Origin: an uncultured Pseudomonadota bacterium
GTDB taxonomy: Bacteria > Myxococcota_A > UBA796 > SXON01
NCBI GenBank assembly: GCA_903891165.1
Contig: CAITDR010000674.1
Span: forward strand, 1 to 47,952
DNA: 47,952 nt
Reading direction: 5' to 3'
A program made the translations under genes and the position numbers. Below, in pieces: positions 1-47,952 of the stretch (position 1 is its first letter; each line of letters opens with the position of its first letter). Below the pieces are notes generated by a model, which was not told where the DNA came from, did no database searches, and saw only the letters and a list, made by a program, of their open reading frames with translations.

Positions 1-2
1 CC

Positions 3-656
3 ACCTGCGCGGTGGTGGTGGCTGCCCGCGATGGAAAGGGGCGTCGGCTCTACGACATTCCGGAACGTGCCCTCCCGGCTGCAGCAAGGACGGCACCTCC
101 TCCGCAGGATACTCCTGGCTTTCTTGTCCTGGAGCGCGTGCGCAGCGCCGGCCTGCTCTCCCGTGCGGGTGGGCCGCAGTGGTCGATGCTGGGCCCCTGG
201 CGCCAGGATGGCACGGTAGAGCGCCTTCTGAAGGAAGGAGCGTTGGAAGAGCATAAAATCGGGCGACGCCCCTACCTGTGCCTGCCCGATTCCGCCGCTT
301 CTTCCCTCCCTCCTCTTCCCGAAGGTCCCCTTCGGATTCTGGCACCTTTGGATCCCTTTCTCTGGGATCGTCGTCTGATCGCGGAGTTGTTTGACTTCGA
401 CTATGTATGGGAGATCTACAAGCCGGAGGCGGAACGTCGCTGGGGCTACTATGTCTGTCCGCTCCTACGTGGCGAAGGTCTGGTGGGCCGGATCGAGGCG
501 CGTCGCGACGGAACCACCCTGAGGCTGACCGGACTCTGGTGGGAGCCAAGCGCTCGGCCCGAGGACCGCGCCCAGCTTGGAGAGGCGCTGGATCGTTTGG
601 CCGCCTCCAACCTTTGCAGCAGCGTGGATAGTTCTGTAGTTGAAACTACGGTCTGA
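3..656 (+). CDS. YcaQ-family winged-helix protein, C-terminal part (cut by window edge)
   Basis: The frame is open to the first base of the window, so the N-terminus is missing; about 217 residues remain of a family that usually has 350-400. The visible part resembles the C-terminal half of YcaQ/AlkX-type proteins (HTH_42 family), which unhook DNA interstrand crosslinks as glycosylases. Supporting segments are a winged-helix-like stretch around the motif VERLLKEGALEEHKIGRR and the block FDFDYVWEIYKPEAERRWGY followed by a VGRIEARRD segment, which are the most conserved parts of the family. No catalytic residues can be judged because the N-terminal half is absent. The 3' end overlaps the convergent YchJ-like gene by 11 bp. 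Family assignment is by remembered motifs; the substrate is inferred. Confidence 0.75.
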   Translation, partial: TCAVVVAARDGKGRRLYDIPERALPAAARTAPPPQDTPGFLVLERVRSAGLLSRAGGPQWSMLGPWRQDGTVERLLKEGALEEHKIGRRPYLCLPDSAASSLPPLPEGPLRILAPLDPFLWDRRLIAELFDFDYVWEIYKPEAERRWGYYVCPLLRGEGLVGRIEARRDGTTLRLTGLWWEPSARPEDRAQLGEALDRLAASNLCSSVDSSVVETTV

Positions 657-1062
657 AGCTGGTGCCGGAGTGATACAACCAGCGGTCTTCCAGCTTCAGG
701 AAGCGGCTTTTTTCACCAAAGCCCTGTCGCCTCCCCCCTTTTTCAAGGGTGACGACAAATGATACATAGGACTCTGTATCACCGGGAAGGTGTTCTCGAA
801 TCTCCAGGTGCCGGAAGAAGGTGCCGTCGGTAAAGCTGCGGATGTCGCGGTCCCAGGCGACGGGATCATCTTTCCAATGCGGGCCATCGGGGTGGGTGGT
901 CGCCCGAATGTAGCGCGGAAGATCCAGGGCATAGGCGGTGAAGCGTGAGCGCATCAGAGCTTCGGCGTCGGGAACGGGGCGGCCTTCGTGGTAGAGGCGG
1001 CAGCAACGTTTGTACTTGTCGCCCCTTCCGCAGGGGCAGGGATCGTTTGGAGATATCTTCAT
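646..1062 (-). CDS. YchJ-like protein with N-terminal SEC-C zinc motif
   Basis: This 138-residue protein starts with a SEC-C metal-binding motif (Cys9, Cys11, Cys20, Cys21 in CPCGRGDKYKRCC), the same zinc-binding module found at the end of SecA. The remainder matches the YchJ/UPF0225 pattern: MRSRFTAY, a YIRATTHPD segment and a C-terminal NTF2-like fold suggested by the alternating strand pattern. The role is not established in this family; a link to protein quality control or the ribosome/Sec system is only suggested by the zinc module. It is convergent with the YcaQ-like gene (11 bp overlap) and lies 44 bp downstream of mtnA on the same strand, so the two may be co-transcribed. Confidence 0.85.
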   Translation of the reverse strand: MKISPNDPCPCGRGDKYKRCCRLYHEGRPVPDAEALMRSRFTAYALDLPRYIRATTHPDGPHWKDDPVAWDRDIRSFTDGTFFRHLEIREHLPGDTESYVSFVVTLEKGGRRQGFGEKSRFLKLEDRWLYHSGTSFRP

Positions 1063-1106
1063 CGCTGCCCGCTATCCTGCTTGTAGCATCTATGTTACTC
1101 GATGTA

Positions 1107-2111
1107 TCACGGCGCGAGCACCCGTGACAGCACTCCCTCGGCCAAAGAGCGGCGATCCAGGATCCCCACATCCAGGACCAACGAGTGCAGGTAGCTACCA
1201 GGGGTGACATCAAAAGCGGGGTTCCACACCGGTACTTCGGCGGGGGCCCACCGGAGAGTGCCGTTGGCGGTCACCACCCCCCGGAGCTCTGCGGGCGCAC
1301 GCTCCTCTACCGGAATTGAGCTTCCATCCGGACAATACAGGTCCACCGTCGAGCGGGGGGCCACCACATGCACCGGCACCCCATGAAAGACCGCCGCCAC
1401 CGTCAGCCCGTAGGTACCGACCTTGTTCGCAAAGTCTCCGTTGGCGGCAATTCTATCCGCCCCCACCATCACCCGCTGCACCCGGCCATCCCGCAGCAGC
1501 AGCGCGGCCATGGAGTCGGTGATCAGGGTATGCGGAATTCCCAGGCGCTGAAGCTCCCAGGTTGTCAGCCGTGCACCCTGGAGTAGCGGTCGGGTCTCGT
1601 CCACCCACACATGCAGGCGCCGCCCACCCTCCCAGGCGCGACGGATGGCTCCGAGTGCCGTCCCCACCCCCGCCGTCGCCAGACCACCGGTGTTGCAGTG
1701 GGTCAGGATCCCATCTCCTTCCTCGATCAACGACGCACCATAGCCCGCCATGGCCTCGCAGAGCGCCACATCTTCGGTGAAGATGGCCTCCGCCTCCTCC
1801 CACAGGGAATTCCCTGCCTCCCAAGCAGACACCATCCGATCCACGGCCCACATCAGGTTCACGGCGGTCGGACGTGCTGCCCGTAGCGCCGCGGCCACCC
1901 GTAAAAAGTCAGGGCCACCCTGCCGTAGTCCCAAACAGAGCGCCGCCGCCACACCGATGGCGGGCGCGCCCCGCACCCGAAGCGCGCGGATCGCCTCGAT
2001 CAGAACCGCTGGATCTGTAGCCTCCAACCAAGACTCTTCCTGCGGCAGCAAAGTCTGGTCCAGCAGCCAAAGCTGCCGCCCGTCGCAGCGGATGGAGAGA
2101 GAGTTGAGCAC
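1107..2111 (-). CDS. mtnA: S-methyl-5-thioribose-1-phosphate isomerase
   Basis: MtnA converts methylthioribose-1-phosphate to methylthioribulose-1-phosphate in the methionine salvage pathway, in the cytoplasm. The 334-residue length is normal. Family hallmarks are visible: RVRGAPAIG near residue 46, the catalytic cysteine in ILTHCNTGGLAT (Cys139) and the catalytic aspartate in GADRIAANGD (Asp219), followed by NKVGTYGL and the IPVEERAP segment near the end. The start codon is GTG. No other methionine-salvage gene is adjacent; the class II aldolase at 17448-18191 is distantly related to MtnB but reads more like a fuculose-phosphate-type aldolase. The 250-bp upstream region is shared with the divergent ssb gene. 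Confidence 0.95.
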   Translation of the reverse strand: MLNSLSIRCDGRQLWLLDQTLLPQEESWLEATDPAVLIEAIRALRVRGAPAIGVAAALCLGLRQGGPDFLRVAAALRAARPTAVNLMWAVDRMVSAWEAGNSLWEEAEAIFTEDVALCEAMAGYGASLIEEGDGILTHCNTGGLATAGVGTALGAIRRAWEGGRRLHVWVDETRPLLQGARLTTWELQRLGIPHTLITDSMAALLLRDGRVQRVMVGADRIAANGDFANKVGTYGLTVAAVFHGVPVHVVAPRSTVDLYCPDGSSIPVEERAPAELRGVVTANGTLRWAPAEVPVWNPAFDVTPGSYLHSLVLDVGILDRRSLAEGVLSRVLAP

Positions 2112-2238
2112 TCAGCCTCCGTAGAAGGGCAAGAAGAACAAGGGAGACTCCCGCATAAGGTCCTCTAACCGGCCGAGCCCGAGGCCGGATCATTGTCAAC
2201 GGATGTCACAGCGTCCCCCGGCCCTTGACGCCCTCCGG

Positions 2239-2267
2239 CTGACGAAGGGCTGACGAAGCTGACGAAG
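2239..2267 (+). repeat. three direct repeats of CTGACGAAG upstream of ssb
   Basis: The 9-mer CTGACGAAG occurs at 2239-2247, 2250-2258 and 2259-2267, with start-to-start spacings of 11 and 9 bp. It sits about 67-95 bp upstream of the start point predicted from the sigma-54-type promoter at 2308-2323. That position would suit activator-binding sites. The repeat is seen directly; the regulatory reading is an inference. Confidence 0.6.
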
Positions 2268-2307
2268 TCCGTCATCGACGCCCCCCATAAAAGCGAGCTT
2301 CCTCCGT

Positions 2308-2323
2308 TGGCACGGGCCTTGCA
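2308..2323 (+). promoter_or_regulatory. sigma-54-type (-24/-12) promoter for ssb
   Basis: TGGCAC, five bases, then TTGCA matches the RpoN consensus exactly, with the GG and GC elements 12 bp apart as required. The predicted start of transcription is near 2334, giving a 28-base leader before the ssb ATG at 2362, with a GGAG ribosome-binding site. The element is intergenic and correctly oriented. Confidence 0.75.
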
Positions 2324-2361
2324 ATGCTCCAGAGCGCCGCACCTGCGGTAAGGAGTACAAG

Positions 2362-2766
2362 ATGAAAGGTCTCAATCGTGCATACCTGATGGGCCATGTG
2401 GGCCACGACCCCGAGCTGCGCAACACCGCCACCGGCCTTCCCTACTTGAAGCTGTCGATGGCCACCCCCAACGCCCGGAAGATCAACGAAGAATGGGTGG
2501 ACACTCCGGACTGGCACCGGATCACCGCCTTCGGGAAGGACGCGGAATTTCTGGCGCGGGTGGCCCATAAGGGCGACGTGCTGGCAGTGGAGTGCGCCAT
2601 CCGCCCCAACCGCTGGACCGACAAGGAGGGCCAGGTCCGCTATGACGTGAGCCTGATCGTGGAGCGCATCCTCTGGGTGCAGTCCAAGCGCAGCGCCGAG
2701 ACCAGCCGTCCGATGGACGAGCAGATGGTGAGCAGCCAGGAAGCCAGCTCGGAGATCCCCTTCTGA
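2362..2766 (+). CDS. ssb: single-stranded DNA-binding protein
   Basis: A 134-residue OB-fold SSB that coats single-stranded DNA during replication, repair or recombination. The N-terminus (LMGHVGHDPELRNTATG) corresponds to the usual LIGNLGRDPE start of the family, followed by the WHRITAFGKDAE segment and a YDVSLIVERI strand. The tail ends in SSEIPF, close to the acidic DDDIPF tip through which SSB recruits partners, so the protein is complete. The linker between OB fold and tail is short. The start is the ATG preceded by TAAGGAGTACAAG. The upstream sigma-54-type promoter suggests conditional expression; this may be a specialised SSB rather than the housekeeping one, which is an inference. Confidence 0.93.
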   Translation: MKGLNRAYLMGHVGHDPELRNTATGLPYLKLSMATPNARKINEEWVDTPDWHRITAFGKDAEFLARVAHKGDVLAVECAIRPNRWTDKEGQVRYDVSLIVERILWVQSKRSAETSRPMDEQMVSSQEASSEIPF

Positions 2767-2781
2767 GCTACTTTTTTGGTA

Positions 2782-2801
2782 GTGACTCTGTTCAGAGTCA
2801 C
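2782..2801. repeat. 20-bp palindromic element, copy 1
   Basis: GTGACTC-TGTTCA-GAGTCAC, with 7-bp perfect arms that extend by one C/G pair around the centre (9-bp arms, 2-base loop). It lies 15 bp after the ssb stop, between convergent ssb and the radical SAM gene. Near-identical copies occur at 17364-17383 and 17420-17439. Confidence 0.75.
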
Positions 2802-2810
2802 GTCGTAACC

Positions 2811-2839
2811 GGGGAGCACTCTTCTTGGGAGTGCTCCCC
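2811..2839. terminator. strong hairpin between convergent ssb and radical SAM gene
   Basis: An 11-bp perfect stem (GGGGAGCACTC / GAGTGCTCCCC) with a 7-base loop. There is no T-run on either side, so it is a terminator-like hairpin rather than a canonical intrinsic terminator. The 9-mer CGTCGTAAC flanks it directly at 2801-2809 and 2855-2863. Confidence 0.5.
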
Positions 2840-2867
2840 AGATCCTGGAAATTTCGTCGTAACAAAA

Positions 2868-4388
2868 CTATGTTCGACTACCCAAGTGGTTGAGCTGCCG
2901 GCGGCGGTGGCTCTCTTTGGCGGCACTCTGAGGGGTGGCTGCACCGCGTAAGGACGCGGGCAGAGGACGATCATGGAGCTGATAGTCCGCCTCAATGGCC
3001 GCCATCACCACGTCTGGAGCGTCGCCGCGCCCCAGAAGGATCTGGTGGAGCTGCTCAGTGAGACGGTCGAGTGAGAGGGCGTGGACCTGGCCGTGGGTTG
3101 CATAGAGGGCATCGGCGAAGGCCAGAACCGGCGCAAAAGGCCCCTTTTGACCCCAGAGCAGCGGCACGGACTGGTTCAGGTTACCCCGGTTGACCAGCCG
3201 ATCCCACACAAAAGCAAAGCGCTTAAGACGTTGCATGGTGGGGAAGTCGATGTCGCGGGTGCAGAGGATCTCGTAGGGAGGTGTGTCGCTGTAGACCATC
3301 CCCCAGGCGGCCTCATGGCGCGCGATGGGCGCACCGCGTAACTTTTTCAGGATTCCCACCTGGATTTCCTGGGGTCCAAGGGCGTAAAGGCGATCCAGGC
3401 CCGCGCCAAAACTCTCCAGATCTTCGCCGGGCAGGCCGATGATCAGGTCGGCATGGACATGCGCATGGGTCTGGGTACCGAGGAAGCGGAAATTGTCTTC
3501 CATCTTCCCCAGGTTTTGCCGACGGCTGATGCGCTTGCCGACGGCATCGTTCAGGCTCTGCACCCCCACCTCAAACTGGAGCGCACCCGCCGGAAAACGG
3601 GCGATGATGCTGCGCAGTCCCTCGGGAAGACGATCGGGCACCAGCTCGAAGTGGAAGAGCATTCCCGGCTGGTGGCGCTCCAGGAAAAATTCGAGGATGC
3701 GGGCGCTGTTTTCAAGCTTGAGGTTGAAGGTGCGGTCGATGAACTTGAAGTTGCGGGCGCCGCGATCCAGCAGGGTCTGGAATTGCAGCAGAAGGTCATC
3801 GATCGGAAAGTGGCGTACCTGAAGATCCAGGGCGGACAGGCAGAATTCACAGGAATAGGGACAGCCCCGCGAGGCTTCCACATAGAGGGTGCGCTGCCGC
3901 AGATCCACGTCGCTGTAGAAGGAATAGGGAGAGACAAGTTTCGTTAAGTCCGGCAGCCCCCCCGCGATCACCTTGCCATCCGGAGGATGCCCGGCCAGCA
4001 CCGCCTCCGCGAGCCGCCGCAGGGCATCCTCCCCCTCCCCTTGGATCACATAGTCGGCCAGCACAGCGATCTTCAAGCCATCCAGTTCGTGGCTGACTTC
4101 CGGCCCGCCGAGCACCACGACCACATCGGGCGCAAGCCGCTTCAGCAGCGCCACCACCTCGGTCAGCAGCTCCACATTCCAGATGTACACGGAGAGGCCA
4201 ACCATTTGCGGCTGGTGCCGTAGGAGCTTTTCGGCAATGTCCACCGCGGACTCCGCGGTGGTAAACTCCAGGAAGGTCGCCTGATTTTGGAGCGCGCCCA
4301 GGTTGGCGTACAGGCAGCGTAGTGCCAGCGAGCAGTGGTGGTATTTGGCGTTGGCGGTGGTGAGGAGGAGTTTTGTTCCTGGCGTCAT
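2868..4388 (-). CDS. B12-binding-domain radical SAM protein (DUF4080-like)
   Basis: The first 140 residues look like a cobalamin-binding Rossmann domain (VGLSVYIWN, VVLGGPEVSH, VIQGEGEDAL). The radical SAM core follows with the CxxxCxxC cluster motif RGCPYSCEFC (Cys176, Cys180, Cys183), then an FKFIDRTFN strand and EVGVQSLND. The C-terminal 130 residues match what is usually called DUF4080. Such proteins use a [4Fe-4S] cluster and S-adenosylmethionine, often to methylate unactivated carbons; the substrate here is unknown. I chose the ATG at 4388 rather than an upstream in-frame codon at 4433 because it overlaps the stop of the preceding gene as ATGA. It is the last of three coupled genes. Confidence 0.85.
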   Translation of the reverse strand: MTPGTKLLLTTANAKYHHCSLALRCLYANLGALQNQATFLEFTTAESAVDIAEKLLRHQPQMVGLSVYIWNVELLTEVVALLKRLAPDVVVVLGGPEVSHELDGLKIAVLADYVIQGEGEDALRRLAEAVLAGHPPDGKVIAGGLPDLTKLVSPYSFYSDVDLRQRTLYVEASRGCPYSCEFCLSALDLQVRHFPIDDLLLQFQTLLDRGARNFKFIDRTFNLKLENSARILEFFLERHQPGMLFHFELVPDRLPEGLRSIIARFPAGALQFEVGVQSLNDAVGKRISRRQNLGKMEDNFRFLGTQTHAHVHADLIIGLPGEDLESFGAGLDRLYALGPQEIQVGILKKLRGAPIARHEAAWGMVYSDTPPYEILCTRDIDFPTMQRLKRFAFVWDRLVNRGNLNQSVPLLWGQKGPFAPVLAFADALYATHGQVHALSLDRLTEQLHQILLGRGDAPDVVMAAIEADYQLHDRPLPASLRGAATPQSAAKESHRRRQLNHLGSRT

Positions 4389-4885
4389 GTCGGTCGCTCC
4401 TGAACCCGGGTTGGCCTCCCCCATCTCCACCACCCCACCCCCACCGTCAACGGCAGCAAAATCGGCACAATCCGCACCGTATCCTCCGAGCCGATCCAGC
4501 CCAGCTCAAAATCCCACAGCGAAAAGGGGAAAAAGAGCAGGTAGCCCACTCCAAAATGCCGCTGGAGAATGTCCACAGCGAGGTGCAGCATCCCGCCCCC
4601 CAAGAGCGCTCGGAACGAAGCCCCCCGCTGTCCCTCAGGGAACAAAAAAGCCACCATCATCGAGCCCACCAGAATGCCCGTGGGCATGTGGAAGGGGGGC
4701 CACAGGTAGACCAGAAATTCGGGAATCCACGGCAATTTCCAGCGCAGCTCAGTCAGGCCCATCGCAGGCACCCGGCCCAGAAAGTCGGGCAGACAGGTAC
4801 CGGCTACAAAAGTAGGCACCCGCGCTCCTTTACTGGCCACCTTCCACAGAATTGCCGCACAGCTATGGGTGATGAGATCAGCCAC
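4385..4885 (-). CDS. membrane protein, YdjM/DUF457-like metal-dependent hydrolase fold
   Basis: A 166-residue polytopic membrane protein. The N-terminal MADLITHSCAAILW segment, the CLPDFLGRVP motif and a later HLAVDILQRHF motif resemble the YdjM/DUF457 inner-membrane proteins predicted to be metal-dependent hydrolases; the conserved His7, an Asp near residue 33 and a His/Asp pair near residues 109-113 could be the metal ligands. Three to four transmembrane segments are apparent. It overlaps the upstream 149-residue membrane protein by 8 bp and the radical SAM gene as ATGA, so all three are probably made together. No substrate is suggested. Confidence 0.65.
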   Translation of the reverse strand: MADLITHSCAAILWKVASKGARVPTFVAGTCLPDFLGRVPAMGLTELRWKLPWIPEFLVYLWPPFHMPTGILVGSMMVAFLFPEGQRGASFRALLGGGMLHLAVDILQRHFGVGYLLFFPFSLWDFELGWIGSEDTVRIVPILLPLTVGVGWWRWGRPTRVQERPT

Positions 4886-5327
4886 GCTCCTCTACCCTCC
4901 CATTCCGCCACCGAAAGAACAACGGCGTTGCGATGCAGACCAGCCCAAAACCCAGGATTCCCAGTCGCTCCTTCCACACTCTCAACACATGCAGCTCCCG
5001 CTGTTTTTCCACCACCACCACGTCCGCCTTCCGAAAAGTACCCACGATCGAGATGGTGCTGCCCACCTTCAGATCCCGGCTGTCTCCCTCCACCGGAACG
5101 TCGCGGATCACCTTGGAAATTTCAAAACGATCCGGCCCGACGATACGGCTCACCTCCCACAAGGGAAAAATCAGCGTCGCCCCCTCCCAGCGCTCAGGAT
5201 CCTCCAGACAGTCGCGATAGCCAAAGACCACGTTCATCGAAATATAGGCATTGTACATGCCCAGACCCAGGAAGGCCAAGAAGAGCAGCAGCAACATCGG
5301 CCATCGTCGGGCATCGGACCAGAACAT
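4878..5327 (-). CDS. small membrane protein, two TM segments, function unknown
   Basis: I do not recognise this 149-residue protein. It has a transmembrane segment at about residues 10-27 (MLLLLFLAFLGLGMY) and another near 120-138 (LGILGFGLVCIATPLFF), separated by a roughly 90-residue domain that should lie on one side of the membrane and has an OB-like strand pattern (DLKVGSTISIVGTFRKADVVVV). The second segment is followed by a basic/acidic tail. It is first in the three-gene minus-strand run with the DUF457-like protein and the radical SAM protein, and divergent from the secreted protein at 5438. Confidence 0.75.
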   Translation of the reverse strand: MFWSDARRWPMLLLLFLAFLGLGMYNAYISMNVVFGYRDCLEDPERWEGATLIFPLWEVSRIVGPDRFEISKVIRDVPVEGDSRDLKVGSTISIVGTFRKADVVVVEKQRELHVLRVWKERLGILGFGLVCIATPLFFRWRNGRVEERG

Positions 5328-5437
5328 GCCGCCTCATAACCTTGTCAGGCATCGGTCAGCGGCTTGAATAAAAAGCGTCCATGGGCTGTAAGACGGCCCC
5401 CCCGCGCCCGTTGAAGGGGCGTACCTTCGGAGATTTC

Positions 5438-6664
5438 ATGCTGATGCTTCCTCTGCTTTCTTCCGCCTTCGCCTGGACCTCAGTTCAAGATCAGTTCCAG
5501 AGCACCATTCAACGTGTCGAGCAGATGGTCTGGAACAACGAAGCAGCCGCCCTGGTGGCGCGGCATGGCCTGGATCTCGTCAACGTCACCTGGGAAGACA
5601 CCGGCCGCAGTAAAGGCTCGGCGTACGGCCCCAATATCAGCGATATGACCATCGGCGTTCGCGACGCCTGGGGCACCATGCACCCGATGCCGGTCATCCG
5701 CTTCGACAACTATACGGATAAGACCGGCGATATTTCGCCCTGGAACTTCGGACTGCGCGTCGGCAACGAGAAGGGCTACTCCCTCTCCAGTATCAGCCTA
5801 GCCCAATTTCTTCAGTCTCCTCGGTCTTACCTTCACAATTCCTCCTCCTGGGCCGGCTACAACCGCTCGCTCTGGGCGGAACGTGACAGCCACGTTCTGG
5901 TGTCCGCACAGGCCTGCTTCCTCCCCATTCCCCGCGAAGGAAGCGCCACTTTTACGCCCGTGCTCTACAACTACCAGAGCTACCCCGGCAATCCTGCGGT
6001 CCTGGCCATCACCGCCACCCGCGAAGGTACCTCGGCCCAGGTCATCGAAAACGACGGTGGCTACCTGTCGGAAGTGTTGACCTTTAACCAGAACGGCATG
6101 AGTGCCCCCTTCACGGCGATGCGCCTGACCGACTTCCAGGCCCAGGGTGGGGATGCGATCAGCAGCGGCGATCCCTCCGATCCCGGCCTGAACGTGGTAC
6201 TGATGATCCAGGTACCCCTCAAACAAAAAGCGCCCCCTCCGCAGCCCGCCTACGACTACGATGACTACGGCGGCTACGGCGCGGCCGAGATGTCGGCGGC
6301 ACCCATGGCGGCCCAGAGCAAGTCCGCCCGCTCCGATGTGGAAACCGCCGTGGTCGGTCACGGTCCCGTAGAAGGTCCGTTCAACGAGATGAACTACCTT
6401 CCCATCGAGCGCGATAGCCGCTTCCCGGTGCGCGTGACCGTGCAGTTCTACAAGGCGACGTCCAACGGCGTGGTGACCGATGCGGACATCGCCGCCATCC
6501 GCGCGCAGATCGACAGGGTCTACGCCAACTCTGACTGGGTGGGTAGCCTCGTGACTCAGGGCTATACCGGCCGCCCCACCGAGTGGACTCAGCAGCCCCA
6601 GCCCCAGCCCCGCCCCAATCCCCAGTGGGCCGACTCCTACTGGAGCTGGATGAAGACGAATTGA
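5438..6664 (+). CDS. secreted protein of unknown function
   Basis: A protein of about 408 residues with a short cleavable signal (MLMLPLLSSAFA). I place the start at ATG 5438, preceded by CGGAG at good spacing, rather than at an earlier frame opening at 5381, because the signal peptide then becomes N-terminal. No known domain was recognised. The body is rich in Asn, Tyr and Trp and reads as a beta-rich extracytoplasmic protein; residues near 265-300 form a Tyr/Asp/Gly-rich low-complexity stretch (AYDYDDYGGYGAAEM) and the C-terminus has a PQPQPRPNP segment. The upstream gene is divergent; the next gene starts right after its stop, so the two may be linked to the MoxR operon. Confidence 0.8.
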   Translation: MLMLPLLSSAFAWTSVQDQFQSTIQRVEQMVWNNEAAALVARHGLDLVNVTWEDTGRSKGSAYGPNISDMTIGVRDAWGTMHPMPVIRFDNYTDKTGDISPWNFGLRVGNEKGYSLSSISLAQFLQSPRSYLHNSSSWAGYNRSLWAERDSHVLVSAQACFLPIPREGSATFTPVLYNYQSYPGNPAVLAITATREGTSAQVIENDGGYLSEVLTFNQNGMSAPFTAMRLTDFQAQGGDAISSGDPSDPGLNVVLMIQVPLKQKAPPPQPAYDYDDYGGYGAAEMSAAPMAAQSKSARSDVETAVVGHGPVEGPFNEMNYLPIERDSRFPVRVTVQFYKATSNGVVTDADIAAIRAQIDRVYANSDWVGSLVTQGYTGRPTEWTQQPQPQPRPNPQWADSYWSWMKTN

Positions 6665-6699
6665 GGGGCATTGTTGCCGCAGACGTTTTAAAAGCGCCC

Positions 6700-7611
6700 A
6701 TGCACCGTCGCCCCAGTCTGCAGCAAGTCCTGGCCCCCTGCCCTTCCTGTAAGGTCGAGGGGGCCCTGGTGGAGCTGTACGACACCAGCCAGCAGGTGGG
6801 TGCGGCTCTGGAAGGGCGTTGCCGTTTGTGCGCCTACTATGCCGAGCTTGGGGAAATGCGCGAGGAGGGCAGCCGCTTCGAGAGTGTTTTTGAGGTGATG
6901 GCTGCCCTGGACCGCTGGGCCGAGCAGGACGGGGAAGAGGATGTCCGCGCCTTTACCGCCGCCAATTTCCAGGGTCTGGCGCCTGAGCAGGTGGCCGAGC
7001 GCATCCTGGCCGGGCAGCCTGTCGAGACGGGTTTTGACGTGATCGCCTGGTTTTTTCCCAACGCGGGTATCGGAGCGGTGGCGACGGCAGCAGAAGGGGG
7101 AGGGTCGGGGGAGGAGGAGGTGATCCGGCGTCGCCGCACGTTCCAGCAGCCCCCTCAGTCTGACATCTCCGAGAAAAAGTCTGTTGCTCCCATGGTTTTC
7201 CCCGTTCGGATGACACGCACCGTGGATCCGGAGCGCTCGGCGGGCCCGCCCCCTGCCGACCCCCTGGCGGATGGCTGCGCCCTGGTGGCGGTGGTCATGG
7301 CCGACGGCGTCGTGACCCCCGGAGAGCGGAAGCTGTTAGAGCTACTCTCCCAACAACTAGAAGCGCCGCTGCCGCCCGAGAGTAGCTGGCGGGTGTGGCG
7401 CCCCCAGGAGCTGGGGATTCCCCGAGATCCTCCTGCCCTCCTGAAAGCCATGCGTCGCTTGGCCATGGCGGATGGTGATGTGGATGGCAGCGAGGTGCGC
7501 GTGATCCGCGAGTATGCCCGCGCCTGGCAGCTTCCCTTTGACGAGCGGAGTTTGCCCCGTGGCGGCACCCTCTCCGAGCTGCGCCGCACCCTCGCAACCT
7601 GGTGGGAGTAG
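6700..7611 (+). CDS. zinc-ribbon protein with C-terminal TerB-like domain
   Basis: Starting at ATG 6700 the protein has 303 residues. An N-terminal zinc ribbon is formed by Cys14-x2-Cys17 and Cys41-x2-Cys44 (CPSC and CRLC). After a helical region and a disordered basic/proline linker, the last 115 residues resemble a TerB-like domain: two acidic turns ADGVVTPGE and ADGDVDGSE within a helical bundle. TerB-like domains bind metal or sense envelope stress. The start is uncertain: TTG 6661 (overlapping the previous stop) and GTG 6583 (82 bp inside the previous gene) are in frame, and no clear ribosome-binding site favours any. It directly precedes MoxR, so it may work with that ATPase. Confidence 0.65.
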   Translation: MHRRPSLQQVLAPCPSCKVEGALVELYDTSQQVGAALEGRCRLCAYYAELGEMREEGSRFESVFEVMAALDRWAEQDGEEDVRAFTAANFQGLAPEQVAERILAGQPVETGFDVIAWFFPNAGIGAVATAAEGGGSGEEEVIRRRRTFQQPPQSDISEKKSVAPMVFPVRMTRTVDPERSAGPPPADPLADGCALVAVVMADGVVTPGERKLLELLSQQLEAPLPPESSWRVWRPQELGIPRDPPALLKAMRRLAMADGDVDGSEVRVIREYARAWQLPFDERSLPRGGTLSELRRTLATWWE

Positions 7612-7651
7612 GCTCCCAACCCTGTTAGAACCTTTGCTTGTCGGAGTACCT

Positions 7652-8617
7652 TTGGCTTCTACACCCACGATCCGCAACCCGGCCCTGGCGGGCTCCATCT
7701 CCCTCTTCCAGAAACAGTTTCAATCTGTCATCCAGAATGTGGAGAAGGTGATCCTGGGGAAGCAGGACGTGATTTTTAAAGTCCTGTTGGTGATGACGGC
7801 CAAAGGCCACATCCTTTTGAAGGATGTGCCCGGTACCGGCAAGACCATGCTGGCCCGCTCCATCGCCGCCTCCGTGGCCTGCACCTTCCGGCGTATCCAG
7901 TTTACGCCGGACCTGTTGCCCATGGACATCACCGGCACCAATATTTTTGACCTCCGACAGAAAGCCTTCACCTTCCAGCCCGGGCCGATCTTCACCAACC
8001 TGCTGCTGGCAGACGAGCTGAACCGCGCCACACCCAAGACCCAGTCGGCGCTCCTGGAGGTCATGGCCGAGGGCCAGGTCACGGTGGAGGGGGTCACCCA
8101 CAAGATGGAGCCGCCCTTTTTGTGTATTGCCACCATGAATCCCCTCGATCATGACGGCACCTATGCCCTGCCCGCGGCGCAGCTGGATCGCTTCACCATG
8201 CAGCTCTCCATGGGCTTCCCCAGCGCCGAGGCCGAGATGAATATGCTGGATGTACACCTTGGCAATCGCCCACCGGTGGACGACCTCCAGCCGGTGATCG
8301 ACAAGGCCACTTTTTTGCAGTGGCAGGCCCTGGTGCCCCAGATTTTTCTGTCGGAGGAGATCAAGCGCTACCTGGTCACCCTGGCCAATACCATCCGCTC
8401 GGATACCCGCGCATTGTCGCCGCCCTCGCCGCGCTCCATGCTGATGTTGGCCCGTGTCTCCCAGGCCCATGCTATGGCCAAGGGGCGCGACTATGTGATT
8501 CCTGAAGATGTACGTGCTCTGGCGCCCGAAGTCCTGGCCCACCGAATGGTGATCTCTGGCGACGAAGTTGGGGTGGCCTATGTGCAGAGTATCCTGGCGA
8601 AGGTGCCGCTCAAGTGA
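7652..8617 (+). CDS. MoxR-family AAA+ ATPase
   Basis: MoxR ATPases are AAA+ chaperones that usually act with DUF58/von Willebrand proteins in maturation or stress complexes. The P-loop is DVPGTGKT (residues 58-65), Walker B is LLLADELNRA (Asp121, Glu122), sensor 1 is in IATMNPLDHDGTY (Asn163), and the arginine-finger region LPAAQLDRF follows. I start at TTG 7652, which has GGAG five bases upstream and gives 321 residues, the normal MoxR length; the frame opens earlier, but the extra N-terminal part is Pro/Ser-rich and antigenic to the family pattern. The stop overlaps the DUF58 start as GTGA, showing an operon. Confidence 0.93.
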   Translation: MASTPTIRNPALAGSISLFQKQFQSVIQNVEKVILGKQDVIFKVLLVMTAKGHILLKDVPGTGKTMLARSIAASVACTFRRIQFTPDLLPMDITGTNIFDLRQKAFTFQPGPIFTNLLLADELNRATPKTQSALLEVMAEGQVTVEGVTHKMEPPFLCIATMNPLDHDGTYALPAAQLDRFTMQLSMGFPSAEAEMNMLDVHLGNRPPVDDLQPVIDKATFLQWQALVPQIFLSEEIKRYLVTLANTIRSDTRALSPPSPRSMLMLARVSQAHAMAKGRDYVIPEDVRALAPEVLAHRMVISGDEVGVAYVQSILAKVPLK

Positions 8618-10323
8618 AGCTGCTCCGGCCCCTTCTTGGCATCGGCTTCCATGGCTGCGGCCTCTTCCTCCTCCCCTTTCTGATCGGCTTTGTGGCTGCT
8701 CTTTTCCTGGAAGTGGGCGAAGTGGCGGACACCCTGCCCTATCTGGTGGGTTTGTCCCTGTTGGTGATCGCTCCGGCCTGGCTGATGCAGCTGGTGGGGG
8801 TGGCTCTTAAAACGATGCGGGAGCTGCGGCAGCTTCGGGAAAAGGGGCGCTATCAGCCAGGAGACGCCCTGCGCACACTCCACCGGCACATGCGCATCGT
8901 GACGCCACGTGGCTGGGCGGTTCTTTTTGCCGGACTGCTCTTCATCGTCTGTGCCTTGGGCTTGGAGTGGGCAGATCTCTCCTTTGTCGGGGTGATCTCT
9001 CTGCTTTTGTTCTATGGAGTGCTGGGGCTGACCTCCCTGGTGAGCACCTTCTTGGTGGCCGCCTTTGAGTCCAACCTGCGCCGGGGCAGTATCGTCCGGC
9101 AGGTGGTGCCTGCGGTGGTCATGACCGGAGATGCGGCTGAGGAGCGATTCACTTTCCGCAAGATGTTCGTACCTCCAGGCTATTTTCTGCTGGTGGAGGA
9201 TCCCTTGCCGGAGCGCCTTGCGACGGTGAGCCGCTATGCGGTGGGCGCGGGGGCAAGGAAGGAGCTGACCGTGGGCGGGCGCCTGCGTCGTTCTCCACGC
9301 GGAATGTACCGCCTGGGACCGGCGGAAATCTACTTTCAGGACATCTTCGGCTTTACCCGTATCGCCCTGGCCAGTGTCGCCACCGCCGACATGAAGGTGC
9401 TGCCGCGCTTCCGTCCGCTCCAGATCACGGAACCGCCGCGTTCTACGCTGGAAACCCCCGATGTCTTGACACGTCCACACCGCTTCGCCACCGAAGATCA
9501 CTTCCGCTTCCGCGAGTACGCAGCGGGAGACGACACCCGCCGTATCCACTGGAAGCTCTCGGTGAAGGCGGGACGCCTGAATGTACGTCTGCCGGAGAAC
9601 AAGGAGTTCTCTACAAAAAATGTTTTACTGGTGGTGGACTCCTACCTGCCTGCCGGGCGGATGCTCGACGATGCCGTGGGTGTGGAGGAGGTGCTGGACC
9701 ACGTGGTAGAAACCTGGATCTCCCTGGCGAAAGAGCTGGTGGAGCGCGGGGACCGTGTGAGTCTGGCCGCCGTGGCCCGCAGCGAAAAAGGGGAGCTTGG
9801 GGTTGAATTGTTGGCCTGTCAGAAGGGGGGCCATAGCCGCTGGCAGGATCTGGGGGCGCGGGTCTGCTGGCAGGGTCGCCATGAGCTGACCGAGCTTCTG
9901 GATCAGGTGGGCAAGGACATGCATGCAGTGGTGGTGTCCTCCCGCTTCCAAAGTCCTCCGCCAACGCCATTTTCCGGGCAGTCGCTCACCTGGGTCTGGC
10001 TGCCACCCCACCATGCGCTGGGGCCGAAGGATCCGGGGCTTCTGGAGGTACTCGCCGGTACTCCGGCGCGGGCTTTCCTCTACCTCTTTCTTCTCCCCGG
10101 CCCGGCGGGTTCGGACGAAAATAGCTTTGCAGCGCAGTTTCGCCACTTCCAGTACCACTCCAGCCGTCTCAACGCACGCGCACGTTTGCGTCAGTATGCG
10201 CAGATGTACGGCGAGCGGGTCTACAAAGAGCTGGTCAGCCGGGGCGACACGGTCTACCGCCTGGAGCCGGGGGCCGCGGGCCACAAACTGGTGGGCGTCG
10301 CATCGGGAAAAGGGAAGGTATGA
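8614..10323 (+). CDS. DUF58 (MoxR-partner) membrane protein
   Basis: This 569-residue protein has four transmembrane segments in the first 150 residues (about 10-33, 42-62, 100-117, 122-148), then a beta-rich region and the DUF58 signature FREYAAGDDTRRIHWKL at residues 299-315. The following VLLVVDSYLPAG strand is the start of the von Willebrand A-like fold; the metal-binding DxSxS motif is incomplete (DSYLP). DUF58 proteins are the standard partners of MoxR ATPases. Start is GTG in a GTGA overlap with moxR, and the stop overlaps the next gene as ATGA. It is longer than many DUF58 proteins (about 300-450) because of the N-terminal membrane part. Confidence 0.9.
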   Translation: MKLLRPLLGIGFHGCGLFLLPFLIGFVAALFLEVGEVADTLPYLVGLSLLVIAPAWLMQLVGVALKTMRELRQLREKGRYQPGDALRTLHRHMRIVTPRGWAVLFAGLLFIVCALGLEWADLSFVGVISLLLFYGVLGLTSLVSTFLVAAFESNLRRGSIVRQVVPAVVMTGDAAEERFTFRKMFVPPGYFLLVEDPLPERLATVSRYAVGAGARKELTVGGRLRRSPRGMYRLGPAEIYFQDIFGFTRIALASVATADMKVLPRFRPLQITEPPRSTLETPDVLTRPHRFATEDHFRFREYAAGDDTRRIHWKLSVKAGRLNVRLPENKEFSTKNVLLVVDSYLPAGRMLDDAVGVEEVLDHVVETWISLAKELVERGDRVSLAAVARSEKGELGVELLACQKGGHSRWQDLGARVCWQGRHELTELLDQVGKDMHAVVVSSRFQSPPPTPFSGQSLTWVWLPPHHALGPKDPGLLEVLAGTPARAFLYLFLLPGPAGSDENSFAAQFRHFQYHSSRLNARARLRQYAQMYGERVYKELVSRGDTVYRLEPGAAGHKLVGVASGKGKV

Positions 10324-11648
10324 CCAGTAGTCTCTCCTTCTGGGGGCAGCTTCGTGCGCTGGCACTACCGGTGGGACTCTACTGGCTGGCCCAGGTCTTC
10401 ACCTTCCTTTGCTTTTCGGCGGCAGTGGTTGTGTCGGACGGACCTGAGCTGAAAACCTTTCTGATCCTCGGTTTTCTGGCTCTGATCGCACTTCTGGGCT
10501 GCGGGCTGGGGCAGGTGGCCGCGCTGCTGCGCCTGCGCACGTGGACGGCGCTGGTGGTGGGCGGCTTCTTTTTTGGACTGGGGATTGCACTCGATATAGG
10601 CCTGTTTTCGTTGGGTCTGGGCGATGTCGGTGCCTTTGTAATGCTGGTGCTGTTGTTGGGGCCACCGGCGGTCTGGGCCGGGATGTGGAGTGTGGAGACC
10701 AACCGGGCACTCTGGGCCACCTGGCTGCCGTTGATCTGGATGACCGGCGCCATCTTTGTCTGGTCCGACAAGGTGGGGACCGACAATGCCTGGTTAGCAG
10801 GGAATAAGCTGGCGATCTGGGATTGGGTATCGGTGCCGATCCTGGGTGGGACCATGGTGCTGCTGCTCCTGTTTCTGGTCAGCCGCGAGACGCAGCGTCT
10901 TGCCTTGTGGAAGCGTGGTCGCGACGCTCCCCTCCCCCCAGCAAAGCCAGAAAAAGCAGCGTCTCGGCCACGTTTGACATTGCTGTCTCTGCTGATCCTC
11001 GTGGGGGTGGGGGCCACCCTGACCGGAGCCACCGCGCTGATTGCGCCCTACTTCTGGCGCACGGGACCGGGCGATCAACCCGATGAAAATCCCGCTCCCC
11101 CCTCCGACGGGGAGCCCCTGCCCGATCTGGCGCCACCGCCCGACTTCTCCGGCCTGGAGCGCCTCCAAGAGATGTTACGGCAGATGCAGAAGTCGGCAGA
11201 GCAGGCGGCCAAAGCCACTTTTATCTCGCTGATGGTGCTGATCCTCCTGGGAATGATGCTGTTGGTTGGCTGGCGTCCGACAAAAAGACTTTTGGTGCTC
11301 CGACATCTACGGGATCCCCTCTGGAAGGTGTCGCCCACCACCCGGATTGAGCAGGGCTGGCGTTTGGTGGAGGTAGCCCTGGGAGATGTGGGCGTTCTCC
11401 CTCTGCCAGGGGAGGACGCTTCGGGGCTGGCGCGTCGGGCAGCGCCGGTGTTGCAGTCCTACTCGCATGTGGAGGTGCATGGTCTGGCGGAGGCGGCGGC
11501 GGCCGCCGACCGGGTACGTTTTGGTCTGGGGGTAAGCCCGGCCGATGTGGACACCATGGAGCGATTTTCGGCCTGGACCCTGGATACCATCTGGGAGCGC
11601 CTCTCCGAGCGGGAGCAACTGGCGGCTTTGTATCGGGGGTTACAATGA
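10320..11648 (+). CDS. polytopic membrane protein, paralogue A (DUF4129-like C-terminus)
   Basis: A 442-residue membrane protein with about seven N-terminal transmembrane segments (first 245 residues), a short Pro/Asp-rich linker (250-280), an amphipathic helix and a last transmembrane segment near 301-318. The cytoplasmic C-terminus carries VSPTTRIEQGWRLVE and PLPGEDASGLARRA, which resemble the DUF4129 segment common in MoxR/DUF58 operons. The neighbour at 11645 is a clear paralogue with the same architecture and nearly identical C-terminal domain. Start and stop both overlap neighbours as ATGA. It presumably forms a membrane complex with the paralogue and the MoxR/DUF58 pair; the exact job is unknown. 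Confidence 0.8.
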   Translation: MTSSLSFWGQLRALALPVGLYWLAQVFTFLCFSAAVVVSDGPELKTFLILGFLALIALLGCGLGQVAALLRLRTWTALVVGGFFFGLGIALDIGLFSLGLGDVGAFVMLVLLLGPPAVWAGMWSVETNRALWATWLPLIWMTGAIFVWSDKVGTDNAWLAGNKLAIWDWVSVPILGGTMVLLLLFLVSRETQRLALWKRGRDAPLPPAKPEKAASRPRLTLLSLLILVGVGATLTGATALIAPYFWRTGPGDQPDENPAPPSDGEPLPDLAPPPDFSGLERLQEMLRQMQKSAEQAAKATFISLMVLILLGMMLLVGWRPTKRLLVLRHLRDPLWKVSPTTRIEQGWRLVEVALGDVGVLPLPGEDASGLARRAAPVLQSYSHVEVHGLAEAAAAADRVRFGLGVSPADVDTMERFSAWTLDTIWERLSEREQLAALYRGLQ

Positions 11649-13486
11649 CCAGCCTGAGCCTGCTGCAACAGCTACGGGCTGCCTTCTGGCCGCTGTTGAG
11701 CTATTGGTTGTTGAACCTGCTTACTTTTGGTCTTTTCACCCTCTCCTTGATGCTGACCGCCCTGAATGTGGTGGAGGCGCTCAAGGTGATGGGGGTGGTG
11801 GGCATCGCCGTGGGTCTGGGCCTGCTCATCGGCCAGCTTTTCGCCTTTTTTCGCGTGCGTACCTGGATGATCCTGAGCCTGGGGGCGCTGTCTTGGGGCA
11901 TCAGCTTCTACCTGACCGTCATCAGTGCCTCGGCGGGGGCGGCGCCTGTGGCGATCTTGTTGGGGGTGATCCTCCTCTTGACGCCAGTGGCCGCCTGGGG
12001 CGGGATGTGGAGCCTGGAGACCAACCGCTCCATGTGGTCGCTCTGGCTGCCGCTGGTGTGGTTTACGGGGGCGGTGCTGATCTGGGCGGACAAGACTGGC
12101 AAAGATTCTTCCTGGAGTGAGGGGACCAAGGCGGCAATCTGGGATCCAGTGTCCATTATTGCCCTGGTCCTGACACTTCTTTTGTTACTCGCCTTTCTGG
12201 TGAGCCGGGAGAGTCACCGTGTAAAGCTCTGGGCAGCCGGGCCCAGCGCTCCCCTTCCCCCGCGCTCAGCCGAGCTGACTGGCGCTCAGGCCAGCGCCAG
12301 CTTGGGAAGCAGTTTTTTGTTATTCCTCTTAGCGCCGATGCTGGCGGCGGGGGTGGCGCTGATCACCCCCTACTTCTGGCGCGTGGACCATGATCCCAAG
12401 GAGGGGGCGGTGCAAACCGACGGGGATGGGGTTCAGGATCCCTCGGACAATTCTGGAGATGGATCCGGCAAAAATGGGGACCGGAGCAAGGGAGATCGCA
12501 GCAAAGCCGACCGTAGCAAGGCCGGAGATCGTCGCAACGGGGACCGCAGCAAGGCCGACCGCGGCAAGGCGGGTCAGGGCGGGAATTCGGGCGGTGGGGG
12601 CCAACAATCTGGTGGCGATGGTCAGTCCGGTGGGCAGCAAAGTGGTGGGGGCAGCCAATCGGGCGGGCAGCAGGGAGGTGGAGCCGGCGGCGGGGGCCAA
12701 CAATCCGGTGGGAAGCAGGCTGGAGACGGGGGCGGCCAATCCGGCGGCGGGGGCTCCTCCGGCAGCGGCGGGCAGCAGGGAGGTGGGGGCGCTTCGGGTG
12801 GCGGGCAGCAGGGTGGGAGCCAACAATCCGGTGGAAGCGAACAATCGGGGGGAGGATCATCCGGCGGAGGCGAACAATCCAGCGGAGGTGGGCAGGCCGG
12901 AAGTGGCTCCGGCGGGGAACAATCCGATGGAGACGAACCGTCCGGGGGTGAATCTTCGGCGGGAGGCGAACAATCGGGGGGCGGCAACAGCCCGATGGAG
13001 CGGATGGAGCGCCTGGGCGAACGTGCGGTGGAGGCCGGAAAAGAGGCGTCCACCGCCGTGTCTATCGGGCTCCTCCTCCTTGTCCTCACCGCGCTTGCCT
13101 GGCTGGTGGGCTACCGACCGATGCGCCGCCTCCTCCTCCTCCGTCACCTCCGCGATCCCCTCTGGAAGGTGTCGCCCACCACGCGGGTGGAGCAGGGCTG
13201 GCGGATGGTGGAGATCGCACTGGGAGATGTGGGCGTTGAACCTCTACCCGGCGAAGACGCTTCGGGTCTGGCACGCCGTGCCCTGCCGGTGCTGCAGCAA
13301 TATTCGGCGGTGGAGGTCCATGGGATGTCCGAGGCCGCGGCTGCAGCCGACCGGGTACGTTTTGGCCTGGGGGTCACCGCTCAGGATGTGGATACCATGG
13401 AGCGATTTTCAGCTTGGACCCTGGATACTATCTGGGAGCGGATGTCCGAGCGCGAGCAGCTTAAGGCAATGTATCGGGCGCTCTGA
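11645..13486 (+). CDS. polytopic membrane protein, paralogue B with long Gly/Gln/Ser linker
   Basis: A 613-residue paralogue of the preceding protein. Residues 1-245 hold about seven transmembrane segments, 251-450 a low-complexity linker, 471-490 a further transmembrane segment, and 490-613 the conserved C-terminal domain (VSPTTRVEQGWRMVE, PLPGEDASGLARRA, DVDTMERFSAWTLDTIWER) that is almost identical to paralogue A. The linker begins with basic DRSK/ADRSK repeats (about 277-309), passes to SGGGQQSGG-type repeats (313-425) and ends acidic. It lies where paralogue A has only about 30 residues, so it was gained after, or lost following, the duplication. Start overlaps the previous stop as ATGA. 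Confidence 0.85.
   Translation: MTSLSLLQQLRAAFWPLLSYWLLNLLTFGLFTLSLMLTALNVVEALKVMGVVGIAVGLGLLIGQLFAFFRVRTWMILSLGALSWGISFYLTVISASAGAAPVAILLGVILLLTPVAAWGGMWSLETNRSMWSLWLPLVWFTGAVLIWADKTGKDSSWSEGTKAAIWDPVSIIALVLTLLLLLAFLVSRESHRVKLWAAGPSAPLPPRSAELTGAQASASLGSSFLLFLLAPMLAAGVALITPYFWRVDHDPKEGAVQTDGDGVQDPSDNSGDGSGKNGDRSKGDRSKADRSKAGDRRNGDRSKADRGKAGQGGNSGGGGQQSGGDGQSGGQQSGGGSQSGGQQGGGAGGGGQQSGGKQAGDGGGQSGGGGSSGSGGQQGGGGASGGGQQGGSQQSGGSEQSGGGSSGGGEQSSGGGQAGSGSGGEQSDGDEPSGGESSAGGEQSGGGNSPMERMERLGERAVEAGKEASTAVSIGLLLLVLTALAWLVGYRPMRRLLLLRHLRDPLWKVSPTTRVEQGWRMVEIALGDVGVEPLPGEDASGLARRALPVLQQYSAVEVHGMSEAAAAADRVRFGLGVTAQDVDTMERFSAWTLDTIWERMSEREQLKAMYRAL
12395..12994 (+). repeat. low-complexity repeat tract encoding the linker of paralogue B
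   Basis: About 600 bp of degenerate in-frame repeats. The first part repeats codons for Asp-Arg-Ser-Lys; the rest repeats variants of CAACAATCCGGTGG coding for Gln-Gln-Ser-Gly-Gly. The tract contains no stop and keeps the frame, so it is translated. Confidence 0.85.
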
Positions 13487-13494
13487 GCGCCCTC

Positions 13495-14172
13495 ATGCTA
13501 CATTTGCGGCTTCCGGGGGATCCCCTGCAGGGTCTGGTCGTCATTGAAGGGCTGATTGGGGTAGGAAAAACCTCCCTTTGCCGTATCCTGGAGCGGCAGC
13601 ATGGCGCACGTCTGGTGCTGGAGCCGGTCGATGACAACCCCTTTTTGGCCCGCTTCTACGCCGATCCCGAGCATTTTGCTCTGCCCACCCAGCTCTTCTA
13701 CATGGCCGCCCGCTATGTGCAGCAGCAGACCATCCGGCAGCAGGATCTTTTTGCGCCCCTGATCGTGTCGGACTACCTCTTCGAAAAAGATAGGATCTTT
13801 GCGGAGATGACCCTGCGTGACCACGAGCTGGAGCTGTACCGCAAGCTGGTGGGACTCCTGCCCGATCCGCTGCCGCGGCCGGACCTTGTGGTGTTTATGG
13901 ACGCCGATACCGATGTGATCTACGACCGGATTCGTCGCCGTGGCCTCGGATTTGAGCAGAAGATCCCCCGTAATTACCTGGAAGGGCTGCGCGAGCGCTA
14001 CCTGGATCTGTGGTCCACCTGGGATCGTTGCCCGCTGTTGTCGCTCCGCACCGACCAGTTGAACTATGTGGACAGTCCCGAAGATCGGGCCTGGATCCTG
14101 AATACCATCCAGGAAGCCCTGCAGGGGAAGCTCCCTGGTTCTGCCGGTACCCTGTTTACGCCCCGCGCTTAG
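13495..14172 (+). CDS. deoxynucleoside kinase
   Basis: A 225-residue kinase of the dNK/dGK family, which phosphorylates deoxynucleosides in the salvage pathway. The P-loop is GLIGVGKT (residues 19-26), a Glu follows in LEPVDDNPF, the FYMAARY helix lines the nucleoside site, the SDYLFEKDRIFA motif replaces the usual DRS-type segment, and the lid is IRRRGLGFEQKI. Specificity (dA, dG or dC) cannot be told. It starts 8 bp after the membrane paralogue B and ends 9 bp before panB, so it is in the same transcription unit although functionally unrelated to MoxR. Confidence 0.9.
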   Translation: MLHLRLPGDPLQGLVVIEGLIGVGKTSLCRILERQHGARLVLEPVDDNPFLARFYADPEHFALPTQLFYMAARYVQQQTIRQQDLFAPLIVSDYLFEKDRIFAEMTLRDHELELYRKLVGLLPDPLPRPDLVVFMDADTDVIYDRIRRRGLGFEQKIPRNYLEGLRERYLDLWSTWDRCPLLSLRTDQLNYVDSPEDRAWILNTIQEALQGKLPGSAGTLFTPRA

Positions 14173-14181
14173 GAGGTTCCC

Positions 14182-14982
14182 TTGCCGCGCATCACCGCGC
14201 CCGACATCCTGAAAATGAAAGGCAAAGGCGAAAAAATCGCCATGCTCACCGCCTATGACTTCCCCATGGCCAAGATGGCCGACGCGGCCGGGGTGGACAT
14301 GGTCCTGGTCGGCGACTCCCTGGGGATGGTGGTCCAAGGCCAGCCCGACACCCTGCGGGTCACCCTGCGCGACATGATCTACCATGGCCGCTGTGTGGCC
14401 GCCGGGCTCTCCCGGGCGCACCTGACCGTGGATATGCCCTTTATGAGCTATCAGGTGGGTCCCCGCCAAGCGCTGCGCAACGCGGGGCGGCTGGTGAAGG
14501 AGGGGCTGGCGCAGTCGGTGAAGATCGAGGGCGGTGTACGCTCCGCCGAAGCGGTCAAAATGATGGTGGACGCGGGAATTCCCGTGGTCGGCCATGTAGG
14601 GTTGACGCCCCAGTCGGTGCACGCCCTCGGCGGCTTCAAGGTGCAGGGGCGCGACGCCGCCGGGCAGGAGCGTATCCTGGAAGATGCCGTTGCAATCCAG
14701 GAAGCTGGCGCCTTCTGCATCGTGATGGAGATGATCCCCGCCGAGCTGGCCACCCGACTGACGGCCACCCTTCAGGTGCCCACCATCGGCATCGGGGCCG
14801 GGCCGGGCTGTGATGGCCAGGTGCTGGTCTGTAACGACATGCTGGGCATGGATATGACCTTCAAACCTCGCTTTGTGAAGCACTACGCCCAGTTGGACGA
14901 TGTGATTCGCAAAGCGATGAAGGGCTACGTGACCGAGGTGAAGGCGGGCGCCTTCCCCACACCGGAGCAGAGCTTCGCATAG
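14182..14982 (+). CDS. panB: 3-methyl-2-oxobutanoate hydroxymethyltransferase
   Basis: PanB transfers a hydroxymethyl group from methylene-tetrahydrofolate to 2-oxoisovalerate, the first committed step of pantothenate and coenzyme A synthesis. The 266-residue length is standard. Magnesium ligands are in VGDSLGM (Asp near 45) and DMPFMSY (Asp near 84), KIEGG supplies the next acidic residue, GHVGLTPQSVHALGG is the signature, and the catalytic Glu is in VMEMIPAEL. The start is TTG 14182, preceded by a perfect AGGAGG; there is no better ATG. It ends the plus-strand run that begins with the MoxR genes. No panC or panD is nearby. Confidence 0.95.
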   Translation: MPRITAPDILKMKGKGEKIAMLTAYDFPMAKMADAAGVDMVLVGDSLGMVVQGQPDTLRVTLRDMIYHGRCVAAGLSRAHLTVDMPFMSYQVGPRQALRNAGRLVKEGLAQSVKIEGGVRSAEAVKMMVDAGIPVVGHVGLTPQSVHALGGFKVQGRDAAGQERILEDAVAIQEAGAFCIVMEMIPAELATRLTATLQVPTIGIGAGPGCDGQVLVCNDMLGMDMTFKPRFVKHYAQLDDVIRKAMKGYVTEVKAGAFPTPEQSFA

Positions 14983-15001
14983 CTCGATGCCCCAAAAAGA
15001 A

Positions 15002-15080
15002 GAGGAGAGACGAGCGGAATACGGGGCTACCCATCCCTTGATAGCCGGCCACCGGAAACCGCCCCCGCTCGTCTCACCTT
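15002..15080. repeat. nested inverted repeat / structured element after panB
   Basis: Outer arms GAGACGAGCGG (15007-15017) and CCGCTCGTCTC (15065-15075) are perfectly complementary over 11 bp and extend by three or four more pairs after one mismatch. Between them an inner pair GGCTA (15025-15029) and TAGCC (15042-15046) forms a second stem. It sits between convergent panB and the subtilase gene, 25 bp after the panB stop. It could be a bidirectional terminator, a small structured RNA or a miniature mobile element remnant; the 182-bp gap holds nothing else I can identify. Confidence 0.6.
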
Positions 15081-15163
15081 CTGAGCAATAGACACCGCAG
15101 CGGGCTCCGCCTTGCACCGCGGCTGCGCTTGTGACGCGATGGGACAGCCGGTGACCGTTGCAG

Positions 15164-16687
15164 TCAGGTTCGGCGCCTCCGGGCTACCAGCAAGCCGGCC
15201 AGGGCCAGGGAGAGGGGGGCGGAGCCTGCCGCCGCACAGCCGCAAGGAGGCGGCTCGTCGCCGAGGATGGCACCGGCACCATAGACAAGATCCGGGCCTT
15301 CTTCGCCCAGATCCCGCGCACCTTCCATCATCCACTCCTTCATCTGCTCGGGCTTCCGCCGTTTTCCGGTCGCGTCTATCCACAGCGCACCCAGCCCGGC
15401 CGCGTGAGGGGTGGCCGCTGAGCTACCTTCAAAGCCGGCAAAACCATAGGTGACCGTGGTGACGGCAGAAGGGCCGACCACGTCGGGCTTGGCACGGCCA
15501 TCTTCGGTGGGGCCCTGGCTGGAATAGTCAAAAACGCTGTCCGAAGCACCATCGTAGGCGCCCACGGTGATGGCGCCTTCCGCATCTCCGGGCAGAGTCA
15601 GGTCCTCGCCGGTGGTGCGCAGGGTGGAGGGCAGCCCCAGCGGGCTGTAGAGGAAGCCGCGGAGATCCTTGAGATCTGCAACCTGCCCCTCGGAGCTAAT
15701 GCGGAGCTGGACCAAGTCCCCACAGCCAAAGACGCTGATCTCCTCCAGAGGGTGGGATCCGTGGCCACTCTGGCTGCGACTGGAGGAGCCGCAGAGGCTT
15801 CCATCCGCGTTGAATGCCTGTAAGTCCAGATCCTGCTCGGCCTCTCCCATGGGCTCGGTCCAGCGAAAGACCACCGCAAAATTGCCCAGGGTGGTGGGGA
15901 TCTGGAGGTCGGAGATGCCGCCGATGGCCACAAAACCATCGTCATTGTAGGAGAGCTCGCCAATACGATAGCGGCGGTTCTCATTGCCTGCTGCGGCAAA
16001 CCAGCTGACCCCGGCATCCACCACCTTGTCCACACAGCGGCTGACGCTGCTGCTGCCATCGGCGGGCCAGAGGTTGTCGAAACCTACGGAGGCATTGATC
16101 AGGTCTACCTTGGACTCTTTCAAAAAATCCGCCGCTGCGCAGAATTCCACGTCGGTGCCGAAGGTGGCCAGCACCAGCTCGGCCTCGGGCGCAAAATCGT
16201 GGATCACTTCGACCACCGCAGTGCCGTGATCCGAATTTTCAGGCTGTCCCCTCGAAAAATCGGTGGTGATGTCGGCGGGGCGCTCGTCGACGGGCAGTGC
16301 CTCCCAGCCGACAAAGCCAACATCCAGCACGCCGATACGCACGCCTTTCCCCTTGAGCTTTTCGTCGTGCCAGTCCTGACGCATCACCTCTGCGTAGCCC
16401 TCGGTGACGGTGTTTTTGGGGGTGGGACGCCAGGGTTTTCGGATCCGCTCCACCCCCGGAAGTGCCGCCAGACCGACTATCTCAGAGGGAGCGAGCCGAA
16501 TTTGCAGGAGCGCTTCCGCCTCCTCCTCCACCAAAAATCCGGCATTTTCCGCCTGGAAGCGCGAGAGGCTGCCCTCGACAACCACCTGTACCTGCGGTCC
16601 GGTCGCCGTGCGCAGCTCCGGGTCGATCCGCGCCAGGAGGGGATCGTCGGGAGGGGGAGCGGCAAAGGCGAGTATACAGAGCCACAT
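15164..16687 (-). CDS. secreted S8 subtilisin-like serine protease with Myxo-CTERM-like tail
   Basis: A 507-residue secreted protease. A very short signal (MWLCILAFAA) is followed by a propeptide-like region to about residue 105. The catalytic triad is Asp122 (GVLDVGF), His154 (SDHGTA) and Ser423 (GSSAATPHA, in place of the common GTSMA), with oxyanion Asn235 (AAAGNE). An inserted beta domain lies between about 255 and 360, as in other subtilases with a PA- or P-like insert. The C-terminus has a CGC motif, a hydrophobic helix and RRRR, the three-part pattern of Myxo-CTERM sorting signals, so the mature enzyme may be anchored at the outer surface. Divergent from the glycosylase gene. Confidence 0.88.
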   Translation of the reverse strand: MWLCILAFAAPPPDDPLLARIDPELRTATGPQVQVVVEGSLSRFQAENAGFLVEEEAEALLQIRLAPSEIVGLAALPGVERIRKPWRPTPKNTVTEGYAEVMRQDWHDEKLKGKGVRIGVLDVGFVGWEALPVDERPADITTDFSRGQPENSDHGTAVVEVIHDFAPEAELVLATFGTDVEFCAAADFLKESKVDLINASVGFDNLWPADGSSSVSRCVDKVVDAGVSWFAAAGNENRRYRIGELSYNDDGFVAIGGISDLQIPTTLGNFAVVFRWTEPMGEAEQDLDLQAFNADGSLCGSSSRSQSGHGSHPLEEISVFGCGDLVQLRISSEGQVADLKDLRGFLYSPLGLPSTLRTTGEDLTLPGDAEGAITVGAYDGASDSVFDYSSQGPTEDGRAKPDVVGPSAVTTVTYGFAGFEGSSAATPHAAGLGALWIDATGKRRKPEQMKEWMMEGARDLGEEGPDLVYGAGAILGDEPPPCGCAAAGSAPLSLALAGLLVARRRRT

Positions 16688-16749
16688 CAGCCTCTTTTAG
16701 CCGGATTTGCGCCCCTGGTAAGGGCCGACCGCGTGCTTAATGTTGAAGC

Positions 16750-17367
16750 ATGCGACCGCTTCCCGCCGAATTTTATGCCCGCGATGCACTGGAGGTGGCC
16801 TACGACCTGATCGGCTGCACCATCACCGTCGGAGAAGTCTCGGTGAAAATCACCGAAGTCGAAGCCTACCGCCACCCCGGCGACACCGCCAACCATGCCC
16901 GCTTCGGGCGCACCCCTCGCAACGCGCCCATGTGGGGGCCACCCGGACATGCCTATATCTACCTATGCTATGGCCTGCACCGGATGCTGAACCTGGTGAC
17001 CGGGAAGGAAGGAGAGGCGGAGGCGGTGCTGATCCGTGCAGCGGAGCCTGTGGAGGGGCTTTCGCTGATTCGGGAGCGTCGTGGCGGAAAATCCGGGCCG
17101 GTGTTGCTGACGGGACCGGGAAAGGTGGGCGCGGCGCTGGGCCTGCCGATGGCGTGGTCGGGACGGCCCTTGGACGCGGAGATCCAGGTTTTTGCACGAT
17201 CGGAGGCCCCGCCGTTGGTCGTGGGACCGCGGGTGGGCATCGACTATGCCTCCGAGGCGGATCGGGTTGCACCCTGGCGGGTGGCGCTGGCGGGGAGTGC
17301 CTGGGTGAGCCTCCGGAAGAGTCTCAGGTCCAAGGAGGAAGCAAATACGGCCCCAGTTACGCCGTGA
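16750..17367 (+). CDS. DNA-3-methyladenine glycosylase (AAG/MPG family)
   Basis: This 205-residue enzyme removes alkylated purines such as 3-methyladenine from DNA to start base excision repair. It has the family core: KITEVEAYRHPGDTANHA with the catalytic glutamate (Glu38) and Tyr40, then GRTPRNAPMWGPPGHAYIY, YGLHRMLNLVTG and a conserved VLIRAAEP segment. The GPGKVGAALGL motif follows. Length is normal. It starts 62 bp from the divergent subtilase and its TGA stop overlaps the first palindromic element at 17364, a rare arrangement. A gene symbol such as mpg would be used in other organisms. Confidence 0.93.
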   Translation: MRPLPAEFYARDALEVAYDLIGCTITVGEVSVKITEVEAYRHPGDTANHARFGRTPRNAPMWGPPGHAYIYLCYGLHRMLNLVTGKEGEAEAVLIRAAEPVEGLSLIRERRGGKSGPVLLTGPGKVGAALGLPMAWSGRPLDAEIQVFARSEAPPLVVGPRVGIDYASEADRVAPWRVALAGSAWVSLRKSLRSKEEANTAPVTP

Positions 17368-17383
17368 CTCGGATCAGAGTCAC
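17364..17383. repeat. 20-bp palindromic element, copy 2
   Basis: GTGACTC-GGATCA-GAGTCAC. The left arm includes the TGA stop of the glycosylase gene. Identical to copy 3, and different from copy 1 only at two central bases. Confidence 0.75.
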
Positions 17384-17419
17384 GTTGGATAAGAGAGGTA
17401 GATCGTACATCGAAGGGAC

Positions 17420-17439
17420 GTGACTCGGATCAGAGTCAC
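17420..17439. repeat. 20-bp palindromic element, copy 3
   Basis: GTGACTC-GGATCA-GAGTCAC, 56 bp downstream of copy 2, ending 8 bp before the convergent aldolase stop. Confidence 0.75.
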
Positions 17440-17447
17440 GATCTGTC

Positions 17448-18191
17448 CTAGCGATACCGACGCAGGGCTTCCTGCACCAGCGCGGCCACATCGGCCACCG
17501 GCGCGGGCGGAGCGGCGGCACTCGGGATTGGCCGGGCCCCCCCGCCCAGTCCCGCCTTTTTCCGGGCTTCCAACAGCTTTTCCACATCCTCAGTTGGAAT
17601 CGGACGGGGCCCGCCTAGCTGCCGGGCCACCAGCTGAATCCGCGCCAGGTGTTCCACCAGCTCCATCCGCAGGTAGGCGGTCTCTGCATCGCTGCCGACA
17701 GTGAGCACGCCATGGTTGCCGAGAAGTACAGCATCTACATCGGCAATCACCGACTCCAGACCCGCCGTGGAGCTGCCCGGGGCCGCATAGGCCACCGTGG
17801 GCACACAGGCCCCCAACGACACCACCGGCTCGGCCATAAAGGGGGGATCAAACAGCGCTTCCCCGCTCACCGCAAAGCCAGTGGCGGTGGGCGGGTGGGC
17901 GTGCAGCACCCAACTTACGTCGGGGCGCGCGCGAAACACCGCGAGGTGCAATGCAAATTCGGAAAAGACCTTGCGGCCTCCCGAGAGCACCTTGCCCTCG
18001 GTATCCAGGACCAACAGGCTCTCCGGGCTGACATCGGCCTTGGAAACGGCGGTGGGGCTGGCCAGAAAGCCGCCGCTCTCCAGCCGGATACTCACATTAC
18101 CATCGTGATTGGCCACCCAACCGCGGGCGTGGACCCGCTGACAGAGCTGGCTGGCCTCCCGACGGAGGACTTCTTCAGGAAGCAGACGCAT
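17448..18191 (-). CDS. class II aldolase/adducin-family protein
   Basis: A 247-residue protein of the fuculose-phosphate aldolase fold, which cleaves or dehydrates phosphosugars using zinc. The zinc ligands are His97 and His99 (VLHAHPP) and His160 (GNHG); the catalytic Glu is Glu78 (SEFALH); GNVSIRL near residue 31 is the phosphate-binding strand. The last 40 residues (Pro/Ala-rich, ending in an AALVQEALRRYR helix) go beyond the core. The family also includes ribulose-phosphate epimerases, RhaD and MtnB, so the substrate is open. It lies 21 bp after the thiolase gene on the same strand. Confidence 0.85.
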   Translation of the reverse strand: MRLLPEEVLRREASQLCQRVHARGWVANHDGNVSIRLESGGFLASPTAVSKADVSPESLLVLDTEGKVLSGGRKVFSEFALHLAVFRARPDVSWVLHAHPPTATGFAVSGEALFDPPFMAEPVVSLGACVPTVAYAAPGSSTAGLESVIADVDAVLLGNHGVLTVGSDAETAYLRMELVEHLARIQLVARQLGGPRPIPTEDVEKLLEARKKAGLGGGARPIPSAAAPPAPVADVAALVQEALRRYR

Positions 18192-18212
18192 GATCCCCGG
18201 ATAACACGCTGC

Positions 18213-19397
18213 TCACAGCGCTTCGACGATCACCGTCATGCCCTGACCCCCACCGATGCAGGCCGAGCCGAGGCCGAAGCGCTCTTTCCGGCGGCGAAGC
18301 TGGTGGATCAGCGTGCCGGTGATGCGTGCACCCGAGGCGCCCAGCGGGTGCCCCAGCGCGATGGCGCCGCCGTTGATGTTGGTGATGCTGCGATCCAGGC
18401 CCAGCTCCTTTTCCACGGCGAGGTACTGGGGCGCAAAGGCTTCGTTGATCTCGACCAGGGCCATCTGATCCAGGGTCATCCCTGCTTTTGCCAGGGCGCG
18501 ACGCGAGGCGGGCGCCGGGCCGATGCCCATGATCGTGGGGTCACAGCCCGATGTACCCCAGCTCACCAGCCGGGCGATCGGCGTCAAACCGTTCTTTTCG
18601 GCCCAGTCGGCGTCGGCCAGGATCAACGAGGCGGCACCGTCGCAGATACCGGAGGCATTTCCAGCAGTGATAAAGCCATCTTTGCGGAAGAAGGGTGGCA
18701 GACCGGCCAGGATCTCGCGGGTGGTCTGAGTGCGAGGGTGTTCGTCTTTGCGGAACTCCACCGTACCTTTTTTGCTCTTGATGGCGAAGGGGATGATCTC
18801 GTCGTCAAAACGACCGGCGGCATCCGCTGCGGCCCAGCGCGCCTGGGACTGGTAGGCCACCTCGTCCACCTCTACCCGGGTCAGCTTGTAGAGATCCGCC
18901 AGCTTCTCCGCCGTTTGTGCCATGGGCAGGCCGGTATAGCTGTCGGTCAGGCACTCCCAGAGCAGATCCTTCATCACCGGGGGGCGCCCGAATTTCGAGC
19001 CTTCGCGCAGGCCAAACATCACATGGGGCGCCATGCTCATCGCCTCGGAGCCGCCCACGAGGCAGACGTTGGCCTCACCCAAGAGGATCTGCCCGGCGCC
19101 GCTGGCGATGGCTTCGAAGCCTGATCCGCAGAGCCGGTTTACGGTGAGGGCAGGTACTTCCTGGGGAATACCCGCCTTCAGCCCGACGTGGCGCGCCATG
19201 TAGATGGCGTCCAAGGAGCTCTGCAGCACGTTGCCGTAGATCACCTGGTCCACCTGATCAGGCCGCACACCCGCGCGCTTCATGGCCTCTACCGCGGTGG
19301 GGACCGCGAGATCCTGGGCGTTGAAGTCTTTTAACGTGCCACCCTGGGTGCCAAAGGCGGTGCGGACAGCGGAGAGGAAGACAACAGAGCGGGCCAC
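18213..19397 (-). CDS. acetyl-CoA C-acyltransferase (thiolase)
   Basis: A 394-residue thiolase of the AtoB/PhaA type. The acyl-accepting cysteine is Cys90 (NRLCGSG), the active-site histidine is in ALGHPLGASG, and the second cysteine is in SACIGGGQG near the C-terminus; NEAFAPQ is also present. The enzyme condenses or cleaves acetyl-CoA units in beta-oxidation or polyhydroxyalkanoate/isoprenoid synthesis; direction is not given by the sequence. It is not next to other beta-oxidation genes, being between a class II aldolase and a small unknown gene, so its pathway role is unclear. Confidence 0.95.
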   Translation of the reverse strand: MARSVVFLSAVRTAFGTQGGTLKDFNAQDLAVPTAVEAMKRAGVRPDQVDQVIYGNVLQSSLDAIYMARHVGLKAGIPQEVPALTVNRLCGSGFEAIASGAGQILLGEANVCLVGGSEAMSMAPHVMFGLREGSKFGRPPVMKDLLWECLTDSYTGLPMAQTAEKLADLYKLTRVEVDEVAYQSQARWAAADAAGRFDDEIIPFAIKSKKGTVEFRKDEHPRTQTTREILAGLPPFFRKDGFITAGNASGICDGAASLILADADWAEKNGLTPIARLVSWGTSGCDPTIMGIGPAPASRRALAKAGMTLDQMALVEINEAFAPQYLAVEKELGLDRSITNINGGAIALGHPLGASGARITGTLIHQLRRRKERFGLGSACIGGGQGMTVIVEAL

Positions 19398-19421
19398 GGG
19401 GACTCCAGATGGAGCCGCCTT

Positions 19422-19895
19422 CTAACGCGGCAGCAGCACCCGTCGCCAAAAGCCCACCACCTCTCCTTCGGGTTCTCCCTTGGGACGCAGCACCCACAGC
19501 TCCACACTGGAAAGTTGGGCCTCCCAGCGGCTCACCAGGGACTCCAGGGCACTCTCTCCTGCCGCCGTCACCTCGGCGGCCACCACCACCAGCCCCGGTC
19601 GGGCCGGCAGCTCGGTGATGCCGGTACGCAGGCGCCGCTCCAGGCTGCCCCGCTGCACCGGATCCTCCACACGCAGCCGCTCCAGGCGGGGTCGGGCCTC
19701 CACAATCACCTGCTCGCCGCGGGGTCCCCGCCAGATCCCATCAAAACTGCTGCGTCCCCCTCCCCCGATCCGCCGCCAGCCAGGGCCGAAGAAGTGGGTA
19801 GAATGTTGTACGATAGGATACAGAAGCTCGCGCTCGCCGGGCAACTCCGGGCATATCTCGTGGGCTTCTTCAAGGGAGAGCGGGTGGATACGCAT
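19422..19895 (-). CDS. hypothetical protein coupled to isopropylmalate-type dehydrogenase
   Basis: I do not recognise this 157-residue soluble protein. It has no signal peptide or membrane segment and is rich in Arg and Glu. The centre has alternating strands and helices (SSFDGIWRGPRGEQVIVEARPRL, written here as two adjoining parts: SSFDGIWRGPRG and EQVIVEARPRL) with a late LVVVAAEVTAAGESALESL segment, which suggests a small alpha/beta fold. The ATG at 19895 overlaps the stop of the dehydrogenase gene as TGATG; a TTG one codon earlier is the alternative. Coupling is the only clue to its function. Confidence 0.65.
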   Translation of the reverse strand: MRIHPLSLEEAHEICPELPGERELLYPIVQHSTHFFGPGWRRIGGGGRSSFDGIWRGPRGEQVIVEARPRLERLRVEDPVQRGSLERRLRTGITELPARPGLVVVAAEVTAAGESALESLVSRWEAQLSSVELWVLRPKGEPEGEVVGFWRRVLLPR

Positions 19896-20929
19896 CAAAG
19901 TCGTGCCAGCACGGCGTCTCCTGCGGCGGTGGTGCCCAGGTTTCCACCCAATTCGCGGGTTACCGCGCCGTCTTCCAGGCAGCGGCGCACCGCCTCCTCC
20001 ACGCGGAATGCGGCGTCCTTGCGGCCCAGGTGTTCCAACATCAGCGAGGCGGTCAACATAGCAGCAAGGGGATTGGCAAGGTTCTTTCCAGCAATATCGG
20101 GGGCGGAGCCGTGGACCGGCTCGAACATGGCAGCCACACCGGGGTTGATGTTGGCCGAAGCCGCCAACCCCAGCCCGCCGATGAGCGCCGAGCCCAGGTC
20201 GGTGAGGATATCGCCAAACAGGTTGTTGGTCACGATGACGTCGAAGGCTTCCGGGGTCTGCACCATCTTCATGGCCGCCACATCGACATACAGGTGGGAA
20301 GCCTGGATTTCGGGGTAGTCCTTGGCCACAAGCTTGTAGACCCGCTGCCAGAGCTCGTGCCCGTGCCGCATCGCGTTGGCTTTGTCACTCATACACACCC
20401 GTTTTTTGCCATGTGCGCGGGCATAGTCAAAGGCGGCGCGCAGGATCCGCTCCACCCCTTTGCGGGTGTTGATCTCCTGCTCAATGGCAATCTCGTCTTC
20501 GCTGTCGCGCTTGAACTGACCACCGATGCCGGTGTACATGCCCTCGGTATTCTCCCGGAATACCACAAAATTGACCTCTTTCCGCCCTTTTCCACGAAGA
20601 GGGCAGTAGCGATCATCCAGCAGCTTGCAGGGCCGGAAGTTGATGTAGAGGTCGAGGCGGAAACGCATCCCCAGGAGGATTTCCTTGGCATGTTCGTTGT
20701 TCGGCACACGGGGATCGCCAAAAGCGCCCAGGTACACCGCGTCGAACTCGTTGCGGAAGCGCTGGAGCACATCCTCGGGCAGGGTGGTGCCATCGCGCAG
20801 GTAGCGGTCGGCGCCCAGATCAAAATGTTCGTAGGTCAGATCTGGGGCCACGACGGATAGTACGCGTAGACCCTGCTCAATCACCTCAGATCCAATTCCG
20901 TCACCTGGAAGTACCGCAATCCTGCTCAC
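19895..20929 (-). CDS. isopropylmalate/isocitrate-family dehydrogenase (probably LeuB-type)
   Basis: A member of the beta-decarboxylating dehydrogenase family. It starts with RIAVLPGDGIGSEV, has RENTEGMYTGIG, a Lys/Asp-rich active site around DVAAMKMVQTPEAFDVIVT and the NLFGDILTDLGSALIGGLG metal/NAD signature, followed by FEPVHGSAPDIAGKNLANP. The RFRLDLYINFRP segment is closest, from memory, to 3-isopropylmalate dehydrogenases of the actinobacterial type, so leucine synthesis is the first guess; tartrate or D-malate dehydrogenase is possible. I start at GTG 20929, preceded by GGAGGAGAG, giving 344 residues; a frame opening to 21016 adds an unrelated leader. No other leu gene is present. Confidence 0.85.
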   Translation of the reverse strand: MSRIAVLPGDGIGSEVIEQGLRVLSVVAPDLTYEHFDLGADRYLRDGTTLPEDVLQRFRNEFDAVYLGAFGDPRVPNNEHAKEILLGMRFRLDLYINFRPCKLLDDRYCPLRGKGRKEVNFVVFRENTEGMYTGIGGQFKRDSEDEIAIEQEINTRKGVERILRAAFDYARAHGKKRVCMSDKANAMRHGHELWQRVYKLVAKDYPEIQASHLYVDVAAMKMVQTPEAFDVIVTNNLFGDILTDLGSALIGGLGLAASANINPGVAAMFEPVHGSAPDIAGKNLANPLAAMLTASLMLEHLGRKDAAFRVEEAVRRCLEDGAVTRELGGNLGTTAAGDAVLARL

Positions 20930-21068
20930 GCTCTCTCCTCCGCTAACGACCTTCCTTATCCGAAAAAAGCCCATGATGCACCCCGGAGCTGTGAATGCCT
21001 GTACGCAGCGGCACATCGGGGCAAACTCAGGTTAGCCTTCCACAGCGAGGGCGGCGTGCGGAGGGCGG

Positions 21069-22277
21069 ATGGCCGGCTATAGAATTCGACGGGGAAGTCA
21101 AGAATTCCCCGTCTCTGACCTGGACTCCCTGGTGAAGCTCGCCCGGGACGGTCGTCTTGTGCCCGAAGACCCGGTCCTTGTGGGGGACCAGTGGGTACGG
21201 GCGGACAGCCTCGCCGCCCTGCGCCCCCACCTGGGCGCCGATCCCTGGGCGATCTGGGAGAATGCCGAGCGTCTGGATGCCGAGGCCGTGTACCGGGCCG
21301 CCCTGGCCGCCGGGGAGCAGGTGGCCGATCTGACCGATGAGCAGCTACGGCCGCTCATGGTGCTGGAGGCCAACCAGCCCACCGCTCCGGCCTCCCCCCC
21401 TCTTTCCGTAAGCTCCCCCACCGAGCTGACCGATCCGGGCCAGCCTGTGGCCGCCGAGCCCCCTGCTCCCGGCGCCGCCCCCTCTACGACCTGGGTCCCT
21501 CCCCCTCCCCCTGAGCCTCGCCCGGATGCCAAAAAAGGGGAGGAACGCCGCCCGGAACTCTCTCTGGTCACCGGCGGGCAACCCCACAGCGACCGGCGGA
21601 AGCCTCCTACCGAACGGCCGCGCAGCGAACGCACCGCCGAGGGCACCGAGGTCATCCGCCTCCCCCGCCCGCGTGAGCCCTTTGATCTGCCTCGGACCGA
21701 GCGCCGTCCTCCGTCTGGCCTGCGTCCTCTTCGGCTTCTAACCTGGGTTTTTGTGGGCCTGATCGTCGCAATGCTGGGTTGGGTTTCTTACCAGTTGAGT
21801 CGCCCGCCACGTATCAACCCGGAGGATGGCATCCTGCCCCGCAGCGAGCTGCCCGTTCCGCCGCCACCTTCGACGGTACAGTTGCTGGAAAAGGAGCTCC
21901 GTACTTCTCTTCCGCCCAATCCGCGCCCGATTGTGGAGGCCGGAAATCTGCCCGACAACCTGACCATCGAGCTGCAGCAGATGCGGGTGGATGTGGTGAC
22001 GGTCGAGGCGGTGGTAACCAAATGGGCAGGTCGAAAGGAGGATCAGCCGCAGGCGGCGGAGATCCACATCACCGTTCGGCCCAGCGAAGCCCTGGAGCGC
22101 GACATGGGCGCCATTGGCCTGGTGGTGGGTCGTTATGTGAGCCTCTATCGCCTGGCGGTGCCGGTGTTTGAGGTGATTGTGATAACCGGAGATCAGGCGG
22201 CGAAACGGGATTTTGACGCAGCACGTTCCTCTAATTTCTACGAGGAGCGGCTGAGCCTGGAGCAATGGCTGGAGTAG
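21069..22277 (+). CDS. membrane protein with GYF-like N-terminus and proline-rich stalk
   Basis: A 402-residue protein with one transmembrane segment near 225-245 (LLTWVFVGLIVAMLGWVSY). The first 70 residues (SLVKLARDGRLVPEDPVLVG and DQWVRADSLAALRPHL) look like the GYF_2-type domain often fused to bacterial membrane proteins. Residues 100-220 are a proline-, arginine- and glutamate-rich disordered stalk on the cytoplasmic side. The 150-residue part after the membrane segment is outside the cytoplasm and contains an alpha/beta pattern (NLTIELQQMRVDVVTVEAVV) of unknown type. The ATG at 21069 follows GGAGG. The gene ends one base before the convergent peroxiredoxin-fold gene. Confidence 0.75.
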   Translation: MAGYRIRRGSQEFPVSDLDSLVKLARDGRLVPEDPVLVGDQWVRADSLAALRPHLGADPWAIWENAERLDAEAVYRAALAAGEQVADLTDEQLRPLMVLEANQPTAPASPPLSVSSPTELTDPGQPVAAEPPAPGAAPSTTWVPPPPPEPRPDAKKGEERRPELSLVTGGQPHSDRRKPPTERPRSERTAEGTEVIRLPRPREPFDLPRTERRPPSGLRPLRLLTWVFVGLIVAMLGWVSYQLSRPPRINPEDGILPRSELPVPPPPSTVQLLEKELRTSLPPNPRPIVEAGNLPDNLTIELQQMRVDVVTVEAVVTKWAGRKEDQPQAAEIHITVRPSEALERDMGAIGLVVGRYVSLYRLAVPVFEVIVITGDQAAKRDFDAARSSNFYEERLSLEQWLE

Positions 22278-22278
22278 C

Positions 22279-22812
22279 CTACATCCCCGTCTTGGACACC
22301 TGCTGCAAGGCCGCCACCGAGCGCAAGATGGCTTCCACACTGGGATTCCCCCGGTTGCCAAGGCGCAGCTTTCGCTCGGGATTCACAAGGTAGACCGTGC
22401 GCAAGAACACCGGACGCAGCGGAAGCTGAAGACAGGCACGGAACTGCCGGGCCACCGAGCCCCCCCGGTCGGTGAGCAGCGGAAATGTGATGCCGGCCTC
22501 GGTGGCAAAGGCTTCGTGGCTTTCGGCTTCAGCGATGTTGAATCCAAAAATCTTAACTTTCAACCGATCGAACTCGGGGAGGAGCTTCTGGAATGCCAGC
22601 AGTTGCTCACGATCCTGTGTGCCGCCGTCCTGCACATAGAAGACCATGACCGACCAGTGTTTTCCCTGGCGGTGCCAGCTGTTGTCCCAACTTTGAAGGT
22701 GCCACTCCGGGGCGGTCTCGCCCTCGGGCAGCAGCTTGGGAAAAAAGCGCTCGCGCAGCGACTCCTGGAGAGCGAGGGGCAGGCGATGAAATTGATCGCG
22801 GAGGGTGGACAT
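22279..22812 (-). CDS. peroxiredoxin-fold (AhpC/TSA) protein lacking the peroxidatic cysteine
   Basis: A 177-residue thioredoxin-fold protein of the AhpC/TSA type: ETAPEWHLQSW for the first strand, VMVFYVQDGGTQDREQLLAF for the active-site loop, KVKIFGFNIAE and a later ITFPLLTDRGG segment. In real peroxiredoxins the loop is PxxxTxxC; here it reads VQDGGTQDRE, and the position of the reactive cysteine is Asp or Arg. The only Cys in the protein is Cys127, outside the active site. It is therefore probably not a peroxidase; binding or structural roles are possible. The frame has no internal stop, so selenocysteine is not involved. It is the last gene of a long minus-strand run. Confidence 0.8.
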   Translation of the reverse strand: MSTLRDQFHRLPLALQESLRERFFPKLLPEGETAPEWHLQSWDNSWHRQGKHWSVMVFYVQDGGTQDREQLLAFQKLLPEFDRLKVKIFGFNIAEAESHEAFATEAGITFPLLTDRGGSVARQFRACLQLPLRPVFLRTVYLVNPERKLRLGNRGNPSVEAILRSVAALQQVSKTGM

Positions 22813-22842
22813 GGGCAGATCCAGGCGGGATGCCGCCCTAAC

Positions 22843-24225
22843 CTACCCTTCGTGCCGCTGCCGCCAACGCGCGAGGACCCGTGCGGCCCAAAGCCGCCGG
22901 TGGTGGTGGGGATCCGACCCCACGCCGGCCCGCAGACTGAGCCGAAACTCCGGCGACAGGCTGTCGTGGAGCTGCTGCTCCACCTTCTTCAGGCCACCGG
23001 CGAGCGGTCCGGTGAGCCACGCCGCCACCGGCAGCTCCACCTGTCGATGAGGCGACAATTCTCCGCCGACAATGCCGCCTATCATACCACGGGCTCCCCA
23101 ATGAAGCAGTCCCTCCGGCACTGAAGCCAGTACATCCACCAGCGAAGGATCCAGGAAGGGTGCGGAGAATTCCACTCCGGTTTGCTCGGAGAGGCTGCCC
23201 AACATCGGTGCCAGCCCCGAAGAGAGCTGTGGCCAGGGGGACTCCCGGCGCCCACCAGCACGGCGACGCAGGCGATCCCGTAAAGAAAGAACAGGTTCTT
23301 CGCCCATCAGTTCGGCAGCACCCCAGCCACCCACCAGCCGAGAGCTCCCCTGCTGCGTGGCCGCCAACAAAAGGAGGGCCTGCGGATCGACGAGGGGTTC
23401 CGGAAAGTCGGCCAGCTGCTCCAGCAGGCTCATCACCCGCTCGCTCCCCAACTCTATCGGCTTTCCCTCCCCTCCTCCGCCAAAACTGTAGTGAGCAATA
23501 CGTTCTGGCTCACGGCGCGCCGCCACCCGCAGGATGGCGCGGCTGTACAGCCCACCGGCGTCCAGGATCCCCACCGGGCCGTCGGTGCGGGTCCGGATCG
23601 CCAGATCCAGGCCGTAGTCCACGGTGCGCGCCCAGCGGTTGCGGGCACCACCAAAACCCGGCGTCGGCGGCCGTGGAGTCCAGGTGGAGATGGGTGCCTG
23701 GCCCAGCTTCTGGGCCTGCCCGGCGCCCAGTTGTTCCACGCCCTCCCAGAGACTTTTGGGGGCAGGTACAAAGCCGTTTTCCAACAATCCCTGGATAGAA
23801 AGCGGAGAAAGAGGTCGAGCCGGTGGCCGAGTACCAACGCAGGTGGCGGCCCCTTCGGTCCACCGGTAGAGGCGGCGGTGGCCCAGCCGATCCCGGGCGA
23901 CCCAGGGGCCGTCGGGGCCCCAGGCCATAATGGCCAACTCCCCCTGGAGCCGACCCAGGCCACGCTCAAAACCCGCCTCGGCAAAAATCTCCGCGATGAT
24001 CCGGCCATCTTCGTCCGAAGCCGTGATCCGGTCGCGCGCCAGCAGCTCGTCCACCAATGTGCGGCGGTTGCGCAGCAACCCCGAAAAAGCCACCCACCAA
24101 CGCCGGCTTCGATCAGGCCAGACGCCCCCCTCGGACTCCAAAAAAGAAGCCCCCCATTCCAGCTTCTGGCTTCCAGCCGAAGGAGGGGGGGGCGGGGGAT
24201 CCGAAGGGGAGAAGCGGAGTTTCAA
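22843..24225 (-). CDS. asparagine-synthetase-like protein, degenerate
   Basis: A 460-residue protein with the two-domain layout of AsnB: a glutamine-amidotransferase-like half and a synthetase-like half. The first half keeps ARDRLGHRRLYR (residues 110-121), the counterpart of RDRFGIKPLYY, but lacks the N-terminal catalytic cysteine and Met-Cys-Gly start. In the second half the ATP-binding SGGxDSS loop is replaced by ILDAGGLYS (220-228), and the SGDGGDELFGG motif by LVGGWGAAELMG; the APFLDPSLVDVL block (355-366) is preserved. It probably has no synthetase activity. The start is TTG 24225, three bases after the lipoprotein stop. Relation to the lipoprotein and the degenerate peroxiredoxin next door is unknown. 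Confidence 0.75.
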   Translation of the reverse strand: MKLRFSPSDPPPPPPSAGSQKLEWGASFLESEGGVWPDRSRRWWVAFSGLLRNRRTLVDELLARDRITASDEDGRIIAEIFAEAGFERGLGRLQGELAIMAWGPDGPWVARDRLGHRRLYRWTEGAATCVGTRPPARPLSPLSIQGLLENGFVPAPKSLWEGVEQLGAGQAQKLGQAPISTWTPRPPTPGFGGARNRWARTVDYGLDLAIRTRTDGPVGILDAGGLYSRAILRVAARREPERIAHYSFGGGGEGKPIELGSERVMSLLEQLADFPEPLVDPQALLLLAATQQGSSRLVGGWGAAELMGEEPVLSLRDRLRRRAGGRRESPWPQLSSGLAPMLGSLSEQTGVEFSAPFLDPSLVDVLASVPEGLLHWGARGMIGGIVGGELSPHRQVELPVAAWLTGPLAGGLKKVEQQLHDSLSPEFRLSLRAGVGSDPHHHRRLWAARVLARWRQRHEG

Positions 24226-24228
24226 CCG

Positions 24229-25104
24229 CTATTGACCGCCACTCCCTGCGGGAGCACCTGGGACGGTGGTTCCGGGAGGAGCGCCTGCAGGAGCCGCGCC
24301 GCCAGCCGGAGCCGCTCCGGGAGCCGCGCCGCCAGCCGGAGGGGCGCCGGGAGGAGCAACCGGAGAACCCGCGGGGGGGGTTCCGGGCGGGGGAGCACCC
24401 TCGGTGCCACCCGCGGGCGGCGTTCCGGGGGCGGGTACACCGGTAGCACCGGTGGAAGGATTGGGGCCTGCACCCACCAGCTCCGAAGGTGCGCCGCCCT
24501 GGCCGGTCTGCTCGTTGCGGGGCTGGAAGGCGCCCATATCGGGAGACTCGGAGAGCTCCAGGTTGATATCCTTGATCTCCGTCTGCGAAGCGATCTTCAG
24601 ATCCCCCTTGTACAGGGCCATCGGCTCGCCGGGGCTGGGGCCGTTGTCGTCCTTGTCGATGAAGGCGACCACACTCATGTCGCCGACATCCTTGGGAACT
24701 TCCACGGACCAGGGGCCGGGCTTGCTCTGCTCGATGCTGTGCATCAGCTCGGGATAGGGCGAACCTTCGGGGTTGCGCAGGAAGTCGATGCGCAGCTTAC
24801 CATCCACCGCGCCGGTCCACACGATGCTACCGGAGAGCTTGACGCCCTGGCCGGGGGTCACGGTGAAGCCCGCAGGAACCGGCCGAGAACCCGCCTGATT
24901 GGCGCCATTCGGCGTACCGGTCCCCGGGGTCGCGTTGGGATCCGCAGGGCCAGGGGCGGCGTTGGGATCCGGACTGCCAGGAATCGCATTGGGATCGGCC
25001 GGAGGCCCCGCTTCGCCGCCCGGAGGGGGAGCGTTGGGATCCTGGGTCGCGGCCGGATCCGGACAGGCAGTGAGGAAGAGGAGGGGGAGCAGATACTTGG
25101 ACAT
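24229..25104 (-). CDS. lipoprotein with Pro/Ala/Gly repeats at both ends
   Basis: A 291-residue predicted lipoprotein. The signal is MSKYLLPLLFLTAC, with the lipobox cysteine at 14. Residues 20-65 carry repeats of DPNAxPG, and residues 210-291 are Pro/Gly/Ala-rich with PPAGGAAPGA units. Between the tails is a compact beta-rich domain of about 120 residues (VKLSGSIVWTGAVDGKLRIDF, in two parts: VKLSGSIVWTG and AVDGKLRIDF) that also has a DKDDNGPSPGEPM calcium-loop-like stretch (Asp, Asp, Asn at the right spacing). It is downstream of tsaB by 35 bp and upstream of the AsnB-like gene. Function unknown. Confidence 0.8.
   Translation of the reverse strand: MSKYLLPLLFLTACPDPAATQDPNAPPPGGEAGPPADPNAIPGSPDPNAAPGPADPNATPGTGTPNGANQAGSRPVPAGFTVTPGQGVKLSGSIVWTGAVDGKLRIDFLRNPEGSPYPELMHSIEQSKPGPWSVEVPKDVGDMSVVAFIDKDDNGPSPGEPMALYKGDLKIASQTEIKDINLELSESPDMGAFQPRNEQTGQGGAPSELVGAGPNPSTGATGVPAPGTPPAGGTEGAPPPGTPPAGSPVAPPGAPPAGGAAPGAAPAGGAAPAGAPPGTTVPGAPAGSGGQ
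24291..24341 (-). repeat. 21-bp direct repeat within the lipoprotein gene
   Basis: The 21-base unit beginning GAGCCGCGCC and ending CAGCCGGAG occurs at 24291-24311 and 24321-24341, period 30. On the minus strand it encodes ten-residue units of the PPAGGAAPGA type. Slippage-prone coding repeat, not a CRISPR. Confidence 0.7.
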
Positions 25105-25139
25105 GGAGAAACCTCCGGGACTTGCCCGCAGCTGTTGAT

Positions 25140-25823
25140 CTACCGACCTTCTGCAACCGGGTCAACCCACCCAGACCCATTCTGACGCATCTCTGCGGGA
25201 ATCTTCGCGTCCGGCGCCCGCAGATAGTGAAGAGAAATTTCCTGGAGGGGGCGCGCTTCCTGAAGTACCAGCCAGCTCCCGACCTGCCCGACGGCGCTGC
25301 GATCGGGATCCGCCACTACCCGGTGGCCGGCTTGCTCCAAAAGGTCGCGGTAACGTTGGGCCCCCTCCCCCACGACCGTCGCGGGCGGCAGGGCACAAAG
25401 ATCCGCCGGGGCACAGTCCCATTCGGATCGGCGCAGCACGGGCCCCTGGCCATCCCAGCCGAATAACCCGGCGTAGACCCTATCTTTCCGAGCATCCAGC
25501 ACCACCAGCACATCGGGGCTTTCCGGGCAGAGCCAGGCACGCAGAGCCAAGGAGGAAAGCGGGAGAACCTGCACATTTCGCGCCATGGCCAGCCCCAGCG
25601 CCGAGGCCACCCCCACCCGCAAGCCGGTGAAGGTACCCGGCCCAACCACTACCGCCACCCGGTCGAGGCCGGACAGAGCGCTCAAACCCGCCTCCAACGC
25701 CGGTCCCAGCCAGGCGTCCGCACCCTGGAGCTGGCGTACGGAGCTCTGCCAGATCGGCTCGGCCCCCACATAGGCAGCCACCCCAATCACCGGGCTGGCG
25801 CTGTCAATCAAAAGGGTACGCAC
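25140..25823 (-). CDS. tsaB: tRNA threonylcarbamoyladenosine biosynthesis protein TsaB
   Basis: TsaB is the partner that holds TsaD in the complex that makes the t6A modification at position 37 of ANN-decoding tRNAs. The protein starts TLLIDSASPVIGVA and carries the family block VVGPGTFTGLRVGVASALGL, with VLPLSSLALRA after it. The start is GTG 25823, whose GTG overlaps the rseP stop as TAGTG; the frame opens further upstream, inside rseP, but the 42 extra residues do not belong to the family. Length is 227 residues, normal for TsaB. TsaD and RimI are also in the window (38477-39448 and 46184-46615). Confidence 0.93.
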   Translation of the reverse strand: MRTLLIDSASPVIGVAAYVGAEPIWQSSVRQLQGADAWLGPALEAGLSALSGLDRVAVVVGPGTFTGLRVGVASALGLAMARNVQVLPLSSLALRAWLCPESPDVLVVLDARKDRVYAGLFGWDGQGPVLRRSEWDCAPADLCALPPATVVGEGAQRYRDLLEQAGHRVVADPDRSAVGQVGSWLVLQEARPLQEISLHYLRAPDAKIPAEMRQNGSGWVDPVAEGR

Positions 25824-27520
25824 TAGTCCGGAATCATCCTGCGGATATCGAAAACAAACACCATCACAAAAATAACGGCCATAAAGACCACCCCCGCCTG
25901 AAGGGCGAGCTCGCGCAGGCGGATGGACAGGGGACGACCGCGGATCCACTCCAGCAGGTACATCAGGGCCTGGCCCCCATCCAGCACCGGTACCGGCAGC
26001 ATGTTGAGCACCGCGAGGCTGATGGAGAACATGGCCATGTGCTTGGCCCAGTAGAAGAGGCCCTGCTCAGCGGCCGCCGCGGTCTGGCGGAAAATCTCGA
26101 TGGGGCCTCCCAGACTCTTCTGGAGGGCCGCCTCCCCGGTGACCAGCTTCCCCACATGCTCGGCCAGGAAGCGGGTCATGCCCAGGGTCTGCTCAGCGGC
26201 GCGCTGCACCGCAACGGGAAGGGGGTAGGAGCGGACGATCTTCAGAGGGACAATACTCTCCCCTGAACCGGCCATACCCAAGCGAGGGCGCCAGTAGTAG
26301 CTACCGGTCAAATCCGTATCCTTCACTACATCCGGCTGGATATGGAAGTCCAGAACCTGACCCTCCCGTCGCAGCTGGATGTCCACCGGTCGAGCCGTCT
26401 GGCTCTCCCCCTTTCCGCTCCCGGAGGCGGCGATCAGCCGAAGGACGTCCCCCCAGCTCACCAAGCGGGTGCCATCGATCACCAGCAGGTGATCTCCGGC
26501 CTGAATCCCCGCACGATCCGCGGCGGAACCCTTCTCCACCTCCACCACTCCCAACGAGGCCGAGGCCAGACCCCAGCGACGCCAGAGCGCATCTTCCTCC
26601 ACCGGTGCTCCTTCGGTCCATGCAGAATCAACGGACAATGTTGTCCGTTGAATCTGGACGCCTTCAGGAGGAAGAACGGTCCCGTCCGGGCGGAGGTTGG
26701 GATCTCCCTCATACCAGGCCAACTCCAAGCGATCGGTGTTCGCAGCCTCGCGCCGCAGATCGGTCCAGGTGCGTACCGGCTTGCCGTTCACCTCGGTGAT
26801 CATCAGGCCGTTTTTCAGGCCCGCCCGGCCCGCGGGAGAGGCCGAATCATCGACCAGAATCCTTGTTGAAGGAGCAAAATTTCCAAAACCCAGGGCCGCA
26901 GGATCGGTGACATCCACTCCCTCCCCTCGCACCACCAGGTCCAGCGGCTGGCCATCCCGACGCAGCCCGATTTTCAGGTCGCCCTGCGGCACGACATCCA
27001 AGACCTCGATCATGTCTACCCAGGTCTCTACGGGGGTACCATTCAGCGAGGTGACACGATCATCGACCAGGATTCCGGCCACCGCAGCGGGAGAGCTGGG
27101 ACGTACGGCAGCGAGCACCGCCTCGGACTGCGGCTCACCCCATACAAAAAGGGCGGTGAAGACAACAAAAGGGAGGACGATGTTGCAGGCGGGACCGGCC
27201 AGGGAGATGGCGAGCCGTGCCCAGGCGGGCTTGCTCATAAAGCCGTTTACGGACTCCTGGATGTCCTCGTCGTCCACCCCACCCTCGGCGAAGGGGTCCC
27301 CGCCGGCCATCCGCACGTAGCCGCCCAGCGGAACTGCGGAGATCCGGTAGTCGGTACCCCCGTGGACAATTCCAAAGAGTCGGGGGCCAAAGCCCACAGA
27401 GAAGACACGAACGCCTACACCGAGCGAACGGGCCACCACGTAGTGCCCGAACTCGTGGATGAGCACCAGGACCCCAATCAGGATCAGGGTGGACAGGTAG
27501 TACAGCACGGTGCTCAACAT
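25823..27520 (-). CDS. rseP: RseP-type site-2 zinc metalloprotease with three PDZ domains
   Basis: An intramembrane protease that cleaves anti-sigma factors and signal-peptide remnants. The zinc motif HEFGH is at residues 22-26 in the first transmembrane segment, and the second active-site motif VLNMLPVPVLDGGQ is near residue 515. E. coli RseP has two PDZ domains between the membrane segments; here three PDZ-like repeats can be read (AAVRPSSPAAVAGI at about 137, DDSASPAGRAGLK at about 230, VEKGSAADRAGIQ at about 330), which explains the 565-residue length against about 450. In E. coli dxr separates cdsA from rseP; here it does not. Start is ATG 27520, 40 bp after cdsA. Contains a coding palindrome at 26628-26651. 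Confidence 0.93.
   Translation of the reverse strand: MLSTVLYYLSTLILIGVLVLIHEFGHYVVARSLGVGVRVFSVGFGPRLFGIVHGGTDYRISAVPLGGYVRMAGGDPFAEGGVDDEDIQESVNGFMSKPAWARLAISLAGPACNIVLPFVVFTALFVWGEPQSEAVLAAVRPSSPAAVAGILVDDRVTSLNGTPVETWVDMIEVLDVVPQGDLKIGLRRDGQPLDLVVRGEGVDVTDPAALGFGNFAPSTRILVDDSASPAGRAGLKNGLMITEVNGKPVRTWTDLRREAANTDRLELAWYEGDPNLRPDGTVLPPEGVQIQRTTLSVDSAWTEGAPVEEDALWRRWGLASASLGVVEVEKGSAADRAGIQAGDHLLVIDGTRLVSWGDVLRLIAASGSGKGESQTARPVDIQLRREGQVLDFHIQPDVVKDTDLTGSYYWRPRLGMAGSGESIVPLKIVRSYPLPVAVQRAAEQTLGMTRFLAEHVGKLVTGEAALQKSLGGPIEIFRQTAAAAEQGLFYWAKHMAMFSISLAVLNMLPVPVLDGGQALMYLLEWIRGRPLSIRLRELALQAGVVFMAVIFVMVFVFDIRRMIPD
26628..26651. repeat. 24-bp near-perfect palindrome inside rseP
   Basis: Arms TCAACGGACAA and TTGTCCGTTGA (11 bp each, fully complementary) separated by TG. 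It lies in the coding region of rseP between PDZ domains two and three. Long perfect arms are unusual in coding DNA. Confidence 0.6.
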
Positions 27521-27560
27521 CGGGAGATCCTAATCACCTGCGCCCGAAAGGGGAGGGTCT

Positions 27561-28394
27561 TCAGGGCAGAAGCTCGCGGGCCTGGAGCACCGCCCACAAA
27601 AGAGGACCGCTGAACAGCAGGGAGTCCACCCGGTCGAGAATACCGCCATGGCCGGGCATAATCCAGCCACTGTCCTTGACGCCGAAGGCCCGCTTCAGCA
27701 TCGACTCCACCAGATCACCCAGGACACCCGCCAGATCCAGGACGACACCCAGGGCGATCAGGCTGCCCCACCCGAGCATGATGGGCTGCTCAGAGCCCCA
27801 CGGTAAAAGTTGGTCGCCAATCACCTTCACCAGCAAAGCCCCCACCACCGCCAACAGCACCCCACCGACGACGCCCTCGCGGGTTTTTTTAGGGCTCACG
27901 CGCGGGAAAAGAGGGGTCTTTCCGGCGAATCGCCCGGCAAAATAGGCACCGGTGTCCCCCAGCCAGGTCACCGCCAGCACCAGGAAGATCAAGGTGAGCC
28001 CATCGTGCTCGCGACGCAGCCACAACAGGGGAGCCAGGAGAAGGGGGACGTAGACAAGGCCAAAACCCAGCCGGATCGCCTGCTGTGCGGCCTGCGTGAC
28101 GTCTTCCGTGTGCAACATCGGCAGCACCGTCACACCCATCCACAGCAACGTCAGCACCGGAATCAGGGCGGGTACTGGCGCAAAAATTGCCGTGGAAAAC
28201 ACGGCTACCCCGCCAGGAATCAGGACTATCCGCGCCATGGCCTTGGCCTCGGGGAGCGCCATCGAGGCGTACTCGTCCTGCGCGATGATGAGCGCGATCA
28301 CCGCCAAGCCAAAAGTGGCGTAGAAGCCGCCAAAGATGATGAGCGGGAGCAGTACCGCCAGTCCGGTCAGACCCGCAATGATACGTGTCCCCAT
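27561..28394 (-). CDS. cdsA: phosphatidate cytidylyltransferase
   Basis: CdsA makes CDP-diacylglycerol from phosphatidic acid and CTP, the entry to phospholipid synthesis. The 277-residue protein has about eight transmembrane segments and the CDS signature VKDSGWIMPGHGGILDRVDS near the C-terminus, preceded by SMLKRAFG. The DTGAYFAGRF motif in the middle is the nucleotide site region. The true start is ATG 28394 (MGTRIIAG), which overlaps the uppS stop as TGATG; a longer frame runs upstream inside uppS. It is in the conserved order frr-uppS-cdsA-rseP. Confidence 0.95.
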   Translation of the reverse strand: MGTRIIAGLTGLAVLLPLIIFGGFYATFGLAVIALIIAQDEYASMALPEAKAMARIVLIPGGVAVFSTAIFAPVPALIPVLTLLWMGVTVLPMLHTEDVTQAAQQAIRLGFGLVYVPLLLAPLLWLRREHDGLTLIFLVLAVTWLGDTGAYFAGRFAGKTPLFPRVSPKKTREGVVGGVLLAVVGALLVKVIGDQLLPWGSEQPIMLGWGSLIALGVVLDLAGVLGDLVESMLKRAFGVKDSGWIMPGHGGILDRVDSLLFSGPLLWAVLQARELLP

Positions 28395-29113
28395 CAGGAG
28401 GCCTTGACCTGGGCGCCGGTCTGCCCAAAACGACGCTCGCGACTCCCAAAAACTTCGAAGGCGCGACGCAGCTCCTCCCGACGAAATTCCGGCCACAGGG
28501 TGTCGGTCACATAGAACTCTGCGTAGGCCAACTGCCACAAAAGGAAGTTGGAGATTCGGAATTCGCCGGAGGTGCGCACCACGAGGTCGGGGTCCGGTAG
28601 TGCGGCGGTCTGCAGCTCGGCAGCGAAGGCGGCGTCGTCAATCTGCTCCACACGTAGTCGCCCAGTTGCTACCTTCTTTGCCAGTTTTCGGGTAGCCTCC
28701 ACAATCTCCGCCCGACCACCGTAGGACAAGGCAAGGTTCAGCACCATGCCCGTGTTCTTCCGGGAGGCCAGCATCAGCTCCTTGAGCGAGGCGCGCACTG
28801 CCAGTGGCAGGCGGTCGGTTTCCCCGATGGTCTCCAGGCGGATATTGTTCTGGAGAATCTCTGCCCGTTCTTCCAGAAGATACCTGCCTAAAAGGGCCAT
28901 CAATCCCGCAACTTCGTCGGCCGGGCGCTTCCAATTCTCGGTGGAAAAGCTGTAGAGGGTGAGCACCTGCACGCCCCACTCCCGGCATGCGCGGGTGATA
29001 TCCCGTACACTTTCGGCGCCGGCTTCATGGCCGGCAAGGCGGGGAAGACCGCGAGAGGTGGCCCATCTCCCGTTTCCGTCCATGATGATGGCCACATGCC
29101 GCGGGATCGTCAT
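28394..29113 (-). CDS. uppS: isoprenyl transferase (undecaprenyl diphosphate synthase)
   Basis: UppS makes the C55 isoprenoid lipid carrier used for peptidoglycan and O-antigen precursors. The 239 residues contain IIMDGNGRWA with the catalytic aspartate (Asp12), the STENWKRP motif and the RTSGEFRISNFLLWQLAYAE block that binds pyrophosphate. Its stop overlaps cdsA, and its start is 16 bp after frr. Length is normal. Confidence 0.97.
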   Translation of the reverse strand: MTIPRHVAIIMDGNGRWATSRGLPRLAGHEAGAESVRDITRACREWGVQVLTLYSFSTENWKRPADEVAGLMALLGRYLLEERAEILQNNIRLETIGETDRLPLAVRASLKELMLASRKNTGMVLNLALSYGGRAEIVEATRKLAKKVATGRLRVEQIDDAAFAAELQTAALPDPDLVVRTSGEFRISNFLLWQLAYAEFYVTDTLWPEFRREELRRAFEVFGSRERRFGQTGAQVKAS

Positions 29114-29129
29114 TCTGCCTCCAGATCAC

Positions 29130-29690
29130 TCAAACGGTCAGGACGTCCTTCTCCTTGGCCGCCGCGATCTCATCCACCTTTTTGATGTACTCGTCCGTGA
29201 TCTTCTGGACCTTTTCGATACCGGCCTTCAGCTGGTCCTCGGTGATGTCCTTCTCCTTCTCGGCATCCTTCAGGAGCTCGTTGTACTCCCGACGGACCCC
29301 ACGCAGGCGGACACGGACTTCCTCGGCGATCTTGCCCACCTGCTTCACCAGCTCCTTACGACGATCGCCGGTGAGCGCGGGAATCGGGACGCGGACGACC
29401 TGCCCATCGGAGGCGGGATTCAGGCCCAGGCCTGCGGTGGTAATGGCGCGTTCAATGTCCTTGATCGTGCTCTTGTCCCACGGATTGACGATGAGGAGGC
29501 GCGCGTCGGGAGCGGCGATGTTCGCCATCTGCTTCAGCGGCATATGGGATCCGTAGACTTCTACCTGCACATGCTCGATCAGACTCGGGGTGGCCCGACC
29601 CGTGCGCACGGAGGTGAGCTCCCGCTTGAAGGCGTCCAGGGCCTTCTCCATGTCGGGCTTCAGCGAGCTGAGATACTCATCGGCGGACAT
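29130..29690 (-). CDS. frr: ribosome recycling factor
   Basis: RRF splits the post-termination ribosome together with EF-G. The 186-residue protein shows the family's long coiled-coil hairpin, with the LTSVRTGRATPSLIEHV helix at the start, the SVRIPVPALTGDRRKELVK-like segment (here VRVPIPALTGDRRKELVKQV) in the middle and a C-terminal helix ending EKDVLTV. It starts 10 bp after pyrH's stop on the same strand, in the usual pyrH-frr order. Confidence 0.98.
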   Translation of the reverse strand: MSADEYLSSLKPDMEKALDAFKRELTSVRTGRATPSLIEHVQVEVYGSHMPLKQMANIAAPDARLLIVNPWDKSTIKDIERAITTAGLGLNPASDGQVVRVPIPALTGDRRKELVKQVGKIAEEVRVRLRGVRREYNELLKDAEKEKDITEDQLKAGIEKVQKITDEYIKKVDEIAAAKEKDVLTV

Positions 29691-29700
29691 GTGTACTCCT

Positions 29701-30435
29701 TCAGGTGTGGTCGATGCTGGGGGTCACCACATGGGTTCCTACACGTTCACCCATGATCACCCGACGCAAGTTCCCCGGTATACTCATATCAAAAACAATT
29801 AGCGGAATCTGGGTTTCCATACAAAGGCTGATCGCCGTTGCATCCATAACCTTCAATCCCAACCGCAGCGCATCGATGTGGGTGACCCGCTCGTAGCGCA
29901 CCGCATCCAGATGTTTCATCGGATCTTTGTCGTAGACCCCGTCCACCTTGGTGGCCTTCAGGATGACATCGGCCTTGATTTCAGCCGCCCGCAGCGAGGC
30001 CGCAGTGTCGGTGGAGAAGAAGGGATTGCCGGTTCCCGCTCCAAAAATGACCAAGCGCCCCTTGTTGAGGTGCGCGATTGCACGGCGACGGATGTAGGGC
30101 TCGCAGACCTGCTCCATATGCAGGGCAGACATGACCCGGGTGTAGCAGCCGCGCTGCTCTAAGGCGTCCTGGAGCGCGAGGCTGTTGATCACCGTCGCCA
30201 GCATACCCATGTAGTCTGCATGGGTACGCTCCATTCCCCCTTCTGAAGCGGGAACACCGCGAAAAATATTGCCCCCGCCCACCACCAGTCCTACCTGAAC
30301 GCCCAGATCGCAGATCTCTTTCACCTCGTCGGCGAAGCGACTGACCACTGCGGGATTCAGACCAAAACCCTGTTCACCCGCGAGCATTTCACCCGAGAGC
30401 TTGAGGAGGACACGGTGGAAGGCGGGGGCAGACAT
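29701..30435 (-). CDS. pyrH: uridylate kinase (UMP kinase)
   Basis: PyrH phosphorylates UMP to UDP. The 244-residue protein belongs to the amino acid kinase family: [17 protein letters not shown] for the phosphate site, [12 protein letters not shown] for the nucleotide region, [16 protein letters not shown] for the UMP site and [17 protein letters not shown] late. The start is ATG 30435, four bases downstream of the tsf stop; the frame stays open into tsf. Expression is probably coupled to tsf. Confidence 0.97.
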
Positions 30436-30439
30436 CGAG

Positions 30440-31087
30440 CTACACCGCCGCTGCGGCAGCCACTTCGGCTGCAAAGTCGCCGCTCTTCTTCTCGATACCT
30501 TCGCCCACTTCATAGCGGACAAAGCGGCGGATCCGGATGTTCTCGCCGATACTGGCGACAGCTTCCTTCACCAGCTGATCGATGCTCTTCTTGTCGTCCT
30601 TGATGTACTTCTGGTCGAGCAGGCAGATCTCTTCGTAGAACTTGCTCATACGGCCATCCACGATCTTCTGCGCCACGGCTTCGGGCTTGCCCTCGGCCAT
30701 GACCCGCTCCAGCTGTACCCGACGCTCGCGCTCCAGCTCGTCGGCCGAAACTTCTTCCCGGCTGAGGTACTTGGGGTTGCAAGCGGCGATCTGCATCGCG
30801 ACTTCCTGAGCAAAGACCTTGAACTTGTCGTTCAGGGCCACAAAGTCGGTCTCGCAGTTGATCTCGACCAGCACGCCAATCTTGCCACCGGCGTGGATGT
30901 AGGCGTGTACCAAGCCTTCCGCAGCGACGCGGCCGGACTTCTTGGCAGCCTGAGCCATGCCGCGCTTCCGCAGGTAGTCGATGGCCTTTTCTACATCGTC
31001 GCCGTTCTCAGCGAGGGCCTTCTTACACTCGAGCATGCCAGCGCCGGTGCGCTCACGCAGCTCCTTGATCTGATCCATCGTTGCCAT
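30440..31087 (-). CDS. tsf: translation elongation factor Ts
   Basis: EF-Ts exchanges GDP for GTP on EF-Tu. The 215 residues show the UBA-like start ([19 protein letters not shown]), the [17 protein letters not shown] helix and the [19 protein letters not shown] region that contacts EF-Tu. At 215 residues it is shorter than the 283 of E. coli, matching the short form with one core subdomain. It follows rpsB by 35 bp, the usual arrangement. Confidence 0.98.
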
Positions 31088-31122
31088 AACAGGTCTCCGA
31101 AGATTTTTTGGGAAAGGGCCGC

Positions 31123-31911
31123 TCAGCCTTCGTCTTCACGGCCTTCGCGGGCCGCTTCGTCGAAGGAGTTGGAGCGACGGATCACCTCGACGCCCTGTGC
31201 ACCACCGGCACGTACCGCATCGGCACGGCCCATGTGCAGGCCCTCGGTCGCAGCATCGGCCATCGCCGCCGTGAAGAGGCGGATGGACTTGATGGCGTCG
31301 TCGTTGCCAGGAACCACGTAGGTGATGCCCGCAGGATCACAGTTGGTATCGCAGAGCGCAACCACCGGAATACCAAGCTTGTTGGCTTCCTTGACGGCGA
31401 TGTGCTCCTTCTTGGGGTCCACCACGAAGAGTGCACCGGGGAGGTTCTTCATCTCCTTGATCCCGCCCAGAGACTTCTCCATCTTCTCGATCTCGCGGTC
31501 GAGCTGGAGGGCCTCCTTCTTGGTGAGCTGTTCAAACTTGCCTTCCGCCTTGGTCTTCTGGAGCAGGTTCAGGCGCTCAATGGACTTCTTCACGGTCTGG
31601 AAGTTGGTGAGGGTGCCACCCAGCCAGCGGTCGTTGACGTAGAACATCTGGCAACGACGGGCTTCTTCGGCCACGATCTCGCGCGCAGCGCGCTTGGTGC
31701 CGACGAACAGGATGGGCTCCCCACGGCTGACGCTGGTGGAGACGAAGCGGGCCGCGTCCACCAGGGCACGGGCGGTCATCTGGATGTCGATGATGTGGAC
31801 CCCGTTCTTCTGGCCGTAGATGTACGGGCGCATACGGGGGTTCCAGCGGCGGGTCTGATGACCGAAATGGACGCCGGCTTCGAGCAATTCACGAAGGGAA
31901 ACAGAAGGCAT
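31123..31911 (-). CDS. rpsB: 30S ribosomal protein S2
   Basis: S2 is a small-subunit protein needed for S1 binding. The 262 residues include the start [28 protein letters not shown] for the mid segment and the [11 protein letters not shown] motif. I place the start at ATG 31911, preceded by GGAGTAGCT, rather than at an upstream in-frame codon at 31956 that adds a non-conserved leader. It is first in the minus-strand run that continues to 22279. The 207-bp region before it holds hairpins described separately. Confidence 0.97.
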
Positions 31912-31999
31912 AGCTACTCCAGGATGGTTGTGCGACCACCGGCTTTCAAAAGGCAACCGGAAGCAGGGAAACCCACCTCCAGCACCATGCCTGATGAAA

Positions 32000-32048
32000 G
32001 GAAGCCGAAGCTTCCCGGGCCGGTGTGATGCTCCTCAACAAATTGAGG
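32000..32048 (-). promoter_or_regulatory. stacked hairpins in the rpsB leader
   Basis: Two perfect stems lie 89-137 bases upstream of the rpsB start. Read on the minus strand, CCTCAA-TTTG-TTGAGG comes first (32048-32033), then GGAAGC-TTCG-GCTTCC (32015-32000). The second has the very stable UUCG loop closed by C-G and is followed by TTTC. S2 regulates its own operon through the leader in E. coli; a similar role here is an inference. Confidence 0.5.
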
Positions 32049-32089
32049 GCAGCGACGTCTATCCTGTTGCCTTGCCTGCGGCAAGCGGG

Positions 32090-32109
32090 CAGTGGTGCCG
32101 TCACCACTG
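32090..32109 (-). terminator. hairpin after secA
   Basis: CAGTGGTG and CACCACTG form an 8-bp perfect stem with a 4-base loop, 9 bases after the secA stop. There is no T-run, so if it terminates transcription it does so without a classical tail. A second small stem (CTTGC/GCAAG) follows at 32071-32085. Confidence 0.5.
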
Positions 32110-32118
32110 CACGATCCA

Positions 32119-35100
32119 CTACACCGCCTCAGAGTCCTTTTTGGGACTGTCTTCCTCAAAAACAGACCTGCTGACCTCGCTGGTGTCGGCGTCCTGGGGC
32201 ACCACTTCGCTGGTGTCCTGGGTGTCGGCGTCGCTGGTGTCCAGACTGTCCGCGATCCCACTGCCATCGATGCTGTCGGTACCAACCAGGCCGCTGTTCC
32301 AGCTGCCCTCGGCGACGGTGGCGGGCACATCGTCGAAGACGGCATCCACCACCCCATCCTCGTGGGTGGGCAGGTAGCTGACATCGGCAGAGGTGGGATC
32401 CGGCGGGGTCTCGCTGTACTCCGGCGGGCTCGCGGCTGCCGCCAGCTCTGCTCCCAGACCTGCCAGCAGGCCATCTGCAGAGGAAGAACCGTTCTTCTTT
32501 GGATCCTCCGACTCCAGGTAGCAACACTTCTTGAACTTCTGACCACTGCCACAGGGACAGGGATCGTTGCGACGGATGTTGTACTCCATCGCAAAAAGAC
32601 GTGCTTCCGCGCCCTTGGCAGGCTGGCGGGGGGGCGGCGGCGCGGTAAAGACGATGGGCTCAGGGTTGCGTACCGGGGGAGGCGCGGGAGACTCCTGCTC
32701 CTCCAGCGCGGCCGCCTCCAGCTCACGCGCGAGCTGGCCCGAGGCCATCCGCTGGGCCATGGCCTTGCTGGCGCCACCACCCGCCGCTTCCGCCACCTGG
32801 GGCTGGAGACGCAGGAGGTTTTTCATGACCGCTTCGTCGCGAAGCGAAGACATCAACATATACATGTTGTAGGCTTCCTTCTTGTACTCCAAGAGCGGGT
32901 TTCGCTGGCCATAGCCGCGAAGTCCGATGCCGTCCCGGAGCCGGTCGATGGCGAGGAGGTGGTCCTTCCAGAACTGATCGGCGTAGAACAGCAACATCTG
33001 CCGTTCGATGTTCCGCATCAGGTCTGTGCCGACCTCGGCTTCCTTGGCTACATAGCCAGCGGCTGCCTCTTTTTCGAGGCGCTCTTGCAACTCGACGCGG
33101 GCGTACTCGCGCAGGGCCTCCGGGCTCTCCTCCCACTTGAGGGCAAAAATCTCTTCGATCCGGCGGAGGAAGGAGGTGGTGTCCCACAGATCTGCGGCGG
33201 CACTTGCGGGGATAAACTCGTCCATCAAGTCGTCGCAGAGGTGACGAATGGACTCCAACATCATCTCCCGTGCATTTTCGCCCTGCAGCGCGTGACGACG
33301 CAGCTCGTAGACCGCTTTCCGCTGGAGGTTCATGACATCGTCATATTCCAGCAGGTTTTTCCGCATGTTGAAGTGGTGGCCTTCCACCCGGCGCTGCGCC
33401 TCTTCGATGGAGCGGGTGACCCAGCGGTGTTCGATGGGCTCCTCGTCTTTCATGCCCGCCATCTGCATAAAACCGCGCATGCGGTCGTTGGCAAAGAGGC
33501 GCATCAGGTCGTCTTCCAGGGAGAGGAAGAAGCGGGAAAGCCCAGGATCTCCCTGACGACCGGCACGGCCGCGAAGCTGGTTGTCGATACGACGACTTTC
33601 GTGCCGCTCGGTACCAAGGATGAACAGCCCCCCGCAGGCGACAACATCCTCGCGCTCACGCTCGACCTGTACCCGGTATTTCTCGACTGCCGACTTCCAC
33701 ATCTCCGGAGAGGCACCGCTGCCCACTTCGAGGCGCGCCAGACCTTCGGGGTCGCCGCCGAGCTTGATGTCGGTGCCACGACCGGCCATATTCGTGGAGA
33801 TGGTCACCGAGCCCTTGCGACCGGCCTGCGCGACGATCTCCGCCTCGCGGGCATGGTTTTTGGCGTTCAGGATTTCGTAGGGAATCCCCTTCCGCTGGAG
33901 CATACGCTCCACGATCTCGGATTTTTCCACCGAGGTGGTGCCGACCAGGACCGGCTGGCCGCGCTGGTGGGCCTCCTCGATCTCCTTCATCACGCGCTGG
34001 AATTTCCCCGCTTGTGAGAAGTAGACTACATCTTCCATGTCCTTGCGGATCATGTTGCGGTTGGTGGGGATGGGCACCACCTCCAGCTTGTAGATATTTC
34101 CGAATTCCTCGGCTTCCGTCTCGGCAGTTCCGGTCATACCCGCGAGTTTGCCGTACATGCGGAAGAAGTTCTGGAAGGTAACGGTGGCGTAGGTCTGGGT
34201 CTCCGCCTCCACGTTCACGCGCTCCTTGGCTTCGATGGCCTGATGCAGACCATCGGACCAGCGACGACCCGGCATCAAACGCCCGGTATGCTCGTCTACG
34301 ATCACCACCTTGCCCTGCTGGACAACGTAGTCTTTGTCGCGACGGAAGAGGAAGTGGGCCTTGAGCGCCTGGCTGACGTGGTGCAACAGCTCCATATGCG
34401 TGGGATCGTAGAGATTCTCTACCCCAAGCTGGGCTTCTACCTTATCCACACCTTCATCGGTCAGGCTGACCGCGCGCTGCTCTTCGTCAACCGTGAAGTC
34501 CACCTCCTTCTGCAGGAGGGGAATGATCTTGTCGATCTCGCCGTAGCGCGAAACATCTTCCGACGCAGGACCGGAGATGATCAAGGGAGTACGTGACTCA
34601 TCGATGAGGATGGAGTCCACTTCGTCCACAATCGCGAAGTGGTGGCCACGCTGCACATACTCTTCGATCCGGAACTTCATGTTGTCCCGGAGGTAGTCGA
34701 AGCCAAATTCGTTATTGGTGCCGTAGGTGATGTCCGAGGCATAAGCATCACGCTTGATTCGCTCATTACGCTCATTGGACAAAATGGTGCCCGAGCTCAG
34801 ACCCAAAAAGCGGTAGAGGCGACCCATCCACTCGGCGTCGCGGGCAGCGAGGTAGTCGTTCACGGTGACGACGTGGACCCCTTTTCCGACCAGCGCGTTG
34901 AGGTAGACCGGGCAGGTGGCCACCAAGGTCTTGCCTTCGCCGGTCTTCATCTCGGCAACCATGCCACGATGAAGCACCATTCCGCCGATCATCTGCACGT
35001 CGTAGTGACGCATATCCAGCACGCGCCGGGAGGCTTCGCGGACCACCGCAAAGGCATCCGGAAGCAGGTCGTCCAGCGGCATGCCGTTTGCGATCTTCTG

Positions 35101-35259
35101 CTGGAATTCGGGAGTACATGCCTTCAGCTGTTCGTCACTGAGCGCTTTGTACTTGCCTTCCAGGTCATTGATCTGAACGACGACTGGTCGCATTCTCTTA
35201 ATGAGGCGGTCCGCAGATGTGCCGAACACGCGCTTGATGACTGTATCGAGACCCAGCAT
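32119..35259 (-). CDS. secA: preprotein translocase ATPase SecA with long acidic C-terminal extension
   Basis: SecA drives protein export through SecYEG. The 1046-residue protein has the P-loop TGEGKT at residues 106-111, an IVDEVDS Walker B, the preprotein-crosslinking domain, and the QLRGRAGRQGDPG motif VI. A SEC-C zinc motif (CPCGSGQKFKKCC) lies near residue 900. In most SecA proteins this is almost the end; here about 130 more residues follow, rich in Asp, Ser, Thr and Glu, with no recognisable fold. I start at ATG 35259 (MLGLDTVIKRVFG), preceded by AAGGACGG. Gene order with the M23 peptidase upstream is loose (56 bp). Confidence 0.97.
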   Translation of the reverse strand: MLGLDTVIKRVFGTSADRLIKRMRPVVVQINDLEGKYKALSDEQLKACTPEFQQKIANGMPLDDLLPDAFAVVREASRRVLDMRHYDVQMIGGMVLHRGMVAEMKTGEGKTLVATCPVYLNALVGKGVHVVTVNDYLAARDAEWMGRLYRFLGLSSGTILSNERNERIKRDAYASDITYGTNNEFGFDYLRDNMKFRIEEYVQRGHHFAIVDEVDSILIDESRTPLIISGPASEDVSRYGEIDKIIPLLQKEVDFTVDEEQRAVSLTDEGVDKVEAQLGVENLYDPTHMELLHHVSQALKAHFLFRRDKDYVVQQGKVVIVDEHTGRLMPGRRWSDGLHQAIEAKERVNVEAETQTYATVTFQNFFRMYGKLAGMTGTAETEAEEFGNIYKLEVVPIPTNRNMIRKDMEDVVYFSQAGKFQRVMKEIEEAHQRGQPVLVGTTSVEKSEIVERMLQRKGIPYEILNAKNHAREAEIVAQAGRKGSVTISTNMAGRGTDIKLGGDPEGLARLEVGSGASPEMWKSAVEKYRVQVEREREDVVACGGLFILGTERHESRRIDNQLRGRAGRQGDPGLSRFFLSLEDDLMRLFANDRMRGFMQMAGMKDEEPIEHRWVTRSIEEAQRRVEGHHFNMRKNLLEYDDVMNLQRKAVYELRRHALQGENAREMMLESIRHLCDDLMDEFIPASAAADLWDTTSFLRRIEEIFALKWEESPEALREYARVELQERLEKEAAAGYVAKEAEVGTDLMRNIERQMLLFYADQFWKDHLLAIDRLRDGIGLRGYGQRNPLLEYKKEAYNMYMLMSSLRDEAVMKNLLRLQPQVAEAAGGGASKAMAQRMASGQLARELEAAALEEQESPAPPPVRNPEPIVFTAPPPPRQPAKGAEARLFAMEYNIRRNDPCPCGSGQKFKKCCYLESEDPKKNGSSSADGLLAGLGAELAAAASPPEYSETPPDPTSADVSYLPTHEDGVVDAVFDDVPATVAEGSWNSGLVGTDSIDGSGIADSLDTSDADTQDTSEVVPQDADTSEVSRSVFEEDSPKKDSEAV

Positions 35260-35315
35260 CGTCCGTCCTTGGTATCGGTGGGGTGCCACCGGAAGCGGCG
35301 GTTAACCTGTGTACG

Positions 35316-36212
35316 TCAGGGGAGGTAGTCAAGAGGGTCTACACGTTCTCCATCAACGATCAATTCATAGTGCAGGTGCGGCCCGGTGCTGAGCCCGGTG
35401 TTCCCCACCAGGGCCAGTACCTGACCCTCCTCCACCCGTTCCCCCTCTTCCACCAGCAGCACCGATGCGTGGCAATAGCGGGAGAGCACCCCGCCCCCGT
35501 GGTCGAGCACCACCATCTGTCCGTGACCGCTGTCCCAGCCGGAAAAGAGTACTTTCCCCCGGTTGGTGGCCAGGATCGGCTCCCCTATCGGCGCGCCAAT
35601 ATCGACGCCCCCGTGCAGCGTCCAGTCCCCGGTAAAAGGGGAGGCCCTCCAACCGAATCCGGAGGTGACAATGCCCTCCACCGGCCAGATACCCGGCAGC
35701 ACCGACTGCTGCGCATGCAGGGCATCCAGGGCCTGATCGATGTAGGCGCCGTCCACCGTCGTGATGGCATCCTCCAACAGACCCACCTCGTCCATCATAA
35801 AAAGAGCGTCATCCGTGATAGTTTTCCCCGGCGTCCGGTCCAAACGGGCCTGTTGCTCCTCCGGACTCAGCGGCCCCATCCCTGGCAGGGCGCCCGCAGC
35901 CTCCAGTTCGCGAAGGCGCTGCTCCCAGGCCTGGATCTTCCGGGTGCTGTCGCGCAGTTCCTCCAAGCGCTGGCGCGTCTCCACCACCTGCTCGCGCAGC
36001 AGGTTGTTCTCCGTCTGGACGCGTCGCATCTGTAGTGCCTTCGGAAAGGACCACAGGGTCGCCGAAAGACTAAGGAGGAGGAGGAAGATGGAGGAAAGAC
36101 CAATCGCCAAAAGGCCTCGAATCCTCCCCTGAGCCATACTCAGCTGGCGCACCTCGCCCCGGCCACCCTCGGGCACCAGGAGCAGGGTCCAGCGTCGGGA
36201 CTCAGACTTCAT
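35316..36212 (-). CDS. M23 (LytM) metallopeptidase with membrane anchor and coiled coil
   Basis: A 298-residue envelope protein for peptidoglycan cleavage or for activating amidases. A transmembrane segment at 33-55 is followed by a coiled coil at about 58-106 and a C-terminal LytM domain: SGFGWRASP, HGGVDIGAP (zinc ligands His200 and Asp204), GHGQMVVLDHG and GPHLHYE (third ligand His). All three zinc ligands are present, so activity is likely. Its start overlaps the PP2C stop by 11 bp; it ends 56 bp before secA. Confidence 0.92.
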   Translation of the reverse strand: MKSESRRWTLLLVPEGGRGEVRQLSMAQGRIRGLLAIGLSSIFLLLLSLSATLWSFPKALQMRRVQTENNLLREQVVETRQRLEELRDSTRKIQAWEQRLRELEAAGALPGMGPLSPEEQQARLDRTPGKTITDDALFMMDEVGLLEDAITTVDGAYIDQALDALHAQQSVLPGIWPVEGIVTSGFGWRASPFTGDWTLHGGVDIGAPIGEPILATNRGKVLFSGWDSGHGQMVVLDHGGGVLSRYCHASVLLVEEGERVEEGQVLALVGNTGLSTGPHLHYELIVDGERVDPLDYLP

Positions 36213-36960
36213 CCACCCGGGCGATCACGCAGGTGATGTTGTCGTCCCCACCGCGATCACAGGCCTGCTGGATCAGGGCGCGCGCCGCCTCCTGGGGGGA
36301 GAGCGACCGGGCGGATTCGCCCATGTCGGCGGGCTCGACCAGGTTGGAGAGGCCATCGGAGCAGAGGAGGAAGCGGTCGCCGCGTCGCACCGCGCGCACC
36401 TGCACGTCTATCTCCACATCCTCGGTGTAGCCCAGGGAACGTGTGATGATATTTTTGTGCTTGTGGTTACGGGCCTGCTCCGGGGTCAACAGGCCGGCAC
36501 GGATTTTTTCGTTTACCAAGGAGTGATCTTCGGTGAGCTGCTCGATCCGGCCATCGCGGATCAGGTAGCCTCGGCTGTCGCCGACGTGGCCGATAAAGGC
36601 ATTCCCACCGTCCACCATCAGCACCAAGCAGGTGGTGCCCATTCCCTTATATTCCTGCTCCACCAAGGCTTTTTCGAAGATGCGCTTGCCCGCCAGACGA
36701 ATGGCATAGCGCAGGCGCTCGCGGGAGACTTCAATGCTCCCCTCTTCGCGGGCGGCTTCAATCTCCGGGGTGGTGTCGGAGGAGGACAGCACTTCCTCCA
36801 CCGTGTTCACCGCGATCGCGCTGGCAAACTCACCACCGGCATGCCCCCCCATACCATCACACACGACGAAGAGGTTCAACTCGTCGTTGATCAGGAAGTT
36901 ATCCTCGTTGTTGGTCCTTTTGACCCCAACATCGGTCATCCCGCAGGAGGTGATGCGCAT
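36202..36960 (-). CDS. PP2C-type serine/threonine protein phosphatase
   Basis: A 252-residue Stp/PrpC-like phosphatase. The metal and phosphate sites are RTNNEDNF (Arg15, Asp20), VCDGMGGHAGG (Asp35), HVGDSRGYL, LLCSDGLSNL and GGDDNITCV. All metal ligands are present. Such enzymes reverse Hanks-type kinase signalling, although no kinase lies in this window. It is coupled to the M23 peptidase gene by an 11-bp overlap and is divergent from the LuxR gene. Confidence 0.95.
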   Translation of the reverse strand: MRITSCGMTDVGVKRTNNEDNFLINDELNLFVVCDGMGGHAGGEFASAIAVNTVEEVLSSSDTTPEIEAAREEGSIEVSRERLRYAIRLAGKRIFEKALVEQEYKGMGTTCLVLMVDGGNAFIGHVGDSRGYLIRDGRIEQLTEDHSLVNEKIRAGLLTPEQARNHKHKNIITRSLGYTEDVEIDVQVRAVRRGDRFLLCSDGLSNLVEPADMGESARSLSPQEAARALIQQACDRGGDDNITCVIARVDEV

Positions 36961-37034
36961 GCCGTCTTCCTCAGCCGCAAATGGGCTTCTGGCCGCTTAG
37001 CCTGTCTGGGCGGGCACTGCACCCCTGGCGCAGA

Positions 37035-37073
37035 AGGTTCCCGCTGCCCGGGGGGCGGGAGGCGCGGGAACCT
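37035..37073. repeat. 10-bp inverted repeat between PP2C and LuxR genes
   Basis: AGGTTCCCGC (37035-37044) and GCGGGAACCT (37064-37073) are fully complementary with a 19-base G-rich loop. It lies about 135-173 bp upstream of the LuxR start point predicted from the sigma-54-type motif. It may be an activator site, an operator or a transcript hairpin. The rest of the 249-bp gap shows nothing else clear apart from the promoter match. Confidence 0.55.
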
Positions 37074-37181
37074 GTGGGATTTCGCACGGCGAGCCCGTAG
37101 GCGGAGGGGCATTTGCCACAGGTCTACGGCAGGATCCACGGTTAAAGGTACACTCCTCGGCAGCCTGACCGACCCCCGAGT

Positions 37182-37197
37182 TGGCACGGATCCTGCT
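37182..37197 (+). promoter_or_regulatory. sigma-54-like promoter before the LuxR gene
   Basis: TGGCAC-GGATC-CTGCT matches the RpoN consensus with one mismatch in the -12 box (C for T) and correct 12-bp GG to GC spacing. The predicted start point (about 37208) is only two bases before the ATG at 37210, so the mRNA would be leaderless. Confidence 0.5.
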
Positions 37198-37209
37198 TGA
37201 GACCTGGCC

Positions 37210-37707
37210 ATGTCTGCATCCATCCTTTTGACCGATGCCCAAGGGCGACTGAAAGCCGCCAATGAGGCGGCCCGGGAGCTGCTTGGCCTGCCGGAGAACC
37301 TCCAGGGCCTGCATTGTCGGCTTGCGGTCCATGCAAAAGACGAAAGTGGAAGATCTCCCTGTGATCTCTGCCAGCACGACTCCCTGGGGGCCAGCGAGCA
37401 GCGGGAACACAGCAACCTGCAGGTGAACGGTCAGTCGGTAGAGATGATCTGCTCGGGAATGGGCGATCAGCGGGTGATCACCCTGCTTTCTCTGGACTCT
37501 CCGCCCGAGGGGGCGAACCTGAGCCCGCGGGAACGTGAGGTCCTGGTGCTGGTGGCGCGCGGACTGACCACCGCAAAAATCGCCGACCGGCTGGGTCTGG
37601 GCTATCCCACCGTCCGCACTCACATGGAACACATCCGCGAGAAACTGGGCGTTCGAACGCGTGCTCAGGCGGTCGCACGCGCACTGGCGTTACGACTGAT
37701 CGAGTAG
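37210..37707 (+). CDS. PAS-like sensor fused to LuxR-type DNA-binding domain
   Basis: A 165-residue regulator. Residues 1-92 resemble a PAS domain (SILLTDAQGRLKAANEAARE, LLGLPENL) and contain four cysteines: Cys36, Cys51-x2-Cys54 and Cys81. The rest is a LuxR/FixJ-type helix-turn-helix (LSPREREVLVLVARGLTTAK, TVRTHMEHIREKLGVRTR) at 104-165. No receiver domain with the phospho-accepting Asp is present. The cysteine pattern suggests metal, heme or redox sensing, which is an inference. Its target is unknown. It has a sigma-54-like promoter 13 bp upstream, and its 3' end overlaps the convergent rsmA by 43 bp. Confidence 0.85.
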   Translation: MSASILLTDAQGRLKAANEAARELLGLPENLQGLHCRLAVHAKDESGRSPCDLCQHDSLGASEQREHSNLQVNGQSVEMICSGMGDQRVITLLSLDSPPEGANLSPREREVLVLVARGLTTAKIADRLGLGYPTVRTHMEHIREKLGVRTRAQAVARALALRLIE

Positions 37708-38480
37708 AAGGCTCCGGCCAGACGTCGGAAGTCCGCGAGGCTCAGCACCTCGGCCCGCAGACCGGGGTCGATGGCTGCCTGCTGAAGAAGGGTCGCGGCT
37801 TCTTCACGGCTCATCCCCGAAGAAAGCGCATTCAGAAGTGTCTTCCGGCGTTTGGAGTAGGCCAGCCGGACAATGTGATCAAAGCTGTCCCCGGTAGCCC
37901 CCCCGAAGTCGGGCTCCGCGATCAGCTCGAAGTGCAATACGGTGGAGTCCACCTTCGGAGGAGGCCGAAAGGCGCCTGGACCCAAGGTGATTACCCGCTG
38001 TACCCGCGCACGCGCCTGCACCTGGATGGACAGAGAGCCCACCGCGTCATCGTCGGGTGCGGCGAGGATACGATCGGCAACCTCTTTCTGGAACATCAGG
38101 ACCATCTTGCTGAAATGCTGAGGGTAGTCCAGAAGCCGCAGCAGAATGGGCACCGCCACGTTGTAGGGCAGGTTCGCAACCACCTTCCAACCCCTTCCAG
38201 GACAGACGGCGTCAAAATCCACCTTCATCGCGTCGGCCTGCACCAGCTTGAGGTCGGGCCAACGCTCCTGCAACAGTGCGGCCATGTCGCGGTCCAGCTC
38301 GATCACCAGCAGATCGGTGCGAGACACCCGGAGGGAGGAGGTCAGCGCCCCCGGTCCCGGACCGATCTCGAGAACCCGGTCTCCCTCGTGCAGCTCGGCC
38401 GCCCGAAGAATACGGTCGATCGCGTCGGTGGAAATCAAAAAATTCTGGCCAAAGCGCTTTTTTGCGTGGGGAAGGCTCAA
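37665..38480 (-). CDS. rsmA: 16S rRNA dimethyladenosine transferase
   Basis: RsmA (KsgA) dimethylates two adjacent adenosines in helix 45 of 16S rRNA. The 271-residue protein starts with KKRFGQNFLIS and has VLEIGPGPGALT for the S-adenosylmethionine site, VQADAMKVDF, the NLPYNVAVPILLR catalytic motif and FRPPPKVDSTVL. The start is TTG 38480, overlapping the tsaD stop as TTGA. The last 13 codons run into the convergent LuxR gene (43 bp overlap). Confidence 0.96.
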   Translation of the reverse strand: MSLPHAKKRFGQNFLISTDAIDRILRAAELHEGDRVLEIGPGPGALTSSLRVSRTDLLVIELDRDMAALLQERWPDLKLVQADAMKVDFDAVCPGRGWKVVANLPYNVAVPILLRLLDYPQHFSKMVLMFQKEVADRILAAPDDDAVGSLSIQVQARARVQRVITLGPGAFRPPPKVDSTVLHFELIAEPDFGGATGDSFDHIVRLAYSKRRKTLLNALSSGMSREEAATLLQQAAIDPGLRAEVLSLADFRRLAGAFYSISRNASARATA

Positions 38481-39448
38481 ACCGGCTCTCCTACTGGCCA
38501 GCGGGGCCGGGCGGTGGTGCTGAGGGGATCATTGCGGCCACGCTGCGCATAGAGTCGTCCAACCAGCGCAATCATGGCAGCGTTGTCCGTGCAGTGGTGA
38601 CGAGGGGGGAGGAAGGCCTGGAGGCCACAGGAGGAGACGGCATGGCGAAGACCGGCATTGGCGGCCACACCTCCGCCGATGCTCACCCGCTCCACCCCCG
38701 TGAGGCGGGCGGCGCGGTGAAGACGATCCACCAGTACCTCCACCACGGCGGCCTGAAAAGAGGCGGCCATATCCTCCGGCCGGGTCTCCGGGTGTTTTTG
38801 GAGCCAGGTCCGAACCGCAGTTTTCAATCCTGCAAAGCTCATATCCATCTCGCCCGCTTTGGGGCGGGGAAGGGGCACCGAGCGTGGATCCCCTTGCGAC
38901 GCCAACCGGTCGATCACGGGGCCGCCGGGATAGCCCAGCCCCATCATACGCGCGACCTTATCAAAAGCTTCACCGGCCGCATCATCTACCGTTTCTGCAA
39001 GGGTCTGGTAGCGGCCCACGTCCTGGGCAAGATAGAGGGTCGTGTGCCCACCACTTACAACGAGTGACAAAAAAGGAAAATACAGATCAGGGTGATCCAG
39101 GAGCGGGGAGAGCAGGTGGCCCTCCAGGTGATTCACAGCAATAAAGGGCACCTTCCAGCCTAACGCCGCTGCCTTGCCAAAGCAGAGGCCCACAAGTACA
39201 GCACCCACAAGGCCCGGCCCGGCAGTCGCCGCCACCACATCGGGCCGCTCGATCCCGGCCGAATCCAGCGCGGCGCGCACCACCGGCACCACCTGCTCGG
39301 CATGGGCACGACTGGCCAATTCGGGAACGACGCCGCCGTAGGCTGCGTGAACCTGCTGCCCATGTACGATGTCCGCGAGAATGCCCTGCCCGGACACCAC
39401 GGCCGCCGCGGTCTCGTCGCAGGAGGACTCGATGCCCAGCACCCTCAT
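38477..39448 (-). CDS. tsaD: tRNA threonylcarbamoyladenosine transferase TsaD
   Basis: TsaD transfers the threonylcarbamoyl group to A37 of tRNAs. The 323-residue protein starts MRVLGIESSCDETAAAVV and has the HxxxH metal motif NHLEGH, SGGHTTLYLA and DDAAGEAFDKVARMMGLGYPGG. The start overlaps the previous stop as ATGA (39445-39448). The gene is in the run of seven coupled genes with the Gld-type ABC proteins and rsmA, while tsaB is 13 kb away. Confidence 0.97.
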   Translation of the reverse strand: MRVLGIESSCDETAAAVVSGQGILADIVHGQQVHAAYGGVVPELASRAHAEQVVPVVRAALDSAGIERPDVVAATAGPGLVGAVLVGLCFGKAAALGWKVPFIAVNHLEGHLLSPLLDHPDLYFPFLSLVVSGGHTTLYLAQDVGRYQTLAETVDDAAGEAFDKVARMMGLGYPGGPVIDRLASQGDPRSVPLPRPKAGEMDMSFAGLKTAVRTWLQKHPETRPEDMAASFQAAVVEVLVDRLHRAARLTGVERVSIGGGVAANAGLRHAVSSCGLQAFLPPRHHCTDNAAMIALVGRLYAQRGRNDPLSTTARPRWPVGEPV

Positions 39449-40995
39449 GGTTTGACCACCGGCGGGGCCGGGTTGGTGGACGGCGCTTCCAGATGGGGAG
39501 ATGTGTGGGAGACACGCACCAAATATTGGACAGGGTCAAAGCGACCTTCGTCCTTCACACCATCGTGACACTGGGTGCAGACGGCCATCTCCGGCTTCGC
39601 CACCATGTCCACCGACGCGGGGGTGGCCACATGATCCCGGCCAGGACCATGACAGCTTTCACAGCCCACATTTTCCAGACCACCCACAACGCCAGGGCTG
39701 TGCGGCCCGTCGGGGTGGAAGGCGCCGGTGACGTGGCAGCTATAGCAGGCTTCGTCTTTCTGGCGGTTCTGGGCACCCAGGGACGCGTAGGCGCGTGCAT
39801 GCGGCGTTGTGGACCACTGGGAGGCCTGGGCGGCGTGGCAGGGCAGGCAGGCGGCACTGCCCACGAAGGGACCGGTGCCCAGGGCGGTGGGCTTCACGAT
39901 GCCCACCAGCGCCGAAATCTCCTCCTTGGCACGGGCCACCAAGGCTGCAGTGGCAGGATGATCGGCGACATCGGTGCCCAGCTCCACAAAGCGATTTTCG
40001 ACGGAGCGGGATGCCCCCCCCGCCGTGGCCGCCCCGAGCTGCTTCTCCAGCTCGATCACCTGCTTTTTGTAGTATTCAATACGGGTTTTGAGGCGGGCCT
40101 GCTCTTTCGGATCTTCGGATTTGGCGAGTTTCTCCTCAGCTTCTTTGATCCGCTGGCTGGTGGCATCCTTGCGGCGGGCCAGCTCGCCCAGAGCCCCGGC
40201 ATCCCGCCAGTCGTGGCCAGTACCGATGCTGTCGAAGCTGAGCATACCCACCTTCTTGCCACGGCTGCCCCCGGCCAGAAGTAGCCCACCCGTAGACAGC
40301 GGCTCCGGGATCAGATTTTCCCGGCGTTCACCGCCGTTGACGATGAAGTCCAGGTCGGGCAGTTTCTCCGCAACGCGCTGGTCGTCCGCCATCTGCTGGG
40401 TAGAAAGGAGAATGCGGATGTCCACGGTACCGAGTTTTGCAAAAGCCGCTTCCGCCGCCGCAATGGGCTCCGACGCGAGGCAGCCCTGCACCTTGGCGCT
40501 GTTGCCGACGAGCCCCACAATTCCGATGCGGAGGCCGCCCCGCTCCACAACTTTGCCCGCCTCAAAGGGATGTTCTCCGCCACAGTCCAGGTTTGCGGCC
40601 ACATAGGGCAGGTTGTGCTGCTTCTGGAGCGCCTGGAGCCAGGGCAGGCCGAAGGCCAGCTCCCCATCCCCCACCCCCATGGCGTCAATTCCAACCAATG
40701 CGTAAGACTCCGCGATTAAAGTAGCTTTTCGTTCTTCTTGCCCACGATCCGACTCGGACAGGATCGCCCCCTTCCAGAGCGCGTTTCCTGCGTCCACCAC
40801 GACCACGGGGGCCTTCGCCCGCTCGGTCTCCAACACCGTATTTCGTCTGGACAGACCGCCCAGGGGATGTTTGGGTCAGCCACAGGGCTCGATTTCACCG
40901 TCCACATTTGTGGTATAGGCGAGGATAATCTTGGAAGAAGGAGGAGCGACATTCTCCCCCGTACATGCCAACATCCCGACGAGCCACAGCGGCAT
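39445..40995 (-). CDS. UshA-like tetraheme cytochrome c lipoprotein, predicted selenoprotein (Sec40 at TGA 40876-40878)
   Basis: Read through one in-frame TGA, this is a 516-residue exported protein. It starts at ATG 40995, overlapping the DUF4340 stop as TGATG. A short lipoprotein signal (MPLWLVGMLAC, Cys11) leads into GEIEPCG-TGA-PKHPLGGLSRR; relatives of this 5'-nucleotidase-like (UshA) family, as I recall them, have EPCGC there, so the TGA replaces a cysteine. Metal-binding positions look degenerate, suggesting redox rather than phosphatase work. A coiled coil (about 268-323) precedes four CxxCH heme motifs (383-387, 417-421, 445-449, 473-477). Heme c attachment needs export, and the only signal is upstream of the TGA. 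A SECIS-like hairpin follows the TGA. If the TGA is a true stop, a TTG-started 463-residue fragment without signal would remain. Confidence 0.85.
40847..40878 (-). promoter_or_regulatory. bacterial SECIS-like element for selenocysteine insertion
   Basis: On the minus strand the TGA (40878-40876) is followed by 18 bases and then GGTCT. The stem CTGGGC (40863-40858) and GTCCAG (40852-40847) closes the GGTCT loop (40857-40853) with six pairs, one of them G-U. The loop sequence and its 18-nt distance from the TGA equal those of E. coli fdhF as remembered. A SelB-binding role is inferred from this. Confidence 0.8.
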
Positions 40996-42515
40996 CACTG
41001 CCCTCCAGAGGAGCCCAGCTCCTGGTTGATCTTCTCGCGCCGACCTGCTTTTTCGGCATCCTCGTCGGCTTTGCGACGGTGTTCCCGCATCAGGTCCTTC
41101 ACCACCTCTATCAGGCTGGCGTCGATGACGTAGACCTCGGGAAACTCGGCCACGCGCGCATAGTAGCGGTCGTAGCTCTCTTCTGCGGGGTTGCCGGGCT
41201 GCCCCGGGGGCGGGGGCACCATCCGCTTGCCAGCGGGGGCGGGTTTGCCCACCATAAGGTTCCGGTACGCGCCAGCGGAATCGCGAACGTAGATTTTCAC
41301 CAGTGGACGATCAAAGCCGTACTTTGCGTCTTCCGCGGCGTCAGCGACAAACTCTTCAGATTCTACACCGCAGGCACGGCCCGCGAGGCGGCGGGGCGTG
41401 GAGCCGGGCACGGGCACCCCATCATCCCAGAGCCACTGGTCGGCGGCCATGGTCACTTTTACGGTGCCGTTCAGATCCGCGTCCCGACCGGTGGTGTCGA
41501 AAGTAGCGCTGATCTCCTGCACAGTGTTCTCGTCCATCCGTGCAAAGCGGGTGAGGCGGAAGTGTGCTGGCGGCTGGCCATAGTCTTCCAAGAGGCCATC
41601 GCGAACCGCATAGACATGGGGTTCGTCGGCCAGCTTGGCATAGGCCAGCGGATATTCGCCGTCTTTTTCGCCCGTGGGCTTGCCCAGAAGCAGGGTCATC
41701 GGGGCATCGCCGTTGGAGTAGCGGATGCTGATGGTCGCACGGGGCTGATCCAGTCCATAGGGAGAGAGATCCTGAAGGTTTTCGCCCACAAACTGGATGG
41801 CCTTCATCGCAGAGACCCGCCCCAAGAGCGAACGGATCTCGGAGTCGTTGGCCGCAAAAGTCTCCGGCTCCAGCATATCCCAGGAAGTTTCTCCATTGCG
41901 CTGGAACTTCAGGCGTTTCCCCTCGGGAAGCGTGGCATCCAGTTGATCCACGTCCTTGGCGTCAAAGGTGGCAAAACGCCGCTCTCGGAACTCAGCCAGG
42001 GATAAAGAGTAATAGTCCACCGCGCTCTTTTTAACGGTAAACACTGAGTCAGTGCCGACGGGGCGGATGTAAAAACTGACGCCCGAGGGGTTCGGATCCC
42101 CCGCGTCAAAGGACAGCGTGGACCCATCGCGGAAGCTCAGGGTCACACGAATCGCTTGGGCACCCAGCCCATAGAGGGCGTCCTGCCCCACATCTTCCAC
42201 AACTGTAGCCCGCGCTACAAGATCGTGGAGCTGATGCTTGACCCGGTTCACCATTGAGCGACTCGCGCGGAGATTCTCTCCCTCGATCCACCAGCCATCG
42301 TCGCGTTCGGCCAGGACAATCTGCCCCTCGGGGCGCTTGACCTCCACCTTCACCAGATTGGCCTTCTCAAATTGAAAAAGGGCGCGTCCTTCTTCTTTTT
42401 TCTTGTCTTTTTTGGCCACCGGCACCGCCTGCTCAGGCGGGCGGGTGTAGTACCAGGCCCCCAGCATCGCCAGGAGCACCAGGAGCGCAACCAGAGTTCC
42501 ACGGAACGCCTTCAT
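40995..42515 (-). CDS. DUF4340-domain membrane-anchored protein
   Basis: A 506-residue protein with one N-terminal transmembrane segment (residues 5-24) and a large extracytoplasmic part made of beta-rich repeats of the DUF4340 type (DGWWIEGENLRASRSMVNRV and a later PLVKIYVRDS segment). DUF4340 proteins are commonly next to GldG-like genes, as here, and probably form a complex with them. The start is ATG 42515, overlapping the GldG-like stop as ATGA; an upstream in-frame start at 42536 exists but is inside that gene. Its stop overlaps the selenoprotein start. Confidence 0.88.
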   Translation of the reverse strand: MKAFRGTLVALLVLLAMLGAWYYTRPPEQAVPVAKKDKKKEEGRALFQFEKANLVKVEVKRPEGQIVLAERDDGWWIEGENLRASRSMVNRVKHQLHDLVARATVVEDVGQDALYGLGAQAIRVTLSFRDGSTLSFDAGDPNPSGVSFYIRPVGTDSVFTVKKSAVDYYSLSLAEFRERRFATFDAKDVDQLDATLPEGKRLKFQRNGETSWDMLEPETFAANDSEIRSLLGRVSAMKAIQFVGENLQDLSPYGLDQPRATISIRYSNGDAPMTLLLGKPTGEKDGEYPLAYAKLADEPHVYAVRDGLLEDYGQPPAHFRLTRFARMDENTVQEISATFDTTGRDADLNGTVKVTMAADQWLWDDGVPVPGSTPRRLAGRACGVESEEFVADAAEDAKYGFDRPLVKIYVRDSAGAYRNLMVGKPAPAGKRMVPPPPGQPGNPAEESYDRYYARVAEFPEVYVIDASLIEVVKDLMREHRRKADEDAEKAGRREKINQELGSSGGQ

Positions 42516-43966
42516 CGACCCCTCCGGGAAGACCATACCGCCGCGCCGACCATCATGGCCAACAGCGGCCCCAAGCCGATCACCACCCAGCGAAGCTGCC
42601 CGAGATCCTCTTCGGTCAGGGCCAGTTTTCGCACCGCAGAGGGGCGTCCGGACACCGAAAGGCGCCCATCATCCCCCACCAGCCAGCGCAGCGCATTGAC
42701 GCCAAAAGAGAGGTTGCCCGGGCCTTCGGTGAGAAGGCTGTTGGAGAGCATGTCGCTGTCCCCCAGCACAATCACCCGACCCTGGCCCCGGTTCACCAAA
42801 CCGGAGTCCCGCCCCAGCTCCAGCGTCAACGCCATGGTCGCCGGACCCGCTGCATCGATCTCAGGTTGGAAGAGGGCATTTCCGCCCTTCAGCTCCCCTC
42901 CCCGCTCGATCCAGCCGTCCCGTGAGGTTTCCAACAGCGTCGCACTGCGAATGCCCTCGCGCGGGGGAACTGCGGCCTGCAACGGCGCCACCCCCGACAC
43001 CAGGGTCACCAGCGTCTCGCTGGCCAAGGCCTCGGTGATGGGATGGTTGCGATAGCGCGGCACCGGCCGATCGGGGAAGGGAAAGACCAGCAATTTGTCG
43101 AGCACCATCCCCTCGGGGACGGCCACACCAAAGCGGCCAAAAATCTCAGGGATCACACCCCCGGGATCGACTGCAAAAAGCAGGGGCCCCCCGGCGGACA
43201 GGTAGGCCAGCAAAAGCTCCTGCTCCAAGGCTGGAATCTGCACACGCGGCCGCACCACGATCACGGCCGCCGCATCCTCCGGCACTTGGGGAACCCCTCC
43301 CTTCGCATCACGAACCAGATCCAGACGCTTCAGCTCATAGTGCTCTTGATCCAGGGCTTTCCCCAGATCAGAGAGTCCATCGGGCTCACGACTCTCGGGG
43401 TTCATCTCCCCGTGGCCCACAAGGGCATAGACCACCCGCGTATTGTTGGCCATGAGTTGAGAAAAAGCGCGATTCACCGACGCTTCCCCCAAAAACTCCA
43501 TCGCCCGATCGGCGCCCTTGCCCACGTGCCGGAACAGGTCCCGATCCTTCAGGTCCACCCGCTGCTCGCCCCGCTGGATCACCACGGTGCCATACTCGGT
43601 GACCCCCAGGTTCTCCGCAGTCAATCGCTCGCGATCAAAGTCTACAAACTCGGCCTCCACTACCGAAGACGCGTAGTCGATCTCCTCGACCAGATCCTGG
43701 AGCTGCCGGTTCTTGAAGTAGGCTTCCTTCTTTCCCTCCTGGGCCGAGAAGGCAGTGATCTTGACCGGGATCGCATCTTTTTCCAGAATGCGCAGCTTGT
43801 TCTGGGTGTCCTCCATCAGCCGGGAGGACTGGGTGGCCGAGAAGTCCACACGGATGCGGAAAGGCTCCAGAAGCACATAGCCAAAGACGACGATGAGCAC
43901 CATGATCACCGCTACCAGAGCGGCATTCGAGCCGGTCGCAAGGCGCCGTTGCAGGTTCCGGTTCAT
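42512..43966 (-). CDS. GldG-like ABC-system auxiliary protein
   Basis: A 484-residue protein with transmembrane segments at both ends: one at about 16-36 and one near 460-480, with a large extracytoplasmic domain between. The pattern (DFSATQSSRLMEDTQNKLR, VVYALVGHGEM, PRVQIPALEQELLLAYLSAG, GGPLLFAVDP) matches the GldG/ABC-type uncharacterized transport family. The start is ATG 43966, overlapping the GldF-like stop as ATGA; a longer frame goes back to 44119 within that gene. With GldF and GldA it makes the usual three-protein module. In Bacteroidetes the module serves gliding; here its job is unknown. Confidence 0.9.
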   Translation of the reverse strand: MNRNLQRRLATGSNAALVAVIMVLIVVFGYVLLEPFRIRVDFSATQSSRLMEDTQNKLRILEKDAIPVKITAFSAQEGKKEAYFKNRQLQDLVEEIDYASSVVEAEFVDFDRERLTAENLGVTEYGTVVIQRGEQRVDLKDRDLFRHVGKGADRAMEFLGEASVNRAFSQLMANNTRVVYALVGHGEMNPESREPDGLSDLGKALDQEHYELKRLDLVRDAKGGVPQVPEDAAAVIVVRPRVQIPALEQELLLAYLSAGGPLLFAVDPGGVIPEIFGRFGVAVPEGMVLDKLLVFPFPDRPVPRYRNHPITEALASETLVTLVSGVAPLQAAVPPREGIRSATLLETSRDGWIERGGELKGGNALFQPEIDAAGPATMALTLELGRDSGLVNRGQGRVIVLGDSDMLSNSLLTEGPGNLSFGVNALRWLVGDDGRLSVSGRPSAVRKLALTEEDLGQLRWVVIGLGPLLAMMVGAAVWSSRRGR

Positions 43967-44673
43967 CGCCACCTCCGCGATTCCAGCGAGCGGAAGGTCA
44001 GGAAGAGAAAGACAGCCGTAAAGGCTACAAAATAGTAGATGTCCATGCTGTCGAGGACCCCCCGGTTGAAGGAGTCCAGATGGTAGAGCAGCGACAGCGG
44101 CCGGACCCTGTCCGCCCACTCGTCGGGCACCAGCGCCTCGGCGCGACCGACCAGCCAGAAGGGCACCAGGATGACCGCGCCGATCAGGCCCGCCGCCATC
44201 TGATCATCCAACAGGGAGGACGAAAATAGCCCCGCCGCACAAAAAGCGCAGGCGACGGCAAACAGCCCCAGGTAGGAGGTGAGCATCACCCCCCAGTCGG
44301 GATCCCCGTAGTAGGCCAACACCGCCGGAAAAACCAGGGTGCCCGCGAACATAATCGCACAGAGGGTCACCGAAGCAGCCCACTTGCCCACCACGATGGC
44401 CCACAGCGGGATCGGTGCCGTCAAGAGCATCTCCAGCGTGCCCTGGCGACGCTCCTCGGCGAAGTGACGCATGGTAAGCATGGGTAGCACGAAGATCTGG
44501 GTGATCGCCAGGTTTCCAGCAAGTACGCGCAGCGAGGCCTCGCCGGTGAGCGTCACCCCCAGGTAGAAGAAGAGCCCGGCGATCAGCAGGTAGGCCGCCA
44601 GAAAAACGTAGGCGATGGGGCTGACGAAGTAGCTGCGCAGCTCCTTCTTCCACATCGTGAAGACAAATTTCAT
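43963..44673 (-). CDS. ABC-2 permease, GldF-like
   Basis: A 236-residue integral membrane protein with six transmembrane segments. The segments KELRSYFVSPIAYVFLAAYL at the N-terminus, MLTMRHFAEERRQGTLEMLL (the ABC-2 EERRxGTLE motif) and SLLYHLDSFNRGVLDSMD near the end are family hallmarks. It forms the channel with the ATPase at 44670-45590. Both ends overlap neighbours (ATGA at 44670-44673 and 43963-43966). Confidence 0.93.
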   Translation of the reverse strand: MKFVFTMWKKELRSYFVSPIAYVFLAAYLLIAGLFFYLGVTLTGEASLRVLAGNLAITQIFVLPMLTMRHFAEERRQGTLEMLLTAPIPLWAIVVGKWAASVTLCAIMFAGTLVFPAVLAYYGDPDWGVMLTSYLGLFAVACAFCAAGLFSSSLLDDQMAAGLIGAVILVPFWLVGRAEALVPDEWADRVRPLSLLYHLDSFNRGVLDSMDIYYFVAFTAVFLFLTFRSLESRRWR

Positions 44674-45590
44674 CCCTCCCTCCCCACGATCCCGATAAAG
44701 GCTTCTTCGAGGCTGGGAAGGCGCTGCTCCAGCGCACGCACCCGCCAGCCCTTGGCCGCCGCTGCCCGGAAGAGCAGCTCGCGCGGGTCGGCAGGCGCAC
44801 GTACACGGAGCTTCGCAAAATCCCCGTCTATGCCCAAAGGTTCAACCATCTGAACCCCCGCCAAGGCCCCCACTTCCCTATCCTGGGCCCCGGCCACTTC
44901 CAGGTAGTACCAGACCCCACCCGGCGCCTGCTCCCGCAGCTCGGCGATGGTTCCACTTGCGCGAAGTTTTCCGCCCGCAATCAGCATTGCACGCGGGCAA
45001 ATGGCCTCCACCTCCCCCAGAATGTGGGTGGACAGGATCACCGTGCGGGTGGCCGCCAGCTCGCGCATCAGCTCCCGCATCCCCATCACCTGCGTCGGAT
45101 CGAGGCCGGACGTAGGCTCGTCCAGGATCAGCACCTCAGGCTCGTGCACCAGGGCCTGTGCCAGTCCCACCCGCTGCCGGTAGCCCTTGGAGAGCGACCC
45201 CAGGACCCGCCCCTCCCAGCCCACCAGACCCACCTGCTCCATCACCCGACCCACCCGCTTCAGGCGCTCTTTCCCGTAGAAACCACGTAGTTCAGCAGCG
45301 AACTCCAGGTAGGTACCGACGGTAAGCTCCGGGTAGAGCGGAGGGGACTCCGGCAGATAGCCCACCCTGCGCTTCACCTGCATCGGCTCGTCAAAAACGT
45401 CGAAGCCCGCCACTTTAACGTCGCCCCCCGTTGCGGGGAGAAAGCCGGTGAGGATGCGCATGGTGGTCGTCTTTCCGGCACCGTTGGGGCCCAGAAAACC
45501 GACAACCTCACCTTTCCCGATGGAAAAGCTGACATCATCCACCGCAAGGCGGGGACCGTAGGACTTGGTCAGGTGCTGTACGTCGATCAT
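44670..45590 (-). CDS. ABC transporter ATPase, GldA-like
   Basis: A 306-residue ATP-binding protein. Walker A is GPNGAGKTTT (34-43), the signature motif is the LSKGYRQRVGLAQ segment near residue 135, and Walker B is LILDEPTSGLDP near residue 155, followed by the TRTVILSTHILGEVE switch-histidine segment. A C-terminal 80-residue domain is typical of GldA/CcmA-type ATPases. It is the first gene of the seven-gene coupled run toward rsmA and is divergent from the SurA-N-like gene. Confidence 0.95.
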   Translation of the reverse strand: MIDVQHLTKSYGPRLAVDDVSFSIGKGEVVGFLGPNGAGKTTTMRILTGFLPATGGDVKVAGFDVFDEPMQVKRRVGYLPESPPLYPELTVGTYLEFAAELRGFYGKERLKRVGRVMEQVGLVGWEGRVLGSLSKGYRQRVGLAQALVHEPEVLILDEPTSGLDPTQVMGMRELMRELAATRTVILSTHILGEVEAICPRAMLIAGGKLRASGTIAELREQAPGGVWYYLEVAGAQDREVGALAGVQMVEPLGIDGDFAKLRVRAPADPRELLFRAAAAKGWRVRALEQRLPSLEEAFIGIVGREG

Positions 45591-45653
45591 CGGGGGCAGA
45601 GCTAACCCATGGGGATTGAATCCGCCCGGTCAGGATCTGTCCGCTTGCCACCC

Positions 45654-45682
45654 TGGACAAAGGGCCAGTCGGGCGTTAGAAA
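45654..45682 (+). promoter_or_regulatory. sigma-70-type promoter before the SurA-N-like gene
   Basis: TGGACA (-35, five of six bases) and TAGAAA (-10, four of six) with a 17-base spacer. The predicted start point (about 45689) falls next to the ATG at 45690, so the mRNA may be leaderless. Confidence 0.5.
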
Positions 45683-45689
45683 TGGATAG

Positions 45690-46187
45690 ATGTGGATGCT
45701 GCTCTTCGCCACAGCTTCGGCGGATCGGGTGGACCAGATTCTCTATGTGGTGGGGGATCGGATCGTGACCACCTCGGATCTCCATTTTGAGGAGGACTTC
45801 GACCTCCACGACCGCAGCCCTATCCCTCCTATGGAAGATCCCGCCTATCCCCTGGAAGAACGGCTGATCGACTATGCCATCCTCCGGGCACGCGCCGGGG
45901 ACATCAGCGTGTTCAAGCCGGGCCCCGCCGAGCTGCGCGACCGTTTCGATAGCTTTCGTAATTCCTTCGAAGATCCCCTCGCCTTCCGTGCCTTTCTCAA
46001 CGGCTGGGGCCTGGACGACGATCACTTCCAGGCCTTCCTCTACAGCCGCCTGGTGGTGGAGCACTACGTCTATCGGACGGTGGGGCTGGCCGTGCAGCAG
46101 CTGCACGGGGGGCCCGAACAATGGCGCAGTCTCTACGCCGAGCTTACCACGAAGCTGCGCGTGGGAACGGTGGTGCGCAAGCCATGA
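45690..46187 (+). CDS. secreted SurA-N-like protein without PPIase domain
   Basis: A 165-residue protein with a short signal (MWMLLFATASA) and then a segment RVDQILYVVGDRIVTTSDL that resembles the N-terminal chaperone domain of SurA. Helical segments follow; no parvulin PPIase domain is present, so it is either truncated or a chaperone-only relative. The stop overlaps the rimI start as ATGA (46184-46187). Sequence similarity is suggested by a short segment only, so the assignment is weak. Confidence 0.65.
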   Translation: MWMLLFATASADRVDQILYVVGDRIVTTSDLHFEEDFDLHDRSPIPPMEDPAYPLEERLIDYAILRARAGDISVFKPGPAELRDRFDSFRNSFEDPLAFRAFLNGWGLDDDHFQAFLYSRLVVEHYVYRTVGLAVQQLHGGPEQWRSLYAELTTKLRVGTVVRKP

Positions 46188-46615
46188 TTCATCGTGTTGC
46201 TACCTTGTTAGACCTGCCTGAGCTGGCCGAGCTGGAGCGGCGCTGTTTTCCCGGAGATGCCTGGAATGAAGCCTCTTTGGGGGCCGAGGTGCAGCGACCG
46301 GGTACCCTGTTCCGCGTGATCGAGGTGGAGGGGCGGGTGCTGGCCTCGGCACTGGGCTGGTGGATCCTGGACGAAGTAGAGGTGATGCGTGTTGCGGTGC
46401 ATCCCGATGCCCAACGCCGTGGCCTGGGGCGACGGGTCCTCAGCGATTTGGAGCATGCACGGCCGGACCTCGCGTACGCACTCCTAGAGGTACGTGAAGA
46501 CAATATCGCCGCGATCCAACTTTATGAATCCACCGGCTATATGCAGGATGGATTGCGCCCACGGTATTATTCTGATGGATGTGATGCGCGCTTGTATCGA
46601 AAAAAACTCAGATAA
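46184..46615 (+). CDS. rimI: ribosomal-protein-alanine N-acetyltransferase-like GNAT protein
   Basis: A 143-residue GNAT acetyltransferase. The acetyl-CoA loop is VAVHPDAQRRGLGRRVL, followed by ALLEVREDNIAAIQLYESTG and a YYSDGCDARLYRKKL end, the pattern of RimI, which acetylates the N-terminus of S18. The start is ATG 46184 in the ATGA overlap; a longer frame starts inside the upstream gene. RimI genes often sit with tsaB/tsaD, but here the three are apart. The 3' end overlaps the convergent membrane-protein gene by 8 bp. Confidence 0.85.
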   Translation: MIHRVATLLDLPELAELERRCFPGDAWNEASLGAEVQRPGTLFRVIEVEGRVLASALGWWILDEVEVMRVAVHPDAQRRGLGRRVLSDLEHARPDLAYALLEVREDNIAAIQLYESTGYMQDGLRPRYYSDGCDARLYRKKLR

Positions 46616-47952
46616 CCGGAAGGTACCAGGCGCTCAGGAAGAGGCCGATCAGGCCCAACAGCGGCAGCCCCATTCGTCGTAACATGGACCCGTTCGACAG
46701 TAGGAGCAGCGCCAGCCCCGACAGCCAGAGCAGCGGCAGAAAGTAGTGGGAGGGAAAGTGGTCGATGGTGCAGAGGAGCAGGCTGTAGAGCGCTGCGGTC
46801 CCCAGGGCCACCGTTGCTCCCCGCCTCGCCACCCCTGCGGGGGCCCCCGGCCAGGCCAGCGCGGCCAACAGCGGGATCCCACCCGCATAGCCCAGCCACA
46901 AGGCATAAAATTCGGGGACGCGTGGAAGGAGGAGACCGATGTCGGTTTCGCCATGCCAGTGCTCCGGGCCGGTCTCCCACAAAACCGTTGCCAGCCAGCC
47001 CTCCAGTTGCCCGCTCCCCCAGCCATAGATCCCGAACAAGGCCGCAACTCCAAGGACCAGTGCCAAGGCCCGTAGCAACCGCAGCGGCTGCCCGGCCAGC
47101 AGCGCCGCCAGGATCCCGATCCCGGAGGCTGGATAGCGCAACATCTGCCCCATCAGCATCCACCCGGAAAATCCTCGTCCCGCAAGGCTTCCCACCATAG
47201 CCACCGTCGTGATGGCGTAGAGGCTATCCGGCAGCACGCCGCTGCCCGGCTCCAACAGGAGGCGCGCATGTTGGGCAGCCAGCGCCGGGAGCAGCAGCAA
47301 CGTCGGCCATCCGGGCCTACCCTTCCAGGACTGAAGTGCCTGGAGACCCACAAAGATCCCCAGTCCCAGATACAGGAGCATCACGACATTGGCCGTTGCC
47401 AGCTCCGGTGTCACGGCGAGGGGTCCAGCCAGCAGGTAGCTCCAGCCGGGCGGCTGTACATCGGTCACAGTTCGGCTTCCAAGCAGCTCTTCTGCCCAGC
47501 GTAGCTGCTCTACCATGTTCAGGATCTGGTAGTAGTGTACAAAACGAAGCTGCCCCGTCGCGTGCATGCTCCACAGAGCGTCAGACGAAGAAAGCAGCAT
47601 CACCCTGGAAGATTCCGGATGAGAAAAGACCATCCACAGCGGCTCAGCGGGCTGCAGAGACTCGCTGAGCGGGAGCGCAGCGGCACCCCGGCCCTGATAG
47701 CGCGGGACCGGGCCTTCCTCCTCCTTTACCGTCACGTCTGCATGGATCGTAACTTTCTGCGTCCCGACGTCCAGGGTGGCGCCTATGGGGCCTTGAAAGA
47801 TCAGCCACAGTTCCCCTTCCATCGGACCCAACAGCTCTGGATCCGAACGACGAGGAGATAGAATCAGAGCTCCGTCCTCCTCTACCGGCGCCCTCCACCC
47901 CGTTCCTACCCGAGGCAGGCTGCCAGAAAATTCCTCTTCAGCCTCCTCCGCC
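46608..47952 (-). CDS. polytopic membrane protein, partial at 5' end
   Basis: The frame is open to the last base of the window, so at least 448 residues are seen and the start is outside; a TTG at 47831 is not needed as a start. The first part is soluble or beta-rich and acidic (AEEEFSGSLPRV, LGPMEGELWLIFQGP). From about the middle there are nine to ten transmembrane segments. The repeated hydrophobic pattern with HYYQILNMVEQLRWAEELLG and a later HFPSHYFLPLLWLSG looks like the membrane core of glycosyltransferases or O-antigen-type enzymes, but I cannot assign a family. Confidence 0.75.
   Translation of the reverse strand, partial: AEEAEEEFSGSLPRVGTGWRAPVEEDGALILSPRRSDPELLGPMEGELWLIFQGPIGATLDVGTQKVTIHADVTVKEEEGPVPRYQGRGAAALPLSESLQPAEPLWMVFSHPESSRVMLLSSSDALWSMHATGQLRFVHYYQILNMVEQLRWAEELLGSRTVTDVQPPGWSYLLAGPLAVTPELATANVVMLLYLGLGIFVGLQALQSWKGRPGWPTLLLLPALAAQHARLLLEPGSGVLPDSLYAITTVAMVGSLAGRGFSGWMLMGQMLRYPASGIGILAALLAGQPLRLLRALALVLGVAALFGIYGWGSGQLEGWLATVLWETGPEHWHGETDIGLLLPRVPEFYALWLGYAGGIPLLAALAWPGAPAGVARRGATVALGTAALYSLLLCTIDHFPSHYFLPLLWLSGLALLLLSNGSMLRRMGLPLLGLIGLFLSAWYLPVI

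What the first reader, a model, noticed from the sequence alone, without database searches (positions are those of the whole stretch)
39445..40995. Predicted selenoprotein: UshA-like tetraheme cytochrome c with in-frame TGA at codon 40
Seen: from ATG 40995, coupled as TGATG to the gene before, the frame reads a lipoprotein signal, then EPCG, one TGA, then PKHPLGGLSRR and 460 more codons ending in four CxxCH heme motifs. Known: c-type heme attachment needs export, and the only signal is upstream of the TGA. Recalled: Cys homologues have EPCGC at this spot. Inferred: the TGA is read as selenocysteine (Cys-Gly-Sec), in a family of redox-active or electron-transfer proteins beside a Gld-type ABC operon. 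An ordinary gene caller would truncate it to a signal-less 463-residue fragment.
Basis: partly seen in the sequence, partly recalled or inferred. Interest (0 to 1): 0.95.

Follow-up and report, generated by a model that had tools for sequence, protein, structure and literature searches.

The report
Selenocysteine four-heme envelope lipoprotein
This gene has an in-frame stop codon that is very likely read as the rare amino acid selenocysteine, giving a predicted cell-envelope electron-transfer protein with four heme-binding motifs; it belongs to an already named selenoprotein family, so it is a sound new member rather than a new kind.

The parts
39445..40995 (-). Gene of the UshA-like tetraheme selenoprotein, 516 residues with Sec at 40 (final TGA 39447-39445 included)
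   Evidence: NF041198 321 bits over cut-off 275, model positions 7-514 of 519
40876..40878 (-). In-frame TGA, codon 40, predicted Sec codon (Cys-Gly-Sec)
   Evidence: TGA at this codon in all 50 distinct full TGA loci; PCG-C in 21 of 21 fetched non-TGA loci from outside the class
40847..40863 (-). Predicted bacterial SECIS hairpin: stem CUGGGC/GUCCAG, apical loop GGUCU (40857-40853), 18 nt between UGA and loop
   Evidence: 36-nt fold -8.8 kcal/mol, z -1.21; codon freeze over it; model limits in PMC13188914
40963..40995 (-). Predicted lipoprotein signal, residues 1-11, lipobox GMLAC with Cys11
   Evidence: sequence; the Cys invariant in 21 of 21 rows of A3
39901..40938 (-). Residues 20-365: 5'-nucleotidase/UshA-type metallophosphatase fold with its metal and catalytic residues replaced
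39565..39849 (-). Tetraheme region, four CxxCH (C383, C417, C445, C473), cytochrome c554 type
   Evidence: Pfam PF13435 1e-12 and PF14522 1.8e-7
40995..42536 (-). DUF4340 protein, overlaps the selenoprotein start (TGATG)
   Evidence: Pfam PF14238 2e-52; same place in 28 of 40 Sec loci
42512..44119 (-). GldG-like ABC auxiliary protein
   Evidence: PF09822 3.3e-14; TIGR03521 3.9e-9, below its cut-off
43963..44673 (-). GldF-like ABC permease
   Evidence: TIGR03518 9.8e-46, below its cut-off
44670..45590 (-). GldA-like ABC ATPase
   Evidence: TIGR03522 7.1e-90, below its cut-off
38477..39448 (-). tsaD, next gene downstream; tsaD-type neighbour in 29 of 40 Sec loci
   Evidence: PF00814 5.3e-88

Best explanation
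Window 40995..39445 (-) is a member of the UshA-like selenoprotein family, in which the UGA at codon 40 is very likely decoded as selenocysteine and the resulting Cys-Gly-Sec pair would pass electrons to or from a four-heme cytochrome domain in the cell envelope. Shown: the frame, the UGA, the family match, the Sec/Cys exchange among relatives, the Sec genes in the genome, the codon freeze over the hairpin, the 5'-nucleotidase-type fold of the model, and the loss of its metal and catalytic residues. Inferred: SelB and tRNA-Sec insert Sec at the UGA under the hairpin; the protein is exported, lipid-anchored at Cys11 and given four c-type hemes; residues 20-365 no longer hydrolyse anything but present the Sec from the loop that used to hold the first metal ligands; C138 and C172 form a structural disulfide. 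The protein probably serves the GldA-GldF-GldG-DUF4340 complex encoded with it. Because three relatives keep the UGA without heme motifs (one of them also without Cys38), the Sec is taken as the core of the function and the hemes as a wire that can be lost.
Against: No protein or selenium data. The hairpin is not more stable than synonymous recodings (mean z +0.61, 0 of 49 below -1) and RNAalifold found no covarying pair. Three relatives have no CxxCH after the Sec, so the heme partnership is not general. One Sec relative still keeps 5 of 7 phosphatase residues. 11 of 71 class genomes show no TGA row and 2 of 40 TGA genomes no selA; the genomes are drafts. 7 of 40 Sec loci with enough flank or short contigs show none of the four operon genes.
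Confidence: 0.6

Rival explanations
1. The TGA is a real stop and the gene starts at GTG 40836, or the TGA is a sequencing error or a decaying gene.
For: Standard calling gives the 463-aa ORF and databases hold that form (P0002).
Against: TGA at the same codon in all 50 distinct full TGA loci, Cys there in 21 of 21 fetched non-TGA loci; only the upstream part bears the export signal; codons frozen downstream; the 86% identical P0003 is also cut after this point.
Confidence: 0.02
2. UGA is read as an ordinary amino acid because the organism uses another code.
For: One open frame across a TGA.
Against: The same gene ends at TGA and the gene before it ends at TGA; a single TGA per relative, always at the Cys site; tRNA-Sec, selA and selB pieces present.
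Confidence: 0.01
3. The Sec/Cys pair binds a metal or ligates a heme rather than doing thiol-type redox chemistry.
For: It sits in the loop that carries the first metal ligands in 5'-nucleotidases (alignment); C38 and the Sec/Cys are invariant in 70 of 70 aligned proteins.
Against: Cys38 is Thr in the locus of L138; three loci have no hemes; in the set used here Sec and Cys exchange, as in the redox families listed in PMC2398784.
Confidence: 0.2
4. The domain is still a hydrolase or S-S cleaving enzyme of the SoxB kind, with Sec as nucleophile.
Against: 0 of 7 metal/catalytic residues here; the N116-equivalent is never Asn in 70 proteins; no SoxYZ, SoxAX search was made.
Confidence: 0.12

Closest known systems
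NCBIfam NF041198 UshA-like (seleno)protein (PCGU), the COG0737 UshA-like CxU family of the GOS survey
   Same: Full-length match over the curated cut-off, CxU motif, tetraheme C-terminus inside the model span
   Different: Nothing that takes the window gene out of the family; operon, ligand loss and heme-free relatives were not found in the passages read
NCBIfam NF049981 UshA-like (seleno)protein family 2
   Same: Related N-terminal domain, weak match 37.3 bits
   Different: Far below its cut-off of 140; listed with CxxU, not CxU; 262 positions, no heme part
5'-nucleotidases: E. coli UshA, CD73, Thermus 2z1a
   Different: Metal and catalytic residues gone; C-terminal substrate domain replaced by tetraheme region
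SoxB thiosulfohydrolase
   Different: TIGR04486 36.3 bits against cut-off 550
Cytochrome c554 of Nitrosomonas
   Same: Heme region, PF13435, 1bvb 6.4e-9
   Different: NF043010 43.6 bits against cut-off 400; only the C-terminal part

Membership tests
NF041198 UshA-like (seleno)protein | Score over the curated cut-off | tested here: met
   321 against 275 bits
NF041198 UshA-like (seleno)protein | CxU (or CxC) motif after the first strand | tested here: met
   EPCG-TGA; PCG-C in relatives
NF041198 UshA-like (seleno)protein | Sec actually inserted | not testable with these tools
   needs mass spectrometry or 75Se
Selenoprotein gene (bacterial) | Sec machinery in the genome | tested here: met
   tRNA-Sec, selA over cut-off; SelD-type fusion over the selD cut-off, but it also scores 411.6 (cut-off 700) to 'fusion_not_SelD'; selB in two contig-end pieces, the larger 178 bits below the full-length cut-off 242
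Selenoprotein gene (bacterial) | bSECIS: G in the first two loop positions, loop 3-9 nt, stem 4-16 bp, spacing 16-37 nt, MFE at most -7.5 | tested here: met
   loop GGUCU, 6 bp, 18 nt, -8.8 kcal/mol in the 36-nt fold; longer folds change the lower part and one loses this hairpin
Selenoprotein gene (bacterial) | Stem kept by covariation | tested here: inconclusive
   RNAalifold found none in one register
UshA / 5'-nucleotidase enzyme | Fold | tested here: met
UshA / 5'-nucleotidase enzyme | Metal and catalytic residues (D41, H43, D84, N116, H217, H252, 254; numbering recalled) | tested here: not met
   0 of 7
SoxB | TIGR04486 cut-off | tested here: not met
   36.3 against 550 bits

The most novel reading that the evidence does not exclude
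A dead 5'-nucleotidase fold was turned into a selenium redox device dedicated to a GldA-GldF-GldG-DUF4340 ABC complex across a whole bacterial class: Cys became Sec once, four hemes usually serve as its wire, and a branch lost the hemes (and once the partner Cys) but kept the Sec, its hairpin and its place in the operon. That would be the first selenium-dependent redox partner of a Gld-type ABC machine.
Probability: 0.25. Interest if true: 0.7.

Novelty: new member of a known kind. Interest (0 to 1): 0.42.

Why it matters
Standard annotation hides this gene: in the listed homologues 118 of 120 start after the codon or lack the motif, so the export signal and the Sec are lost from databases. 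The gene is a clean case of Sec/Cys exchange with codon-level proof of the recoding signal, and it makes a question testable: what does a selenium centre on a metal-free phosphatase fold do for a Gld-type ABC operon, and why can the hemes be lost while the Sec stays.

Tried and rejected
Rejected: ordinary stop, alternative code, sequencing error (see rivals). The phosphatase reading was rejected on residues, not on fold. My first statement that Cys forms lie only outside the class was wrong: Cys paralogues with PCGCPTLPYGG or PCGCPTVPYGG occur inside it, including the own genome.

Led nowhere: the search for related loci in genome contigs twice (no relative confirmed); homologue search with residues 22-72 (none); MFE test and RNAalifold gave no support for extra stability or covariation; papers on DUF4340 with ABC transporter, selenoprotein with Myxococcota (4 unrelated), selenoprotein with multiheme cytochrome (1 unrelated), (9, none on this family beyond those read). 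Foldseek in the viral library was not run. The fold lists show the phosphatase domain; the heme region was not folded alone.

Dropped rows: loci L080, L083, L087 were missed by the pattern and read; in A4 L026 was left out (it holds N); one of 50 Sec genes was left out of the MFE test for N; A2 took 81 sequences (the window and 80 of the 120 listed homologues). Two TGA rows (G299, G307) were not read. The list is cut at about E 5e-63, so genomes outside the class were judged only on listed rows; that listed rows without TGA are all 'same phylum' was checked by eye.

Full report
Observation. The protein has 516 residues with Sec counted.

Family. NCBIfam gives NF041198 'UshA-like (seleno)protein' at 321 bits over a cut-off of 275, positions 7-514 of 519. 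Papers, passages only: PMC2398784 lists 'COG0737, UshA-like, CxU' among GOS selenoproteins; PMC9312934 lists UshA-like, CxU; PMC13188914 lists NF041198, CxU, and NF049981, CxxU. PMC12013277 has none of UshA, COG0737, cytochrome, Myxococc in its main text. So the family is known; the passages read say nothing of hemes, ligand loss or operon, and searches brought no paper that does.

Sec machinery. Own genome (84% complete draft): tRNA-Sec at C201, 55.3 bits, also by ARAGORN with anticodon tca; selA 466.6 bits; a 715-aa oxidoreductase-SelD fusion, 221.7 bits over the selD cut-off 125, but also 411.6 bits (cut-off 700) to 'oxidoreductase/SelD-related fusion protein', so its naming is not fully certain; selB as 50 aa at the edge of C266 and 513 aa at the edge of C374 with SelB wing and beta-barrel domains. 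That the two pieces are one gene is inferred.

Sec/Cys exchange. In 377 genomes of the phylum the listed rows with one TGA number 50; all lie in the own family (22 of 22 genomes with own), others of the order (20 of 41) or others of the class (8 of 8). One search looked at the remaining 21 of the order: 10 more have a TGA row, so 60 of 71 class genomes. 58 of these 60 were read: 57 PCG-U, one PTG-U. Of 21 distinct fetched non-TGA loci from outside the class, 21 are PCG-C. Inside the class five loci are Cys paralogues, PCGCPTLPYGG or PCGCPTVPYGG, one of them in the own genome at C114 (544 aa, four CxxCH, 199 bits, below cut-off). selA is found in 38 of 40 TGA genomes and 16 of 40 Cys genomes (36 and 15 over cut-off; Fisher 1.3e-7).

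Recoding signal. The hairpin CUGGGC-GGUCU-GUCCAG lies with 18 nt between UGA and loop, -8.8 kcal/mol in the 36-nt fold, z -1.21, inside the bSECIS limits printed in PMC13188914. In 50 Sec genes codons +6 to +11 (nt 16-33 after the UGA) are frozen: GGC 49/49, GGT 49/50 (background 0.12; binomial 3e-44 if rows were independent, which they are not), CTG 42/50, TCC 32/32 of the Ser codons, AGG 23/49 against 0.04, CGA 14/48 against 0.06; 18 Cys genes show no such peak (for P). Against: the region is not extra stable against synonymous recoding (mean z +0.61; 0 of 49 below -1; the 18 Cys genes have -0.53 and 6 below -1), and RNAalifold saw no covariation. The freeze is therefore of sequence, chiefly the loop and its flanks.

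Heme-free Sec relatives. In G198, G034 and G203 the frame after the UGA runs 398, 371 and 339 codons with no CxxCH. L136 and L138 (G198, G034) sit in the same GldA-GldF-GldG-DUF4340 place, L138 also before tsaD; L137 was not checked for neighbours. All three keep GGC-GGT-CTG; L138 has PTG-U. L136 and L138 read from the UGA score 139.2 and 113.7 bits to NF041198, below the cut-off. So hemes and even Cys38 can go while the Sec stays.

Context. In 40 Sec loci: DUF4340 28, GldF-like 27, GldG-like 27, GldA-like 26, TsaD 29, on the same strand within 6 kb; in 17 Cys loci none. Some contigs end too early, and class-level loci L048-L052 have tsaD without the Gld genes.

History. FastTree on 78 proteins (53 Sec, 25 Cys), rooted by me on L044/L047: all Sec fall in one clade of 55 (support 0.68) that also holds P0087 and P0104, which are Cys and sit in a 13-leaf clade (0.989) with 11 Sec. 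This suggests one gain of Sec and one return to Cys; the root and the 0.68 node are weak.

Mechanism. Decoding as Sec is close to certain (about 0.97 by my judgement). That the Sec works as a redox centre linked to hemes and to the ABC complex is inference (0.6 for the statement as a whole).

Noticed in passing
L131:796-2427 (-), own genome contig C114: A Cys paralogue (EPCGCPTVPYGG, four CxxCH, 544 aa) in the same genome, so Sec and Cys forms coexist.
   Followed up: partly
L136, L137, L138: Sec relatives without any heme motif, one with Thr in place of Cys38, still with the GGCGGTCTG hairpin; two lie in the same operon.
   Followed up: partly
L016:1075-3222 (-): SelD fused to a pyridine-nucleotide oxidoreductase (715 aa); scores to both selD and 'fusion_not_SelD' models.
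   Followed up: no
window 42512-45590: GldA/GldF/GldG-like ABC genes that all score below the curated gliding-motility cut-offs, next to a DUF4340 protein; no paper found for DUF4340 with ABC transporter.
   Followed up: partly
P0087, P0104: Cys forms nested among Sec forms in the tree, a likely return from Sec to Cys.
   Followed up: partly
window 32119-35289, 35316-38480: secA, an M23 peptidase, a PP2C phosphatase and a KsgA-type methyltransferase follow tsaD on the same strand; the PP2C and KsgA genes recur in relatives.
   Followed up: no
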